NCBI RefSeq assembly: GCF_000373905.1
Contig: NZ_KB892705.1
Coordinates: 4,166,478 to 4,230,477, forward strand
Source of the DNA: Mycobacterium sp. 155
GTDB lineage: Bacteria; Actinomycetota; Actinomycetes; Mycobacteriales; Mycobacteriaceae
Reading direction: 5' to 3'
DNA: 64,000 bases
Every line of letters starts with the position of its first letter. The first letter of the stretch is position 1. Under the pieces are notes generated by a model that was not told where the DNA came from, made no database searches, and saw only the letters and a program-made list of their open reading frames with translations. This document shows positions 1-64,000 of this stretch, in pieces. The position numbers and the translations under genes are program-made.

Positions 1-582
1 GACCAGCCGGCCGATACCGCGCCCGGGGGCCAGCAGCATCCGCCAAAGCCGGCTGTCCATAAAGCTGCCAAGGCGTTTCGGTGCGTCGAGGAAGTCCAGC
101 GCATTGCGCGACGGCGGGGTATCGACGACGACGAGATCCCACTTGTCCTCGGCCAGCAGCTGACCGAGCTTCTCCATGGCCATGTACTCCTGCGTGCCGG
201 CCAACGACGTCGCCACGGTTTGGTAGAACTGGTTCTCCAGAATGGAATCCGCACGGCCCGGCCCCGAGTACTGGATCACCATCTCGTCGAACGTGCGACG
301 CATGTCGAGCATCATCGCGTGCAGTTCGCCGGTGACCTCGGGGGCCAGCGGGACCCGTTGCGGCATGTTGCCGAGGTCTTTGATGCCCAGTGCCTGCGCC
401 AGTCGTTTGGCCGGATCGATGGTGAGCACCACGACGGTTCGGCCGTACTCGGCGGCACGCAGCGCCATTGCGGCAGCGGTTGTGGTCTTACCGACACCGC
501 CTGCGCCGCAACACACTACGACGCGATTGGACGTGTCAGCCAGGATGGCGCTCATGTCGAGGGCAACTGGTTTGGTGCTCAT
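1..582 (-). CDS. ArsA/GET3-type ATPase (Rv3680-like), 3' end outside window
   Basis: The reading frame starts at an ATG at 582 and runs leftward off the window, so about 194 N-terminal residues are visible. A P-loop GAGGVGKTT (Lys32) followed by a switch-like VVVDTPPSR segment identifies the SIMIBI class of anion-pump or membrane-protein-targeting ATPases. The gene begins 2 bp after the stop of the paralogous ATPase at 585-1616, so the two are almost certainly one operon and may form a heterodimer, as pseudo-paired ArsA-like ATPases do. In M. tuberculosis this pair is Rv3679/Rv3680. The transported or targeted client cannot be told from sequence. The visible part shows no arsenic-binding cysteine cluster. 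Confidence 0.88.
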
Positions 583-584
583 GG

Positions 585-1616
585 TTATCGGACCCCCTGT
601 TGGGCAAGTGCTTCGGCAAGCTCGTAGAGGCTGCCCAGGTCGATGCCGTCGGACAGCGCGGGCAGCTCGAGACGCGGAACGTCGAGCGCGTCGAGTTGCT
701 CGGCGCTCTCCGCGCGGGCCGCGAGCCGCGTGGCATGCTGGATGGTCTCGGTGAGCAGACCGGCGAAATCGCTGTCGGACAACGTGATTCCAACCTTCGC
801 CAGGCCCGCCCGCACCGCGTCGGCGTCGACGTCACCCTCGGCGGCCTTGGTCAGATCCTCGGGGGACAGGTAGGCGGGGATGGTGCGGTTGACGATGACG
901 CTGCCGATTGGCAAGCCCAACTCGTCGAGCTCGTCGATGGCCTCGAGCGTTTCCTGAATGGGTAGTGCCTCCAACAAGGTCACCAGATGGATTGCGGTCT
1001 GTTCGGAGTGCAGCAGCTTGACCACACCGTCGGCCTGCGAGTGCACCGGGCCGCCCTTGGCCAGATCGGAGACGGCCTTGGTGACGTCGAGGAATCGCGA
1101 AATACGGCCGGTGGGAGGAGAATCCACGACGACCGCGTCGTAGGCGATGCGCTTGGCCTTCTGGCTCTTGTCGGTCCGCGTCACAATCTCTTTGATCTTG
1201 CCGGTGAGCAGCACGTCGCGCAGGCCGGGCGCGATGGTGGTGGCGAACTCGATGGCACCGATGCGGCGCATCGCCCGGCCGGCCAGGCCGAGGTTGTAGA
1301 ACATGTCGAGGTACTCCAGGAACGCGGCCTCGATATCGATCGCGAGTGCGTTGACCTGGCCACCGCCGTCGGCGGTGGCGATCTTGACCTCCTCGTACGG
1401 CAGTGGCGGTACGTCGAACAGCTGCGCGATGCCCTGGCGTTCCTCGACCTCCACTAGCAGCACTCGGCGCCCACCGGCCGCCAGGGCCAAGGCCAGAGCC
1501 GCAGCGATGGTGGATTTGCCGGTACCGCCCTTGCCTGACACGAAATGCAAACGGGCCTTGGTCAGCCGCGACGGCCAGCCGACATGCTTGGCCGCGCTTT
1601 CTGTGGTTGCCACCAA
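585..1616 (-). CDS. ArsA/GET3-type ATPase (Rv3679-like)
   Basis: This 343-residue P-loop ATPase carries the deviant Walker [11 protein letters not shown] near residues 28-36 and a [10 protein letters not shown] switch around residue 165. The start is TTG at 1616, immediately followed by a GTG (1613); both give the N-terminus (M)VATT known for this family. It is the upstream member of the two-ATPase operon with the gene at 1-582, with only 2 bp between them. The upstream 170 bp contains a cluster of short repeats (1639-1752) whose GAGGAG cores point toward this gene. The function is inferred as ATP-driven membrane-protein targeting or anion handling; the substrate is unknown. Confidence 0.9.
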
Positions 1617-1638
1617 TGCATGCTAACTGGGTTATTTT

Positions 1639-1752
1639 GCTGCACCTCGCGTGCGCAGTTATTCGTGCGCGGTTGTTCGGTGCTCCTCACGTGCGCCGTT
1701 GTTATTGGTGCTCCTCACGTGGGCAGGTGTTGATGGTGCTCCTCGCGTGCGC
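1639..1752 (-). repeat. GAGGAGCACC short repeat cluster
   Basis: Read on the minus strand, an 18-bp unit GCGCACGYGAGGAGCACC occurs at 1752-1735, 1724-1707 and 1696-1679. The spacing is exactly 28 bp, and a degenerate fourth copy lies at 1656-1639. The same core (GCGSACGYGAGGAGCA) recurs at 63209-63276 in the opposite genomic orientation. The units lie between two divergent genes, with the purine-rich core directed toward the ATPase gene starting at 1616. Confidence 0.75.
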
Positions 1753-1784
1753 AAGCTGAAGGGCGCGCCCGATAAGCTCAGGCC

Positions 1785-1946
1785 ATGAGCGAACCAACCC
1801 GGTGGGAGTACGCAACCGTGCCGTTGCTGACGCACGCCACAAAACAGATTCTCGACCAGTGGGGCCACGACGGCTGGGAGCTGGTTTCAGTGTTGCCCGG
1901 TCCGACCGGTGAACAGCACGTCGCCTACTTGAAGAGGCCTAAGTGA
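1785..1946 (+). CDS. Small conserved protein (Rv3678A-like), 53 aa
   Basis: A 53-codon frame from ATG 1785 encodes MSEPTRWEYATVPLL and ends LKRPK. The pattern WEYATVPL...ILDQWGHDGWELVSV resembles DUF4177-type small proteins (a WEY strand and a GWELV strand). Its stop (TGA 1944-1946) overlaps the GTG start of the next gene by four bases, which supports translation. It sits where M. tuberculosis has Rv3678A. Function is unknown; the overlap suggests stoichiometric expression with the RidA-like protein. Confidence 0.8.
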   Translation: MSEPTRWEYATVPLLTHATKQILDQWGHDGWELVSVLPGPTGEQHVAYLKRPK

Positions 1947-2431
1947 GTGCTTCCGGCGGGCAGCGCAGCGACCGGGGGACCTGGTCGGAGCGGCTGGCCG
2001 AGCTGGGCATCGAGCTGCCCCAGGTGGTGGCGCCGCTGGCCGCCTATGTGCCGGCGACCCGGACCGGGAACCTGGTGTACACCGCCGGACAGCTGCCCAT
2101 TCGAAACGGCGAGCTGGCGGCGACCGGCAAGGTCGGCGCCGAGGTGAGTCCCGAGGAGGCAAATTCGGCGGCCCGGCTCTGCGGGCTCAACGCGCTGGCT
2201 GCGGTGCACGCACTGGTCGGTATCGACTCCGTCGTCAAGGTCGTCAAGGTGGTCGGCTTTGTTGCGTCGGCTCCCGGCTTCGGCGGCCAGCCGGGCGTCG
2301 TCAACGGTGCCTCCGAGCTGTTCGGTGACGTATTCGGTGAGGCCGGGGCGCACGCCCGCTCTGCGGTCGGTGTATCGGATTTGCCGCGCAATGCGCCGGT
2401 GGAGGTCGAGATCATCGTCGAGGTCGCGTGA
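1943..2431 (+). CDS. RidA/YjgF-family protein (Rv3678c-like)
   Basis: The 162-residue product starts at GTG 1943 inside the stop of the preceding small gene. RidA-family features are the TGNLVYTAGQLP strand near residues 35-45, an alternating V/K stretch (VVKVVKVVGF), and a C-terminal strand NAPVEVEIIVEV in the usual position of the substrate-site segment. Canonical RidA enzymes hydrolyse reactive enamine/imine intermediates from PLP enzymes. The usual arginine of the IVEAR-type motif is absent here, so activity may differ. It is followed 22 bp later by an MBL-fold hydrolase. Confidence 0.85.
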   Translation: MSASGGQRSDRGTWSERLAELGIELPQVVAPLAAYVPATRTGNLVYTAGQLPIRNGELAATGKVGAEVSPEEANSAARLCGLNALAAVHALVGIDSVVKVVKVVGFVASAPGFGGQPGVVNGASELFGDVFGEAGAHARSAVGVSDLPRNAPVEVEIIVEVA

Positions 2432-2453
2432 GCGACGATCAGGCAGGGGTCGC

Positions 2454-3242
2454 GTGACCCCTGGCGCCGATCCGCAGCACCCGGCGTACGGGCTGTTGAG
2501 GCCGGTGACCTCATCGGCCTCGGTGTTGTTGTGCAACAACCCGGGTCTGATGACCCTTGAGGGCACCAACACCTGGGTTTTGCGTGCGCCGGGCAGCGCC
2601 GAGATGGTCATCGTCGACCCCGGCCCGGACGACGACGAGCATATTGCGCGCATCGCCGAGCTCGGCCGGATTCCGCTGGTGTTGATCAGCCACAAGCATG
2701 ACGATCACACGGGCGCCATCGACAAGCTCGTCGAAATCACCGGGGCCACGGTTCGATCCGTGGGCAGCGGGGTCCTACGCGGTCTCGGTGGTCCGCTGTC
2801 CGAGGGTGAAGTGATCGAGGCAGCCGGGCTGCGGATCGGCGTCATGGCCACGCCCGGCCATACCGCTGACTCGCTGAGCTTCGTGCTCGATGATGCCGTG
2901 CTGACCGCAGACACCGTGCTGGGACGAGGCACCACCGTCATCGACACCGAGGACGGCAGCCTCCGTGACTATCTGGAGTCGCTGCGCCGCCTGCAGGGGC
3001 TGGGTGCGCGCACGGTGCTGCCCGGCCACGGTCCGGAACTCGGTGACCTCGCGGCGGTGACCCAGATGTATCTGTCCCATCGCGAGGACCGGCTCAATCA
3101 GGTGCGGGGTGCGCTGAGGGAACTCGGTGACGACGCGACTGCACGCCAGATCGTCGAGCATGTGTATACCGATATCGACAAAAAACTGTGGCCTGCAGCC
3201 GAATGGTCGGTGCAGGCCCAGTTGGACTACCTACGAGATTGA
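2454..3242 (+). CDS. Metallo-beta-lactamase-fold hydrolase (Rv3677c-like)
   Basis: I place the start at GTG 2454, giving 262 residues; upstream in-frame codons would overlap the RidA-like gene. The zinc ligands are clear: SHKHDDHTG (His80, His82, Asp84, His85), then ATPGHTADS, a later Asp in LTADTVLG, and LPGHGPEL. A C-terminal winged segment resembles the beta-lactamase-like 2 (LACTB2) subgroup. Many members cleave thioesters or RNA, and the substrate here is not predictable. It converges on crp with only 8 bp between the stops. Confidence 0.88.
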   Translation: MTPGADPQHPAYGLLRPVTSSASVLLCNNPGLMTLEGTNTWVLRAPGSAEMVIVDPGPDDDEHIARIAELGRIPLVLISHKHDDHTGAIDKLVEITGATVRSVGSGVLRGLGGPLSEGEVIEAAGLRIGVMATPGHTADSLSFVLDDAVLTADTVLGRGTTVIDTEDGSLRDYLESLRRLQGLGARTVLPGHGPELGDLAAVTQMYLSHREDRLNQVRGALRELGDDATARQIVEHVYTDIDKKLWPAAEWSVQAQLDYLRD

Positions 3243-3250
3243 CGCTCGCG

Positions 3251-3925
3251 CTAGCGCGCTCGGCGGGCGAGGCGCTCGCTGTCGGAGATCAGTACGCTCT
3301 TGCCTTCCAGGCGGATCCAGCCGCGGTGGGCGAAGTCGGCCAGTGCCTTGTTGACAGTCTCGCGCGAGGCGCCGACCAGCTGGGCGATCTCTTCCTGCGT
3401 CAAATCGTGGGTCACCCGCAGTGCGCCGCCCTCCTGGGTGCCGAATCGCTGGGCGAGCTGCAGCAGCTGCTTGGCGACGCGTCCGGGCACGTCGGTGAAG
3501 ATGAGGTCAGCCAGGTTGTTGTTGGTGCGCCGGAGACGACGGGCGAGCACGCGCAGTAGTTGCTCGGCAATCTCGGGCCGGTCGGCGATCCAGGCGCGCA
3601 GGGCGTCGCGATCCATCGACACCGCGCGCACCTCGGTGATGGTGGTGGCGCTCGACGTCCGGGGGCCCGGGTCGAAGATCGACAGCTCACCGAACATGTC
3701 CGAAGGACCCATGATGGTCAACAGATTCTCCCGGCCGTCGGGTGAGCGGCGGCCGATCTTCACCTTGCCAGAGATGATGATGTACAGCCGATCGCCGGGC
3801 TCGCCCTCAGCGAACACGGTGTGTCCGCGTGGGAAGTCGACAGGTTGCAGCTGCTTGGTCAGCGCCGATACGGCAGTGGGTTCGACCCCCTGGAAGATTC
3901 CGGCCCTGGCCAGGATCTCGTCCAC
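3251..3925 (-). CDS. crp: cAMP receptor protein (Rv3676-like)
   Basis: The 224-residue protein has an N-terminal cyclic-nucleotide-binding beta-barrel ([15 protein letters not shown]; phosphate-binding segment [18 protein letters not shown]) and a C-terminal winged helix whose recognition helix reads [17 protein letters not shown]. This is the mycobacterial Crp, a global regulator that binds TGTGA-N6-TCACA-type sites. A class III adenylate cyclase at 30824-32440 could supply the ligand. Two such sites are visible in the window (12139-12154 near acs, 13379-13394 near the Ms1-like RNA). I did not find a convincing Crp box in its own 90-bp upstream gap. Confidence 0.96.
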
Positions 3926-4015
3926 GTTGTTCCTCTTAAGGTGTTTGGTGGTGTTGACCCTCTATTGACAACTCATGATCAGTCTAGAGGTGCGCGGTTT
4001 CGCGACTAGCCCACG

Positions 4016-4282
4016 CTACACACGATTGGCATGCCGAGTCGTGTGAAATCCGGGATTCGTGGTGTGCTGGCTGTACACCCGCGTCGGCAAACGGTCACCC
4101 TCGCGGTTGGCGGCCAACGACTCGATGGCCAGCTGCCCCTGTTGGAGCCGTCGCTGCAGACCGTTGATCGTGTCGCGTCGACCGGTCGGACGCTCGGTGG
4201 TAAGCCAGTTCTCGAGCCGGCCCAGCCCAATCGCCACCAGCATCAGCGCGGCGGGGATGAGCGCCACCAGCAACCACGACAC
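4016..4282 (-). CDS. Small membrane protein (Rv3675-like), 88 aa
   Basis: From GTG 4282 the product begins MSWLLVALIPAALMLVAIGL, a single N-terminal membrane helix, followed by a short basic cytoplasmic segment (LENWLTTERPTGRRD) and a hydrophilic tail. It lies between nth (divergent, 43 bp away) and crp (same strand, 90 bp downstream), the position of Rv3675 in M. tuberculosis. No catalytic motif is visible. Function is unknown. Confidence 0.7.
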   Translation of the reverse strand: MSWLLVALIPAALMLVAIGLGRLENWLTTERPTGRRDTINGLQRRLQQGQLAIESLAANREGDRLPTRVYSQHTTNPGFHTTRHANRV

Positions 4283-4325
4283 AAGGGTGTAGTAAACACG
4301 GCGTAGGTCTCAGCGAGGTCACGAA

Positions 4326-5153
4326 ATGCCATCAGGTCCGCTGCCTAGTGTGTCGGCCGGTGTCAGTACCCTGGCAAGGGTGAGCGCGGGTGCCGTCCGA
4401 ACAGGGAAAACAACCCGTCCCAAGAAATGGGACACCGAGACGCACCTTGGCCTGGTTCGTCGCGCAAGACGTATGAATCGTGAACTGGCCCAAGCCTTTC
4501 CGCACGTGTACTGCGAGCTCGACTTCACCAATCCACTCGAGCTGGCCGTCGCCACCATCTTGTCGGCGCAGAGCACCGACAAGCGCGTCAACCTCACCAC
4601 TCCGGCGTTGTTCCTCAAGTACCGCACGGCGCTGGACTATGCGCAGGCCGACCGTACCGAGATGGAGGAGCTGATCCGGCCGACCGGTTTCTACCGGAAC
4701 AAGACCACCTCACTCATCAAGTTGGGCCAGGAGCTGGTTACCCGGTTCGACGGCGAGGTGCCGGCCACCATGGAAGAGCTGGTGACCCTGCCGGGCATCG
4801 GTCGTAAGACCGCCAATGTCATCCTGGGCAACGCCTTCGACATCCCGGGTATCACCGTCGACACCCACTTCGGTCGGCTGGTGCGGCGGTGGCGCTGGAC
4901 CGCCGAGGAAGATCCGGTCAAGGTCGAGTTCGCGGTCGGAGAGCTGATCGAACGCAACGAGTGGACGCTGCTCAGCCACCGCGTGATCTTCCACGGCCGT
5001 CGGGTCTGCCACGCGCGCAAACCCGCGTGCGGTGTGTGCGTGCTGGCCAAGGACTGCCCGTCGTTCGGCATCGGCCCCACCGATCCGCTCATCGCTGCTC
5101 CACTGGTCAAAGGGCCGGAGACCGAACATCTGCTGGCACTGGCCGGGCTCTGA
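4326..5153 (+). CDS. nth: Endonuclease III
   Basis: This is a DNA glycosylase/AP lyase for oxidised pyrimidines in base-excision repair. The helix-hairpin-helix [13 protein letters not shown] lies near residues 157-169 and is followed by the catalytic Asp of [10 protein letters not shown]. The C-terminal [4Fe-4S] ligands are the spaced cysteines in [17 protein letters not shown]. From ATG 4326 the product has 275 residues, about 30 more than the M. tuberculosis protein. GTG 4380 (preceded by AAGG) would give a length closer to the family. The thioredoxin-like gene starts 8 bp after the stop. Confidence 0.95.
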
Positions 5154-5161
5154 GGTCGGTC

Positions 5162-5803
5162 ATGCGAGTCTCGACCCGGTGGACCATCGCGGTGCTGGTG
5201 GTCCTGGTGGCGTTGGGAACGGCGTTCTGGATGCAGATGCGCGACGTCCCCGCGACCGGTGTGGCGCCGGCAACCGCTCGCGACCACCGCGACGTTGACA
5301 CCCCGGAGGCCCTGGCGGGTCCGCGCGCTCAAGCAGACCTGCCGCCGTGCCCGTCGCCCGGCCCGGGGCCGGGGCCGCAGGCGCTGGCCGGCATCACGCT
5401 GCAGTGCGCCGGTGACGGCACACCGGTCGACGTGGCTCGCGCGCTCGCCGGCCGCACCGTGGTGCTGAATCTATGGGCGTACTGGTGTGGTCCATGCGCC
5501 GACGAACTGCCTGCGATGGCCGAGTATCAGCGTCGTTCCGGGGATGACGTCCTGGTCGTCACGGTGCATCAGGACGAGAACGAGGCGGCCGGGCTGCTGC
5601 GGCTTGCCGACCTCGGGGTGCGGCTGCCGACCCTGCAGGACGGCCGTCGGCGCATCGCCGCCGCCCTGCGGGTACCCAACGTGATGCCTGCGACGGTGGT
5701 GCTGCGCGCGGACGGTAGCGTGGCCGGAATCCTGCCCCGGTCCTTCGCCAGCCCCGACGAGATCGCCGCGGCGGTCTCGGAGAAACTGGGTCCGCGAAAT
5801 TAG
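5162..5803 (+). CDS. Membrane-anchored thioredoxin-like protein (Rv3673c-like)
   Basis: The 213-residue product starts at ATG 5162. Residues about 6-24 form a signal anchor (WTIAVLVVLVALGTAFWM), followed by a Pro/Gly-rich linker and a TlpA/ResA-type thioredoxin domain with active site WAYWCGPCADE near residue 105. Extracytoplasmic thiol-disulfide exchange is the likely role, for example reduction of apocytochrome or secreted-protein cysteines. The MPATVV segment supplies the cis-proline loop. It lies in a compact run from nth to marP. Confidence 0.88.
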   Translation: MRVSTRWTIAVLVVLVALGTAFWMQMRDVPATGVAPATARDHRDVDTPEALAGPRAQADLPPCPSPGPGPGPQALAGITLQCAGDGTPVDVARALAGRTVVLNLWAYWCGPCADELPAMAEYQRRSGDDVLVVTVHQDENEAAGLLRLADLGVRLPTLQDGRRRIAAALRVPNVMPATVVLRADGSVAGILPRSFASPDEIAAAVSEKLGPRN

Positions 5804-5839
5804 GGCGAAGCTGACGCGCGAGCAGATAGGAGCAGCGGG

Positions 5840-6616
5840 TTGACTTCCAGGCTCGACGAGCTGAATCCAGATGCCGCACCGGCGTGGCTGCGACCTCTGG
5901 TGGACAACGTCGACGGGGTGCCCGAGGCATTTCGCCGGCGCGTGCCGCCGGACGTGTTGGCGAGCATCGTCGAGTTGGACAAGCAAGCCGTCAGGGCCGG
6001 GGCCCGTCGTGATGCCGCGGTGCTGGTGCTGTTCTCCGGGCCGGCGGACGTCTCGGCGCCCCAACTTCCCGGCGACGCCGATCTGTTGGTCACGGTCCGC
6101 GCCTCGACGCTGCGTCACCACGCCGGGCAGGCCGCTTTCCCTGGCGGCGCCACCGATCCCGTTGACGACGGCCCGGTGTCGACAGCGTTCCGCGAGGCAT
6201 GGGAGGAAACCGGCATCGACACCGGACGGCTGCGCCCGCTGGCCACTCTTGAGCGCATGTTCATCCCACCTTCGGGATTTCACGTCGTTCCGGTGCTGGC
6301 CTACTCACCGGATCCTGGTCCGGTGGCCGTCGTCGATCCCTCCGAGACCGCGGTGGTCGCGCGGGTGCCGGTGCGCGCGTTCGTCAATCCGGAGAATCGG
6401 CTCATGGTCTGTCGGGAATCCAGCACCCGGCGGTTCGCCGGCCCGGCGTTCCTGCTCAACGAGATGCTGGTGTGGGGCTTCACCGGCCAGGTCATCTCGG
6501 CCATCCTCGATGTCGCAGGCTGGGCGAAGCCGTGGAACACCGGCGACGTACGGGAACTCGACGAGGCAATGGCGCTCGTGGGGCATCCGAGCGGCTACGG
6601 TGAAGCGCAACGTTGA
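5840..6616 (+). CDS. Nudix hydrolase, CoA-pyrophosphatase type (Rv3672c-like)
   Basis: The start is TTG 5840, supported by a TAGGAG sequence at 5826-5831. The 258-residue protein carries the Nudix box from GGATDPVDDG through AFREAWEETGI near residues 102-125. An upstream segment RASTLRHHAGQAAFPGG matches the LLxxRaxxLRxHxGqvaFPGG signature of the NUDT7/CoAse (YeaB) subgroup. The likely reaction is therefore hydrolysis of CoA or acyl-CoA pyrophosphate bonds. marP follows after 11 bp. Confidence 0.9.
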   Translation: MTSRLDELNPDAAPAWLRPLVDNVDGVPEAFRRRVPPDVLASIVELDKQAVRAGARRDAAVLVLFSGPADVSAPQLPGDADLLVTVRASTLRHHAGQAAFPGGATDPVDDGPVSTAFREAWEETGIDTGRLRPLATLERMFIPPSGFHVVPVLAYSPDPGPVAVVDPSETAVVARVPVRAFVNPENRLMVCRESSTRRFAGPAFLLNEMLVWGFTGQVISAILDVAGWAKPWNTGDVRELDEAMALVGHPSGYGEAQR

Positions 6617-6627
6617 ACTGGAAGTAG

Positions 6628-7815
6628 ATGACACCTTCGCTTTGGCTTGACCTCGCCATCATCGGCATCGCATTCATCGCCGCCATCTCCGGGTGGCGTT
6701 CCGGTGCGCTCGGCTCACTGCTGTCTTTCGTGGGCGTGGTACTCGGCGCGGTGGCCGGCCTCCTGTTGGCCCCGCACATCGTCAGCCACGTCGACGGGCC
6801 GCGGACCAAGCTGTTTGCGTCCCTGTTCCTGATCTTGGCGCTTGTGGTGATCGGCGAGATCGCCGGTGTGGTGCTCGGTCGCGCGGTGCGCAGTGCGCTC
6901 CGTAATCCACTGCTCCGGGTGCTCGACTCGGCGATCGGCGTGGCCTTGCAACTGGTTGCCGTGCTGGTCGCGGCCTATTTGCTGGCCACCCCGCTGACCT
7001 CGTCGGACCAACCGAACCTGGCTGCGGCGGTTAAGGGTTCGCGGGTGCTGACCGAGGTGGACAGTGTGGCTCCGTCATGGTTGAAGTCGGTGCCGACGCG
7101 ACTCTCCAGCCTGTTGGACACCTCGGGATTCGATGTGTTGCAGCCGTTCGGCCGCACTCCTATCGTCAACGTCGACGCCCCTGACGCGAGCCTGGCCAAC
7201 GATGCGGTAGTCGCAGCCACCCGGCCGAGCGTCGTCAAGATCAAGGGCGTCGCACCGAGCTGCCAGAAGGTGCTGGAGGGCAGCGGATTTGTGGTGGCGC
7301 CCAACCGGGTGATGTCCAATGCGCACGTGGTGGCCGGGGCGGACAGCGTGACTGTTGAGGTCGAAGGCAAATCCTACGACGCGAGCGTCGTGTCATACGA
7401 CCCCAACGCCGACATCTCCATCCTGGACGTGCCCAACCTGCCGGCCGCCCCGCTGAGCTTCGCCGAAGAGGCCGCCCCGCAGGGCACCGACGCGGTGGTG
7501 ATGGGTTATCCGGGCGGCGGCGACTTTCTGGCCACTCCCGCACGGGTCCGCGAGATCATCGAGCTCAAGGGTCCTGACATCTACCGGACCACCACCGTGA
7601 CCCGTGAGGTCTACACCGTGCGGGGCACTGTGCGGCAGGGCAATTCGGGCGGACCGATGATCAACCGGTCGGGCAAGGTGCTGGGCGTCGTGTTCGGCGC
7701 GGCCGTCGACGACGCCGACACCGGATTCGTTCTGACCGCAAAGGAAGTCGAGCAGCAGCTGACCAAGATCGGCAATACCCAGCGGGTGGCCACCGGGACC
7801 TGCATCAACCCGTGA
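6628..7815 (+). CDS. marP: Periplasmic acid-resistance serine protease MarP
   Basis: The 395-residue protein has an N-terminal CvpA-like domain of four membrane helices (about residues 8-120) and a C-terminal trypsin-fold protease. The catalytic triad is His233 (NAHVV), Asp262 (NADISIL) and Ser340 (QGNSGGP). Two cysteines (PSCQKV near 211 and GTCINP at the C-terminus) match the disulfide that links the protease domain in the M. tuberculosis orthologue Rv3671c. That protein is needed for pH homeostasis and cleaves the peptidoglycan hydrolase RipA. The stop abuts the stop of the convergent ephE-like gene. Confidence 0.96.
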   Translation: MTPSLWLDLAIIGIAFIAAISGWRSGALGSLLSFVGVVLGAVAGLLLAPHIVSHVDGPRTKLFASLFLILALVVIGEIAGVVLGRAVRSALRNPLLRVLDSAIGVALQLVAVLVAAYLLATPLTSSDQPNLAAAVKGSRVLTEVDSVAPSWLKSVPTRLSSLLDTSGFDVLQPFGRTPIVNVDAPDASLANDAVVAATRPSVVKIKGVAPSCQKVLEGSGFVVAPNRVMSNAHVVAGADSVTVEVEGKSYDASVVSYDPNADISILDVPNLPAAPLSFAEEAAPQGTDAVVMGYPGGGDFLATPARVREIIELKGPDIYRTTTVTREVYTVRGTVRQGNSGGPMINRSGKVLGVVFGAAVDDADTGFVLTAKEVEQQLTKIGNTQRVATGTCINP

Positions 7816-8790
7816 TCAGCGGTCGCCGAGCTGTGTGAGGAACCTGCGCAGCTGCTCGTTGACCGTGTCCGGGTCCTCTTCGTGACCGTAGTGCCCGGTG
7901 CCGGCGAGTGACACGTAACGGCCGTGCGGAGCGTACTGCTGGGTTCGGTAGACCGGATCGGCCAGCACGTACGGATCGGCGTCACCCCGCACGTGCAGCA
8001 CGGGCACGTTGATCGGTCGCTTCATCGACCGCATGAACCGCCGGCCTTCACCGCGCAACTGACTGCGCACCGCCCAGCGCTGGTACTCCAGCGCCGAATG
8101 AGCTGCGCCCGGGATCTGAATGGCCCGCCGCAGGTGGTGTATGGTCTCGGAAAAGTCTTGGCTGGCTTGCCATTTGGCGCCAGCCCGGCTGCGTACCAGA
8201 CGCTCGAGTCCCTCGCCGTCGTGACGGGTCAACGCGCGCTCCGGCAGCATCGGCACCTGGTAGCGCATGAGTGAGGGCAGCAGGGCCCGTCCCTGGTCGC
8301 GGCGGGTCAGAGCCGACGCGCGCAGCGCCACCGGATGCGGCGAGCTGACAAGGGCGATGGCGCGCACCACCCGCGGGTGCAGCACCGCTGTCGCCCAGCA
8401 CACCAGGCCGCCGTCGGCGTGGCCCATAAGCGTCGCGGTCTTGTGGCCCAGTGCGCGCACCAGGCCGGCGGTGTCACCGGCCAGGGTCCAGCCGTCGTAG
8501 CCGCGCGGTGGCTTGTCGCTGTCACCGTAGCCGCGCAGGTCGACCGCGACGACACGGGCGTCGGGCAGTCCGGTGAGCTGATGCCGCCAGGACCACCAGA
8601 ATGAGCCGAACCCGTGCAACAGGATCACCAGCGGCCGGTCAGCGCCCGCGGTGTCCGAATTGCCCTCGTTCCCACGGTCGGGCTGCGAGCTCTCACCCTC
8701 CACCACATGGAATCGAATGCCGTTGGCGTGCACCTGCAGGTGCCGCCATGGCCCGTCGATCCGGGTGATCGACGGGTCGGGCGGGGGCAT
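7816..8790 (-). CDS. ephE: Alpha/beta hydrolase, EphE-like
   Basis: This 324-residue alpha/beta-hydrolase has the oxyanion motif HGFGSFWWSWRHQ near residue 59 and DLRGYGDSDKP. The nucleophile elbow reads LMGHADGGLVC, where epoxide hydrolases have GHDWGG, so the canonical Asp position is Ala with an Asp one residue later. The C-terminal acid and His (HVRGDADPY, GTGHYGHEE) are present. It is named for its position and similarity to Rv3670 (EphE), but true epoxide hydrolase activity is doubtful. Its ATG overlaps the stop of the upstream gene by one base. Confidence 0.82.
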   Translation of the reverse strand: MPPPDPSITRIDGPWRHLQVHANGIRFHVVEGESSQPDRGNEGNSDTAGADRPLVILLHGFGSFWWSWRHQLTGLPDARVVAVDLRGYGDSDKPPRGYDGWTLAGDTAGLVRALGHKTATLMGHADGGLVCWATAVLHPRVVRAIALVSSPHPVALRASALTRRDQGRALLPSLMRYQVPMLPERALTRHDGEGLERLVRSRAGAKWQASQDFSETIHHLRRAIQIPGAAHSALEYQRWAVRSQLRGEGRRFMRSMKRPINVPVLHVRGDADPYVLADPVYRTQQYAPHGRYVSLAGTGHYGHEEDPDTVNEQLRRFLTQLGDR

Positions 8791-9311
8791 TACCAGCCCG
8801 AGGGGTCGGTCGGGGTCGGTTTGGCCTGTGCCGCCTCGGCCGTGGCCAGCGCTGCGGGCCTGTCGTGCCCGGGTGTCAGCGCCTCACGGGTCTCTTTCAC
8901 CGATTCGATGGTCTGCTGCGGTCCGCGGATGCGTCGCACCTTGAGGAAGCCGAACAGCGCCAGTGCCACGGTGGTCAGCACCATGATCCCGAATACGATC
9001 AGGAACGCCGCCCAGCGGTACAACCAGGTGTCGAGCAGTTCCGCCACGAAGAAGAAGAAAAAGAAGGTCGAGTAGAACAGCACGACCAGCGCGGCGATGA
9101 AGAAGATGCTGCCGGTCAGGCCCTTCTTTACGTCGCGGGTGATCTCGGCCTTAGCCAGGGCTACCTCGGCGCGGACCAGTGTCGAGACCTGAGCGGTCGC
9201 ATCTTTGACCAGATCCCCGATAGACGGGTCGGGCTTGGGCGCATGTGGGTCTACCAGCGGGATCGAAGTCACCGTTGCCGGAATGCCGGTCCTGCGGTCG
9301 CCGATGGTCAC
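8790..9311 (-). CDS. DUF1469/phage_holin_3_6-type membrane protein (Rv3669-like)
   Basis: The 173-residue protein has an amphipathic N-terminal helix (LVKDATAQVSTLVRAEVALAKAEI), typical of the Phage_holin_3_6/DUF1469 family, followed by two membrane helices. The first is very Phe-rich (FYSTFFFFFFVAEL), encoded by a purine/pyrimidine tract. The C-terminus is charged and Ala/Pro-rich. Despite the family name there is no prophage context. It is translationally coupled to the ephE-like gene (TAATG). Function is unknown; a structural role at the membrane is possible. Confidence 0.82.
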   Translation of the reverse strand: MTIGDRRTGIPATVTSIPLVDPHAPKPDPSIGDLVKDATAQVSTLVRAEVALAKAEITRDVKKGLTGSIFFIAALVVLFYSTFFFFFFVAELLDTWLYRWAAFLIVFGIMVLTTVALALFGFLKVRRIRGPQQTIESVKETREALTPGHDRPAALATAEAAQAKPTPTDPSGW

Positions 9312-9471
9312 AGAAGCTTCCTCCCCGGGTCCGACGCCTGGTCGCCGTGATGTCGTCGCGGTTCATGTTGCCATGCGGTGGCTCGGATAACGATGCCGGC
9401 CGACATCTGGGCCCAAGCTAGGATGCGGGTATCCCTTGGTGTGCGGGTCGGGCTCGTCGATTGGAGGACAC

Positions 9472-10164
9472 TTGGCGACCAGACGCCGCCGGAAGTTCGT
9501 TGTCGGGACACTGATCCTCGCGTTGGTCGCGTTGCTCACACCGGGAGTTGCACACGCCGATCCGGTGGTGCTCGGCGGAGGTTCGGGCATCGTGATCGAC
9601 GGCGACACATTCTGCACGCTCACCACGATCGGGCATGACAATGCCGGCAGGCTGATCGGCTTCACCTCGGCGCACTGCGGTGGTCCGGGTGCAACAGTTG
9701 CGGCCGAGGACGCGACCGGGGCCGGACAGCTCGGCACCATGGTCGCCGGCAACGAGATGCTCGACTACGCGGTGATCCAGTTCGACCCGGAGAAGGTCAC
9801 GCCGACCAACAACGTGAGCGGTTTCCAGATCGACGGTCTCGGCCCGGATCCGGTGTTCGGCCAGATCGCCTGCAAACTGGGCCGCACGACTGGCTATTCG
9901 TGCGGCGTCACGTGGGGGCCAGGGCAGGACCCGGGGACCATTGTCAACCAGGTGTGCGGTCAGCCCGGCGATTCCGGCGCGCCCGTCACGGTGGACAACA
10001 AGCTGGTCGGCATGCTGCACGGCGCCTACACCGACGATCTGCCGACCTGCGTGGTCAAGTTCGTGCCGCTGCACACGCCCGCGGTGACGATGTCGTTCAA
10101 CACGCAGCTCGCCGACATCACCGCCAAGAACCGCCCCGGCACCGGGTTCGTGCCGATTCCGTAG
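9472..10164 (+). CDS. Secreted trypsin-like serine protease (Rv3668c-like)
   Basis: I choose TTG 9472 because GGAGG lies six bases upstream and the resulting N-terminus (LATRRRRK) leads into a classic Sec signal peptide ending AHA|DP. The 230-residue product has an S1-type triad: His in SAHCGG, Asp in MLDYAVIQ and Ser in QPGDSGAPV. Paired cysteines fit disulfides. It is probably an exported protease of narrow specificity. It converges on acs, with 9 bp between the stops. Confidence 0.88.
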   Translation: MATRRRRKFVVGTLILALVALLTPGVAHADPVVLGGGSGIVIDGDTFCTLTTIGHDNAGRLIGFTSAHCGGPGATVAAEDATGAGQLGTMVAGNEMLDYAVIQFDPEKVTPTNNVSGFQIDGLGPDPVFGQIACKLGRTTGYSCGVTWGPGQDPGTIVNQVCGQPGDSGAPVTVDNKLVGMLHGAYTDDLPTCVVKFVPLHTPAVTMSFNTQLADITAKNRPGTGFVPIP

Positions 10165-10173
10165 CGGTCGGCG

Positions 10174-12135
<1,962 letters not shown>

Positions 12136-12138
12136 AGG

Positions 12139-12154
12139 TGTGAGCCTAGTCACC
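12139..12154. promoter_or_regulatory. Crp-like binding site at acs
   Basis: TGTGAGCCTAGTCACC matches the TGTGA-N6-TCACA Crp consensus at nine of ten arm positions. It lies 4-19 bp upstream of the acs start codon, overlapping the expected leader or transcription start. Occupancy there would more likely repress than activate. Confidence 0.6.
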
Positions 12155-12254
12155 AAACGTTGCATGGGCGTTGGAGACTCACATCGCCGTCGGCTGGACG
12201 GCGCCCCCTGCTGCGCCGAACCGGCGGAATGACGGTCGGCTAGCGTATGTGGGC

Positions 12255-13019
12255 GTGAGCCAACGCGCGGAACCGAGCAATGCCGATCCACTCGCGCCCT
12301 TGGTTGAGCTGCCTGGCGTGGCCGAGTCCTGCGACGAGGCCAGGGCGGCGCTGGGACGGGCGCACCGGCATCGATTCAACCTGCGGGGCTGGCCGCAGAC
12401 TGCCGGTGAAGCCGCGATGCGGGCGGCTCGGGCCTCGGCTGTGCTCGACGGTGGATCCATCCAGTTGGCGGCCGACGGCCAACCCGATCCGGTGACCGCC
12501 GGCGCGATCCGGGTGGCTGAGGCGCTTGAGGGCGGGGCGACGACACTGGTCGGGGTGTGGCAACGGGCGCCGTTGCAGGCGCTGGCCCGCCTGCATGCGC
12601 TGGCCGCCGCGGACCTCACCGACGAAGAACACCTGGGCCGGCCGCGGACGGACTCCGCCGTCGGGCGCCGGTTGGAGCTGCTCGCCGAAATCCTGACCGG
12701 TGGCTCGCGGGTGCCCGCGCCCATCCTCGCGGCCGTCGCCCACGGCGAACTGTTGACTTTAGAGCCGTTCGGCACCGCCGACGGAGTGGTGGCCCGCGGG
12801 TTGTCACGACTGGTGACCATCGCCAGCGGCTTGGATCCGCACGGCCTCGGTGTGCCCGAGGTGCACTGGATGAAGAAGTCGGGCGATTACCGTGCTGCCG
12901 CACGGGGATTCGCCTCGGGAACTCCCGATGGACTGACCGCATGGCTGCTGCTGAGTTCTGAAGCTCTGCATGCCGGCGCGCGGGAGGCGCTGCAGATCGC
13001 TCAGTCTGCCGCGGGTTGA
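12255..13019 (+). CDS. Fic-fold protein with degenerate active site (Rv3662c-like)
   Basis: The start is GTG 12255, giving 254 residues. The segment AHGELLTLEPFGTADGVVAR near residues 155-175 aligns with the Fic core AHaefe.IHPFxDGNGRxxR, but the catalytic His is Glu and the GNGR anion hole is lost. Downstream SGDYRAAARGF and TAWLLLSSEALHAGAREA match the end of Fic domains (YYxAL, W-WLxFFLxAL). It is therefore probably a non-AMPylating Fic pseudo-enzyme. It occupies the position of M. tuberculosis Rv3662c and is divergent from acs. Confidence 0.72.
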   Translation: MSQRAEPSNADPLAPLVELPGVAESCDEARAALGRAHRHRFNLRGWPQTAGEAAMRAARASAVLDGGSIQLAADGQPDPVTAGAIRVAEALEGGATTLVGVWQRAPLQALARLHALAAADLTDEEHLGRPRTDSAVGRRLELLAEILTGGSRVPAPILAAVAHGELLTLEPFGTADGVVARGLSRLVTIASGLDPHGLGVPEVHWMKKSGDYRAAARGFASGTPDGLTAWLLLSSEALHAGAREALQIAQSAAG

Positions 13020-13034
13020 GGGCTTCTCAACAAT

Positions 13035-13070
13035 CTCTCCGACAATGTAAAGCTCTCCGACAATGTAAAG
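13035..13070. repeat. Two perfect 18-bp tandem repeats
   Basis: The unit CTCTCCGACAATGTAAAG is present twice without spacer (13035-13052, 13053-13070), directly abutting the large hairpin at 13070-13108. It is AT-richer than its surroundings. On the minus strand it reads CTTTACATTGTCGGAGAG and follows the hairpin. Confidence 0.9.
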
Positions 13071-13365
13071 CGGGCGGCGTTCCGAACTATGTTCGGCGCG
13101 CCGCCCGCTAGCACGGATCCGGTTACCAAGCGTGCAGTATAGGTCGCGTGGGTGGCCTCGGCGTTCTTGTGATGCGCTGCGAATGCAACCTCACCCAAGA
13201 GGCCGTCGTATCCGTCCGCTTCTCGCAATTACGCAGGCCCGCAACACTTTTGCCTATTCCGCGGCGTGTGCTCCGCGTGGGTGCCGGGACCCGTGCTAGG
13301 GAGCCTGGTTCAGGAGATTTAGCCTTCTCTTCTGGCTATACCTTGGCCTCTCCAAGCTTCCGTGG
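13065..13365 (-). ncRNA. Ms1/MTS2823-like RNA (ends approximate)
   Basis: This stretch lies between the Rv3662c-like and Rv3661-like genes, the locus of the abundant RNA-polymerase-binding RNA Ms1 (M. smegmatis) or MTS2823 (M. tuberculosis), about 300 nt. The minus-strand sequence folds well. A 13-bp long-range helix pairs 13287-13299 with 13108-13120 (one G-U), hairpins lie at TAGCC/GGCTA (13320-13338) and CTTGG/CCAAG (13342-13356), and a terminator hairpin ends it at 13070. The G-U pair and the T-rich sequence after the hairpin favour the minus strand. The 5' end near 13365 is inferred from a weak promoter (TTGCTG, 17 bp, TACAAA). Confidence 0.65.
13070..13108 (-). terminator. Strong hairpin terminator
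   Basis: Arms GCGGGCGGCG (13070-13079) and CGCCGCCCGC (13099-13108) enclose a second stem CCGAAC/GTTCGG with a 3-base loop. On the minus strand the hairpin is followed by TTTACATT. It probably ends the Ms1-like RNA and can also stop rightward read-through from the Fic-like gene. Confidence 0.75.
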
Positions 13366-13378
13366 TTCCTTTGTACTA

Positions 13379-13394
13379 CGTGACCACAGTCACA
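13379..13394. promoter_or_regulatory. Crp-like site upstream of the Ms1-like RNA
   Basis: CGTGACCACAGTCACA (minus strand TGTGACTGTGGTCACG) matches TGTGA-N6-TCACA at nine of ten positions. It lies in the 95-bp gap between the HAD-phosphatase stop and the RNA, overlapping the proposed promoter spacer. If the RNA starts nearer 13327, using TATAGC at 13340-13335, the site centre would be near -60. Confidence 0.5.
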
Positions 13395-13460
13395 GCAAGG
13401 CCCAAATTGAGCGAGTTTTCCGATCGTTACGACAAGACGTCGGTTATCGCCTGCGCTAGC

Positions 13461-14330
13461 TCAAAAAGCGAAGCGCCGCAACAGTGAATACGTCAGCGCG
13501 CCGGCCGCCAGCGCACTCATTCCGACCGCCGCGGTGGTGGCCACTGCGGCGCCCGACGGAGCGGGGATGCGGTCGCGCAGCGACACCGGCTTGGTGAACG
13601 TCAGCACCGGCCAGCCACGTCCGGCGGCTTCCTTGCGCAAGGCTCGGTCAGGATTGACCACGGTGGGGTGACCGACAGACTCGAGCATCGGGATGTCGGT
13701 CACCGAATCGGAGTACGCATAGCAGTGGTCGAGCGCATAGCCCTCGCGCGCCGCGAGTGCCCGGATCGCCTCGACCTTGCCCTCGCCATAGCAGTAGAAG
13801 GCGATCTCGCCGGTGTAGCGGCCATCCTCGACAACCATCCTGGTGGCCATCGCGTGGGTGGCGCCCAGTGCGCGCGCGATCGGCGCGACGACCTCCTCGC
13901 CGGAGGTCGACACCACGACGACGTCGCGCCCGCAGAGCTTGTGGTCGGCGATCAGCTCGGCGGCTTCGGCGAAAACCAACGGGTCGACGATGTCGTGCAG
14001 CGTTTCCCCGACGATCGACTTGACCTGTTCGACGTCCCAGCCCGTGCACATGTTGGTGACGTACGAGCGCATGCGGTCCATCTGGTCGTGGTCAGCACCC
14101 GACATCAGGTAGAGGAATTGGGCATAGGTCGATTTGAGGACGGCACGACGGTTCAACAGACCTTGATCGAAGAAAGGTTTGCTGAAAGCGAGCGTGCTGG
14201 ACTTGGCGATCACCGTCTTGTCGAGGTCGAAGAAGGCCGCGGTGCGCACCGGGCGATCATCGTTCGACCCGGCTTGCGATGCGATCGACTCCCCGGCAGT
14301 CGGATCGGGTGCACTCACACGCGCCAGCAT
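13461..14330 (-). CDS. HAD-family phosphatase, SerB-like, membrane-anchored (Rv3661-like)
   Basis: The 289-residue product has HAD motif I FFDLDKTVI near residue 33, motif II VVVSTSGEE, and motif III/IV in GEGKVEAI and YSDSVTDIPML. This is the SerB/PSPase-like IB subfamily. A C-terminal hydrophobic helix (AAVGMSALAAGALTYSLL) before RRFAF suggests membrane attachment. Related mycobacterial proteins act on phosphoserine-like or lysophospholipid phosphates; the substrate is not resolved here. It is flanked by two RNA loci: the 6C RNA (divergent) and the Ms1-like RNA downstream. Confidence 0.88.
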   Translation of the reverse strand: MLARVSAPDPTAGESIASQAGSNDDRPVRTAAFFDLDKTVIAKSSTLAFSKPFFDQGLLNRRAVLKSTYAQFLYLMSGADHDQMDRMRSYVTNMCTGWDVEQVKSIVGETLHDIVDPLVFAEAAELIADHKLCGRDVVVVSTSGEEVVAPIARALGATHAMATRMVVEDGRYTGEIAFYCYGEGKVEAIRALAAREGYALDHCYAYSDSVTDIPMLESVGHPTVVNPDRALRKEAAGRGWPVLTFTKPVSLRDRIPAPSGAAVATTAAVGMSALAAGALTYSLLRRFAF

Positions 14331-14465
14331 AGAGCCGGTGCCCGAAACCCTCCGGCCAAGCTGACAAACCGGCCGTTCACGGCACCTTTCGAGCCGAACC
14401 CTCTCACAGGTTGCAAGTTGTTAACTCGCAGCCGGATCTCTTGCGCGTTTTGGCAGTTCCGTGTG

Positions 14466-14471
14466 TATAGT
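14466..14471 (+). promoter_or_regulatory. -10 element of the 6C RNA promoter
   Basis: TATAGT lies seven bases before the predicted 5' end of the 6C RNA. A weak -35 candidate TTGCGC sits 19 bp upstream (14441-14446). Confidence 0.6.
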
Positions 14472-14477
14472 GAGCAT

Positions 14478-14573
14478 TACTCGGCTTATGCCGGGGTGTA
14501 TCAGCCCGACCCCCCGGGGCTGATACACGACGACCTCCGCCTCCTCCCCCCCTGGCGGGGGTCGTCTCTTTTT
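14478..14573 (+). ncRNA. 6C RNA (B11-like)
   Basis: Two adjacent hairpins define the Actinobacterial 6C family. Stem GTGTATCAGCCC/GGGCTGATACAC (14496-14507 with 14517-14528) has loop GACCCCCCG. The second stem, GACGACC-CCGCC with GGCGG-GGTCGTC (14529-14541 with 14554-14566), has a C7 loop and is followed by TCTTTTT, a Rho-independent terminator. A -10 TATAGT at 14466-14471 predicts a start near 14478 and a length of about 95 nt; B11 of M. tuberculosis is 93 nt and lies at the same locus. The C-rich loops are thought to pair with G-rich Shine-Dalgarno regions of target mRNAs. Confidence 0.92.
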
Positions 14574-14687
14574 GCGGAAGAATTCCTGCTTTTTGCGGCA
14601 GCGGGTGAGTTATCCCCAATCCCTTGTTGATCCACATTTTGCGGTTCGGTGCTGGCGGCTACACGACTTCGGCCAGAGGCTTGAGCC

Positions 14688-15758
14688 ATGGCCAATTCGA
14701 CGAACGCGGTGCTCGCGCTGATCGGCGATCCGGTGCTGCGCGATGAAGCTGCTCGAGTTGCCGCGGCCGCCGGGGTTTCGCTCGTTCACGTCGCCGAACC
14801 GTCCAGTCGCAAGGCGTGGATGGCGGCGGCGGCCGTGGTGCTCGATGTCGGCGCCGCGGTGCGCTGTGCGCAGCGGACCCTGCCGCGACGCGACCGGGTG
14901 ACGCTGGTGAGCCCCGGCCAACCGCAGCCCGCGGACTGGCAGGCGGCGATCTCGGTTGGCGCGCAACAGGTGCTGACACTGCCGGCGCAGGATGCCGAAT
15001 TGGTGGCCGTGCTGTCGGCCGCAGCAGTGGCCGATGACGGCAGCCGCGGGCCGGTCGTGGCTGTGGTCGGAGCCCGTGGCGGTGCGGGTGCCTCGGTCTT
15101 CGCCGCGGCACTGGCACAGACGGCCGCGGACTCTGGCCGCGCATTACTGGTCGACACCGATCCGTGGAGTGGGGGCATCGATCTGGTGATGGGCACCGAA
15201 GACGTGCCGGGCCTGCGGTGGCCGGACCTGGCCCTGCAGAGCGGCCGGCTGAGTTTCCCGGCGCTGTGTGACGCCCTGCCGCACCGGAATCTGGTCAGCG
15301 TATTGTCCAGTGGCCAAACGGGTGTCGATGTCGAAGCCGGTCCGCTCGCGGCGGTGATCGACGCCGGCTGCCGCGCAGGTGCGACCGTGGTCTGCGACGT
15401 ACCGCGACGCTGCACCGTCGCGGTGGAGACCGCGCTGGACGCAGCCGATCTTGTCGTGCTCGTGACGCCTGCCGATGTGCGGTCCTGTGCCGCGGCAGCC
15501 GCGGCGCGTCCATGGCTGCTGGCGTGCAATCCCAACGCCGGTGTGGTGGTGCGTGGTCCGGCGCCGGGCGGGTTGCGATCGGCCGAGGTCGCGCGCATCG
15601 TCGGGCTGCCGTTGTTGGCCGCCATGCGGCCGCACCCCGGCATCACCGAGCTCCTCGAACGGGGCGGTCTGCGGATGCGTCGGCGTACACCGTTGATGTC
15701 GGCATCCCGTCGGGTATTGACCGTGTTGGCTTCGCATCCGGCGGGCGCGGTGGCATGA
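14688..15758 (+). CDS. TadZ/CpaE/MinD-like protein (septum-site-determining Ssd, Rv3660c-like)
   Basis: This 356-residue protein combines an N-terminal receiver-like or variable domain with a MinD/ParA-type ATPase fold. The P-loop reads VGARGGAGASVF near residue 127, lacking the lysines of the deviant Walker A KGGxGKT, so ATP hydrolysis is questionable. TadZ/CpaE proteins localise Tad pilus machinery; the M. tuberculosis orthologue is described as a septum-site-determining protein. It heads a coupled operon: its stop region overlaps the ATG of tadA by 4 bp. The 6C RNA ends 114 bp upstream. Confidence 0.88.
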   Translation: MANSTNAVLALIGDPVLRDEAARVAAAAGVSLVHVAEPSSRKAWMAAAAVVLDVGAAVRCAQRTLPRRDRVTLVSPGQPQPADWQAAISVGAQQVLTLPAQDAELVAVLSAAAVADDGSRGPVVAVVGARGGAGASVFAAALAQTAADSGRALLVDTDPWSGGIDLVMGTEDVPGLRWPDLALQSGRLSFPALCDALPHRNLVSVLSSGQTGVDVEAGPLAAVIDAGCRAGATVVCDVPRRCTVAVETALDAADLVVLVTPADVRSCAAAAAARPWLLACNPNAGVVVRGPAPGGLRSAEVARIVGLPLLAAMRPHPGITELLERGGLRMRRRTPLMSASRRVLTVLASHPAGAVA

Positions 15759-16915
15759 CTGCATCGCTGATCGAACGGGTACGTGAGCGGTTGGCGACCG
15801 AGGCTGCACCGCTGACTCCCGGTGTGGTGGCCGCGGCAATCCGGGCCGAGTCCGGTGGGCTGCTTGGTGATACCGAGGTGCTGAGCAGCCTGCGGGTGTT
15901 GCAGACCGAACTGACCGGTGCGGGCGTGCTCGAACCACTGCTGGCGGCCGACGGCACCACCGATGTGCTCGTGACCGCGCCGGACGCGGTGTGGGTAGAT
16001 GATGGTAACGGCTTGCGTCGCAGTGTTATCCGATTCGCCGACGAGGCCGCGGTGCGTAGGCTGGCGCAACGATTGGCTCTGCTGGCCGGGCGCCGCCTCG
16101 ACGAGGCGCAGCCGTGGGTCGACGGTCAGCTCAGCGGACCGGGCGGGATCACGGTGCGGTTACATGCGGTACTACCGCCGGTGTCGGCCGGCGGCACCTG
16201 CCTGTCCCTGCGGGTGTTGCGGCCGGCCACTCAGGATCTCGACGCACTCACCGCATGCGGCGCGATCGCGGCAGACGGCGCAGAGTTGTTGCGCGGGATC
16301 GTCGGCGCCCGCCTGGCGTTCCTCATCTCCGGCGGAACAGGTTGCGGGAAAACGACATTGCTGTCTGCCCTGCTCGGTGCGGTGGCCGTTGAGGAAAGGA
16401 TCGTCTGTGTCGAGGACGCCGCCGAACTTGCTCCGCCGCACCCCCACCTCGTGAAGCTCGTGGCCCGCGGTGCCAATATCGAAGGGATCGGTGAGATCAC
16501 GGTGCGCGATCTGGTGCGGCAGGCACTGCGGATGCGGCCGGACCGGATCGTTGTCGGCGAGGTGCGTGGCGCTGAGGTCGTCGATCTGCTTGGTGCCCTC
16601 AACACCGGTCACGATGGTGGTGCCGGCACCGTGCACGCAAACAATCCCGCCGAGGTCCCGGCCCGGTTGGAGGCGCTCGGTGGGCTCGGCGGCCTGGGGC
16701 CTGCCGCGCTGCGCAGTCAGCTGGCTGCTGCCGTGCAGGTCCTGCTCCACGTCGGGCGGGATCGGGGCGGTCGGCGCCGGCTGTGCGAGATCGCTGTGCT
16801 GCAACGCCGCGTCGATGGCACTCTCGACGTGCTGACCGCGTGGCATGCCGACACCGGATCCGGTACCGGTGCACACCTTTTGAATCGGATGCTCGCCGAG
16901 CGGGGTGCGTCGTGA
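15755..16915 (+). CDS. TadA/CpaF-type secretion ATPase (Rv3659c-like)
   Basis: The start is ATG 15755, giving 386 residues. The GspE/VirB11-superfamily features are Walker A SGGTGCGKTT near residue 193, the Asp/Glu-rich box CVEDAAEL, Walker B PDRIVVGEVRG, and the His box HANNPAEVPARL. It is expected to energise assembly or secretion of Flp-type pili from the cytoplasmic face. It overlaps both neighbours by 4 bp (ATGA, GTGA). Confidence 0.93.
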   Translation: MTASLIERVRERLATEAAPLTPGVVAAAIRAESGGLLGDTEVLSSLRVLQTELTGAGVLEPLLAADGTTDVLVTAPDAVWVDDGNGLRRSVIRFADEAAVRRLAQRLALLAGRRLDEAQPWVDGQLSGPGGITVRLHAVLPPVSAGGTCLSLRVLRPATQDLDALTACGAIAADGAELLRGIVGARLAFLISGGTGCGKTTLLSALLGAVAVEERIVCVEDAAELAPPHPHLVKLVARGANIEGIGEITVRDLVRQALRMRPDRIVVGEVRGAEVVDLLGALNTGHDGGAGTVHANNPAEVPARLEALGGLGGLGPAALRSQLAAAVQVLLHVGRDRGGRRRLCEIAVLQRRVDGTLDVLTAWHADTGSGTGAHLLNRMLAERGAS

Positions 16916-17682
16916 CCACCGCCGCGTTGGCCCTCGCAGTGGCGTTGCTGGTGTGGCCCACGGCGCCGCGGCGGCTGCGTGAGCTGCCACACCCACCGCG
17001 GCGGCGGCCGTGGGCATTGGTGGTCCCGGTGCTGTTGGGGCTCGCGTGGCTGGTTCCGATTCCGGTTGGGGTGTCGGCGGGAACGATCGTCGGAACCGTG
17101 ATGCTGCGGCATCGTCGACGCACGATGCGGGACCTGCGGATGGCCGAATCCGTTGCCCTGCAGTCGGCGCTGGAGGTACTCGTCGGCGAGCTCCGCATTG
17201 GAGCGCATCCGATGGGCGCGTTTACTGTTGCAGCAGAAGAGGTTTCAGGTCGAGTGGCCGATGGTATGCGCGCCGTGGCGGCCCGGGCCCGGCTAGGTGC
17301 CGATGTCGCGGCGGGGCTCGATGATGTCGCCGCGGGGTCGTCGCTGCCGATGCACTGGCAACGGCTCGCGGCGTGTTGGCGGCTTGCCGAAACACACGGT
17401 CTGGCCGTCGCCACGCTGATGCAGACCGCCGGTCAGGACATCGTCGAACGGGAGCGCTTTGCGGCGCGCGTCACCGCTGCGTTGGCCGGTGCACGCACCA
17501 CCGCGGCCATGCTGGCCGGGTTGCCGGTAATCGGTATCGCGCTCGGGCAGTTGATCGGTGCGCAGCCCATTGCGTTCCTGTTGGCCCCCGGGATGGGCGG
17601 ATGGCTGCTTGTCGGCGGTGTGCTGCTGGCATGCGCCGGCTTGGCGTGGTCGGATCGGATCGTGGCGGGAGTTCTGAAATGA
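16912..17682 (+). CDS. TadB-like inner-membrane protein (Rv3658c-like)
   Basis: The start is GTG 16912 inside the tadA stop, giving 256 residues. Two N-terminal hydrophobic helices (ALALAVALLVW; ALVVPVLLGLAWLVPIPVG) precede a cytoplasmic T2SSF-type domain (SALEVLVGELRIGAHPMGAF), and a C-terminal helix pair follows (TTAAMLAGLPVIGIALGQLI, WLLVGGVLLACAGLAW). It should form the membrane platform of the Tad system with the next gene. Confidence 0.88.
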   Translation: MTTAALALAVALLVWPTAPRRLRELPHPPRRRPWALVVPVLLGLAWLVPIPVGVSAGTIVGTVMLRHRRRTMRDLRMAESVALQSALEVLVGELRIGAHPMGAFTVAAEEVSGRVADGMRAVAARARLGADVAAGLDDVAAGSSLPMHWQRLAACWRLAETHGLAVATLMQTAGQDIVERERFAARVTAALAGARTTAAMLAGLPVIGIALGQLIGAQPIAFLLAPGMGGWLLVGGVLLACAGLAWSDRIVAGVLK

Positions 17683-18254
17683 CCTTGGCGGCAGTGCTTC
17701 TAGCGGTTGCCCTGCTGGTGTCGACGGATCGGTCCGCGCGGCGGCTACGGACTCAACCGGCGGGTGCCGCGGTGCAGACACCACAGCGCCCATCGGCTGA
17801 CGATCCGTTAGCCGCGGCGTCGACGTTCGAGTTGTTCGCTGCCTGTCTGGCTTCGGGAATGACCGTATCGGGCGCGGCCGCGGCCACCGCGCCGTCGGCG
17901 CCAGAGCCGTTGGCGGGGTTGCTCACCCGTTCCGCCGATCTGCTGGCGTTGGGGGCCGACCCGGCGACGGCATGGCCGAATGACGCTGGGCTGCAGGATC
18001 GCAACGCCGAAGCCTTGCTGAGGCTTGCCCGTAGGTCGGCCTCCTCGGGGACGGCGTTGGCCCGTGGCGTGGCCGAGCTGGCCGACCAGGCACGGCATGA
18101 AGCCGCCGCGGCGGCCGAGGCTGCGGCCGAACGGGCCGGCGTGCTGATCGCCGGGCCGCTGGGGCTGTGCTATCTGCCGGCCTTTCTGTGCCTGGGAATC
18201 ATTCCCGTGGTGGCGGGTCTTGTGGGAGACGTTCTGAATTCGGGTTTGTGGTGA
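17679..18254 (+). CDS. TadC-like inner-membrane protein (Rv3657c-like)
   Basis: The start is ATG 17679, overlapping tadB by 4 bp; 191 residues. It is a shortened T2SSF-like protein: an N-terminal helix (TLAAVLLAVALLV), a platform domain containing TFELFAACLASGMTVSGAA, an Ala-rich helix, and a C-terminal hydrophobic segment LLIAGPLGLCYLPAF-type region ending in VVAGLVGDVL. It pairs with the TadB-like protein. The 27-bp gap to flp contains GGGAGGAAAG as the pilin RBS. Confidence 0.85.
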   Translation: MTLAAVLLAVALLVSTDRSARRLRTQPAGAAVQTPQRPSADDPLAAASTFELFAACLASGMTVSGAAAATAPSAPEPLAGLLTRSADLLALGADPATAWPNDAGLQDRNAEALLRLARRSASSGTALARGVAELADQARHEAAAAAEAAAERAGVLIAGPLGLCYLPAFLCLGIIPVVAGLVGDVLNSGLW

Positions 18255-18281
18255 CATCGGTACATAACGGGAGGAAAGATC

Positions 18282-18485
18282 ATGGCGGGAAACGTGATTG
18301 CGCGTATCCGGATGCAGTTGACCTTGTTGGCGGTAGACGAGTCCGGCATGTCGACGGTCGAATATGCCATCGGGACCGTAGCCGCGGCGGCGTTCGGTGC
18401 CATTCTGTACACGGTGGTCACCGGGGATTCGATCGTGACGGCGCTGACCAACATCATCAGCCGCGCGCTCAGTACCAAGGTCTAG
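18282..18485 (+). CDS. Flp-type pilin / DUF4244 (Rv3656c-like)
   Basis: This 67-residue prepilin-like protein has a basic leader (MAGNVIARIRMQLTLL...DESG) and a class III signal motif. After Gly22 comes MSTVEYAIGT, with Glu at +5, followed by a hydrophobic helix. It starts at ATG 18282 behind a strong GGGAGGAAAG RBS. It would be the major subunit of the Tad-like pseudopilus. No prepilin peptidase gene is in the window, so processing must come from elsewhere. Confidence 0.88.
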   Translation: MAGNVIARIRMQLTLLAVDESGMSTVEYAIGTVAAAAFGAILYTVVTGDSIVTALTNIISRALSTKV

Positions 18486-18487
18486 GT

Positions 18488-18808
18488 GATCGCGGTGCCG
18501 TCACTGTCGAGGCGGCTTTTGCGACAGCTGCGCTCGTGGTGGTCCTTTCACTGTGTCTGGCCGGGCTCAGCGCTGTGTCGATGCAGGTGCGGTGTGTCGA
18601 CGCGGCGCGGGAGGCGGTCCGGCTTGCGGCCCGTGGCGATGACCGGCCGGCCGCCGAGGTGGCCCAGCGCATTGCACCACGACAAGCGGTGGTGCAGTTG
18701 CGCCGCGAAGGCGCTCTGGTGGTGGCCAGGGTCAGCGTGTCAGCCGCACTGCCGGGGCTCACCGTTTCGGCCGAGGCCGCCGCGGCGACCGAGCCCGGGG
18801 TGCGGTGA
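18488..18808 (+). CDS. TadE-like pseudopilin (Rv3655c-like), start unclear
   Basis: The frame encodes DRGAVTVEAAFATAALVVVL followed by a pilin-type helix and an AAREAVRLAARGD segment, a typical TadE-family protein. There is no ATG, GTG or TTG in this frame between the pilin gene and codon 18536, which is already inside the membrane helix. The nearest start, GTG 18486 just after the pilin stop, is out of frame by one base. A missing G (GTG GAT CGC) would restore a normal start. The frame may be broken in this strain, wrongly assembled, or use a non-standard start. Confidence 0.7.
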   Translation, partial: DRGAVTVEAAFATAALVVVLSLCLAGLSAVSMQVRCVDAAREAVRLAARGDDRPAAEVAQRIAPRQAVVQLRREGALVVARVSVSAALPGLTVSAEAAAATEPGVR

Positions 18809-18824
18809 GACTGGTTCGGCCAGT

Positions 18825-19163
18825 GTGCTGGCCGCCGCGATGATCGGTGTGCTCGTCACATTCGCAGTGGCCGGTGCATGTCTGGGTGCCGCGGTGATCG
18901 CACGTCACCGAGCCCAGGCCGCAGCGGATCTCGGCGCGCTCGCCGTGGCGGGGGCGCTGGCCGCTGGTCCACAGGCGGCGTGTGCGAAGGCGGGCACGGT
19001 CGCGTCGGCGATGCGCGTCACGGTGGCGCAGTGCCGCGTGGACGACCTCGATGTGGTGCTCACGGTGCACGCAGAAGTCAGGCTCGGCCGCTGGGGCATC
19101 GGCCCGGCGAGTGCGGCCGCCCGTGCGGGCCCGGCAGGCGATGGATCGCTGCCGCTACGGTGA
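18825..19163 (+). CDS. TadE-like secretion-neighbourhood protein (Rv3654c-like)
   Basis: The first canonical start in this frame is GTG 18825, giving 112 residues. The family-like sequence [17 protein letters not shown] begins upstream at about 18804 without a start codon. GTG 18805, which overlaps the previous stop, is out of frame by one base, the same situation as in the preceding gene. After a pilin-type helix comes [19 protein letters not shown], characteristic of the helicase/secretion-neighbourhood TadE-like family. It overlaps the ABC-ATPase start by 4 bp. Confidence 0.72.
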
Positions 19164-20242
19164 GGCGTGTGCTGAGGGTATGCGGACTCCGCAAGGTTTT
19201 CGGGGCTGGTGCTGCTGGGACGGTGGCGCTCGACGACGTCGAGTTGGCGGTGCCGACCGGTGCTTTCGCGAGCGTGCTCGGGCCGTCGGGCTCGGGCAAG
19301 ACCACGCTGCTGCGATGTATCGCCGGTTTCGAGCGGCCCGACGCGGGCACGATCACGCTGGCAGGCCGCGAGCTGGTCACGCCGACCATCCACCTGCGGC
19401 CCCACGCCAGGGCAGTGGGGATCGTCCCGCAGGAAGGGGCGCTGTTCCCGCATCTGTCCGTGGCCGACAACATCGGCTTCGGCCTGAACGGACTGCCCCG
19501 GCGGGCACGTCGGGCCCGCGTTGAGGAGCTGCTTGAGATGGTCGGGCTGCCCGCGCTGGGGGAGCGCCGGCCCGACCAACTCTCCGGTGGCCAACAACAG
19601 CGGGTCGCGTTGGCCCGTGCACTGGCACCTGAACCGGAGTTGGTGCTCCTCGACGAGCCGTTCTCGGCGCTCGATGCGCAGTTGCGGGTCGAGCTTCGGG
19701 AGGAGGTCCGCGACCTGCTTCGGGCCACCGGGGCAACGACATTGCTTGTGACGCACGATCAAGCCGAGGCTCTGTCCCTGTCGGACCACCTGGTTGTCAT
19801 GCGCGATGGCCGAGTGGTCGCCGCCGGAGAGCCCCGCACGGTCTACGACCATCCGGTGGACACGGAACTCGGCGGTTTTCTCGGCGAGGCGGTCGTGGTT
19901 CCCGGCCGGATCAACCGCGATGCAGACGGCGTCCATGCGACGTGTGCCCTCGGCCGGTTGCCGGTAGCCTCCTGGGGCGGCGGCGACGTGTGCGATGTGC
20001 TGGTTCGTCCCGAACAGATCGGACTGCGGGTGCGTACCGGTGCCGGCGCGTCCGCTGCGGTGATCGGCACCGTCCGCTCGACGTTGTACTTCGGTCACGA
20101 CGCGTTGCTGCGCGTCACCGTGCCCGGGGTGTCGCAACCCGTGCCCGTGCGGGTGCCGGGACGGCAGCGCTACCGCGTCGGTGACCAGGCCGAACTCGAC
20201 ATCAGGGGCCCGGTGAGTGCGTATCCTCCGGCAGTTTACTGA
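19160..20242 (+). CDS. fbpC: Iron(III)-type ABC transporter ATP-binding protein
   Basis: From GTG 19160 the product has 360 residues. Walker A is GPSGSGKTT, the Q-loop [10 protein letters not shown], the signature [15 protein letters not shown] and Walker [13 protein letters not shown]; a TOBE domain with [12 protein letters not shown] closes the protein. This is the FbpC/PotA/SfuC group. It is translationally coupled to the last tad gene (GTGA), although its partners (lipoprotein and permease) follow 90 bp downstream behind an iron box. The substrate assignment rests on the partners and the box. Confidence 0.9.
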
Positions 20243-20267
20243 GGTTCGCCTACCCTAATCTGTTAGG
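20240..20267. promoter_or_regulatory. DtxR/IdeR-like iron box
   Basis: TGAGGTTCGCCTACCCTAA (20240-20258) matches 15 of 19 bases of the IdeR consensus TTAGGTTAGGCTAACCTAA. It shares its right arm with an adjacent CCTAA-TCTG-TTAGG inverted repeat (20254-20267). It lies 74-92 bp upstream of the substrate-binding lipoprotein start and overlaps the ATPase stop. Confidence 0.6.
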
Positions 20268-20331
20268 TTGGGGTTCGTTCGGTACTTGCCGAGCGTTCGA
20301 TGATCTTCGCTGCAGAAGGGATCGCGCTGCC

Positions 20332-21384
20332 ATGACCTTCCGACGCCTCCCCCGCGCGGGTGCCGTGCTGGCCTCGTTTGTGCTGACCGTGACCCTCGCC
20401 GCCTGCGGTGGCGGGCCGTCCGGCGGATCGCAGAATCAGGGTGACGTCACCCTGACCGTCTACAGCGATCAGCACGCTGACCTCGTCAAGGGATTGACCG
20501 AGGAATACACCAAGCAGACCGGCGTCAAGTTCAACATTCAAAACGACGCTTCCTTCGGTCAGATCCAGGCCGAGGGCGCTGCCACCAAGGCCGACGTGTT
20601 CCTCTCCGAAGATCCGGCGCCCGTGGCCGAACTCGGCGCGGCCGGACTCCTGAACCCCGTCGAACCCGCGACTCTCGCTCAGGTGCGCCCCGGCCTGAGT
20701 TCGGGCAAGGGACTGTGGGTCGCCTACGCGGCACGCGCCCGGGTGCTCTACTACAACCCCCGCGAGATCAGCGTCGATCAGCTGCCCAAGACGCTGAACG
20801 ACATCATTGCGCCGCCGTACAAGGGAAAGTTCGCCTGGGCCCCATCGGGGGCGTTCGTGGCGACCACCCAGTACCTCATCTCCACCAATGGCGAACCCGC
20901 CACGCGGACCTTCCTCGAAGGCATCAAGGCCAACGGCGTCAATGAGCACAAGAACGGCAACGTCCGTGACACCGTCGAAGCCGGTAAACACGCCATGGGA
21001 CTGTCGAATCACTACTACTGGTGGGTCCTGGCGAACGAGAAGGGCGGCCCGGACAAGCTGACCTCGAAGATCTACCACTTCCCCGAAGTGGATCCGGGCA
21101 ACCTCATCCTGTCTTCCGGTGCGGGCGTGCTGAAGTCGAGCAAGAACGCCGAGGCGGCCCAGAAATTCCTGGCCTGGCTGACCTCGAAGGACGGGGGACA
21201 GCACCTCATCGCCACCGCGCCCGCCGACGTGTCCGAGGCCCAATATCCAGTCGCACCAGGCGTTTCCAGTTCTATCGCCGGTGATCTCGGTGAAATCCAG
21301 TCACCGCCTTTCGATATGGACCAGCTGGCCAACTCGTCGCAGGCCGAGGACCTGCTTAAGCAACTCGGTATGTCCGGCGGATGA
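20332..21384 (+). CDS. fbpA: Iron(III)-binding ABC transporter lipoprotein
   Basis: The 350-residue protein has a lipoprotein signal with lipobox LAAC (Cys24). It then has the type-II periplasmic binding fold starting VTLTVYSDQHADLVKGLTEE, with SEDPAPVAELGAAGLL and WVAYAARARVLYYNP. These match FbpA/FutA-type Fe(III) binding proteins, which use paired tyrosines; NHYYWW near residue 226 is a candidate ligand region. Transcription is probably controlled by the iron box upstream. Confidence 0.9.
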   Translation: MTFRRLPRAGAVLASFVLTVTLAACGGGPSGGSQNQGDVTLTVYSDQHADLVKGLTEEYTKQTGVKFNIQNDASFGQIQAEGAATKADVFLSEDPAPVAELGAAGLLNPVEPATLAQVRPGLSSGKGLWVAYAARARVLYYNPREISVDQLPKTLNDIIAPPYKGKFAWAPSGAFVATTQYLISTNGEPATRTFLEGIKANGVNEHKNGNVRDTVEAGKHAMGLSNHYYWWVLANEKGGPDKLTSKIYHFPEVDPGNLILSSGAGVLKSSKNAEAAQKFLAWLTSKDGGQHLIATAPADVSEAQYPVAPGVSSSIAGDLGEIQSPPFDMDQLANSSQAEDLLKQLGMSGG

Positions 21385-22988
21385 TTTCCGGTCGGTATCG
21401 GGCCCGTCCGACGGCGGCTGCGCTGTGCGCGGCCGCCGTCGGTGTCATCTCGCTCGTACCCGTTGGCTATCTGTTTCTCACCGGAATCTCGTTGGCGGAC
21501 ATCGCCGAACAGTTCCGCTATCCGGCGACGGCCGCTGCGTTGTGGCAGACGATCGGCCTGACGTTGTTGATCTGCGCGTTGACCGCCGTGCTCGGGGTCG
21601 TCTGTGCGTTGCTCGTGGTTCGCACAACCCTGCCGTATCCCCGGCTCTTCACCGTGGTGTTCGCGATGCCGTTGGCTGTGCCGGGATTCGTCGCCGCCTA
21701 CGCCGCGTACTCCACCGAACTCACGTACGCCCCGAGGCTGGGGTTCGTGACCAGCTTCGGCGGTGCGGCGCTGGTGATCGCCCTGACGTTGTATCCGTAT
21801 GTGTTCCTGCCCGCCGTCATTGCGTTGCGCAACATCGACCCGGCACTGGAAGAGGTTGTCGCGAGCCTGCGGCGGCGTCGGAGCGCCGTGCTGGTCGAGG
21901 TCATCCTGCCGGGTCTGCGCCCGGCGCTCGCTGTGGGTCTGCTGATCGTCGCCCTGCACGTGCTGGCCGAGTACGGTGCCATGGTCCAGCTCGGCCGCAG
22001 CACCCTGACCACCAAGATCATGGCCGAGATGATCGACTATGCCGACTACCGGTCGGCGCGCTCGCTGTCGCTGGTCCTGATGGCACTGGCGGCGGCCGTG
22101 CTGCTGTTCACTCAGATCCTCAACGGGCACAACCGAAGTGGCGACGTCGCGCGCGGCGTCGCGCGGCCCCCGCGGCGCATTTCCCTCGGATGGGTACGCG
22201 TACCCGCGGTGATACTCAGTCTTGCCGTGCTGTTGGCCGCGGTGGGGCCCACGGTGTACATGACGGTGCGTGGCCTGACGGTCTCCGGCCGGACGGTCCG
22301 GGTGGACTGGGGAGTGGTCGGCACCGCGGTGGGCACCACGCTGAGCTACGCCGTCGCCGCCGCACTGGTAGCGACCGTGATCGCTCTTCCGGTCAGCTGG
22401 TCGGTGGTGCGCAGGCCCGGGTTGGCCGCCACGTTGAGTGAGCGTGCGGTCTGGCTCGCGCATGCCATCCCGAGCGCCATCCTGGCGTTGGCGCTGGTGT
22501 ACCTGGCCATCCGGCTCGTTCCGGCCGTCTACAAAACTCCGGTGGTGCTGATCGCCGCATACGTGGTGCTGTTCGTGCCGCTGGCCGTCGCCAACCAGCG
22601 CGTCGGACTCGACGCCGCGCGCCGCACCTACGACGACGTTGCGGCGTCCCTCGGCGCCACACCCGGCCGAGCGTTCGTGCGGGTTACGTTGCCACTGGCC
22701 ATGCCTGGGTTCATCGCGGGGGCACTCTTGGTCGCGTTGGACGCCAGCAAGGAACTCACCACCACGCTGATCCTGATCCCGTTCAATGCCCACACCCTCT
22801 CGACTGAGCTGTGGGCCACCACAAACGGAGAATCACTGGACTTCAGCGCTGCCGCTCCGTACGCGGGCATGTTGGTGCTGCTCGGTATCCCTCCGGTCTA
22901 CTTTCTCGTCCGGAACACGTTGCGCCACACCAATACGACGCCGAATACGCACATCCTCGAAAATCGGTTGCTCGAAACCGCTTCTTAG
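21381..22988 (+). CDS. fbpB: Iron(III) ABC transporter permease (fused two-domain)
   Basis: The 535-residue protein has about 12 membrane helices and two BPD-type permease halves, each with an EAA loop (EEVVASLRRRRSAVLVEVILPG near residue 155; DVAASLGATPGRAFVRVTLP near 420). This is the FbpB/SfuB layout. It overlaps the lipoprotein gene by 4 bp. Its 3' end overlaps the convergent Rv3651-like gene by 4 bp. Confidence 0.92.
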   Translation: MISGRYRARPTAAALCAAAVGVISLVPVGYLFLTGISLADIAEQFRYPATAAALWQTIGLTLLICALTAVLGVVCALLVVRTTLPYPRLFTVVFAMPLAVPGFVAAYAAYSTELTYAPRLGFVTSFGGAALVIALTLYPYVFLPAVIALRNIDPALEEVVASLRRRRSAVLVEVILPGLRPALAVGLLIVALHVLAEYGAMVQLGRSTLTTKIMAEMIDYADYRSARSLSLVLMALAAAVLLFTQILNGHNRSGDVARGVARPPRRISLGWVRVPAVILSLAVLLAAVGPTVYMTVRGLTVSGRTVRVDWGVVGTAVGTTLSYAVAAALVATVIALPVSWSVVRRPGLAATLSERAVWLAHAIPSAILALALVYLAIRLVPAVYKTPVVLIAAYVVLFVPLAVANQRVGLDAARRTYDDVAASLGATPGRAFVRVTLPLAMPGFIAGALLVALDASKELTTTLILIPFNAHTLSTELWATTNGESLDFSAAAPYAGMLVLLGIPPVYFLVRNTLRHTNTTPNTHILENRLLETAS

Positions 22989-24010
22989 CTAATCTCATCG
23001 AGGTCGGCGGCGGCGAGCTCGGATTCGGTCGGTAGTCGCAATGCCACCAGACCGGCGAAGGTGCCCGGTTCGAGCTCGATTCGGTTGATGGTCAGGTGGA
23101 TCGGAAGCCAGCCGCCATCAACCCTGCGCATCCGTAGCACCGCGGAGGCCATGCCGCCGGCGAATTCGATTGTCATTGCGGCCATGTGGCGGGCATCTGC
23201 GGGGTGTACCCGCGAGGTCCCGCCGTCGCGGCTGCGCCAATCGATGAAAGGTGCCGGTTCATCAAGCCACTTCAACAACTTCCAGTTCTTGAGGTCGATC
23301 AGCGCTCTGTGCACGCCCGGACGGGCGAGCCCGTCGAGGATGCGTTGTGCCAGGTAGTCGGCGGCGATCGCCTGGCCGTCACGTTCGCTGCGCCAGTTCA
23401 TCGCGCGGCAGATCAAGTGCTCTGTGCCGTCGTCCTCGGATTCGTATGCCACGCGAGACACAAACCCGACGGTGATCGGCTCGCCCCGGAAATCGGTGAC
23501 ATCCCACGTGGTGCAGAGGGTGTTGCCGGGCTCCGGTTTTATTGTCATCGACAACACTTTTGTTTCGCTGGCGTTGAGATCCCTTGTGGGCAGGTCGTCG
23601 GCAAACGCCCGACCATGGGTGACCTCGGTGTCGGGATTCATCCCGCTGTTGCGGATGGATTCCGCGGTATCGGTGGCGACTGCGGTCGTAAGGTCCCATT
23701 TCAGCGGACCGGGGATGGGTCGTTCAGGTGGCTCGACGTCGACTGGACCGATCCAGACGTGTACGCCGTGGATCCGTCCGTCGGACATCCTCACCAGCTC
23801 GGTGCGGATCACGCGATCGTTCTTCGAGGTGATGGTGCTGAGGCCTTGACCTGCACGCATGGTCTCCCCGATCGCGCTCTGGATCGCTGTCAGGTTGGGG
23901 TTGCGGCGCAGGAACACACTGATCGGAACGAGGTTCTTCGTCTGAGAACCTCTGGCGACCACGGCGGGTTCGCTGCCCAGTGTCTCCACGAGCAGCCAGT
24001 CGTGGGTCAT
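22985..24010 (-). CDS. Rv3651-like sensor-domain protein
   Basis: The start is ATG 24010 (MTHDWLLVETLG), giving 341 residues, close to Rv3651 of M. tuberculosis. That protein is described as a tandem of GAF/PAS-like sensor domains without an output domain. Here an N-terminal domain (to about residue 115), a central PAS-like region (TWDVTDFRGEPITVGFVSR, WRSERD) and a C-terminal PAS-like domain (MTIEFAGGMASAVLRMRRVDGGWLPIHLTINRIEL) are seen. No kinase, cyclase or DNA-binding domain is present. Ligand and partner are unknown. Confidence 0.8.
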   Translation of the reverse strand: MTHDWLLVETLGSEPAVVARGSQTKNLVPISVFLRRNPNLTAIQSAIGETMRAGQGLSTITSKNDRVIRTELVRMSDGRIHGVHVWIGPVDVEPPERPIPGPLKWDLTTAVATDTAESIRNSGMNPDTEVTHGRAFADDLPTRDLNASETKVLSMTIKPEPGNTLCTTWDVTDFRGEPITVGFVSRVAYESEDDGTEHLICRAMNWRSERDGQAIAADYLAQRILDGLARPGVHRALIDLKNWKLLKWLDEPAPFIDWRSRDGGTSRVHPADARHMAAMTIEFAGGMASAVLRMRRVDGGWLPIHLTINRIELEPGTFAGLVALRLPTESELAAADLDEIS

Positions 24011-24307
24011 GGCGGGCATTTTACCGATGGGTGGTTTGCGCATCGTTGTCGCCACAGCAACGACGAAATCTGTTGCGATCGGCCCCGCGGCACCGTCATG
24101 TATGACCTATGAACAGGCAGTCAGGTTGCGAACATGAGTGGATTCAAGTAATTTGCCACTGCACCCGAGCCTGGGATTGAGAACGGATCGCGTTGTCCGA
24201 CCGTTCGTTGCAAAGTCTGTGTGTTTCGGCGTGCCCGCCCGGGTAAAGAGTTGTCGATCCGTGCAGTCGACTGTCGAGGGGTCGGTCGTCGTCACGGTTC
24301 GGATCAC
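24011..24307. other. Intergenic region, nothing recognised
   Basis: These 297 bp separate two leftward genes and have noticeably lower GC than the neighbours. I found no tRNA, strong hairpin or conserved small reading frame. It should hold the promoter of the Rv3651-like gene. Confidence 0.5.
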
Positions 24308-26677
24308 TCAGGCACTATTCAGCGCGCCGAGCACCAGGCGAAGTACCCGCACCGCGCCGGCTTTGTCGAGCGGATCGTTACCGTTGCCGCACTTCGGTGA
24401 TTGGACGCAGGACGGACAACCGTGCGGGCACTCACATGCCTCGATCGCCGCGGCCGTCGCGCCCCACCAGGTGCTCAACTGGCGGAAGCCGCGGTCGGCG
24501 AATCCCGCCCCGCCCGGATAGCCGTCGTAGACGAAGATCGCGGGCAGTCCGGCAACACCGGCCGGACCCACCGGCGTTGACACTCCACCGATGTCGCCGC
24601 GGTCGCAACTGGCCACCAGCGGCAGTAGGCCGATCGCGGCATGTTCGGCGGCATGAAGTGCCCCCGGCGTCGCCAACGCATCAATACCGTTGCGCTCCAA
24701 TGCGTCCGGTGTGATTGTGCACATCACCGCCATGGTTTCCAAGGTGCTTGTGGGCATGTCGAGTTCGATGAAATCGATCACCTCGCCGTCGATCCCCCGC
24801 CGGAGATAGCCGACCACGCTGTTGCTCACCGATACCGGCACGAGCCCCACCGTCACCGGACCGTATGTGCTCCGTTCGCCGGGGCCGGTGACGGCAATGT
24901 CGGTGACCTCCCGGGCGTAGGTACGGTAAGCGGGGTCGGCGGCGTGCACGAATGCGATGCCGTCTTCGAAATCCAGCGAGTCGACCAGATAACTGTCGCC
25001 CTGGTGCAGATACACCGCGCCGGGATGTATCGACGAGGCCGCCTGACCGGCTCCGGTGCTGCCCAGCATCCGGCCGGTGTCGGCTTCCAGGATGGCGATC
25101 TGCCCGCCGATGGAGCCGCGGATGTCCACCGCGGGATGCGGATCGGCGCCGGGAGTGGGGAAGTAGCTGCCCGCCCGCCGGCGCAGCAAGCCATCGTCGA
25201 TGAGCGCCGCAGCCACCGGTTCGGCGTCCCATCTGCGCACCTCGGCGTCGGTCAACGGGAGTTCGACTGCGGCGCACAGCAGTTGGGGCCCGAGCACGTA
25301 GGGGTTGGTCGGGTCGATGACCACCCGCTCGATCGGCCTGTCCAACAGCGCGCCCGGATGGTGCACGAGGTAGGTGTCCAGCGGGTCGTCGCGCGCGATC
25401 AACACGATCAGTGCGCCCTGCCCGCGCCGCCCGGAGCGCCCGGCCTGCTGCCAGAACGACGTGACCGTGCCGGGAAAGCCGGCCAGCACCACCGCGTCCA
25501 GGCCTGCGATGTCGATCCCGAGCTCGAGCGCGTTGGTGGTGGCCACCCCGCGCAGCCGTCCGTCGGCCAACGCGCGTTCCAATTCTCGCCGGTCCTCGGC
25601 GAGATAACCGGCCCGGTAGGACGCGACCCGCTCGGCCAGCTCCGGTGCGGTTTCTGCCAACCGAGCCCTGGCGCCCAGCGCGGTGAGCTCGGCGCCTCGG
25701 CGTGACCGTACGAAGGTGAGGGTGCGGGCACCCTCCTCGACCAGATCGGCCATCACCCGGGCGGCCTCGGCGCCGGCCGAGCGCCGCACCGGTGCGCCGT
25801 TCTCGCCCACCAGATCGGGCAGCAGCGCCGGTTCCCACAGGGCGATGGTGCGCGCCCCCTGAGGAGATGCGTCGTCGGCCACGGCTGCGACGGTTTGGCC
25901 GATCAGCTCGGCGGCGGTGTCGGCCGGTGCGGAGGTGGTGGCGCTGGCAAAGATCACCGTCGGAGTGGCGTCGCTGGGCGAGTACCGCTCGCACAGCCGC
26001 AGCAGCCGACGCAGCACCATCGCCACATTCGATCCGAAAATACCGCGGTAGTAATGACATTCGTCGACAACCACAAACTTCAGATTGCGCAGGAACACCG
26101 CCCAGCGGGCATGGTTGCGCAATAGCGACAGATGGATCATGTCCGGGTTGGAGAAGATCCACCGTGACCGTTCGCGGGCGAAGCGGCGCACCTCGGTGGG
26201 GCTGTCGCCGTCGTAGGACACCGGCGCGACATCCCGCAGTGCGGTGACGCTTTCGGTCAGGGTGTGCGCCGTACGCAGCTGGTCGTGGCCGAGCGCCTTC
26301 GTCGGGGACAGGTACAGCACGCGGGCCCGTGGATCTGTGGCCAAGGTGGACAGGATCGGCAGCTGGTACGCCAGTGACTTGCCTGACGCGGTGCCCGTCG
26401 AGATGACCACATGCCGGCCGTCGTGAGCCAATTGGGCCGCGGCGAGCTGGTGCGCCCACGGCGCGGTGATACCGCGATCATGGAACGCCCGCACCACATC
26501 TGGATCCGCCCAGGGCGGCCACTCCGCCGGGCGGCCCGGACGCGGCGGTAAGTCGGCGACGTGACGCAGGGGGTGCTCATCGGCGGGCGTGCCCTCGACC
26601 GCGCAGGCAAGGAGTTCCCGGCCAAACCCCTGTTGCTCCTCGCGTCCGCGGCCGAAATCCGACCCCCGATCCGACAC
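24308..26677 (-). CDS. DEAH-type superfamily II helicase (Rv3649-like)
   Basis: I choose GTG 26677 because CAGGAGG lies just upstream, giving 789 residues. Motif I is STGTASGKSLAYQLP, motif II VVDECHYYRG, motif III SATT and motif VI QQAGRSGRRGQGA. The C-terminal DUF1998-type domain carries a cysteine cluster CECPHGCPSCVQSPKCGNG. This YprA/Hrq1-like helicase is the one repeatedly found next to actinobacterial tad loci (helicase/secretion neighbourhood), as here at 14.7-19.2 kb. It probably acts in DNA repair or processing. Confidence 0.92.
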   Translation of the reverse strand: MSDRGSDFGRGREEQQGFGRELLACAVEGTPADEHPLRHVADLPPRPGRPAEWPPWADPDVVRAFHDRGITAPWAHQLAAAQLAHDGRHVVISTGTASGKSLAYQLPILSTLATDPRARVLYLSPTKALGHDQLRTAHTLTESVTALRDVAPVSYDGDSPTEVRRFARERSRWIFSNPDMIHLSLLRNHARWAVFLRNLKFVVVDECHYYRGIFGSNVAMVLRRLLRLCERYSPSDATPTVIFASATTSAPADTAAELIGQTVAAVADDASPQGARTIALWEPALLPDLVGENGAPVRRSAGAEAARVMADLVEEGARTLTFVRSRRGAELTALGARARLAETAPELAERVASYRAGYLAEDRRELERALADGRLRGVATTNALELGIDIAGLDAVVLAGFPGTVTSFWQQAGRSGRRGQGALIVLIARDDPLDTYLVHHPGALLDRPIERVVIDPTNPYVLGPQLLCAAVELPLTDAEVRRWDAEPVAAALIDDGLLRRRAGSYFPTPGADPHPAVDIRGSIGGQIAILEADTGRMLGSTGAGQAASSIHPGAVYLHQGDSYLVDSLDFEDGIAFVHAADPAYRTYAREVTDIAVTGPGERSTYGPVTVGLVPVSVSNSVVGYLRRGIDGEVIDFIELDMPTSTLETMAVMCTITPDALERNGIDALATPGALHAAEHAAIGLLPLVASCDRGDIGGVSTPVGPAGVAGLPAIFVYDGYPGGAGFADRGFRQLSTWWGATAAAIEACECPHGCPSCVQSPKCGNGNDPLDKAGAVRVLRLVLGALNSA

Positions 26678-26777
26678 CCCGTGACCTCCTGAAACGCGCT
26701 CCGGGACGCGCCGCCCGGCTTTGTAAACGAATTGTTCACCACACAGTGCACGCCGAGACTGTCGCACCAGCGGAGAA

Positions 26778-26795
26778 CGTGATTGACTAATCACG
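26778..26795. promoter_or_regulatory. Palindrome in the cspA/helicase intergenic region
   Basis: CGTGATT-GACT-AATCACG forms a perfect 7-bp inverted repeat that contains a -35-like TTGACT (26783-26788) directed toward cspA. The 299-bp gap (26678-26976) otherwise holds a long cspA leader and a GAAGGAAAG RBS. The site could be an operator of either divergent gene. Confidence 0.4.
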
Positions 26796-26976
26796 GTCGC
26801 AGCTTCTGTGTTTGTTACTCGCACTCGCAGGATCGTCGTTGCGATCGCGGTTCCTGCGAGGGTTGTAGGTCGGGTCAGTTCCGACGACACACGCGTTGGT
26901 ATGGCGGTCGGAACGGGCCCGGTACGCCGGAAGTCGGTGGACCGCACCCGGTAAGAAGAGAAGGAAAGAACGAAAG

Positions 26977-27180
26977 ATGCCACAGGGAACTGTGAAGTGG
27001 TTCAACGCGGAGAAGGGCTTCGGCTTCATCGCCCCCGAGGACGGCTCTGCCGACGTGTTTGTCCACTACACGGAAATCCAGGGTAGCGGTTTCCGCACCC
27101 TGGAGGAGAACCAGAAGGTTGAGTTCGAGGTCGGCCAGAGCCCCAAGGGGCCGCAGGCCACGGGTGTTCGGGCCGTCTGA
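26977..27180 (+). CDS. cspA: Cold-shock protein CspA
   Basis: The 67-residue CSD protein reads [18 protein letters not shown], with RNP1 (KGFGFI) and RNP2-like DVFVHYTEI intact. It is a nucleic-acid chaperone in the cytoplasm. The start ATG 26977 follows a purine-rich RBS. A long leader and a strong terminator (27203-27251) bracket it, so it is monocistronic, like Rv3648c. Confidence 0.96.
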
Positions 27181-27202
27181 GCCAACCCAAACCTGACAGG
27201 GC

Positions 27203-27251
27203 ACCCCCGCGACAGTCCCACATCGGACATCCGCGGGGGTGTTCTGCTTTT
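27203..27251 (+). terminator. Rho-independent terminator of cspA
   Basis: Stem ACCCCCGCG (27203-27211) pairs with CGCGGGGGT (27232-27240), followed by GTTCTGCTTTT. It lies 22 bp after the cspA stop. Confidence 0.8.
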
Positions 27252-27278
27252 CAAGGTCTGCTGGCTTACTGTCGATTT

Positions 27279-27872
27279 GTGAGCCAGCTGTCCTTCTTCT
27301 CGGCTGAGTCGGTACCGCCTACGGTCACCGATCTCACCGGGTTGCTTGCCGGCCCGGGGCAGATCGTGCTGGTGAACGTCGACGGTCAGCAGGCGGCCCG
27401 CATCTCGGTCGTGGTGGACGAGTCCTGGCGGGCCGGCGGGCTGGCCGAGATGATGCGCCAGGCCGGTCTTGCACCGGAGATCACGCATACGGACGAGAAC
27501 ACCCCGTTGGTGCGCACCGCGGTGGACCCACAGCTGCTGCCGATCGCCCAAGAGTGGACCAGGGGCGCGGTCAAGACGGTTCCGGTGACCTGGCTGCCCG
27601 GTGCACGTGAGCTGCGCGCGTGGGTGCTCGCGGCGGGAACGCCTGAAGCCGACGACCGTTATCTGCTGGGCCTGGACCCGCATGCGCCCGATACCCACGC
27701 ACCGCTGGCAGCGGCCATGATGCGGGTGGGCATTGCCCCCACGCTGATCGGCACCCGAGGCTCGCATCCGGCGTTGCGGATCAGCGGGCGGCGAAGACTG
27801 TCGCGCCTGGTAGAAAACGTCGGGGAACCCCCGCAGGAGGTTGGTGCGTTAGCGCACTGGCCGCGTATTTAA
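27279..27872 (+). CDS. Conserved hypothetical protein (Rv3647c-like)
   Basis: The 197-residue product starts at GTG 27279 (MSQLSFFSAES). It shows an alpha/beta pattern with no membrane segment or recognisable catalytic motif. Conserved-looking parts are TDLTGLLAGPGQIVLV, VVVDESWRAGGLAEMM and ISGRRRLSRLVENVGE at the C-terminus. It sits between cspA and topA as in other mycobacteria. Function is unknown. Confidence 0.78.
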   Translation: MSQLSFFSAESVPPTVTDLTGLLAGPGQIVLVNVDGQQAARISVVVDESWRAGGLAEMMRQAGLAPEITHTDENTPLVRTAVDPQLLPIAQEWTRGAVKTVPVTWLPGARELRAWVLAAGTPEADDRYLLGLDPHAPDTHAPLAAAMMRVGIAPTLIGTRGSHPALRISGRRRLSRLVENVGEPPQEVGALAHWPRI

Positions 27873-27976
27873 TGGTTGTCCACAGGGCAGTCAGTTTGCG
27901 TAGGCTCGCGCAGAATGCGAAATTGTCAGTTGGCCTGCACGTCGGGGCCGTTGACAGAAGTGGAGCGTAGGCACAG

Positions 27977-30808
27977 TTGGCTGGCGATGACCCTAAGAGG
28001 GCCAGTAGCGGTAGAACCGGGAAGATCCGGCGACTCGTCATTGTCGAGTCGCCGACAAAAGCACGCAAAATAGCCAGTTACCTGGGCTCCAACTATGTTG
28101 TCGAGTCCTCGCGCGGCCATATTCGGGACTTGCCGCGCAACGCCGCAGACGTTCCGGCGAAGTACAAATCCGAGCCGTGGGCCCGGCTGGGGGTCAATGT
28201 CGACGACAACTTCGAGCCGCTCTACATCGTCAGCCCGGACAAGAAGACCACGGTCGCCGAGCTCAAGGGCCTGCTCAAGGACGTCGACGAGCTCTATCTG
28301 GCCACGGACGGTGACCGCGAAGGCGAGGCGATCGCCTGGCACCTGCTGGAGACGCTGAAGCCGCGCGTCCCGGTCCGCCGGATGGTGTTCCACGAGATCA
28401 CCGAGCCCGCCATCCGCGCCGCCGCCGAGAACCCACGCGACCTGGACATCTCCCTGGTCGACGCGCAGGAGACGCGCCGCATCCTCGACCGGCTGTACGG
28501 CTATGAGGTCAGCCCCGTGCTGTGGAAGAAGGTCGCGCCGAAGCTGTCGGCGGGCCGTGTGCAGTCCGTGGCGACCCGCATCATCGTCAACCGTGAGCGT
28601 GAGCGCATGGCGTTCCGCAGCGCCGGCTACTGGGACGTCACCGCCGAGCTGGACGCGAGCGTTTCGGATCCGGAGGCGTCACCTCCGAGGTTCACCGCCA
28701 AGCTCAACACCGTCGACGGTCGTCGCGTGGCCACCGGCCGCGATTTCGATTCGCTCGGCCAGGTCCGCAAGCCCGACGAGGTGCTCGTCCTCGACGAGGC
28801 CGCCGCATCTGCTCTGGCGGCTGGCCTGCGCGGTGCGCAGCTGGCGGTCAGCTCGGTCGAGCAGAAGCCGTACACCCGCCGCCCGTACGCCCCGTTCATG
28901 ACCTCGACGCTGCAGCAGGAGGCCGGGCGCAAGCTGCGGTTCTCCTCCGAGCGCACCATGAGCATCGCGCAGCGCCTGTACGAGAACGGCTACATCACCT
29001 ACATGCGTACCGACTCGACGACTTTGTCGGAGTCGGCCATCAATGCTGCGCGCAATCAGGCCCGCCAGCTCTACGGCGACGAATACGTGCACCCGACGCC
29101 GCGGCAGTACACCCGCAAGGTCAAGAACGCCCAGGAGGCCCACGAGGCCATCCGGCCGGCCGGTGACGTGTTCGCCACGCCGGGCCAGCTGCACGCGCAG
29201 CTTGACGCCGATGAATTCCGGCTCTACGAGCTGGTCTGGCAGCGCACCGTCGCGTCGCAGATGGCCGACGCCCGCGGCACGACGCTATCGCTGCGCATTT
29301 CCGGTCAGGCCGCGAGTGGCGAGCAGGTGGTATTCAACGCGTCGGGCCGCACCATCACGTTCCCGGGCTTCCTCAAGGCCTACGTGGAGAGCATCGACGA
29401 ACTCGCCGGCGGCGAGTCCGACGACGCCGAGAGCCGGTTGCCCAACCTGACCCAGGGACAGCGGGTCGACGCCGCCGATCTGAGCGCCGACGGCCACACC
29501 ACGTCGCCGCCGGCGCGCTTCACCGAAGCCTCGCTGATCAAGGTGCTCGAAGAGCTCGGCATCGGTCGGCCGTCGACGTACAGCTCGATCATCAAGACCA
29601 TCCAGGACCGCGGCTACGTGCAGAAGAAGGGCAGCGCCCTGGTGCCGTCCTGGGTCGCGTTCGCCGTCGTCGGCCTGCTCGAACAGCACTTCGGCCGGCT
29701 CGTGGACTACGACTTCACCGCGGCCATGGAGGACGAGCTCGACGAGATCGCCAACGGCCAGGAGCGACGTACCAACTGGCTCAACAACTTCTACTTCGGC
29801 GGCGAGCATGGCGTCGAGGGCTCGGTGGCCCGCGCCGGTGGGCTCAAGAAGCTGGTAGGCGTCAACCTCGAGGGCATCGACGCTCGGGAAGTCAACTCCA
29901 TCAAGCTCTTTGACGATTCCGAAGGGCGAGCCATCAATGTCCGGGTGGGCCGCAACGGGGCGTACCTGGAGCGCATGGTCATTGATCCTGAAGCTCCCGA
30001 CGGCGCCTTGAAGCCGCAGCGCGCCAACCTCAAGGACGAGCTGACGCCCGACGAGCTGACTCTGGAACTGGCCGAAAAGCTCTTCGCCACACCGCAAGAG
30101 GGCCGCGTGCTGGGTGTCGATCCGACGACCGGGCACGAGATCGTGGCCAAGGACGGCCGGTTCGGTCCCTACGTCACCGAGATCCTGCCCGAGCCCGAGG
30201 AACCCGACGATGGTGCCGCCGGCGCGACGGCGAAGAGGGGTAAAAAACCGACCGGACCCAAGCCGCGCACCGGGTCACTGCTGAGGTCGATGGACCTGGA
30301 GACGGTGACGCTCGACGATGCGCTGAAGCTTTTGTCACTGCCGCGGGTGGTGGGTGTGGACCCGTCGAACAACGAGGAGATCACCGCGCAGAACGGCCGT
30401 TACGGGCCGTACCTCAAGCGCGGCACAGATTCTCGCTCGCTGGCCAACGAGGAGCAGATGTTCACCATCACCCTCGACGATGCGCTGAAAATCTACGCCG
30501 AGCCCAAGCGTCGTGGCCGCCAGGCCGCGTCGACCCCGCCGCTGCGAGAGCTGGGTAACGACCCGGCATCCGGCAAGCCGATGGTGATCAAGGACGGCCG
30601 GTTCGGCCCGTACGTCACCGACGGCGAGACCAATGCGAGCCTGCGCAAGGGTGACGACGTCGCCTCCATCACCGACGAGCGGGCTTCCGAGCTGTTGGCC
30701 GACCGTCGGGCCCGCGGGCCGGTGAAGAAGGCCGCCAAAAAGGCGCCGGCCAAGAAGGCTCCCGCCAAGAAAGCGCCGGCGAAGAAGGCAGCGGCCAAGA
30801 AGGCTTGA
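27977..30808 (+). CDS. topA: DNA topoisomerase I
   Basis: The 943-residue type IA topoisomerase starts at TTG 27977. The TOPRIM domain (VIVESPTKARKIASYL; ATDGDREGEAIAWHLL with the acidic triad) is followed by the catalytic Tyr342 in YMRTDSTTLSES. The C-terminal part has repeated actinobacterial topoisomerase domains (GRFGPYVT, NGRYGPYLKRG) instead of zinc fingers. It ends in a lysine/alanine/proline tail (KKAPAKKAPAKKA) that binds DNA. It relaxes negative supercoils and is essential. It converges on the adenylate cyclase with 15 bp between stops. Confidence 0.97.
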   Translation: MAGDDPKRASSGRTGKIRRLVIVESPTKARKIASYLGSNYVVESSRGHIRDLPRNAADVPAKYKSEPWARLGVNVDDNFEPLYIVSPDKKTTVAELKGLLKDVDELYLATDGDREGEAIAWHLLETLKPRVPVRRMVFHEITEPAIRAAAENPRDLDISLVDAQETRRILDRLYGYEVSPVLWKKVAPKLSAGRVQSVATRIIVNRERERMAFRSAGYWDVTAELDASVSDPEASPPRFTAKLNTVDGRRVATGRDFDSLGQVRKPDEVLVLDEAAASALAAGLRGAQLAVSSVEQKPYTRRPYAPFMTSTLQQEAGRKLRFSSERTMSIAQRLYENGYITYMRTDSTTLSESAINAARNQARQLYGDEYVHPTPRQYTRKVKNAQEAHEAIRPAGDVFATPGQLHAQLDADEFRLYELVWQRTVASQMADARGTTLSLRISGQAASGEQVVFNASGRTITFPGFLKAYVESIDELAGGESDDAESRLPNLTQGQRVDAADLSADGHTTSPPARFTEASLIKVLEELGIGRPSTYSSIIKTIQDRGYVQKKGSALVPSWVAFAVVGLLEQHFGRLVDYDFTAAMEDELDEIANGQERRTNWLNNFYFGGEHGVEGSVARAGGLKKLVGVNLEGIDAREVNSIKLFDDSEGRAINVRVGRNGAYLERMVIDPEAPDGALKPQRANLKDELTPDELTLELAEKLFATPQEGRVLGVDPTTGHEIVAKDGRFGPYVTEILPEPEEPDDGAAGATAKRGKKPTGPKPRTGSLLRSMDLETVTLDDALKLLSLPRVVGVDPSNNEEITAQNGRYGPYLKRGTDSRSLANEEQMFTITLDDALKIYAEPKRRGRQAASTPPLRELGNDPASGKPMVIKDGRFGPYVTDGETNASLRKGDDVASITDERASELLADRRARGPVKKAAKKAPAKKAPAKKAPAKKAAAKKA

Positions 30809-30823
30809 GCAAAAGCCGCGTGC

Positions 30824-32440
30824 TCATACCCCGGATTCGGGCGAATTCTCCGACACGAGTTGGCGGTCGAGTTCGGCCGCCGTCACCAGGTTCACCGGGC
30901 GGGCCAGCTGGGTGGGCGCGGTGCGGCCGCGCAGTTCGACGATCTCGCCGACATCCCAGCACAGCGCCTCGGCGTCGAGCGCACCGCTGACCGCGATGGC
31001 CGAGGCCAGCACGTGGCCCTCCTCCAGCTTGGCGAGCTCGGTCAGGCGGGCCGCCTCGTTGACCGGGTCGCCGATCACGGTGTATTCGAACCGAGCTTGA
31101 GCGCCGATGTGGCCGGCGATCGCACGGCCGGCCGAAACCCCGATCCCGAACTCGGCTTCGGTGCCCAGCACGCTGAGCAGCTCATCGTGCAGTTCACGGG
31201 AGGCCGCCAGGGCGGCGCCGCACGCGTCGGGATGCTCGATCGGCGCACCGAAGATGGCCAGAGCGGCGTCGCCCTGAAACTTGTTGACGAACCCGCCGTG
31301 CCGATTGACGGTGTCGACCACGACCCGGAAGAACTCGTTGAGCAGGTTGACCACCTCGGAGGCGGGAATGGTCGACGCCAGATGCGTCGACCCCACCAGG
31401 TCGATGAACAGCACGGCCACGTCGCGCTCCTGGCCGCCCAACTCTGTGCCACGCTCGAGCGCCCGGCGGGCCACGTCCTCGCCGACGTAGCGGCCGAACA
31501 GGTCACGCAGCCGCTGCCGCTCGGCCAGATCACGCACCATGTCGTTGAACCCGGCCTGCAGCAGGCCCAGCTCACTGGCGTCGTAGATCTGCATGTGCGC
31601 GTTGTAGTTGCCGCGCTGCACCTCGCCGAGCGCCCACCGCAGTTGACGTAGCGGGTCGGCGATCGACATGGCCACCAGAACGGTGCCGGCGAGCCCGATC
31701 ACCAATGCGGCGATGGCCAGCAACAGCAGCGGGGTGGTCAGCTGATCGGCAGTCGTGGTCAGGATCGAGAACTTGCTGGCCACCAGGGCCAGCACGATCG
31801 AGAGCAGCGGCACCCCGGTGGACAGCACCCAGGTCAGCACCTGACGCAGGATGACGCCGGGGGCGTGGAAGTTCTCCGGTACACCGCCGCGCAGCGCGGC
31901 CACGGCCACCGGGCGCAGCACACGTTCGGACTGCAGGTAGCCGATGATGGCGGTGGCGGTGGCGCCCAGTGCGGTGGCGACCGCGACCACGGGCGCAGAC
32001 CGGCTCGCCACCGGCCAGCTGGCCGCGATGAACACGACCGAACCGAGGCACCAATTGGTGACGCTGATCAGTGTCCGGTAGAACGGCATCCGCAGCGCCC
32101 GGGTGCGGGCCAGCTCCGTGATGGCGGGGTCGCTGTCGGCCAAGAGGGTGTCGCGGCGCTGCCAGCGGATGACCGGCAGCAGCAACCGTAGGCTCAGGTA
32201 GGCGCCGACGGTGAACGCGACGAAGAGGTAACCCAGGAACACCGCCAGGTTGGCGGCGGGCAGGTCCTGCAGCTGGATGCGGTCCTCGGACGGCAGGGCG
32301 AATCGCAGAAAGCCGAGAACGAACAGCGCGCCGATGATGTCGGACTGCAGCATGCCCAGCGTGAACACCGGCCACGGGGTGCGCGCCACCCATCGGACGA
32401 ATGCGGTGATTCGCCCCATCGGTTCTGGCCCGGCAGTCAC
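30824..32440 (-). CDS. Membrane class III adenylate cyclase with HAMP domain (Rv3645-like)
   Basis: From GTG 32440 (or ATG 32419) the product is 538 residues. Six membrane helices fill residues about 15-260, followed by a HAMP domain (SIADPLRQLRWALGEVQRGNY) and a guanylate/adenylate cyclase homology domain. The metal-binding Asp is in VAVLFIDLVGSTHLAS and a second in FQGDAALAIFGAP. Rv3645 is the main cyclase of this type in M. tuberculosis. It is a plausible source of cAMP for the Crp encoded at 3251-3925. Confidence 0.95.
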   Translation of the reverse strand: MTAGPEPMGRITAFVRWVARTPWPVFTLGMLQSDIIGALFVLGFLRFALPSEDRIQLQDLPAANLAVFLGYLFVAFTVGAYLSLRLLLPVIRWQRRDTLLADSDPAITELARTRALRMPFYRTLISVTNWCLGSVVFIAASWPVASRSAPVVAVATALGATATAIIGYLQSERVLRPVAVAALRGGVPENFHAPGVILRQVLTWVLSTGVPLLSIVLALVASKFSILTTTADQLTTPLLLLAIAALVIGLAGTVLVAMSIADPLRQLRWALGEVQRGNYNAHMQIYDASELGLLQAGFNDMVRDLAERQRLRDLFGRYVGEDVARRALERGTELGGQERDVAVLFIDLVGSTHLASTIPASEVVNLLNEFFRVVVDTVNRHGGFVNKFQGDAALAIFGAPIEHPDACGAALAASRELHDELLSVLGTEAEFGIGVSAGRAIAGHIGAQARFEYTVIGDPVNEAARLTELAKLEEGHVLASAIAVSGALDAEALCWDVGEIVELRGRTAPTQLARPVNLVTAAELDRQLVSENSPESGV

Positions 32441-32521
32441 CCGTTCACCGTATCGGTCCCGGGGGATGTTCAGCGCTGCCGTACACCGGTTGTGTCGGCC
32501 TGACCACTACTGTTGGCGGTG

Positions 32522-33742
32522 ATGAGCGGGGTGTTTTCGCGGCTGGTCGGCCAGCACGCGGTCGAACAGGAGCTGGTGGCGGCCGCCGCTGCGGCGCGGG
32601 GCGATGCTTATGGTGATTCAGGGCACAATGCCGTCAGCGTCGGATCTATGACGCATGCCTGGCTGATCACCGGCCCGCCGGGCTCGGGTCGGTCGGTGGC
32701 GGCGTTGTGTTTTGCGGCCGCACTGCAGTGCACGTCGGACGGGACACCCGGGTGCGGTCAGTGCCGTGCCTGCACGACGACGATGGCCGGTACACACGCC
32801 GATGTGCGGCGCATCGTCCCCGAGGGGCTGTCCATCGCGGTCAAGGAGATGCGTGAGATCGTCCAGATCGCCTCACGGCGTCCCGGCACCGGGCGCTGGC
32901 AGATCGTGGTGATCGAGGACGCTGACCGGCTCACCGAGGGTGCGGCAAATGCCTTGCTCAAGGTGGTGGAGGAGCCGCCGTCGTCGACGGTGTTCCTGCT
33001 GTGCGCGCCGTCGGTGGATCCCGAGGACATCGCGATCACGCTGCGCTCGCGCTGCCGGCACGTGGCGTTGACGACGCCGGGCGTGGACGCCATCGCCGAC
33101 GTGCTGATCACCGGCGACGGCTTGCCCGCCGACGATGCCCGCTGGGCGGCTTCGGTCAGCGGTGGGCACGTTGGGCGGGCTCGGCGGCTCGCCACCGATC
33201 CCGAGGCCAGGGAGCGCCGGATGCGGGCACTGAGCCTGGCCCGGGACGCCGCCACACCGTCGCGGGCCTATGCGGCCGCCGAGGAGATGGTGGCGGTCGC
33301 CGAGGCCGAGGCGTTGGCGTTGACGGCTGGTCGCAACGAGACCGAGACCGATGAGCTGAAGACCGCGCTGGGTGCCGGCGGTACCGGCAAGGGCACCGCG
33401 GGCACACTGCGCGGTGCTGCCGGAGCGCTCAAGGAGCTGGAGAAGCGGCAGAAATCCCGGCAGACCCGGGCGTCACGCGACGCGCTGGATCGGGCCCTGA
33501 TCGACCTTGCGACCTATTTCCGCGACGCGCTGCTGGTGTCCTCGGGAGCGGCCGGTGTGACGGCCAACCACCCGGACATGGCCGAGAAGGTCGCGGCGAT
33601 GGCCGCACACGCATCACCGGACAAACTGTTGCGCTGCATCGAGGCAGTGCTGGAATGCCGCGAGGCCCTGGCTGTCAACGTCAAACCGAAGTTCGCCGTC
33701 GACGCCATGGTCGCCACCGTCGGGCAGGCCCTGCGTGGTTGA
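32522..33742 (+). CDS. holB: DNA polymerase III delta' subunit
   Basis: The start is ATG 32522 (MSGVFSRLVGQ); upstream TTG and GTG codons are possible. The 406-residue clamp-loader subunit has a P-loop GPPGSGRSVAAL in which the invariant Lys is Arg, as expected for non-hydrolysing delta'. It also has the zinc module of CTSDGTPGCGQCRAC and a sensor-like LLKVVEEPPSSTVF. It is part of the replisome clamp loader. It is divergent from the cyclase gene; a tRNA gene follows. Confidence 0.93.
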   Translation: MSGVFSRLVGQHAVEQELVAAAAAARGDAYGDSGHNAVSVGSMTHAWLITGPPGSGRSVAALCFAAALQCTSDGTPGCGQCRACTTTMAGTHADVRRIVPEGLSIAVKEMREIVQIASRRPGTGRWQIVVIEDADRLTEGAANALLKVVEEPPSSTVFLLCAPSVDPEDIAITLRSRCRHVALTTPGVDAIADVLITGDGLPADDARWAASVSGGHVGRARRLATDPEARERRMRALSLARDAATPSRAYAAAEEMVAVAEAEALALTAGRNETETDELKTALGAGGTGKGTAGTLRGAAGALKELEKRQKSRQTRASRDALDRALIDLATYFRDALLVSSGAAGVTANHPDMAEKVAAMAAHASPDKLLRCIEAVLECREALAVNVKPKFAVDAMVATVGQALRG

Positions 33743-33743
33743 G

Positions 33744-33773
33744 TTGGGTCTGGGCAGGACGCTGCCGTAGACT
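33744..33773 (+). promoter_or_regulatory. Promoter of tRNA-Thr
   Basis: TTGGGT (33744-33749), an 18-bp spacer and TAGACT (33768-33773) precede the tRNA by 39 bp. Confidence 0.5.
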
Positions 33774-33811
33774 CATGCCGCCCGTGACGATGGCTCATCG
33801 CGACGGGCAGC

Positions 33812-33887
33812 GCCACCTTAGCTCAGTCGGTAGAGCGATTCACTCGTAATGAATAGGTCGGGGGTTCGATTCCCCCAGGTGGCTCCA
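33812..33887 (+). tRNA. tRNA-Thr (CGT)
   Basis: The acceptor stem GCCACCT/AGGTGGC closes a complete cloverleaf with D arm (GCTCAGTCGGTAGAGC), anticodon stem ATTCA/TGAAT around loop CTCGTAA (anticodon CGT, decoding ACG), T arm GGGGG-TTCGATT-CCCCC, and an encoded CCA end. Confidence 0.97.
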
Positions 33888-33926
33888 TCTCTCCAGCGTG
33901 GGAGCGAACGGGCAGTGCCGTAGCAC

Positions 33927-36680
<2,754 letters not shown>

Positions 36681-36691
36681 AGCGTGGCGTT

Positions 36692-38476
36692 ATGACCTAC
36701 GACGTCATCGTTCGCGACGGTCTGTGGTTCGACGGCACCGGCGCACCGCCACAGGTCCGAACGCTGGGTATCCGTAACGGCATCGTCGCGGCGGTGTCGA
36801 CGAAGCCGCTCGACGAGACCGACTGTCCCGAGGTGATCGACGCGGCCGGAAAGTGGGTTGTGCCCGGCTTCATCGATGTGCACACCCACTACGACGCCGA
36901 GGTCCTGCTCGACCCCGGCCTGCGGGAATCGGTGCGCCACGGCGTGACCACCGTGCTGCTGGGCATGTGTTCGCTGTCGACCGTCTACGCCGACAACGAG
37001 GACGCCGCCGACCTGTTCAGCCGCGTCGAGGCGGTGCCGCGCAAGTTCGTCCTAGGAGCGCTGGAACAGCACCGTAAGTGGACGAATCCGACCGAGTACA
37101 TCCATGCCATCGACGCGCTGCCGCTCGGTCCCAACGTCGCGTCCATGCTGGGGCATTCCGATCTGCGCGCCTCGGTGCTCGGCCTGGACCGCGCCACCAC
37201 CAGAAACGTGACCCCGACCGATGCCGAACTCGAGACCATGGCGGCCAAGCTCGGGGAGGCTCTTGAGGCAGGCATGCTCGGCATGTCGGGCATGGACGCC
37301 GCGATCGACAAACTCGACGGCGACCGGTTCCGGTCGCGTGCTCTGCCCTCGACATTCGCGACCTGGCGGGAACGCCGCAGGCTCATCAAGGTTCTGCGGG
37401 AGCATGGCCGGGTGTTGCAGAGCGCGCCCAACGTCGCCAAGGCGCAAGAGGCGCTGAACTTCTTCCTGGAGAGCAGCAGCTGGTTCGGCCGCCGCCGTGG
37501 CGTGCGGATGAGTCTGCTGGTTTCGGCCGACGCCAAGTCAGCGCCGGGCGCTGTGCATGTGCTCGGGCCGGGTACCCGGCTGCTCAACAGGATCCTGGCT
37601 GCCAAGGTGCGGTTTCAGCACCTGCCGGTGCCGTTCGAATTGTATTCGGACGGAATAGATCTGCCGGTGTTCGAGGAGTTCGGTGCCGGCACCGCCGCAC
37701 TGCACCTGCGTGATCAGTTGGAGCGCAACAAGCTGCTGGCCGATCCGGAGTACCGGCGCCGGTTCCACCGGTCGTTCGACCGCCGTCGGCTCGGTCCGAC
37801 GTTGTGGCACCGTGATTTCCACGACGCCACCATCGTCGAATGCCCCGATGCGACGCTGATCGGCAAGAGCTTCGGGCAGATCGCCGACGAGCGGGGCATC
37901 CACCCGCTCGACGCGTTCCTTGATGTATTAGTGAGCAACGGCGAAAGAAATGTGCGGTGGACCACCATCGTGGCCAACGCCCGGCCCAAGCAGCTCGACA
38001 AGCTGGCCAAGGAGCCGTCGGTGCACATGGGCTTCTCGGATGCCGGTGCGCACCTGCGCAATATGGCGTTCTACAACTACCCGCTGCGGCTGCTCAAGCG
38101 GGTTCGTGACGCGCAGCTGGCCGGGCGGCCGTTCCTGACCACGACGCGTGCCGTGCACCGGTTGACCGAGGAGGTGGCCGACTGGTTCGGTGTCGACGCC
38201 GGCACCCTGCGTCAGGGCGATCGCGCTGACTTCGTGGTGATCGACCCGGCCGGGCTCAATGACGAGGTGGACGCCTACCACGAGGAATCGGTACCGTTCT
38301 ACGGCGGCTTGAGCCGGATGGTCAACCGCAACGACGACGCGATCGTCGCGACGGCCGTCAACGGTGCCGTGGTATTCCGCAACGGCCAGTTCCGCGAAGG
38401 CTACGGCGACACCGTGAAGTCCGGCCGCTACCTGCGTGCCCCGGGCGCCGAACGACCTGTCGCGCAATCGGTCTGA
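36692..38476 (+). CDS. Amidohydrolase family 3 (N-acyl-D-amino-acid deacylase-like)
   Basis: The 594-residue protein has the metal ligands of the first strand in FIDVHTHYDAEV near residue 63. A later HMGFSDAGAHL carries the catalytic Asp, and a C-terminal beta sandwich (LRQGDRADFVVIDP) follows. This matches the D-aminoacylase/N-acyl-D-amino-acid deacylase branch of the amidohydrolase superfamily. The true substrate may be another N-acyl compound. It is followed 1 bp later by a TetR gene, presumably its regulator. Confidence 0.88.
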   Translation: MTYDVIVRDGLWFDGTGAPPQVRTLGIRNGIVAAVSTKPLDETDCPEVIDAAGKWVVPGFIDVHTHYDAEVLLDPGLRESVRHGVTTVLLGMCSLSTVYADNEDAADLFSRVEAVPRKFVLGALEQHRKWTNPTEYIHAIDALPLGPNVASMLGHSDLRASVLGLDRATTRNVTPTDAELETMAAKLGEALEAGMLGMSGMDAAIDKLDGDRFRSRALPSTFATWRERRRLIKVLREHGRVLQSAPNVAKAQEALNFFLESSSWFGRRRGVRMSLLVSADAKSAPGAVHVLGPGTRLLNRILAAKVRFQHLPVPFELYSDGIDLPVFEEFGAGTAALHLRDQLERNKLLADPEYRRRFHRSFDRRRLGPTLWHRDFHDATIVECPDATLIGKSFGQIADERGIHPLDAFLDVLVSNGERNVRWTTIVANARPKQLDKLAKEPSVHMGFSDAGAHLRNMAFYNYPLRLLKRVRDAQLAGRPFLTTTRAVHRLTEEVADWFGVDAGTLRQGDRADFVVIDPAGLNDEVDAYHEESVPFYGGLSRMVNRNDDAIVATAVNGAVVFRNGQFREGYGDTVKSGRYLRAPGAERPVAQSV

Positions 38477-38477
38477 G

Positions 38478-39062
38478 ATGGCCAGAACCCAGCAGCAGCG
38501 TCGCGAGGAGACCGTTGCCCGGCTCCTCGACGCAGGCATCGACACCATCGTCGAAGTGGGTTACGCACGCGCGTCGGCCTCGGTGATCGCCAAGCGGGCC
38601 AAGGTCTCCGACGGTGCGCTGTTCCGGCATTTTCCGACCATGAGCGACTTCATGGCGGCGACGGCTCACGAGGTGGCACGCCGTCAGCTTGAGCTGGGCA
38701 GCAAGTTGCTCGCGCAGATCCCCGCCGAACAACCGCCGTTGTATGCGGTGCTGACGATCCTGCGGGACATCGCGGGTAGCGACACCAACACCGTGTGGCA
38801 CGAGCTGATGGTGGCGGCCCGCACCGACGAAAAGCTGCGGGGCACACTGCAAACCGTGCTTGCCGAGTACGTCGAGAACATCTACCAAACCGCCAAGCTC
38901 GCGCCGGGGGCCGAGCAGATCCCCGAGGATGCGTTCGCCGCGGTGCTCGCCGTCGTACTCAACACCTTCGACGGTGCTGCCATTGTTCGCCGGGTATTGC
39001 CGCAACCCGAGCTCGAGGACTCCCGGATCACGCTGTTGACGGCGCTGCTCAGCCGTCAGTAG
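38478..39062 (+). CDS. TetR-family transcriptional regulator
   Basis: The start is ATG 38478, giving 194 residues. The N-terminal helix-turn-helix is ASASVIAKRAKVSDGALFRHFP, and the C-terminal half is a ligand-binding helical domain of no specific subgroup. It overlaps the tail of the amidohydrolase operon and converges on the DUF2304 gene with a 14-bp overlap of coding ends. The inverted repeat at 36659-36670 is its likeliest operator. Confidence 0.92.
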   Translation: MARTQQQRREETVARLLDAGIDTIVEVGYARASASVIAKRAKVSDGALFRHFPTMSDFMAATAHEVARRQLELGSKLLAQIPAEQPPLYAVLTILRDIAGSDTNTVWHELMVAARTDEKLRGTLQTVLAEYVENIYQTAKLAPGAEQIPEDAFAAVLAVVLNTFDGAAIVRRVLPQPELEDSRITLLTALLSRQ

Positions 39063-39390
39063 GCACTTGGGCGTTCTGCAACGCGACCGCGCGGGCCAGC
39101 CTGGCGTACTTGAGTTCGAGGTCTTTGAACCGCAGGTAGGTCGACAGTGTCGTGAACACAAACGCGATGATCAGCACGTACTCCATGAGGTCCGTACCAC
39201 GTTTGACGCCAAGCCAATTCGCGACGACCGTGGTGTCGTCGGGCCGCAGGATCGCGTAGATGCCCGCTATCACGAACAGTACGAAGCCGACCTTCACCCA
39301 CGCCTTCGACCGCGCGCTGCGGCGCGAGTTCAGCAGGTACATCAGCAGTGCCAGCACGGATCCGATCAGCAGCGCCTGCATCCAGTTCAC
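39049..39390 (-). CDS. DUF2304 membrane protein (Rv3632-like)
   Basis: The start is GTG 39390, overlapping the ppgS stop by 4 bp; 113 residues. Three membrane helices (ALLIGSVLALLMYLL; VGFVLFVIAGIYAIL; MEYVLIIAFVFTTLSTYL) are followed by a C-terminal coiled segment FKDLELKYARLARAVALQNA. DUF2304 proteins accompany polyprenol-phosphate glycosyltransferases; in M. tuberculosis Rv3632 enhances PpgS activity. The same partnership is expected here. Confidence 0.9.
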   Translation of the reverse strand: MNWMQALLIGSVLALLMYLLNSRRSARSKAWVKVGFVLFVIAGIYAILRPDDTTVVANWLGVKRGTDLMEYVLIIAFVFTTLSTYLRFKDLELKYARLARAVALQNAQVPTDG

Positions 39391-40073
39391 CGGGACAACC
39401 TCCTGCGTAACAGCCCGTCGAAGACGATGTTGACCCCGTTGAGCAGTGGCTGCCCCTTGGACTTCGAATAGTCGGTGTAGAGGATCTCCACCGGTTCTTC
39501 GGCCACCCGCCAATGCTTTTCGTGTGCCATGGCGATGAACTCCCCGGCATGGCTCATGCCGTTCATGGTGAGGTTCAGCTCGTCGGCGACCTTCTTGTCG
39601 AACACCCGCAGCCCGTTGTGAGCATCGGTTAGCCCGAGTGCACGGCTCTGCGGGCTCAGAGCCGCCGCGGCCCGCAGAATGATCCGCTTCAACGGCGGGG
39701 TCTGTGTGACCACACCGGCGAACCGCGTGCCGACCACCAGATCGACGTCGTCGGTGTCGAGCCGGTCGATCATCCGGATCACGTCTTTGACCTGGTGCTG
39801 ACCATCGGCGTCGAACGTGGCGAACACCCTGGCGCCGGGACGGCTGCGGGCGTACTCGACACCGGTCTGGATGGCCGCGCCCTGGCCGAGGTTCACCGGG
39901 TGGGGGACGACGTGCGCGCCGGCACGCAGTGCGGCGGCGGCCGTGTCGTCGCGGCTGCCGTCGTCGACGCAAACCACGTTGGGGAAGACCGAGCGAACGT
40001 CGGAGATGACGTCACCGATGATGGTCGCCTCGTTGAAGGCGGGAATGACGATCCAGACGTCGTGGTAGCGCAT
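39387..40073 (-). CDS. ppgS: Polyprenol-phosphate glycosyltransferase PpgS
   Basis: This GT2 enzyme (228 residues from ATG 40073; 232 from GTG 40085) has VIPAFNEATIIGDV, the nucleotide-sugar motif CVDDGSRDDT and the metal-binding FATFDADGQHQ. The M. tuberculosis orthologue Rv3631 transfers N-acetylgalactosamine to decaprenyl phosphate, feeding the galactosamine substituent of arabinogalactan. It lies 7-19 bp after the flippase-like gene and overlaps the DUF2304 partner, so the whole leftward chain from 46.7 kb is probably one transcript. Confidence 0.9.
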   Translation of the reverse strand: MRYHDVWIVIPAFNEATIIGDVISDVRSVFPNVVCVDDGSRDDTAAAALRAGAHVVPHPVNLGQGAAIQTGVEYARSRPGARVFATFDADGQHQVKDVIRMIDRLDTDDVDLVVGTRFAGVVTQTPPLKRIILRAAAALSPQSRALGLTDAHNGLRVFDKKVADELNLTMNGMSHAGEFIAMAHEKHWRVAEEPVEILYTDYSKSKGQPLLNGVNIVFDGLLRRRLSR

Positions 40074-40092
40074 GTCGATGGGCACCAAACTA

Positions 40093-41421
40093 CTACGCGG
40101 GTGGCACTGATGCCCGGCGCAGCGCGCCCAGGTGGACGGCGATTCCCACCAGCGGCGCACACAGCAGGGCGATCACCGTGCGGGTTTGCAGGCCTACCGG
40201 CAGCAGCAACAGCGCCACCGCGGCCACCGTGGCGATGATCCAGCCCGCCGCGTAGGCGCGGTGCAGCGCGGCCGCGACGGCTGCCGCGCCGGTGAGAGTC
40301 AGCATTGCGATCGCGACGGCGGCGGCGGTCAACCAGGCCAGCAGTGCGCCTTCGGCGCGGTATTCGGGACCGAAGGCCACCACCAGCAGCCACGGGCCGA
40401 GCAGCCCGGCGGCCAGCACCCCGATCGCGCCGAGTCCGGCCACCACGGCGGCCGGCGCCAGCAGGGCCCGCAACCGGGCGTCACGCTGGTCGACGAAGTG
40501 CGCGATCAGATTGCCCTGCATCGCGGTCAGCGGTACCAGCAGCGGAGCCCGGGTCAGCGTCACCGCCAGGATCACCACGCCGCCGGCCGCGCCCAGGTCC
40601 GCCGAGGTGGCCTTGAGCAGCACGGGGAAGCCCATCACCAGGATGGCGCTGGCGCCCGCGGCCGCGATCGAGTGCGCGGCACCACGCAGGAACGTCCCCG
40701 GGCTACCAGCGGTGACCAGTCGGGCGGCCAGCCGCGTCGCGGGTGAGGCGATCAGCAGGATCAGCCAGGCCACCGCACCGGCCACGGTGGCCCACAGGAA
40801 GCCGACCAGCTGCCAGCCCAGCACGACGGTCCCGGCCGCAACGGCGACCCGGATGGCGGCATCGGTGACCATCAGCGCCCCGTACTGTGACCAGCGGTTC
40901 ACCCCGGCCAGCATGCCGAGCAGGGTCGCGTGCATGCAGAACCCGGCCAGGCCCGCGCTGAGCAGCGCCACACTGAGCACGGGCGATTCGACGAAAACGT
41001 GTGGTGCCCACAGCGGCGAGGTGCCCGCGATCACCGCGGCGGCGACGACTCCCACCAGCGCGGCCACCCGCATGGGGTGCGTGCGGTGCCCCGGACCGAC
41101 GTCGGGGTTGAGCGATACCGCGCGGACCTCGCGGGTGGCCTCCTGCAGCAGGCCGTTGGCGGCCCCGGTGACCAGGCCGAACGCGCCCCAGAACACGCTG
41201 AACACCGAGAAACCTGCCGGTTCGAGGGCCCTGGCGGCCAGATACAGCACGGCGTAGCCGCACAGTGCGGTGATCGCGGTCGCCGCTCCGACGGTTGCGA
41301 CGCTGTGGCGCGTGACCGGGCCTGGCGATGAGCCGCTTGCGCGAAGAGAATCAGATGGCGATGAGCCGCTTGCGCGAAGAGAATCAAACGGCGATGAGCC
41401 GCTTGCGCCGCCGTCGGTCAC
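40093..41421 (-). CDS. MATE/Wzx-like polysaccharide flippase (Rv3630-like) with N-terminal repeats
   Basis: GTG 41421 overlaps the M1 peptidase stop (GTGA), giving 442 residues and about 12 membrane helices of the polysaccharide-transporter/MOP type (Rv3630 is similar). Residues about 5-33 consist of an 11-residue repeat GSSPSDSLRAS encoded by a 33-bp tandem repeat with atypical codons (TCT, CTT, GCA). No other start codon precedes the first membrane helix, so the repeat is very likely translated as a cytoplasmic tail. The gene is a candidate translocator of a lipid-linked sugar such as the PpgS product. Confidence 0.82.
   Translation of the reverse strand: MTDGGASGSSPFDSLRASGSSPSDSLRASGSSPGPVTRHSVATVGAATAITALCGYAVLYLAARALEPAGFSVFSVFWGAFGLVTGAANGLLQEATREVRAVSLNPDVGPGHRTHPMRVAALVGVVAAAVIAGTSPLWAPHVFVESPVLSVALLSAGLAGFCMHATLLGMLAGVNRWSQYGALMVTDAAIRVAVAAGTVVLGWQLVGFLWATVAGAVAWLILLIASPATRLAARLVTAGSPGTFLRGAAHSIAAAGASAILVMGFPVLLKATSADLGAAGGVVILAVTLTRAPLLVPLTAMQGNLIAHFVDQRDARLRALLAPAAVVAGLGAIGVLAAGLLGPWLLVVAFGPEYRAEGALLAWLTAAAVAIAMLTLTGAAAVAAALHRAYAAGWIIATVAAVALLLLPVGLQTRTVIALLCAPLVGIAVHLGALRRASVPPA
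41324..41407. repeat. 33-bp tandem repeat in the flippase gene
   Basis: GGCGATGAGCCGCTTGCGCG and the following 13 bases recur at 41324-41356 and 41357-41389, with a third partial copy at 41390-41407. The copies differ at three bases. The minus strand reads GSSPSDSLRAS or GSSPFDSLRAS in the flippase frame. Confidence 0.93.
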
Positions 41422-42767
41422 AGCGGCGGCAGGGCTGTCGAATAAAGCCAGGCCTGCCACAGCGGCTGCAACGACTCGTCGGCGTAGCGTGCGGCCAGCC
41501 CGGTGAAGTCGTCGGTGACCGCGGTGCTGTGCCGATACTTGGTCGTCCAATCCTGCAGCAGCGCAAAGAAATTCTTGTCGCCGATGCGGCTGCGCAGCAC
41601 ATGCAGGGTCAGGGCGCCGCGCTTGTACACCCGGTCGTCGAACATGTCCTTGGGCCCGGGATCGGACAACAGCAGATTCTGCGGCAGGTCGGCGAGGCCG
41701 CGGTGGTAGCGTGCGGCCCAATCGGCGGCGCTTGGGCCGCCGCTGTTCTCCGACCACAGCCATTCGGCGTAGCAGGCGAAGCCTTCGTGCAGCCAGATGT
41801 CACGCCAGTGCCGCGCGGTCACCGAATTGCCGAACCACTGGTGGGCCAATTCATGGGCGATGAGCCGCTCGGCGCCGCGATTTCCATCGCAGTGGTTGGC
41901 GCCGAAGATCGAAATACCTTGGGCCTCAAGAGGTATTTCCAGGTCGTCGTCGGTGATCACCACGGTGTAGCCGGTGGCCAGCGGGTATGGCCCGAACAGT
42001 TTGACGAACAACTTCATCATCTGGGGCTGCCGCGCGAAGTCGTGGTCGAAGTCACGCTTGAGCCGGGGCGGCAGTACCGCATGCATCGGCACGGGTGACT
42101 TGGACAGCCGGTAGCTCTCGTACATGCCGATCTGCAGCGTGATCAGGTAGCTCGAGGTCGGCTCGGCCTGCTCGTAGGTCCACACGGTGTGCCCGGCGCG
42201 TACTTTGCGGGAGACCAGCTCACCGTTGGCGATCGCGAGATATGGGCTGTCGGTGCTGATCTGGATGCGGTAGCTGGCCTTGGCGCTGGGATGGTCGTCG
42301 CAGGGAAACCAGGTGGCCGCGCCGTTGGGCTGCCCGGCCACCAGGGCGCCGTTGGACAGCTCCTCGAAACCGACCTCACCCCAATGGGTGTCGATGGGGC
42401 GCGGGTTGCCGCCGTAGCGCACGAAGACGGTCATTGCGGCGCCTGCGGGTAGTGGCGCGGCCAAGGTGATCAGCAGTTTTCCGCCCGAACAACGGAACTG
42501 GGCGGGTCTGCGTCCGTTCACCGAGACCCTCGACACGTTCATGGTGGGTGCGAGGTCGAGCGTGAACGTGCGCAGCTGGGCCAGGGTCACCGCGGTGATG
42601 GTGGCCGCACCGGCCAGCCGATTGGCCGAAACCTTGTATTCGAGGTCGAGTTCGTAGCGCGACACGCGGTAGCCGAAGTTGCCGTTGGCCGGCAGGTACG
42701 GGTCGATGACGGGAGCGGGGGATGCCTTCTTCACGGCTTTCTTGACCGTCTTGTCGGAGCGCGTCAC
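41418..42767 (-). CDS. M1-family zinc aminopeptidase
   Basis: The start is GTG 42767, overlapping the NRPS stop (GTGA); 449 residues. The zinc site is HELAHQWFGNS with the third ligand Glu in WLHEGFACYAEW, 18 residues on. The usual GAMEN exopeptidase motif is replaced by IPLEAQG, as in several actinobacterial members. No signal peptide is visible. In epsilon-poly-lysine producers a zinc aminopeptidase that degrades the polymer is associated with the synthase, so this protein could be a polymer-degrading or self-protection enzyme. The alternative is a general aminopeptidase. Confidence 0.88.
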   Translation of the reverse strand: MTRSDKTVKKAVKKASPAPVIDPYLPANGNFGYRVSRYELDLEYKVSANRLAGAATITAVTLAQLRTFTLDLAPTMNVSRVSVNGRRPAQFRCSGGKLLITLAAPLPAGAAMTVFVRYGGNPRPIDTHWGEVGFEELSNGALVAGQPNGAATWFPCDDHPSAKASYRIQISTDSPYLAIANGELVSRKVRAGHTVWTYEQAEPTSSYLITLQIGMYESYRLSKSPVPMHAVLPPRLKRDFDHDFARQPQMMKLFVKLFGPYPLATGYTVVITDDDLEIPLEAQGISIFGANHCDGNRGAERLIAHELAHQWFGNSVTARHWRDIWLHEGFACYAEWLWSENSGGPSAADWAARYHRGLADLPQNLLLSDPGPKDMFDDRVYKRGALTLHVLRSRIGDKNFFALLQDWTTKYRHSTAVTDDFTGLAARYADESLQPLWQAWLYSTALPPL

Positions 42768-45700
42768 GCGGCGGTGTCCTCGGGCTTCTTGGGGGTCTTC
42801 TCGGGAGCCGAGGCGACGCGCTTCTTGCCGAACAGGTTCCACGGCGCGATCGGGTTGCCCTGCCAGCGGGTCGAAGGGGGAACTTCATCGCCGCGCATCA
42901 CCAGTGAGCCGGGACCGACAGTGGCCCCGGCACCCAGCCGGGCCGCGGGCAGCGCCACGCAGTGCGGACCGAGCGTCGCGCCGTCCTCCAGCACGACGCT
43001 GTCCAACCGCATGATGCGGTCGTGGAACAGATGCGTCTGTACCACGCAACCGCGGTTCACCGTGGCCCCGGTGCCCAGGGTGACCAGATCGGCCTCGGGC
43101 AGCCAGTAGGTTTCGCACCACACGCCGCGGCCGATCGAGGCGCCGAGCCCGCGCAGCCACAGATTCATCACCGGGGTGCCGCTCGCGGCGCGGGCAAACC
43201 ACGGCGCCGCAACGGTTTCGACGAAGGTGTCCGACACCTCGTTGCGCCACACGAACGACGACCACAGCGGGTGTTCGACGGCACGGATCCGGCCGATCAC
43301 CAACCACTTCGCGATCACGGCGATGGCGCCGGCCACCGCACCGGCGGCCAGCAGCACCACACCGCTGGCCAGCGCGGTCCACAGATAGCCGATGCGGATC
43401 GCCGTGGCCTGCAGCGCGCCCAACACCGCGACACCGATCGCGAAGGTCACGATCACCGGGATGATGCGGCAGGTTTCCACAGTGCCGCGCATGATCTTGA
43501 GCCGGTTGGACGGATGGAACGTGAGCAGCGCGTCGGCCGCGGTTGGGTTGCGGCGCAGCCGGACCGGCGGGCTGCCCAGCCATGACGATCCCGCCTTGGC
43601 CTTGTGCGGGGCGGCGGACAGCACCGCCACCAGCCCGTCGTCGGGCACCTTGCGGCCGGGTTGGGTAATGCCCGAATTACCCAGGAAGGCCCGCTTGCCG
43701 ATGGTGGCCTTTGCGACGTGGATCCAGCCGCCGCCCAGCTCGTAGGACGCCACCATGGTGTCGTCGGCCAGGAATGCGCCGTCCTGCACCTCGGTGAACT
43801 TCGGGGTGAACAGGGCTGTCGAAATCTCGGTGTCCTTGCCCACTTTCGCGCCGAGCAACCGTAGCCACCACGGTGTCAGCAGGCTGGCGTAGATGGGGAA
43901 CAGATAGTTGCGGGCGGCGTCCATCAGCCGTTCGGTGGCCCATAGTTGCCAGCCGATCCGGCTGCGCACCGGGTGGTAGCCCTCGGTCAGGCGCAGCGAC
44001 AGCAGTCGCACGCCGATCACCGTCAGCGTGGCGTAGACCACCAGTGCGGCCAGTGCGGCTACCGGCGTCCACGCCAGTGCGGGCAGGATCGCCGCATGGG
44101 GGGACGCGGTGCCGCGGACACCCCAGCCGATCACGGCTAGCCCGACGCCCAGCGCGGCCAGCGGCAGGCTGCCCAGCAGGATCGAGGTCACGCCGTAGAC
44201 CGCCACCCACGCCGGGGCGCGGCCCGGCCGGTGGTCGGGCCATGGATGACGGGCCTTGCCGGACTTCACCGCAGGTGAGCCCCTCCAGAACTGCCCGTTC
44301 TTCACCTTGCCTATCACTGCGGAGCCGGGGGCCACGTCGGCGTTCTTGCCGACGGTAGCTCCGGGCAGCAGCGTGGTGCGTGCGCCGATGGTGGCGTCGT
44401 TGCCGATCGACACGGGCCCGACGTGGAACAGGTCGCCGTCGATCCAGTGCCCGGTCAGGTCCACCTCCGGCTCGACAGAGGCGCGGTGGCCGAGCTTGAG
44501 CATGCCGGTCACCGGGGGCGCCGAGTGCAGGTCGACGCCCTTGCCGACGTTGTTGCCCAGCGCCCGGGCGTAGTAGACCATCCACGGCGCGCCGGCCAGG
44601 TTCTCCGCACCGCTGGCGTCGGCCAGCCGTTCGGCGATCCAGACCCGCAGGTGCACGGCGCCGCCGCGGCGGTATGTGCCGGGTTCGAGCCCGGTTAACA
44701 GCATCCTCGCGAACAACACCGCGATGCCCATCCGGCCCACGGGCGTGATGAAGACGAGGAAGCCCGCCAGCAGCCACCACCAGTTCAGCGTCTTGGCCCA
44801 CGGCACGATCCCCGCGGCGGCAGCAATGTTGTTCAGCAACGCCAGCCACACCACCCACTGCACTCCGGTCAGGGTGGCCAGCGGCAGCGAAAGTCCTACC
44901 TGCGCGGCCTGGGTGAGCTCCGGTGTCGGCTTGACCACACGGGTTTCCACCCGCGGTGGCGGCTTGAGCTCATCGAGGTAGCCGGCCAGCGAACCCAGCC
45001 GCGGATGGTCGTAAAGGTCGGCGACGGTCACTTGCGGATAACGCTGCCGCAGCGCGGCCACCAGCTGAGCCGCCGACAGTGAGCCGCCGCCGAGTGCGAT
45101 GAAATCGGCTTCCGGGCCCTCGATCGCGGTGCCGAGGACATCGCGCCACAGTCCTGCCAGCCAGCCCAGGGTGCCGCCCAGGTCGGGGGTCTCCTGTTCG
45201 GTCTCGCCGGGCGGTGGCCACGGCAGGGCGTTGCGGTCCACCTTGCCCGACGTGCGGGTCGGTAACTCGTCGAGCAGCACCAGCCGGGGCACCAGCGCTG
45301 CGGGCAGCGCTTCCGCCAGCGTGGCACGGGCCGCCGCTAGGTCGAAGTCGGGATCGGTGCTGGCGACATAGCCGACCAGCAGTGGCGTGCCGCTGGCGGT
45401 CTTGCGTACCGCCGCCGCGCCGCCGCTCACGCCTGGCAGGTTGACCAGCGCGTTGTCCACCTCGCCCAGCTCGATGCGCCGGCCGCCGACCTTGACCTGA
45501 TCGTCGGCGCGGCCCTGGAAGTAGAGGCCGTCTTTCTCCAGACGCACCAGGTCGCCGCTGCGGTAGGCGCGGGTCCAGCCCAGCGTCGGCATGGCCGCAT
45601 ACTTCTCGGCGTCCTTCTCCGGGTCGAGGTAGCGGGCCAGCCCCACGCCACCGATCACCAGCTCGCCGACCTCACCGAAGGAAACCTGCGCACCCTGTGC

Positions 45701-46702
45701 GTCCACGACCGCCAGATCCCACCCCGGCAGTGGCAGGCCGATGCTGACCGGGCTCTGCCCGTCCAGTTTGGCTCCGCAGGCGACCACGGTGGCCTCGGTG
45801 GGCCCGTAGGTGTTCCACAGTTCACGGCCGTCGACCGCGAGGCGCTGCGCGAGTTCGGGCGGGCACGCCTCGCCGCCGAAGATCAACAGCCGTACCGCCT
45901 CAAGCGCCTCGGCGGGCCAGAGCGCCGCCAGCGTTGGCACGGTCGACACCACCGTGATGTCGCGGGAGACCAGCCACGGGCCCAGATCCATGCCGCTGCG
46001 GACCAGCGACCGGGGTGCGGGCACCAGGCATGCCCCGTGCCGCCAGGCCAGCCACATCTCCTCGCACGACGCGTCGAACGCAACCGACAGGCCGGCCAGC
46101 ACGCGGTCACCGGGCCCGATCAGGTTGTCCTGCAGGAACATCCGAGCCTCGGCGTCGACGAACGCGGCGGCGCTGCGGTGCGTCACCGCGACACCCTTCG
46201 GGGTTCCGGTCGAACCTGACGTGAAGATGATCCACGCGTCATCCCGGCCGAGCGGTGCCGCGGCGCGCCAGCCCCGCGACGAGCCGGCGCCGCGTACCAG
46301 GCCGGCTTCGGTGATCACGCCGACGACGTTGGCCTCGCCGAACACCAGTTGCGCGCGTTCGTCGGGATCGTCGGCGTCGACCGGCACGTAGGCCGCTCCG
46401 GCCGCCAGGGTGGCCAGGATCGCGACGTAGAGGGCATAGCTGCCCGACGGCATGCGGATCCCGATCCGGTCGCCGCGGCCGATGCCGCGCGCCGCGAGCC
46501 AGGAGACGCTGTCCTCGACGTCGGTGATCAGCTCGGCATAGGTGAGTTGTACCGAGCCGTCGTCGAGCGCCGGGGCGTCCGGGAACCGTCGCGCGGTGTC
46601 GTACAGGATGTCGACCAGCGTCCGCGGTTCGGGAGCCGCGGAGGAAAGCACGTATTGCGCAGGGATCGCATGCTTGCCCTGTGTTCCATCCGCAGCTGCC
46701 AC
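42764..46702 (-). CDS. Pls/PosA-type non-ribosomal peptide synthetase (poly-amino-acid synthase-like)
   Basis: The 1312-residue protein starts at GTG 46702. An adenylation domain (residues about 25-500; FTSGSTGTPKG, NTYGPTEATVV, RTSGKVDRNALP) is followed by a carrier domain (FIALGGGSLSAAQL). Three pairs of membrane helices (about 630-690, 850-910, 1085-1150) then alternate with three left-handed beta-helix/acyltransferase-like domains. This is the layout of epsilon-poly-L-lysine synthase Pls. Aligning the pocket by eye to GrsA gives D-A-E-T-I-G-T-V-V-K, which resembles lysine pockets. Product and polymer length are unknown. It is the first gene of the leftward chain. Confidence 0.88.
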   Translation of the reverse strand: MAAADGTQGKHAIPAQYVLSSAAPEPRTLVDILYDTARRFPDAPALDDGSVQLTYAELITDVEDSVSWLAARGIGRGDRIGIRMPSGSYALYVAILATLAAGAAYVPVDADDPDERAQLVFGEANVVGVITEAGLVRGAGSSRGWRAAAPLGRDDAWIIFTSGSTGTPKGVAVTHRSAAAFVDAEARMFLQDNLIGPGDRVLAGLSVAFDASCEEMWLAWRHGACLVPAPRSLVRSGMDLGPWLVSRDITVVSTVPTLAALWPAEALEAVRLLIFGGEACPPELAQRLAVDGRELWNTYGPTEATVVACGAKLDGQSPVSIGLPLPGWDLAVVDAQGAQVSFGEVGELVIGGVGLARYLDPEKDAEKYAAMPTLGWTRAYRSGDLVRLEKDGLYFQGRADDQVKVGGRRIELGEVDNALVNLPGVSGGAAAVRKTASGTPLLVGYVASTDPDFDLAAARATLAEALPAALVPRLVLLDELPTRTSGKVDRNALPWPPPGETEQETPDLGGTLGWLAGLWRDVLGTAIEGPEADFIALGGGSLSAAQLVAALRQRYPQVTVADLYDHPRLGSLAGYLDELKPPPRVETRVVKPTPELTQAAQVGLSLPLATLTGVQWVVWLALLNNIAAAAGIVPWAKTLNWWWLLAGFLVFITPVGRMGIAVLFARMLLTGLEPGTYRRGGAVHLRVWIAERLADASGAENLAGAPWMVYYARALGNNVGKGVDLHSAPPVTGMLKLGHRASVEPEVDLTGHWIDGDLFHVGPVSIGNDATIGARTTLLPGATVGKNADVAPGSAVIGKVKNGQFWRGSPAVKSGKARHPWPDHRPGRAPAWVAVYGVTSILLGSLPLAALGVGLAVIGWGVRGTASPHAAILPALAWTPVAALAALVVYATLTVIGVRLLSLRLTEGYHPVRSRIGWQLWATERLMDAARNYLFPIYASLLTPWWLRLLGAKVGKDTEISTALFTPKFTEVQDGAFLADDTMVASYELGGGWIHVAKATIGKRAFLGNSGITQPGRKVPDDGLVAVLSAAPHKAKAGSSWLGSPPVRLRRNPTAADALLTFHPSNRLKIMRGTVETCRIIPVIVTFAIGVAVLGALQATAIRIGYLWTALASGVVLLAAGAVAGAIAVIAKWLVIGRIRAVEHPLWSSFVWRNEVSDTFVETVAAPWFARAASGTPVMNLWLRGLGASIGRGVWCETYWLPEADLVTLGTGATVNRGCVVQTHLFHDRIMRLDSVVLEDGATLGPHCVALPAARLGAGATVGPGSLVMRGDEVPPSTRWQGNPIAPWNLFGKKRVASAPEKTPKKPEDTAA

Positions 46703-46764
46703 GAGTACAAACTACTAAGCCACGGTCCCGGCAGCCCGATGAAGCGCACGGCGTGGCACACTTG

Positions 46765-46900
46765 TCGGTGGAGGGGAGTATTCCTTCGCCACAGTGTCGT
46801 CATCACATCGGCTGAGAATGAAGTCGGTCGGTGCTGTGGACCCGCCCTCGCGGCGGGTGGAAGAGACCTCCGGCGTTTTTTGACGACCGGAGGATTCCCG
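46765..46900 (+). promoter_or_regulatory. yybP-ykoY manganese riboswitch upstream of terC
   Basis: The leader contains the conserved GGGGAGTA (46773-46780), GTCGTCATC (46797-46805), a GC-rich hairpin CCCGCC/GGCGGG, and the 3' element GGAAGAGACC, in the order of the yybP-ykoY class. The 3' CCTCC (46867-46871) can pair either with 5' GGAGG (46770-46774), closing the aptamer, or as CCTCCGG with CCGGAGG (46887-46893), which hides the terC Shine-Dalgarno. Metal binding would therefore switch translation on. Confidence 0.82.
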
Positions 46901-47869
46901 ATGCAGGTAACCCAACTCGAGTGGATCATCACGCTGACCGTGACGATCACCGTGCTGTTGTTCGACGTGATGGTGATCGGGCGCAGGCCCCATGAGCCGT
47001 CAACCCGCGAGACCGCGACGTATCTGTCGATCTACCTCGGCCTGGCCGTGGCGTTCGGGGTATGGGTGTGGTTCTTCCACGGCAGTCAGTTCGGGTTGGA
47101 GTTCTTCGCCGGGTGGCTCACCGAGTACAGCCTGTCGGTGGACAACCTGTTCATCTTCCTGATCATCATGGCGAGCTTCAAAGTGCCGAGGATCTACCAG
47201 CAGCAGGCCCTGCTCGTGGGCATCATCCTCGCGCTGATCTTCCGCGGCATCTTCATCGCGCTCGGCGCGGTGGCCATCGAGAAGTTCTCCTGGGTGTTCT
47301 ACATCTTCGGGGCGTTCCTGCTGTACACCGCGATCAACCTGCTCCGTGACACCGAGCACGATGACGACGCCGACAACGCCGTGGTGCGGTTCGCCCGGCG
47401 GCATCTGCGGACCACCGACCGCTGGGACGGGCTGCGGTTGTGGATCAAAGATGACGGGGCGAGATTGATGACCCCGATGTTCCTGGTCATCGTGGCGCTG
47501 GGAACCACCGACCTGCTTTTCGCGCTGGATTCCATACCTGCGATCTATGGCCTCACCCAACAGCCCTACCTGGTGTTCACCGCCAACGTGTTCGCGTTGA
47601 TGGGGCTGCGCCAGCTGTACTTCCTGCTCGGTGATCTGCTCAAGCGGCTGGTCTATCTGTCTCAGGGGCTGGCCGTCATCCTGTTCTTCATCGGTGTGAA
47701 GCTGGTGTTGCACGCTCTGCACGAGAACGAGCTGCCGTTCATCAACGGCGGTGAGCCGGTGCCGGTCCCGAACATCCCCACGCTGGTGAGTCTGGGCGTG
47801 ATCGTGGTGACGCTGACGATCACCACGGTGGCCAGCCTGTACAAGACTCGGGTGCGTGACCTCCGGTAA
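46901..47869 (+). CDS. TerC-family membrane protein (probable Mn(II) exporter)
   Basis: The 322-residue protein has about eight to nine membrane helices with the two TerC acidic motifs: SLSVDNLFIFLIIM near residue 78 and FALDSIPAIYGLT near 208. TerC/Alx proteins export or buffer manganese and help load metals onto exported proteins. The start ATG 46901 follows GGAGG, and that RBS is part of the riboswitch expression platform. It is divergent from the Pls-like operon. Confidence 0.93.
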   Translation: MQVTQLEWIITLTVTITVLLFDVMVIGRRPHEPSTRETATYLSIYLGLAVAFGVWVWFFHGSQFGLEFFAGWLTEYSLSVDNLFIFLIIMASFKVPRIYQQQALLVGIILALIFRGIFIALGAVAIEKFSWVFYIFGAFLLYTAINLLRDTEHDDDADNAVVRFARRHLRTTDRWDGLRLWIKDDGARLMTPMFLVIVALGTTDLLFALDSIPAIYGLTQQPYLVFTANVFALMGLRQLYFLLGDLLKRLVYLSQGLAVILFFIGVKLVLHALHENELPFINGGEPVPVPNIPTLVSLGVIVVTLTITTVASLYKTRVRDLR

Positions 47870-47885
47870 CGCTACCTGGGAAATT

Positions 47886-47911
47886 GTCGTGCACGACTAG
47901 GTATTGTCGTG
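47886..47911. promoter_or_regulatory. Palindrome and direct repeat before the stress-signalling genes
   Basis: A perfect 12-bp palindrome GTCGTGCACGAC (47886-47897) is followed by a second GTCGTG (47905-47910), giving ATTGTCGTG twice at 20-bp spacing. It lies 70-95 bp upstream of the response-regulator/phosphatase start and is a candidate operator. Confidence 0.45.
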
Positions 47912-47980
47912 GAGTTGTCACTAAAGCAGATGGTCAGCGCGACCTGGGTGACCTCATTACATGTAAGGATGTGATGGTCC

Positions 47981-49192
47981 ATGCGCGCACCACGGGATCC
48001 GCCGCTGGCGTCTGCTATGGCTTCCCCGCAGACCGCCGGTAGCGGGCGGCGACTGTCGTTGTTGCTCGTCGAGGACGATCGAGCCGATGCACTGTTGGTC
48101 GAGGAGTTGATCGCCGACGCCGACATCGAGTTTCTTTGGGCGCAGTCGCTTTCCGAGGCAGAACAGATGCTGGCCGGCACCCGTCCCCATTGCGTCCTGC
48201 TCGATCTGAATCTGCCCGATGCCAACGGAATCGACGCCCTGCACAAGCTGAGCGCCCTGGATTCCACCATCCCGATAATCGTGCTCACCGGCCTGCACGA
48301 CGAGCATTTCGGGGTTTCGGCGGTCGCCTCGGGCGCGCAGGACTACCTCGTCAAAGGCAGGGTGGACCCGGAGATCCTGCTGCGTGCCGTGCGTTATGCG
48401 ATCGAACGTAAGCGCGCCGAGCTCACCTCCGTGGCCCTGCATGCCAGTCACCTACGGGCGCAAGAGAATGCGCGACTGGAACGCGGGCTGCTCCCGTCGC
48501 CGTTGCTTCTCGACGCATCGGGTGTAGAGATCGTCACGCAGTCGCTGCCGAGCCGGCAGGACGCCCTGATCGGTGGGGACTTCTACGACGTCGTCCAGAC
48601 CGCCGACCGAACTGTTCACGTGATGATCGGTGATGTCGCCGGTCATGGGCCGGATGCGGCGGCGTTGGGCGTGGCGCTACGAATCGGCTGGCGTGCGTTG
48701 ACATTTGCGGGGCTGCGAGGAAACGAGCGGATGCGCCAATTGGACCGCATCCTGACCACCGAGCGTCCCGGAACCGGAGTCTTTGCGACACTGCTGAGCG
48801 TGGCGCTCGATCCCGACAGCGGCCGCTTCTCGGCGGTGCGCGCCGGTCACCCCGGAATGCTCGTGCACGGCAGGAACTCTGTCGAATGGATCGAGCCCCC
48901 AGCCGGTCCGGCGCTGGGGCTCGGTGGTCAGGAGTGGCCCGTCAACATCCTCGACCTGCCCGAGGATCGCGGTTTGTTGTTGCTCACCGATGGCCTCTTC
49001 GAGGGCCGCGTGGGGCCGGGGGATGAACGCCTCGGCGAAGCCGGATTGCTTCGGTTGGCCCGCTCATTCGCCGCGTTGCCCGGGCAAGAGTTCGTCGATG
49101 CCCTGATCGGGCAGGCCGAGAACTACGCACAACCGCATGGGGGCCTGACCGACGATATCGCTGTGATCCGAGTGCAGCGGTCGACCGGATGA
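47981..49192 (+). CDS. Response regulator with SpoIIE-type PP2C phosphatase output
   Basis: The 403-residue protein has an N-terminal REC domain (LLVEDD; phospho-acceptor Asp in CVLLDLNLPD; Lys in YLVKGR). A short linker leads to a PPM/SpoIIE phosphatase with the metal ligands GGDFYDVV, GDVAGHGPDAA, LTDGLFEG and TDDIAVI. RsbU/RssB-like proteins of this design dephosphorylate STAS anti-anti-sigma factors. The STAS and anti-sigma genes lie 2-3 kb away on the other strand. It overlaps the kinase gene by 4 bp. Confidence 0.93.
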   Translation: MRAPRDPPLASAMASPQTAGSGRRLSLLLVEDDRADALLVEELIADADIEFLWAQSLSEAEQMLAGTRPHCVLLDLNLPDANGIDALHKLSALDSTIPIIVLTGLHDEHFGVSAVASGAQDYLVKGRVDPEILLRAVRYAIERKRAELTSVALHASHLRAQENARLERGLLPSPLLLDASGVEIVTQSLPSRQDALIGGDFYDVVQTADRTVHVMIGDVAGHGPDAAALGVALRIGWRALTFAGLRGNERMRQLDRILTTERPGTGVFATLLSVALDPDSGRFSAVRAGHPGMLVHGRNSVEWIEPPAGPALGLGGQEWPVNILDLPEDRGLLLLTDGLFEGRVGPGDERLGEAGLLRLARSFAALPGQEFVDALIGQAENYAQPHGGLTDDIAVIRVQRSTG

Positions 49193-50715
49193 GGCTTACC
49201 GTGCAGGGCTGGCTCAACATGGTGCTCGCAGCCATGGGCGTAGTCGTGCTCGCCGGTGCCTTGGCCGGGGCCGTCATGCTGCACCGAACCGACCGGGTCT
49301 CCAGCGACCTGATCAAACATATCCAGCCCGCGCAGGCCGCCGCGTACCAATTGCAGTCCGCGCTGCGGGATCAGGAGACAGCCATCCGCGGTTACGCCAT
49401 CGCTGCCGACCGCCAGTTCCTTGCCCCATACAGTGAAGGCCAGGACGCTGAAACCGTTGCGGCCAGTGATATTCGGTCACTTCTGGCCGGCCGCGACGAG
49501 TTTCTCGCTGACCTCGACGCGATCGAGCGCGCCGCGCAACATTGGCAGACCACGTACGCGGCGCCGCTCATCGTCAGCGTCACGCCGGGTGAGCCCGCCA
49601 TCGTCGACAACCGAACAGCCGAGCGTGGCAAAGCCGAATTCGACCGTCTGCGGGTTTTGTTCGATACCCAGAACAGTCACCTTGAGCAGGCGATGAACAC
49701 CGCGGACGCCGAATTGGGTCAGATGCGGCGTTGGCGTGACGGAATCCTGATCGCTGTGATCGTCGCGTTCTTCGCCACCGCGGCACTCGTCGCGGTGTGG
49801 GTGCGCGGCGCCGTGATCCGTCCCTTGGGAGCACTGGCGGCGTCGTGCCGAAAAATCACCCAGGGCAACTTCGACGAGCGCATTGTGGTGGAGGGCCCCA
49901 AGGACATCCGGGCTATCGCCGTCGACGTCGAGGACATGCGGCGGCGGATCGTGGAGGAACTCGATGCGTCGCGATCCGCCAGGACGGCACTGGATGAGCA
50001 GGCCGAGGAGTTGAGACGCTCCAATGCCGAACTCGAGCAATTCGCCTACGTGGCATCACACGACCTGCAAGAGCCCTTGAGGAAGATCGCCTCGTTCTGT
50101 CAGCTGCTGGAGAAACGCTACGGCGACAAGTTCGACGAGCGCGGCATCGAATATCTCGGGTTCGCGGTCGACGGGGCAAAGCGAATGCAGGTGCTGATCA
50201 ACGACCTGCTGACGTTTTCCCGGGTAGGGCGGCTGAACGCGACGCGCACCGAGGTGGATCTGGCAACGGTGCTCGCATCGGCCGTGAGCAATCTGACCGC
50301 GGCGATCGATGAATCGGGCGCCGAAATCGTCCTTCCACAGGAGCCGTTGCCGTCTGTCGACGGCGATCCCACATTGCTGACGATGGTGTGGCAGAACCTC
50401 ATCGGCAATGCCGTCAAGTTCGGGCGCCAGGGCGTCGCGCCGCGGGTCGTGATCGACTGCCGGGCCGATGATGACGATTCATGGCTTTTCAGCGTGTCCG
50501 ACAACGGAATCGGCGTCGGCGAAGAGTTCGTCGACAAGGTCTTCGTCATCTTCCAGCGATTGCACGGCCGGGATGCCTACAGCGGAACGGGAATCGGGCT
50601 CGCGCTGTGCAAGAAAATCGTGGAGTACCACGGCGGAGCCATCCGGATCGACACGTCGTATTCGGGCGGGACGCGATTCGAATTCACGCTGCCCCGAGTG
50701 GAGGGAAATCGGTAA
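49189..50715 (+). CDS. Sensor histidine kinase with CHASE3-like sensor and HAMP
   Basis: The 508-residue kinase has two membrane helices (about residues 9-30 and 183-205) flanking an extracytoplasmic helical CHASE3-type domain (LQSALRDQETAIRGY), then a HAMP domain and a coiled coil. The HisKA H-box is VASHDLQEPLRKIASF; HATPase motifs are WQNLIGNAVKFG, SDNGIGVG and GTGIGLALCKKIVEYHGG. It probably phosphorylates one or both response regulators encoded beside it. The stop shares one base with the next ATG. Confidence 0.94.
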   Translation: MRLTVQGWLNMVLAAMGVVVLAGALAGAVMLHRTDRVSSDLIKHIQPAQAAAYQLQSALRDQETAIRGYAIAADRQFLAPYSEGQDAETVAASDIRSLLAGRDEFLADLDAIERAAQHWQTTYAAPLIVSVTPGEPAIVDNRTAERGKAEFDRLRVLFDTQNSHLEQAMNTADAELGQMRRWRDGILIAVIVAFFATAALVAVWVRGAVIRPLGALAASCRKITQGNFDERIVVEGPKDIRAIAVDVEDMRRRIVEELDASRSARTALDEQAEELRRSNAELEQFAYVASHDLQEPLRKIASFCQLLEKRYGDKFDERGIEYLGFAVDGAKRMQVLINDLLTFSRVGRLNATRTEVDLATVLASAVSNLTAAIDESGAEIVLPQEPLPSVDGDPTLLTMVWQNLIGNAVKFGRQGVAPRVVIDCRADDDDSWLFSVSDNGIGVGEEFVDKVFVIFQRLHGRDAYSGTGIGLALCKKIVEYHGGAIRIDTSYSGGTRFEFTLPRVEGNR

Positions 50716-51161
50716 TGACATCAGGTCCAGCACGGCCGGCAATCGACATCCTGCTCGTCGAGGACGACCCGGGAGACCAACTCATCACCCGGGAAGCCTT
50801 CGAGCACAACAAGATCAACAACAACCTGTATGTCGCGCGCGATGGTGAGGAAGGACTGGACTTTCTCTACCGTCGGGGCGCGTTCGCGAACGCGCCGACC
50901 CCTGATCTGATCCTGCTCGACCTCAATCTGCCGAAGTACGACGGTAGGCAACTGTTGGAGAAGATCAAGACCGACACCGACTTGTGTCACATCCCGGTTG
51001 TCGTGCTCACGACCTCATCGGCCGAAGAGGACATCCTGCGTAGCTACAAACTGCACGCCAACGCGTATGTCACCAAACCGGTTGACCTGGACCAGTTCAT
51101 GGGTGCGGTCCGGCAGATCGACCAATTTTTCGTACAGGTGGTGCGGCTCCCTCAAAGCTGA
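50715..51161 (+). CDS. Single-domain response regulator (Rcp1-like)
   Basis: This 148-residue stand-alone REC protein (LLVEDDPGDQLI; Asp in LILLDLNLPKYDG; VVLTTSS; Lys in VTKPVDL) resembles the Rcp1 group that partners phytochrome-like kinases. With no output domain, it likely acts as a phosphate shuttle or sink for the kinase it overlaps. Its 3' end overlaps the convergent anti-sigma gene by 10 bp. Confidence 0.93.
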   Translation: MTSGPARPAIDILLVEDDPGDQLITREAFEHNKINNNLYVARDGEEGLDFLYRRGAFANAPTPDLILLDLNLPKYDGRQLLEKIKTDTDLCHIPVVVLTTSSAEEDILRSYKLHANAYVTKPVDLDQFMGAVRQIDQFFVQVVRLPQS

Positions 51162-51592
51162 GCCGTCATAGGGTGCCGCAGGTCCCATTGCAGTTCCACC
51201 CGCGTGCCCGCCGCGGTCGAGTCGATGATCGCGCGGTCGCTGAGTGCGTACATCAGGGGTATGCCGCGGCCGCGCGCCGGATCCTTGCTCGAAGACTCAC
51301 TCATCCGCCAACGGCCTTGGTCGGCAACAGTTACCGTGAGAACCGCCGCACGCGGATCGTATTCGGCATGCAGATGCATCACCCCCGGCTGCGGGGAGCT
51401 CAGATAGGCGAATTCTGCTGCGTTGGCCAATGCCTCGTTCACCGCCAGCACCACATCGCTGGACTTCACCGAGTCGAGCATCATGCGACCGTGAAGCCAG
51501 TCAGCCAGTTCGTGGCGGACGCGGGCAGCGGATTCGGGCACAGCCGTCACATCAACCTTGGTGAAGCAGGTTGGCTGCGCTTGCTCTGACAT
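51152..51592 (-). CDS. RsbW-like anti-sigma factor / serine kinase
   Basis: The 146-residue GHKL domain has N-box VLAVNEALANAAEFAY, G1 VADQGRW and the lid region GRGIPLMYALSD. It is an HATPase_c_2 protein of the SpoIIAB/RsbW type, which binds a sigma factor and phosphorylates STAS antagonists. It lies 33 bp downstream of the STAS gene on the same strand. The target sigma factor is not encoded in the window; SigF is the obvious candidate in mycobacteria. Confidence 0.88.
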   Translation of the reverse strand: MSEQAQPTCFTKVDVTAVPESAARVRHELADWLHGRMMLDSVKSSDVVLAVNEALANAAEFAYLSSPQPGVMHLHAEYDPRAAVLTVTVADQGRWRMSESSSKDPARGRGIPLMYALSDRAIIDSTAAGTRVELQWDLRHPMTAQL

Positions 51593-51625
51593 AGCGACGT
51601 GATGGCTACCCGATTGTGCCCAGGT

Positions 51626-52018
51626 TTATGCAGTCAGCGCTGTCAACGCCTCGTCCAGGGTCGCGTACAAATCAATGACATCGGCGACACCGACGAGCTT
51701 CAAAGGTCGACTGGTGGCCGGTCCGTCGGCTACCACTGCGAACCGCACGGCTGGTGCCAGCGCATTCCTCGCGGCGACGAGGACGCCCATGCCGGCCGAA
51801 GCCAGGAACTCCACACCACTCAGATCCACCACCACCGCCGACGGTGAGGTCTTGGTGGCAACGCCGATGGCCTCTTCGAGCTGTGGAGCCGTCAGCATGT
51901 CGACGGTCCCGGAGACGGACAGTACGGCGATCTCGCCGATTCGGCGTTCTCCGACTGCACAGCTGACCGGCCCGGCAGGACCGCCCGGACTCTCGACCGG
52001 ATCTGGCTGGTTGGACAT
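51626..52018 (-). CDS. STAS-domain anti-sigma factor antagonist
   Basis: The start is ATG 52018, preceded by GGAGGTGACC; 130 residues. The STAS core (VLSVSGTVDMLTAPQLEEAI; VVVDLSGVEFLASAGMGVL) is intact, and the Ser in LASAG is the likely phospho-acceptor. It would be phosphorylated by the adjacent RsbW-like kinase and dephosphorylated by the REC-PP2C protein, releasing a sigma factor under stress. Confidence 0.9.
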   Translation of the reverse strand: MSNQPDPVESPGGPAGPVSCAVGERRIGEIAVLSVSGTVDMLTAPQLEEAIGVATKTSPSAVVVDLSGVEFLASAGMGVLVAARNALAPAVRFAVVADGPATSRPLKLVGVADVIDLYATLDEALTALTA

Positions 52019-52119
52019 GGTCACCTCCGACGTGTTCGCGCGCCTATGGCGACAATACGAATACGACATTACAAGCACCGGCGACGGCTCGGCGGCGTGA
52101 CTCCTTTCCTACCCTGGTC

Positions 52120-52596
52120 TTACCCGAGCCGTAGCCGTGGTCGCAGCCTCTCGGCGGTGATTTCCGTTCCCGCTTCCAGGTCGTCGGCCAGGGCATTGGC
52201 GAAGGTCACCAGGCCAGTGCCATCGACGGAGTGACGTGAGAACTGCCGATCGGCGGACAGGCGGCCGGCCGCGCGTCGCAGCAGGCTCGCCGCGCCGGTG
52301 TGATTGCCGCGCTGTACGTGGGTGATGCCGACCGCGAGTTGGGCCAGGCCCTGCCACAGCGTCCGTTCGTCGGCCGGGCCGTTCTTCCAGGCCGCTTCGA
52401 GCACCTCGTGCGCGTGGAACGCCAATCCCTGGTCCAGTAGCTCCTGGGCATAGGCGAGGCTGTCCGCCGGCGGCAGGTGAAGGTCGTCGGGGATGCGCGG
52501 AATGCCCGTGTCGCTGTGCGGAAGCGGGCGGCCCAAGGCATCGCGCGGACGCGCGCTGCGGGGTCGGCCGGATTCGTCGCGATCACGGGCTGCCAT
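52120..52596 (-). CDS. DUF309 protein
   Basis: The 158-residue protein carries the DUF309 signature FHAHEVLEAAWK followed by WQGLAQLAVGITHVQRGN, an all-helical fold. The His and Glu of FHAHE could bind a metal or substrate, but no reaction is established. It lies between the STAS gene and ppa, with 59 bp to the latter. Confidence 0.88.
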   Translation of the reverse strand: MAARDRDESGRPRSARPRDALGRPLPHSDTGIPRIPDDLHLPPADSLAYAQELLDQGLAFHAHEVLEAAWKNGPADERTLWQGLAQLAVGITHVQRGNHTGAASLLRRAAGRLSADRQFSRHSVDGTGLVTFANALADDLEAGTEITAERLRPRLRLG

Positions 52597-52655
52597 GCCT
52601 ACATCATGGCAACGGCGTTACAGCAGCGCTCAATCAGTGCTGGTCTGTACGAACT

Positions 52656-53144
52656 TCAGTGCCCTGACTCTTTGAACCGGGCGATCGAGCGCTGCAATTC
52701 GGCCTCGGCCTCGGCGCGGCCGGCCCAGTCGGCGGCCTTGACGAACTTGCCCGGCTCGAGGTCTTTGTAGTGCACGAAGAAGTGCTTGATGGCGTCCAGC
52801 TCGAACTGCGACACGTCACCGACATCCTGGATGTGATCCCAGCGCGGATCGCCCGCCGGCACGCACAGCAGCTTGTCGTCGCCGCCGGCCTCGTCGGTCA
52901 TTTTGAACATCGCGACCGGCCGGGCCTCGACGAGGCAGCCGGGGAAAACCGATTCGGTCAGCAGCACCAGAGCGTCCAGCGGGTCGCCGTCCTCGCCGAG
53001 CGTGTTCTCGAAGAACCCGTAGTCGGCGGGATAACCCATTGGCGTGAAGAGATAGCGGTCGAGCTTCACCCGACCCGTCTCGTGGTCCACCTCGTACTTG
53101 TTGCGTGAACCCTTCGGGATCTCGATGACGACGTCGAACTCCAC
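52656..53144 (-). CDS. ppa: Inorganic pyrophosphatase
   Basis: The 162-residue family I enzyme starts [18 protein letters not shown]. It has the metal-binding signature [10 protein letters not shown] (the acidic cluster within [12 protein letters not shown]) and [10 protein letters not shown] near the C-terminus. It hydrolyses pyrophosphate in the cytoplasm and so pulls biosynthetic reactions such as those of Acs and the NRPS. The orthologue is Rv3628. It is divergent from dacB. Confidence 0.96.
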
Positions 53145-53272
53145 CGTCGCGGCTCCTTCGCATCTGCGGTTCAGTCATAGGTCGTCGGGCGACGACGCGG
53201 GTCAACCCTAATCCAGCGATAGGCTTGCGCGGCGGGGTGCCTGGTCCCCGTCGATGAAAGAGCAGGAGAAAT

Positions 53273-54661
53273 ATGCGGCCCACTCGGTGGCGGCGGTCCA
53301 CCCACGTGGCGGTAGGCGTCGTGATTCTTGCGGTGGTTGCTGCCGTCGTCGCCGTGGCTGCTGTCCTGTCCGGGGGGCACTCCACCGATGCTGCCGCGGC
53401 CAAGCCTGCTCCACCTGCGGCGACGGCCGATCCGGAGATCACCCCGGTCGACCTGTCCGCGGCTACGCCGACCGTCGCCGGTCTGGCCGCCGCGCTGGCG
53501 CCGGCCCTTGCCAACCCCGACCTGGGCGAGATCACCGGCCGCGTCACCGATGCCGCCACCGGAGCCCAACTGTGGGAGCAGGGCGCCGACACCCCGATGC
53601 AACCAGCGTCGGTCAACAAGGTGCTGACCACTGCGGCGGCTCTGCTCACGTTGGACCGTGAAGCGCGGCTGACCACCACCGTTGTGGCCTCCGACCAGCA
53701 GCCGGGTCTGGTGGTGCTCAAAGGCGGTGGAGACACCACGCTTTCAGCCGCTCCGCCCGGTACCGACACCTGGTACAAGGGCGCGGCCCGCATCAGCGAC
53801 CTCGCTGACCAGATCCGGCAGAGCGGAGTGAAGGTCACCGCTGTCGCGGTCGACGCCAGCGCCTATACCGGGCCCACCATGGCTCCCGGCTGGGACCCTG
53901 CCGATATAGAGGGCGGGGACATTGCACCGATGGAGCCCGTGATGCTCGACTGTGGCCGGGTCCAGCCCACCACCGTGGATTCCAGGCGGACCACCAACCC
54001 GGCCCTGGACGCCGGCAAGGCTCTGGCCGTTGCGCTGAAGGTCGACCCCGCCACCGTCACGGTGTCTGCGACCCGGTTGTCCCGGTTCGGCGGCACGCAG
54101 ATCGCTTCGGTGCAGTCGGCACCGCTGATCGAACGGCTGCGCCAGATGATGAATGAATCGGACAACGTGATGGCCGAATCGATCGCGCGGGAGGTCGCCG
54201 ATCGGCTGCACCGTTCGCAGAGCTTCGTCGGCGGTGTGCAGTCCGTGCTCGGACAGTTGCAGAGCGCGGGGATAGACACCGATGGCGCCAAGCTCGTCGA
54301 CTCCAGCGGGCTGTCGGTGTTCGACCGGCTCACCGCGAGGACACTGGACGGCGTGGTCACCGCCGCCTCGGGCACCACCGAACCCAAGCTGCGGCCACTG
54401 GTCGATCTGCTTCCGGTGGCCGGCGGCAGCGGCACGCTGTCCAACCGCTACCTCGACACCGATTCCGGGCGGGCGGCAGCGGGTTGGCTGCGGGCCAAGA
54501 CAGGCTCACTGACCGGCACCAACACGCTGGCCGGCATCGTCACCGACACCAGCGGCCGGGTGCTGACCTTCGCGCTGCTGTCCAACAACGCCGGGGCGAC
54601 GGGCCGCACGGCCATCGACGCCGTGGCCGCCGTGCTGCGCTCGTGTGGGTGCGGGGCATGA
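53273..54661 (+). CDS. dacB: D-alanyl-D-alanine carboxypeptidase/endopeptidase (PBP4 type)
   Basis: The 462-residue protein has an N-terminal membrane anchor (VAVGVVILAVVAAVVAVAAVL). Its penicillin-binding motifs are SVNK (Ser113, Lys116), SDN in MMNESDNVMAES, and KTG in LRAKTGSLTG. This class C PBP trims peptidoglycan cross-links in the periplasm; the orthologue is Rv3627c. Its stop overlaps the next ATG by 4 bp (ATGA). Confidence 0.93.
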   Translation: MRPTRWRRSTHVAVGVVILAVVAAVVAVAAVLSGGHSTDAAAAKPAPPAATADPEITPVDLSAATPTVAGLAAALAPALANPDLGEITGRVTDAATGAQLWEQGADTPMQPASVNKVLTTAAALLTLDREARLTTTVVASDQQPGLVVLKGGGDTTLSAAPPGTDTWYKGAARISDLADQIRQSGVKVTAVAVDASAYTGPTMAPGWDPADIEGGDIAPMEPVMLDCGRVQPTTVDSRRTTNPALDAGKALAVALKVDPATVTVSATRLSRFGGTQIASVQSAPLIERLRQMMNESDNVMAESIAREVADRLHRSQSFVGGVQSVLGQLQSAGIDTDGAKLVDSSGLSVFDRLTARTLDGVVTAASGTTEPKLRPLVDLLPVAGGSGTLSNRYLDTDSGRAAAGWLRAKTGSLTGTNTLAGIVTDTSGRVLTFALLSNNAGATGRTAIDAVAAVLRSCGCGA

Positions 54662-55722
54662 CGCGCCCCGCCGCGCTGACTGCGGGCCGTGCCGTCGACT
54701 GGGAGTTCGCCGCCACTGTGGGCGCCAAACTGGCCCGTCCCGCCCCTGCGTTCACCGACTACACCCGCATGACCGCCATCGACCAGCTTGCAGAGAGCGC
54801 GCGCACGGCCGAGTTGCCAGTGCGTGACGTGACCGGGCTCAACGAGGGCGCCGAGGTGCCGGAGGCCCGCATCGTCGATCGTCCGGACTGGATCCGTGCG
54901 GCCACCCGGTCGATGCGGGTGATGACGGGTGGCCCCGACTGCTCTTCGCATGCGCAACATAAGCCCGGCTTCATCACCGGCCGCATCACAGGCGCACAGA
55001 CCGGCGCGGTGCTGGCGTTCATCTCGTCGGGGATTCTCGGTCAGTACGACCCATTCGCGCCGAACGGCGGCGAACTTCTGCTGGTGTATCCCAACGTGAT
55101 TGCGGTGGAACGCGAACTGCGCGTCACGCCGCCCGATTTCCGGCTCTGGGTGTGCCTGCACGAGGTCACCCACCGGGTACAGTTCCGAGCCAATCCGTGG
55201 CTGGTCGCACACATGTCCGAGACGCTGGCGGTGCTCACCCAGGACGTCGGCGACGATGTCGCCGCGGTGGCGGGGCGGCTGGCCAACTACGTCCGTAATC
55301 AGCGCAATGGCGTTGCGCCCGAACCGGGTTCGACGGGCGTGCTGGGATTGGTGCGGGCCGTGCAGGCAGAACCGCAGCGCGAGGCGCTCGATCGGCTGCT
55401 GGTGCTCGGCACGCTGCTGGAAGGCCACGCTGATCACGTGATGGACGCGGTAGGGCCCGCGGTGGTCCCGTCGGTCAATCTGATCCGCCGCCGGTTCGAT
55501 GACCGCAGGCAACGCAAGCAGCCGCCCCTGCAGCGGTTGCTGCGGACCCTGCTCGGTTTCGACGCCAAACTCAGCCAGTACACCCGGGGTAAGGCATTCG
55601 TCGACCATGTGGTGTCCGCGGTCGGTATGGCCCGGTTCAACACCGTCTGGTCCAATGCCGAGACTTTGCCGCTGCCAACAGAAATCGACGAACCGCAGCG
55701 ATGGATCGATCGGGTGCTGTAG
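54658..55722 (+). CDS. Zincin-like DUF2342 metallopeptidase (Rv3626c-like)
   Basis: The start is ATG 54658, giving 354 residues. A zincin HEVTHRVQF motif (HExxH) lies near residue 170, and the downstream EGHADHVMD is the likely third-ligand helix. The family (COG5282) is sometimes called coenzyme-F420 biosynthesis-associated, although no reaction has been shown. It is coupled to dacB upstream and overlaps tilS by 22 bp downstream. Confidence 0.88.
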   Translation: MTRPAALTAGRAVDWEFAATVGAKLARPAPAFTDYTRMTAIDQLAESARTAELPVRDVTGLNEGAEVPEARIVDRPDWIRAATRSMRVMTGGPDCSSHAQHKPGFITGRITGAQTGAVLAFISSGILGQYDPFAPNGGELLLVYPNVIAVERELRVTPPDFRLWVCLHEVTHRVQFRANPWLVAHMSETLAVLTQDVGDDVAAVAGRLANYVRNQRNGVAPEPGSTGVLGLVRAVQAEPQREALDRLLVLGTLLEGHADHVMDAVGPAVVPSVNLIRRRFDDRRQRKQPPLQRLLRTLLGFDAKLSQYTRGKAFVDHVVSAVGMARFNTVWSNAETLPLPTEIDEPQRWIDRVL

Positions 55723-56660
55723 CGGCGCTGCGGCGTGCGGTGACCACGGCCGGTGCGCAGATCGACGGCGAGCACTGGTGTGTGGCACTCTCGGGTGGCC
55801 CGGATTCGTTGGCGCTCACGGCGATTGCCGCGGCGCAGCGGCCCACCACCGCGCTGGTTGTCGATCACGGTCTGCAGGCCGGGTCGCGCGCAGTGGCGCA
55901 AACAGCGGGTGATCAGGCCGTGCAGCTGGGATGTGTTGGGGTGCAGATACTTCCGGTGGAGGTCGGCCGCGCGGGCGGGCCTGAGGCGGCGGCGCGGACA
56001 GCTCGGTACGCCGCGCTAGACACCGCCCGTGCCGGCGCGCCGGTGCTACTCGGCCACACCCTCGACGACCAGGCCGAGACGGTGCTGCTCGGCCTGGGTC
56101 GGGGATCGGGGCCTCGGTCGATCGCGGGGATGCGGCCACATGATCCGCCGTGGCACCGGCCGCTGCTCGAGGTTCGCCGCGCACTGACCCATGCGGCGTG
56201 CGATGAGCTGGGACTGACACCGTGGCAGGACCCGCACAACAGCGATGCGCGGTTCACGCGGTCCCGATTGCGCCACGAGGTCATGCCGGCGCTGCAGGAC
56301 GTGCTCGGCGGTGGGGTGGTCGAGGCATTGGGGCGGACCGCCCGGGCGTTGCGGGAAGACTGCGATGCCCTCGACGAATTGGCCCGCCACGCCCTCATCG
56401 ACGCGGTCACGGCAGACGGTGGGCTGGACATCACCCCGCTGATGGCTGTGCCCGACGCATTGCGCCGCCGCGTCATCCGCGAATGGCTGATCTCTGGCGG
56501 GGCCAGCGGGCTGACCGACACCCAGATCCGCGCGGCGAACCGGCTCGTCACGGCCTGGCGCGGGCAGGGCGGGGTGGCTGTCTCCTCGTCGCTGCGCAGG
56601 CAACGGCTGATTGCCGGCCGCCACGATGGGGTGCTGAGACTGCACGTCGAACCGGTGTAG
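55701..56660 (+). CDS. tilS: tRNA(Ile)-lysidine synthase
   Basis: The 319-residue PP-loop ATPase has SGGPDSLAL near residue 32, GHTLDDQAETVLLGLGRG and RPLLEVRRA. It converts C34 of the CAU-anticodon tRNA-Ile to lysidine so that AUA is read as Ile; it is essential. The ATG at 55701 lies inside the preceding gene, so translation is coupled. hpt follows 13 bp later. Confidence 0.95.
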   Translation: MDRSGAVAALRRAVTTAGAQIDGEHWCVALSGGPDSLALTAIAAAQRPTTALVVDHGLQAGSRAVAQTAGDQAVQLGCVGVQILPVEVGRAGGPEAAARTARYAALDTARAGAPVLLGHTLDDQAETVLLGLGRGSGPRSIAGMRPHDPPWHRPLLEVRRALTHAACDELGLTPWQDPHNSDARFTRSRLRHEVMPALQDVLGGGVVEALGRTARALREDCDALDELARHALIDAVTADGGLDITPLMAVPDALRRRVIREWLISGGASGLTDTQIRAANRLVTAWRGQGGVAVSSSLRRQRLIAGRHDGVLRLHVEPV

Positions 56661-56673
56661 CTAGGCTGTCGGG

Positions 56674-57252
56674 GTGCCTGTCGACTCTGCCGAGCTGTAC
56701 GCGGGGGATATCAAGGCGGTGTTGTTGTCCGAGGAGCAGATCCGGACGCGCACCGCAGAGCTGGCCGAGATGATCGCCGACGAATATCGCGGCAATCTGG
56801 GCAGCGACGATCTGCTTCTCGTGACCGTGCTCAAGGGCGCGGTCATGTTCGTCACGGACCTGGCGCGCACCATTCCGCTGCCCACGCAGCTGGAGTTCAT
56901 GGCCGTCAGCTCCTACGGCTCGTCCACCTCGTCGTCGGGCGTGGTGCGCATCCTCAAAGACCTCGACCGCGACATCAACGACCGTGATGTGCTGATCGTC
57001 GAAGACATCATCGACTCCGGCCTGACGCTGTCGTGGCTGTTGCGCAACCTGGCGACCCGGCGCCCGCGTTCGCTTCGGGTGTGCACGCTGCTGCGCAAGC
57101 CCGAGGCCGTTCGTACCGAACTCGACGTCGCCTACGTGGGTTTCGATATTCCCAACGAGTTCGTCGTCGGTTACGGCCTGGACTTCGCCGAGCGCTACCG
57201 CGACCTGCCCTATATCGGCACCCTCGAGCCCAAGGTGTACGAACAGCTCTGA
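56674..57252 (+). CDS. hpt: Hypoxanthine-guanine phosphoribosyltransferase
   Basis: From GTG 56674 the 192-residue enzyme shows the PRPP-binding motif [15 protein letters not shown] near residue 108. The flexible-loop region [11 protein letters not shown] and the base-specific C-terminal [17 protein letters not shown] are also present. It salvages hypoxanthine and guanine to IMP and GMP. The pairing tilS-hpt-ftsH is conserved widely; here ftsH follows after two leftward genes. Confidence 0.95.
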
Positions 57253-57981
57253 TCAGGTCAGTTCCCAGACCACCGTCACGGTGAAGTTGACGGTCTGCTG
57301 GCCTGGTTCCAGCGGTACCGAATCCATCGCCATCCGCGGCATCGGGGCCGGCGGCGCGGAGCCGGACTGTTCGGAGATCGAGATGACCTTGCCCAGGTTG
57401 AGCCCGGACAGTTGGGCGTACTGCTCGGCGCGGCTCTTGGCGTCGTTGAACGCCTGCGCACGCGCATCCTTGACCAGCTGAGAGTCGTCCTCGATCGAAT
57501 AGCTCACCGAGTTGATGCGCGTGGCATCCCCTCCGGTGCTCGCGATGAGCGCGAGCAGCTGCGACGCCGCGGTGATGTCCCGGATCTTGACGTCGATGGC
57601 ATTGCTGGCCCGGTACCCGGTGGTGACCGTCCCGTCGGAGTTGGTCTGCGGTTGCACGCTGACGCGCGTGGTGTTGATGTCCTTGCGGTCCACCTTGTTG
57701 CCCACCAGCGCGTCGATGACGGCCTGCTGGCGCTGGCTGGATTGGTTGAGCGCGGCGGTGACGTCCGGCGCGACGGCTTCCATCGCCACGCTCGCGGTCA
57801 GGGTGTCGGGCGTGCCCTGCACCTTGCCGGACCCGATGACGGTGACCTGGCGCGTGTCGGAGGCGCCGTGACTGTCGGGTCCAGAGGCGGCATCGCACGC
57901 CGACGCCCCGGCGACGACAAGAGCCGCCACGACGGCGACGAGGGCACGGGTCCGCAACTTCGCATTCGCAGCAATCGCCAT
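57253..57981 (-). CDS. lpqG: SIMPL-domain (DUF541) lipoprotein, LpqG-like
   Basis: The 242-residue protein has a lipoprotein signal with lipobox GASAC (Cys29). The SIMPL/DUF541 domain reads VTVIGSGKVQGTPDTLTASVAME, then ARAQAFNDAKSRAEQYAQLSGLNLGKV. The orthologue is Rv3623 (LpqG). Family members are periplasmic or surface proteins, some linked to oxidative stress. Its stop directly abuts the hpt stop. Confidence 0.9.
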   Translation of the reverse strand: MAIAANAKLRTRALVAVVAALVVAGASACDAASGPDSHGASDTRQVTVIGSGKVQGTPDTLTASVAMEAVAPDVTAALNQSSQRQQAVIDALVGNKVDRKDINTTRVSVQPQTNSDGTVTTGYRASNAIDVKIRDITAASQLLALIASTGGDATRINSVSYSIEDDSQLVKDARAQAFNDAKSRAEQYAQLSGLNLGKVISISEQSGSAPPAPMPRMAMDSVPLEPGQQTVNFTVTVVWELT

Positions 57982-58002
57982 GCCACGGACCCTACCGGCA
58001 CC

Positions 58003-58944
58003 TCACAGCCTGCTGAAGAACTCCAGCAGCACCGCGTTGACCTCGTCGGGCCTTTCCTGCTGCAACCAGTGCCCGGCGCCCTCGATCAGCACTTCCCGGT
58101 AGTCCCCGGTGGCGACGTCGCGCACCCGGTCGCGCGGGGTGAAGCCGAGCACGGGGTCCGCGGTGCCGGCCAGAAACAGTGTCGGCGCGGTGATCGTGGG
58201 TGCGGGCGTGCTCTGGGTGAGCTCCCAGTTGCGGTCGAAGTTGCGATACCAGTTCAAGCCGCCGGTGAATCCCGTGGCGGTGAAAGCCTCGACGTAGTGC
58301 TCGAACTCGTCGGCGCTGAGCCACTCGGGCAGCGGCGGCAGGGGACGGCCCCTCAAGACATCCGGGGGAGCGCTGATGCCCTCCAGCGTGATCATGCGGC
58401 GCATCGACTCCCGCGGATCGGCATTCAGTGCGGCGTCGGCGACTCCCGGTTCCTGGAAATACAGCATGTAGAAGAAGTTGTCGCCGACCAGCTTGCGCCA
58501 GATCCGCGTCGGCGGCGCGGGCGCCCGCGGCATCGGCGGCACGCTCATCGCCACCACTGCTCGGACCCGGGCGGGATGGAAGAGCGCGAAGTTCGTCATC
58601 ACCGGCGAGCCCCAGTCGTGGCCGATGACGACGGCGCGTTCGGCGCTTCCGCCGACTTCGGAGTCGAGCAGCCCGGCGATGTCGGAGGTGAGTGCGACGA
58701 TGTCGTAGTCCTCGATCGCCGAGGGCCGCGACGAGCCACCGTAGCCGCGCTGATCGGGCGCCAGTACGTGATAGCCGGCCGCGGCCAGTGCCGGGATCTG
58801 GTGCCGCCACGAGTAGGCGACTTCGGGGAAGCCGTGGGCGAGCACCACCACCGGGTTGCCGCGCTCACCTGCCTCGAACACCCGCAGCGTCACGCCATTG
58901 GTATGGACTGACCGTTCGGTCGGTATGAGCACGATCTCACCCAA
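58003..58944 (-). CDS. ephA: Epoxide hydrolase EphA-like
   Basis: The 313-residue alpha/beta-hydrolase has HGFPEVAYSWRHQ (oxyanion), DQRGYGGSSRP, the nucleophile elbow VIGHDWGSP with Asp in place, and GAGHWLQQERP carrying the catalytic His. The lid region holds tyrosines (NFFYMLYFQEPG, NWYRNFDRNWE) typical of true epoxide hydrolases. It resembles Rv3617 closely. TTG 58944 gives this length; GTG 58932 is an alternative. The start region contains GACCG-TT-CGGTC (58909-58920), a possible operator. Confidence 0.92.
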   Translation of the reverse strand: MGEIVLIPTERSVHTNGVTLRVFEAGERGNPVVVLAHGFPEVAYSWRHQIPALAAAGYHVLAPDQRGYGGSSRPSAIEDYDIVALTSDIAGLLDSEVGGSAERAVVIGHDWGSPVMTNFALFHPARVRAVVAMSVPPMPRAPAPPTRIWRKLVGDNFFYMLYFQEPGVADAALNADPRESMRRMITLEGISAPPDVLRGRPLPPLPEWLSADEFEHYVEAFTATGFTGGLNWYRNFDRNWELTQSTPAPTITAPTLFLAGTADPVLGFTPRDRVRDVATGDYREVLIEGAGHWLQQERPDEVNAVLLEFFSRL

Positions 58945-59063
58945 GCACGGCCGGTCGCCGACGGCTAGGCACCGTCGGGAACTGCTCGACGTTGGTCTAG
59001 CGGTAGCCTGAAAGCTCTCAACTGCGCACGTTGGAAGGACCGGGCCGAACTCGGCCGATTTTG

Positions 59064-61367
<2,304 letters not shown>

Positions 61368-61387
61368 TTCGAGAACGGAGGACTTCG

Positions 61388-62026
61388 ATGACGAAGCCCG
61401 CGACATGGTCGACGAGCACCAACAACCATCGGAACAATGCCGAAAAGGCAGATGTCCGGGTGTTCGATCAGCCGCGCGCCGAGGCTGCCGTGCGTGAGTT
61501 GCTCATCGCGATCGGCGAGGATCCGGACCGCCAGGGGCTTCTCGACACTCCGGCCCGCGTGGCCCGCGCTTATAAGGAAATGATGGCCGGGCTCTACACC
61601 GACCCGGATGCGGTGCTCAACACCACCTTCGACGAGCAACACGACGAACTCGTACTGGTCAAGCAGATTCCGATGTACTCCACGTGCGAGCATCACCTGC
61701 TGTCTTTCCACGGCGTTGCACACGTCGGCTACATTCCCGGCGAAGACGGGCGTGTGACCGGGCTCTCGAAGATCGCCCGGGTGGTCGACCTGTATTCCAA
61801 ACGCCCACAGGTGCAGGAACGGCTGACCGCGCAGATCGCCGACGCACTCATGCGCAAGCTCGCGCCACGCGGGGCGATCGTGGTGGTCGAGGCCGAGCAC
61901 CTGTGCATGGCGATGCGTGGCGTCCGTAAGCCGGGTTCGATCACGACGACTTCGGCGGTGCGGGGACAGTTCAAGACCGACAAGGCATCTCGGGCCGAGG
62001 CGCTGGAACTTATCCTGCGTAAGTGA
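61388..62026 (+). CDS. folE: GTP cyclohydrolase I
   Basis: The 212-residue enzyme has the zinc ligands in [12 protein letters not shown] and the distal Cys of [11 protein letters not shown], plus [15 protein letters not shown]. It opens GTP to dihydroneopterin triphosphate, the first step of folate synthesis. It leads a fol operon with GTGA/ATGA overlaps: folE-folP-folB-folK. Confidence 0.97.
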
Positions 62027-62856
62027 AACCCACCCGTGTACAGGTGATGGGGATCGTCAACGTCACCGATGACTCTTTTTCCGACGGCGGCAAGTTCATC
62101 GACCGCGACCGTGCGGTGGCACACGGTCTGGCGCTGGCCGCAGCCGGGGCCGCGATCGTGGACGTGGGTGGTGAATCGACCCGGCCGGGTGCCACTCGGG
62201 TCGACGCGGACGTCGAGGCGACTCGGGTGGTTCCCGTGATCAAAGAGCTTGTGGGGCAGGGGATCACCGTCAGCATCGACACCATGCACGCCGGTGTGGC
62301 GGCCGCCGCGCTGGCAAATGGAGCGCAGATCGTCAACGACGTGTCAGGCGGCCTGGCCGATCCCAACATGGCTGCGGTGGTGGCCGAGGCCAAATGCCCG
62401 TGGGTCCTCATGCACTGGCGTTCGGTGAGTGCGGACCGTCCACACGCTGTTCCCGAGTACGGCGATGTGATCGCCGACGTACGCGCCGAACTGCTCACCC
62501 GGGTCGACGCCGCCGTGGCGGCCGGGGTCGACCCCGAGCGGCTGATCATCGATCCGGGTCTGGGATTCGCCAAGACGGGGCAACACAATTGGGCGCTGCT
62601 GCACGCGCTGCCGGAGCTGGTCGGCACTGGAATCCCGGTGCTAGTCGGGGCGTCGCGCAAGCGCTTCCTCGGCAGTCTGCTCGCCGGTCCTGGTGGCGAT
62701 CCCCGCCCCCCGGCCGGGCGGGAGACCGCCACCGCGGTGATCTCCGCGCTGGCCGGGGTGTACGGGGCCTGGGGAGTGCGAGTGCACGACGTGACGGCGT
62801 CGGTCGACGCTTTGCGCGTGCTCGACGCTTGGCAGGCGGGAGGGCTCGGTGGCTGA
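62023..62856 (+). CDS. folP: Dihydropteroate synthase
   Basis: The 277-residue TIM-barrel enzyme starts at GTG 62023 inside the folE stop. Motifs are [14 protein letters not shown], the substrate loop [16 protein letters not shown] and [10 protein letters not shown]. It condenses pterin pyrophosphate with p-aminobenzoate and is the sulfonamide target. The GESTRPG loop and the SRKRF segment look wild-type in outline. It overlaps folB by 8 bp. Confidence 0.97.
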
Positions 62857-63283
62857 CCGAATCGAGTTGCGCGGCTTGAGAGTTCGCGGCAATCACGGAG
62901 TGTTCGAGCATGAGCGGCGAGACGGCCAGGAATTCGTCGTCGACATCACGGTCTGGCTCGATCTGCAGGCCGCGGCGGCCAGTGACGAGCTCGGCGACAC
63001 TCTGGACTACGGCGCGCTGGCCCAGCGCGCCGCCGACATCGTCGCCGGGCCCCCGCGCAATCTGATCGAGACGGTCTCGGCTGAGATCGCCGACGCCATC
63101 ATGGCCGACGAGCGGTTGCACGCCGTCGAGGTGGTGGTGCACAAACCGAACGCCCCGATCCCGTTGACGTTCGATGATGTCGCGGTGGTGGCACGCCGGT
63201 CGCGCACCGCGGACGCGAGGAGCAGGACAATCGCCGCGGACGTGAGGAGCAGAACTACCACGGCAGGCGAGGAGCACCAATGA
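62849..63283 (+). CDS. folB: Dihydroneopterin aldolase with repeat-derived C-terminus
   Basis: The start is GTG 62849. The FolB fold ([53 protein letters not shown]) ends near residue 115. A further 28-30 residues ([20 protein letters not shown]) are encoded by a short repeat cluster and extend the protein beyond the usual 115-133. The enzyme converts dihydroneopterin to hydroxymethyl-dihydropterin. It overlaps folK by 4 bp. Confidence 0.95.
63209..63279 (+). repeat. GCGSACGYGAGGAGCA repeats within folB 3' end
   Basis: Cores GCGAGGAGCA, GTGAGGAGCA and GCGAGGAGCA occur at 63215-63224, 63242-63251 and 63267-63276 (27- and 25-bp steps). They belong to the same family as the cluster at 1639-1752. 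The last core ends 3 bp before the folK ATG, so its GAGGAG (63269-63274) is the folK Shine-Dalgarno. Confidence 0.8.
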
Positions 63284-63816
63284 CTTCAGTGGTGCTGTCT
63301 ATCGGGTCCAATCTCGGAGATCGGATGGGGCGGCTGCAATCGGTGCTCGACGGCCTGGGGTCTGCGGTGCGCGCCGTGTCACCGGTGTACGAAACCGACG
63401 CGTGGGGTGGCGTTGAGCAGGGCTCCTTCCTCAACGCGATCCTGATCGCCGACGACCCCGCGTTGGACGGGCCCGGATGGTTGCGGCGCGGTCAGGAGCT
63501 GGAGCTGGCCGCGGGACGGGTCCGCGGGCAGCGCTGGGGTCCGCGGACCCTCGACGTCGACCTCGTCACCTGTCACGACGGCGCCGTCGAGGTGATCTCG
63601 CGCGAGGATGGACTGACGCTGCCCCATCCGCTGGCCCACCTGCGCGCCTTCGTGTTGATCCCGTGGCTGGCGGTGGACCCCGACGCCGCGCTGACCGTGG
63701 CCGGGGAATCCCGCCCCGTGCAGCGCCTGCTGTTCGAAATCGACGAGGCAGAACGGGACGGCGTGCGGCTGACGGACCTGACGCTGACCCTGCGAACCGA
63801 ATCCCCGGCGGACTGA
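63280..63816 (+). CDS. folK: 6-Hydroxymethyl-7,8-dihydropterin pyrophosphokinase
   Basis: The 178-residue HPPK begins [15 protein letters not shown], with the metal and product motifs [12 protein letters not shown] and [16 protein letters not shown]. It pyrophosphorylates the FolB product for FolP. The start ATG 63280 has its RBS in a repeat unit inside folB. It shares one base with the next start. Confidence 0.96.
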
Positions 63817-64000
63817 TGGGCCCGACCCGCAAGCGAGACCTCGCCGGCACCACCGTCGCCGTGGCCGTCGTCGGCTATCTGCTACTCAGCGGCCTCTACC
63901 GATGGTTCCCACCGATCACGGTGTGGACGGGGCTGTCCTTGCTCATCGTGGCAATCGCCGAGGCGGCGTGGGCGTTCTACGTGCGGGCCAAGATCAACGC
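63816..64000 (+). CDS. DUF3180 membrane protein (Rv3605c-like), 3' end outside window
   Basis: From ATG 63816, overlapping the folK stop by one base, about 61 residues are visible: a basic start [11 protein letters not shown], then a membrane helix (TTVAVAVVGYLLLSGLY) and a second (PPITVWTGLSLLIVAIAEA). Position after folK matches the DUF3180 gene Rv3605c. Function is unknown. Confidence 0.8.
   Translation, partial: MGPTRKRDLAGTTVAVAVVGYLLLSGLYRWFPPITVWTGLSLLIVAIAEAAWAFYVRAKIN

Follow-up and report, generated by a model that had tools for sequence, protein, structure and literature searches.

A Pls-type synthetase and its overlapping M1 peptidase gene in mycobacteria, predicted to make and trim epsilon-poly-L-lysine

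Operons that couple pls, the gene for the epsilon-poly-L-lysine (epsilon-PL) synthetase, to a peptidase gene have been published for Streptomyces albulus and Corynebacterium variabile (PMC9223678, PMC8117764). Nocardia and Rhodococcus also have published Pls homologues (PMC4035055, PMC8117764), and poly-lysine-type clusters have been described in 218 Nocardia genomes (PMC12153302). The C. variabile enzyme, 51% identical to Streptomyces Pls, makes epsilon-PL chains 26-35 residues long when expressed in S. coelicolor, while its expression in C. glutamicum gave no epsilon-PL; C. variabile itself produced no detectable epsilon-PL in culture, and its Pls protein was not detected (PMC8117764).

We analysed a related locus in a 64,000-nucleotide stretch of DNA from Mycobacterium sp. 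155, referred to here as the window. An earlier, sequence-only reading of this DNA implied more novelty for the locus than the published pls-peptidase operons and Pls homologues leave it. Its statement that no polycationic homopolymer has been described from mycobacteria agrees with searches of open papers, where no mycobacterial epsilon-PL study was among the matches listed. C. variabile belongs to the same order as the organism of the window.

The synthetase and its peptidase

The features of the locus are as follows.

39049..39390, - strand: DUF2304 membrane protein (PF10066, 98 bits), presumably Rv3632-like
39387..40073, - strand: PpgS, polyprenyl-phospho-N-acetylgalactosaminyl synthase (NF058614, 423.9 bits against a cut-off of 370)
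40093..41421, - strand: MOP/MATE-fold membrane protein, putative lipid-linked sugar flippase (AlphaFold model against 3vvo, 4mlb and 9g9o WzxE)
41418..42767, - strand: M1 family zinc peptidase, GTG start (PF01433 and PF17900; HELAH-x18-E at residue 305)
42764..46702, - strand: Pls orthologue by sequence, 1312 residues, GTG start (TIGR02353; best PDB match 7wew; P0122; model)
46703..46897, no strand: divergent intergenic region of 195 bp from the Pls start to the TerC-type gene (gene coordinates)
46898-47869, + strand: TerC-type gene, divergent from Pls

The synthetase, M1 peptidase and MOP genes are all on the - strand and keep the coordinates at which they were first read, and both junctions claimed for them, synthetase/M1 and M1/MOP, are exact GTGA overlaps in the sequence. 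The three genes are thus linked as had been proposed, but the chain does not end at the flippase: PpgS starts 19 bases beyond the flippase stop, and its junction with the DUF2304 gene is a third GTGA overlap. The 195-bp divergent region is likely to hold the operon promoter. In 22 of 41 mycobacterial loci a TerC gene lies divergent from Pls at a distance of no more than 1.5 kb, and no RNA families were found near the operon at gathering thresholds.

The first protein had been read as a Pls-type synthetase of the form A-T-(TM pair-beta-helix)x3, and the profiles, alignment and model all agree. Its A domain (about residues 15-499), carrier domain (Ser541) and C-terminal domain (601-1288) match AMP-binding, carrier and TIGR02353 terminal-domain profiles, with a TIGR02353 score of 753.2 bits against a curated cut-off of 423.1. 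The model of residues 585-1312 (pLDDT 85.3, pTM 0.86) contains three units, each a helix pair and a beta-helix; by sequence, units 1 and 3 match solved hexapeptide enzymes with E down to about 1e-4, and the middle unit does so weakly (E 0.015). The best PDB match is 7wew, the epsilon-poly-L-lysine synthase A domain (622 bits). The protein P0122, listed as 'epsilon-poly-L-lysine synthase Pls [Streptomyces]' and sharing 99% identity with 7wew, aligns end to end with the window synthetase at 53.5% identity (694/1298 columns), 64.6% in the A domain and 48.5% in the C-terminal domain. Alignment with a characterised synthetase, which had been proposed as a check, therefore indicates orthology over the full length, C-terminal domain included. 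Judged by sequence, the 1312-residue protein is a Pls orthologue, and of the lysine enzyme itself. The M. smegmatis counterpart is 87% identical to it.

Its partner, read earlier as an M1 zinc aminopeptidase, is borne out by its zinc site, its overlap with Pls and a near-perfect co-occurrence. The HExxH-x18-E pattern is kept in all 87 aligned M1 relatives, and the GTG start of the gene shares 4 nt with the end of Pls, stop codon included. An M1 gene comes after Pls, in the same orientation, in 79 of 80 named loci, the remaining one reaching a contig end, and in all 12 class loci; Pls and M1 distances correlate with a rho of 0.927 (n=87 loci). The positional counterparts in the 12 class genomes are 46-55% identical to the window peptidase, which by analogy of position is itself the counterpart of PldII, the epsilon-PL-degrading enzyme of Streptomyces. 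Published work locates PldII outside the membrane, whereas the window peptidase has no obvious signal peptide in its sequence as judged by eye.

Because the linked pair are close relatives of the epsilon-poly-lysine enzyme and a zinc peptidase, it seems likely that the mycobacteria carrying them make and trim such a polymer. The Pls orthologue is predicted to synthesise epsilon-linked poly-L-lysine at the membrane, and the stop-overlapping M1 peptidase to trim or clear it, with a probability that we put at about 0.78. It is improbable that the polymerising part has drifted, leaving either an inactive enzyme or one that attaches a single lysine or a few to an acceptor in the envelope, with no free homopolymer. 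Near-core conservation and adjoining wall-sugar genes would be odd for an antibiotic, and the C. variabile operon is silent, but against drift stand the 48.5% identity of the C-terminal domain to Streptomyces Pls, its 132 invariant positions in an alignment of 90 sequences, the intact three-unit model and the retained M1 partner.

The flippase and the wall-sugar genes

The third protein matched no named-family profile in Pfam, NCBIfam or PHROGs. The 'MOP-type' label it had been given is nevertheless correct, as its model (pLDDT 86.2) matches MATE, WzxE and MurJ structures in Foldseek with E down to 1.3e-07 over about 440 columns. Among its solved relatives is WzxE, the lipid III flippase. The exact start of the gene is uncertain: the first 36 residues, rich in repeats, are disordered in the model (pLDDT < 50), and for 19 of 32 relatives the alignment begins no earlier than residue 24, although six relatives start at the same 4-base overlap.

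The flippase had also been thought to export the polymer, and this we rejected as the main reading. The MOP gene occurs in 245 of 248 genomes (E <= 0.001) and is kept in 58 of the 61 without full Pls (E <= 1e-100), and in the window it runs into PpgS and DUF2304, so its connection to the polymer is probably one of neighbourhood only. A single export machine of synthetase, peptidase and MOP, with MOP carrying the polymer across the membrane, is consequently unlikely, despite the M1/MOP overlap and the 28 of 38 informative mycobacterial loci that have a MOP gene immediately behind M1; ten of the 28 have no PpgS match downstream (one of these at a contig end). The other ten of the 38 have Pls-M1 without an adjoining MOP, as do 35 of 39 loci in other genera, and the kinship with WzxE also speaks against it.

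PpgS and DUF2304 (Rv3631 and Rv3632) are described as arabinogalactan galactosamine genes (PMC5389812). They lie downstream of MOP in the window, and PpgS does so in the remaining 18 of the 28 mycobacterial loci where MOP follows M1. The flippase, PpgS and DUF2304 would most likely act in decorating arabinogalactan with galactosamine, as co-transcribed neighbours of the pair. The PpgS pathway and Pls occur separately: 57 of the 61 Pls-less genomes have PpgS and 61 of the 187 with Pls lack it, and we rejected a functional dependence of Pls on PpgS. Pls, PpgS or both are found in 244 of 248 genomes and neither in four (Fisher p = 2e-5, uncorrected for ancestry). A further-reaching and rather improbable reading is that in most mycobacteria, including M. 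smegmatis, epsilon-PL is a standing wall-associated polycation, the polymer and arabinogalactan galactosamine being alternative routes to positive charge on the envelope, with the amino sugar alone serving the Pls-less lineages.

Substrate and proposed function

The ten pocket residues of the window A domain, DAESIGTVVK, are identical to those of 7wew, the Streptomyces lysine enzyme, and recur in all 90 aligned rows (7wew, the window, the 76 named loci left of 80 once four fragments are set aside, and 12 class loci picked from 64). Motifs spanning eight of the ten positions are present in each of the 30 genus loci L004-L033, a set in which L004 is the genome of the window itself. Lysine-activating members carry Ala at the position of PosA Met218 (PMC10522769); the window synthetase has Ala211 there and so departs from the PosA pocket, DMEHNGTVSK, with its Met in second place. 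These residues predict the activated amino acid, and linkage and chain length are outside their scope. It is highly improbable that the polymer is built from a different diamino acid (ornithine, diaminobutyrate, diaminopropionate or beta-lysine): enzymes of that kind do belong to the family, and a mutant in the PosA pocket shifts preference (PMC10522769), but the lysine pocket is invariant across the 90 rows, PosA and the beta-lysine enzyme (DGESISVVNK) have differing pockets, C. variabile Pls shares 51% identity with Pls but 31-33% with the three other synthetases compared in that study (PMC8117764), and the window protein, compared with Pls alone, is 53.5% identical to it.

If the pair does make and trim poly-L-lysine, the A domain would activate L-lysine and load it onto Ser541 of the carrier, and the three membrane-embedded beta-helix units would link the lysine carboxylate to the epsilon-amine of the next lysine. 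Short polycations would result, perhaps comparable with the 26-35 residues of the Corynebacterium product (PMC8117764). Like PldII in published work, the peptidase, probably translationally coupled, may cap chain length or shield the cell. The near-core presence of Pls in the genus suggests a housekeeping role in the envelope over that of an occasional antibiotic, and this is the least certain step. As in C. variabile, where the same operon gave neither detectable epsilon-PL nor detectable Pls protein, mycobacterial pls may be silent.

Distribution and comparison with known systems

What is new here is the spread of the pair through the genus, the overlap of its genes and a tree that fits several losses. 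The synthetase is present in 187 of 248 sampled mycobacterial genomes, about three quarters, and 186 of these also have the peptidase; one genome has M1 alone and 60 have neither. The sole M1-only genome is 63% complete. The 4-nt Pls/M1 overlap is possible in all 40 mycobacterial loci holding both genes, and the neighbourhood survey that had been suggested thus finds synthetase-M1 pairs to be common. As 61 of the 248 genomes have no full Pls, the genus does not depend on it; M. tuberculosis is not known to carry it.

On a tree built from the MOP protein of 40 genomes, 20 with and 20 without Pls, hand-picked among the matches listed, the Pls pattern needs five changes, at least four of them forced by well-supported branches. 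One loss in one clade is therefore not supported. The tree fits several separate losses, although alone it cannot tell losses from gains. In one Pls-less genome, L138, no remnant of Pls or M1 above 50 bits was found in the 15 kb around MOP.

If the pair works as predicted, an antimicrobial from Streptomyces used as a food preservative would be a near-core mycobacterial product. The mycobacterial envelope has been studied for decades, and such a polymer is absent from the literature searched. Such a polycation on the cell surface would, if real, matter for the charge of the envelope, for competition and for how well cationic peptides are tolerated.

The delta-poly-L-ornithine synthetase PosA of Acinetobacter (PMC10522769) shares the A-T-terminal-domain architecture of the window synthetase and is a namesake of the Pls/PosA family, the name under which NCBI already lists such mycobacterial proteins. 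It differs in its ornithine pocket, and the paper on it nowhere uses the word 'peptidase'. The C. variabile pls-peptidase operon is of the same type as that of the window, and the study describing it (PMC8117764) makes no mention of mycobacteria (0 occurrences). The S. albulus pls-pldII pair has the same domain order, the same A-domain pocket, an adjacent M1-type peptidase and a start/stop overlap. The window locus differs from it in the 53.5% identity of its synthetase, in a product that is predicted, in the cell-wall sugar genes that follow downstream and in its presence across three quarters of the sampled genus.

A Pls orthologue at the head of five co-directional genes

The sequence-only reading had described a chain of three genes, in which the products of a synthetase, a peptidase and a flippase would make, trim and export or handle a polymer. 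The two GTGA overlaps linking these genes (synthetase/M1 and M1/MOP) are present, and the chain extends further than was claimed, to five co-directional genes with the addition of PpgS (polyprenyl-phospho-N-acetylgalactosaminyl synthase) and DUF2304, which are joined by a third exact GTGA overlap (39387-39390).

Genes of the chain and its divergent neighbour
46702-42764, - strand: synthetase (Pls), 1312 aa
42767-41418, - strand: M1 peptidase, 449 aa
41421-40093, - strand: membrane protein (MOP/flippase), 442 aa
40073-39387, - strand: PpgS
39390-39049, - strand: DUF2304
46898-47869, + strand: TerC/Alx-type membrane protein gene, divergent from the synthetase gene

The synthetase scores 753.2 bits against TIGR02353 (cut-off 423.1) and is the only protein of this genome above the cut-off. 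Its best-scoring solved relative is 7wew, the A domain of an epsilon-poly-L-lysine (epsilon-PL) synthase (622 bits). Alignment with a characterised Pls, proposed earlier as a check, upholds the assignment: identity to P0122, a full-length Streptomyces 'epsilon-poly-L-lysine synthase Pls' (99% to 7wew), is 53.5% over 1298 aligned residues (A domain 64.6%, T domain 49.3%, C-terminal domain 48.5%). The ten A-domain pocket residues read DAESIGTVVK in all 90 aligned rows, 7wew and the window included, at positions set from motifs and the available text of the PosA paper (PMC10522769) rather than from a structure of the window protein. The predicted model of the C-terminal domain has three TM pairs with one beta-helix each, and the closest folds among the solved matches listed are hexapeptide acyltransferases; no solved Pls C-terminal domain was among the structure matches listed. 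The TM-scores are low because most matches cover only about 140-240 columns. Judged by alignment, the window synthetase is a Pls orthologue.

The M1 protein carries the M1 N-terminal and peptidase Pfam domains, the zinc motif HELAH-x18-E and, in a conserved variant form (P-L/I/V-EAQ among the variants listed), the exopeptidase motif.

A TerC/Alx-type gene lies <1.5 kb from pls in 22 of the 41 mycobacterial loci compared, and a metal or pH link with the operon is possible. At 36692-39062, between DUF2304 and a galE-type gene, are an amidohydrolase-type gene, seen in only 6/41 mycobacterial loci (contig ends may account for some absences), and a TetR regulator. The window also holds the Ms1 small RNA (13062-13363, - strand; Rfam RF02566, 304 bits) and 6C RNA (14495-14570, + strand; RF01066).

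Distribution of the Pls-M1 pair

A survey of synthetase-M1 neighbourhoods in mycobacteria had also been proposed, and the pair proved common. The sample from the window's genus comprised 248 genomes. With Pls counted at E = 0 and M1 at E <= 1e-100, each was found in 187 of them, both together in 186 and neither in 60. G183, the sole genome with a full Pls match and no M1 orthologue, is a natural test of the need for the peptidase; G126, with M1 and no full Pls, is a genome 63% complete.

In the 80 named loci, which are the best 80 of at least 585 and hence a non-random sample, M1 lies downstream of Pls on the same strand in 79 (a contig ends in the remaining one), with a gap within 100 nt in 74 of the 79. 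Among the genera represented are Mycobacterium, Mycolicibacterium, Mycolicibacter, Rhodococcus, Nocardia, Tsukamurella, Williamsia, Kribbella and Dietzia. Forty-one loci were counted as mycobacterial, six of them taken in on 77-79% identity. The Pls stop and nearest in-frame M1 start overlap by exactly 4 nt in all 40 mycobacterial loci with M1, and in 15/39 loci of other genera. Five Tsukamurella and Williamsia loci (L068, L071, L074, L079, L084) have the M1 start about 570-2110 nt past the Pls stop and may hold another element in between.

Pls and M1 distances correlate (rho 0.927, 87 loci), and the pair is present in 12 of 12 hand-picked class genomes. A wider class sample (296 genomes, 18 from the window's own genus) gave a match to the 7wew A domain of >540 bits in 64 genomes, the next among the matches listed being 281 bits.

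On a tree of the MOP protein from 20 genomes without Pls and 20 with it, the presence of Pls requires five changes, at least four of them forced. Of the 20 rows without Pls, 13 cluster together (support 81/85) and the rest fall elsewhere. L138, one Pls-less locus, retains MOP, PpgS and DUF2304, with no Pls or M1 remnants above 50 bits.

The flippase and PpgS

By its structure model, the 442-aa protein has a MOP/MATE fold, and the lipid III flippase WzxE is among the matches. The MOP-type fold first proposed therefore stands, but the tie to the polymer is not supported: the protein occurs in 58 of the 61 genomes without full Pls (E <= 1e-100), and in 245/248 genus genomes at E <= 0.001. Three of the 41 mycobacterial loci are cut off too early to be informative; in 28 of the other 38 its gene comes directly after M1, and 18 of those 28 have PpgS within 3 kb. 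According to PMC5389812 (available text), Rv3631 and Rv3632 take part in forming the galactosamine substituent on arabinogalactan. Since MOP is kept without Pls, PpgS lies beside it and Rv3631/Rv3632 have this role, we read MOP-PpgS-DUF2304 as a cell-wall unit separate from pls-M1, here probably on a common transcript.

With PpgS scored present at E < 1e-50, 126 genus genomes have both Pls and PpgS, 61 Pls only, 57 PpgS only and four neither, two of these four (G005, G052) being <90% complete. The small number lacking both suggests that the two may be interchangeable sources of envelope charge; ancestry alone could also lie behind the shortage.

At the start of the flippase ORF (41324-41406), GCAAGCGGCTCATCGCC occurs three times with a spacing of 33 bases; this stretch is disordered in the model and absent from most relatives aligned. 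Seven mycobacterial loci (L040, L041, L042, L045, L049, L078, L104) have Pls-M1-MOP without PpgS; a distant galE-like gene (30-33% identity) lies between MOP and the membrane protein that elsewhere neighbours galE.

Relation to known systems

No mycobacterial epsilon-PL or Pls study was among the matches listed from the open literature (titles and abstract starts; subscription papers fall outside this scope), nor in the available text of PMC10522769, PMC4035055, PMC8117764, PMC9223678, PMC5389812, PMC9964534, PMC13291983 and PMC12153302; that of the PosA paper (PMC10522769) mentions mycobacteria once, in a GlmU reference. NCBI names for mycobacterial proteins already include Pls/PosA. As far as the available text goes, Pls has been predicted in Nocardia (PMC4035055) and poly-lysine-type clusters counted in 218 Nocardia genomes (PMC12153302), so broad occurrence in a sister genus is already in print. 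What is new is the near-core distribution of Pls in a much-studied genus, for which we found no report in the open literature.

The pocket of PosA, the Acinetobacter delta-poly-L-ornithine synthetase, is DMEHNGTVSK, in contrast to DAESIGTVVK in the window synthetase; Lys-type members have Ala at the position of PosA Met218 (PMC10522769, available text). In the accessible parts of the two reports on the operon, PldII, the epsilon-PL-degrading aminopeptidase of Streptomyces, is translationally coupled to pls and required for self-protection (PMC9223678), and C. variabile has a pls-peptidase operon whose synthetase, in S. coelicolor, made epsilon-PL chains 26-35 residues long, whereas no epsilon-PL was detected in the native host or in C. 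glutamicum given the C. variabile gene (PMC8117764). The operon type is therefore already known, and membership of the mycobacterial Pls, whose product and role are predictions, is strongly supported by the sequence comparisons.
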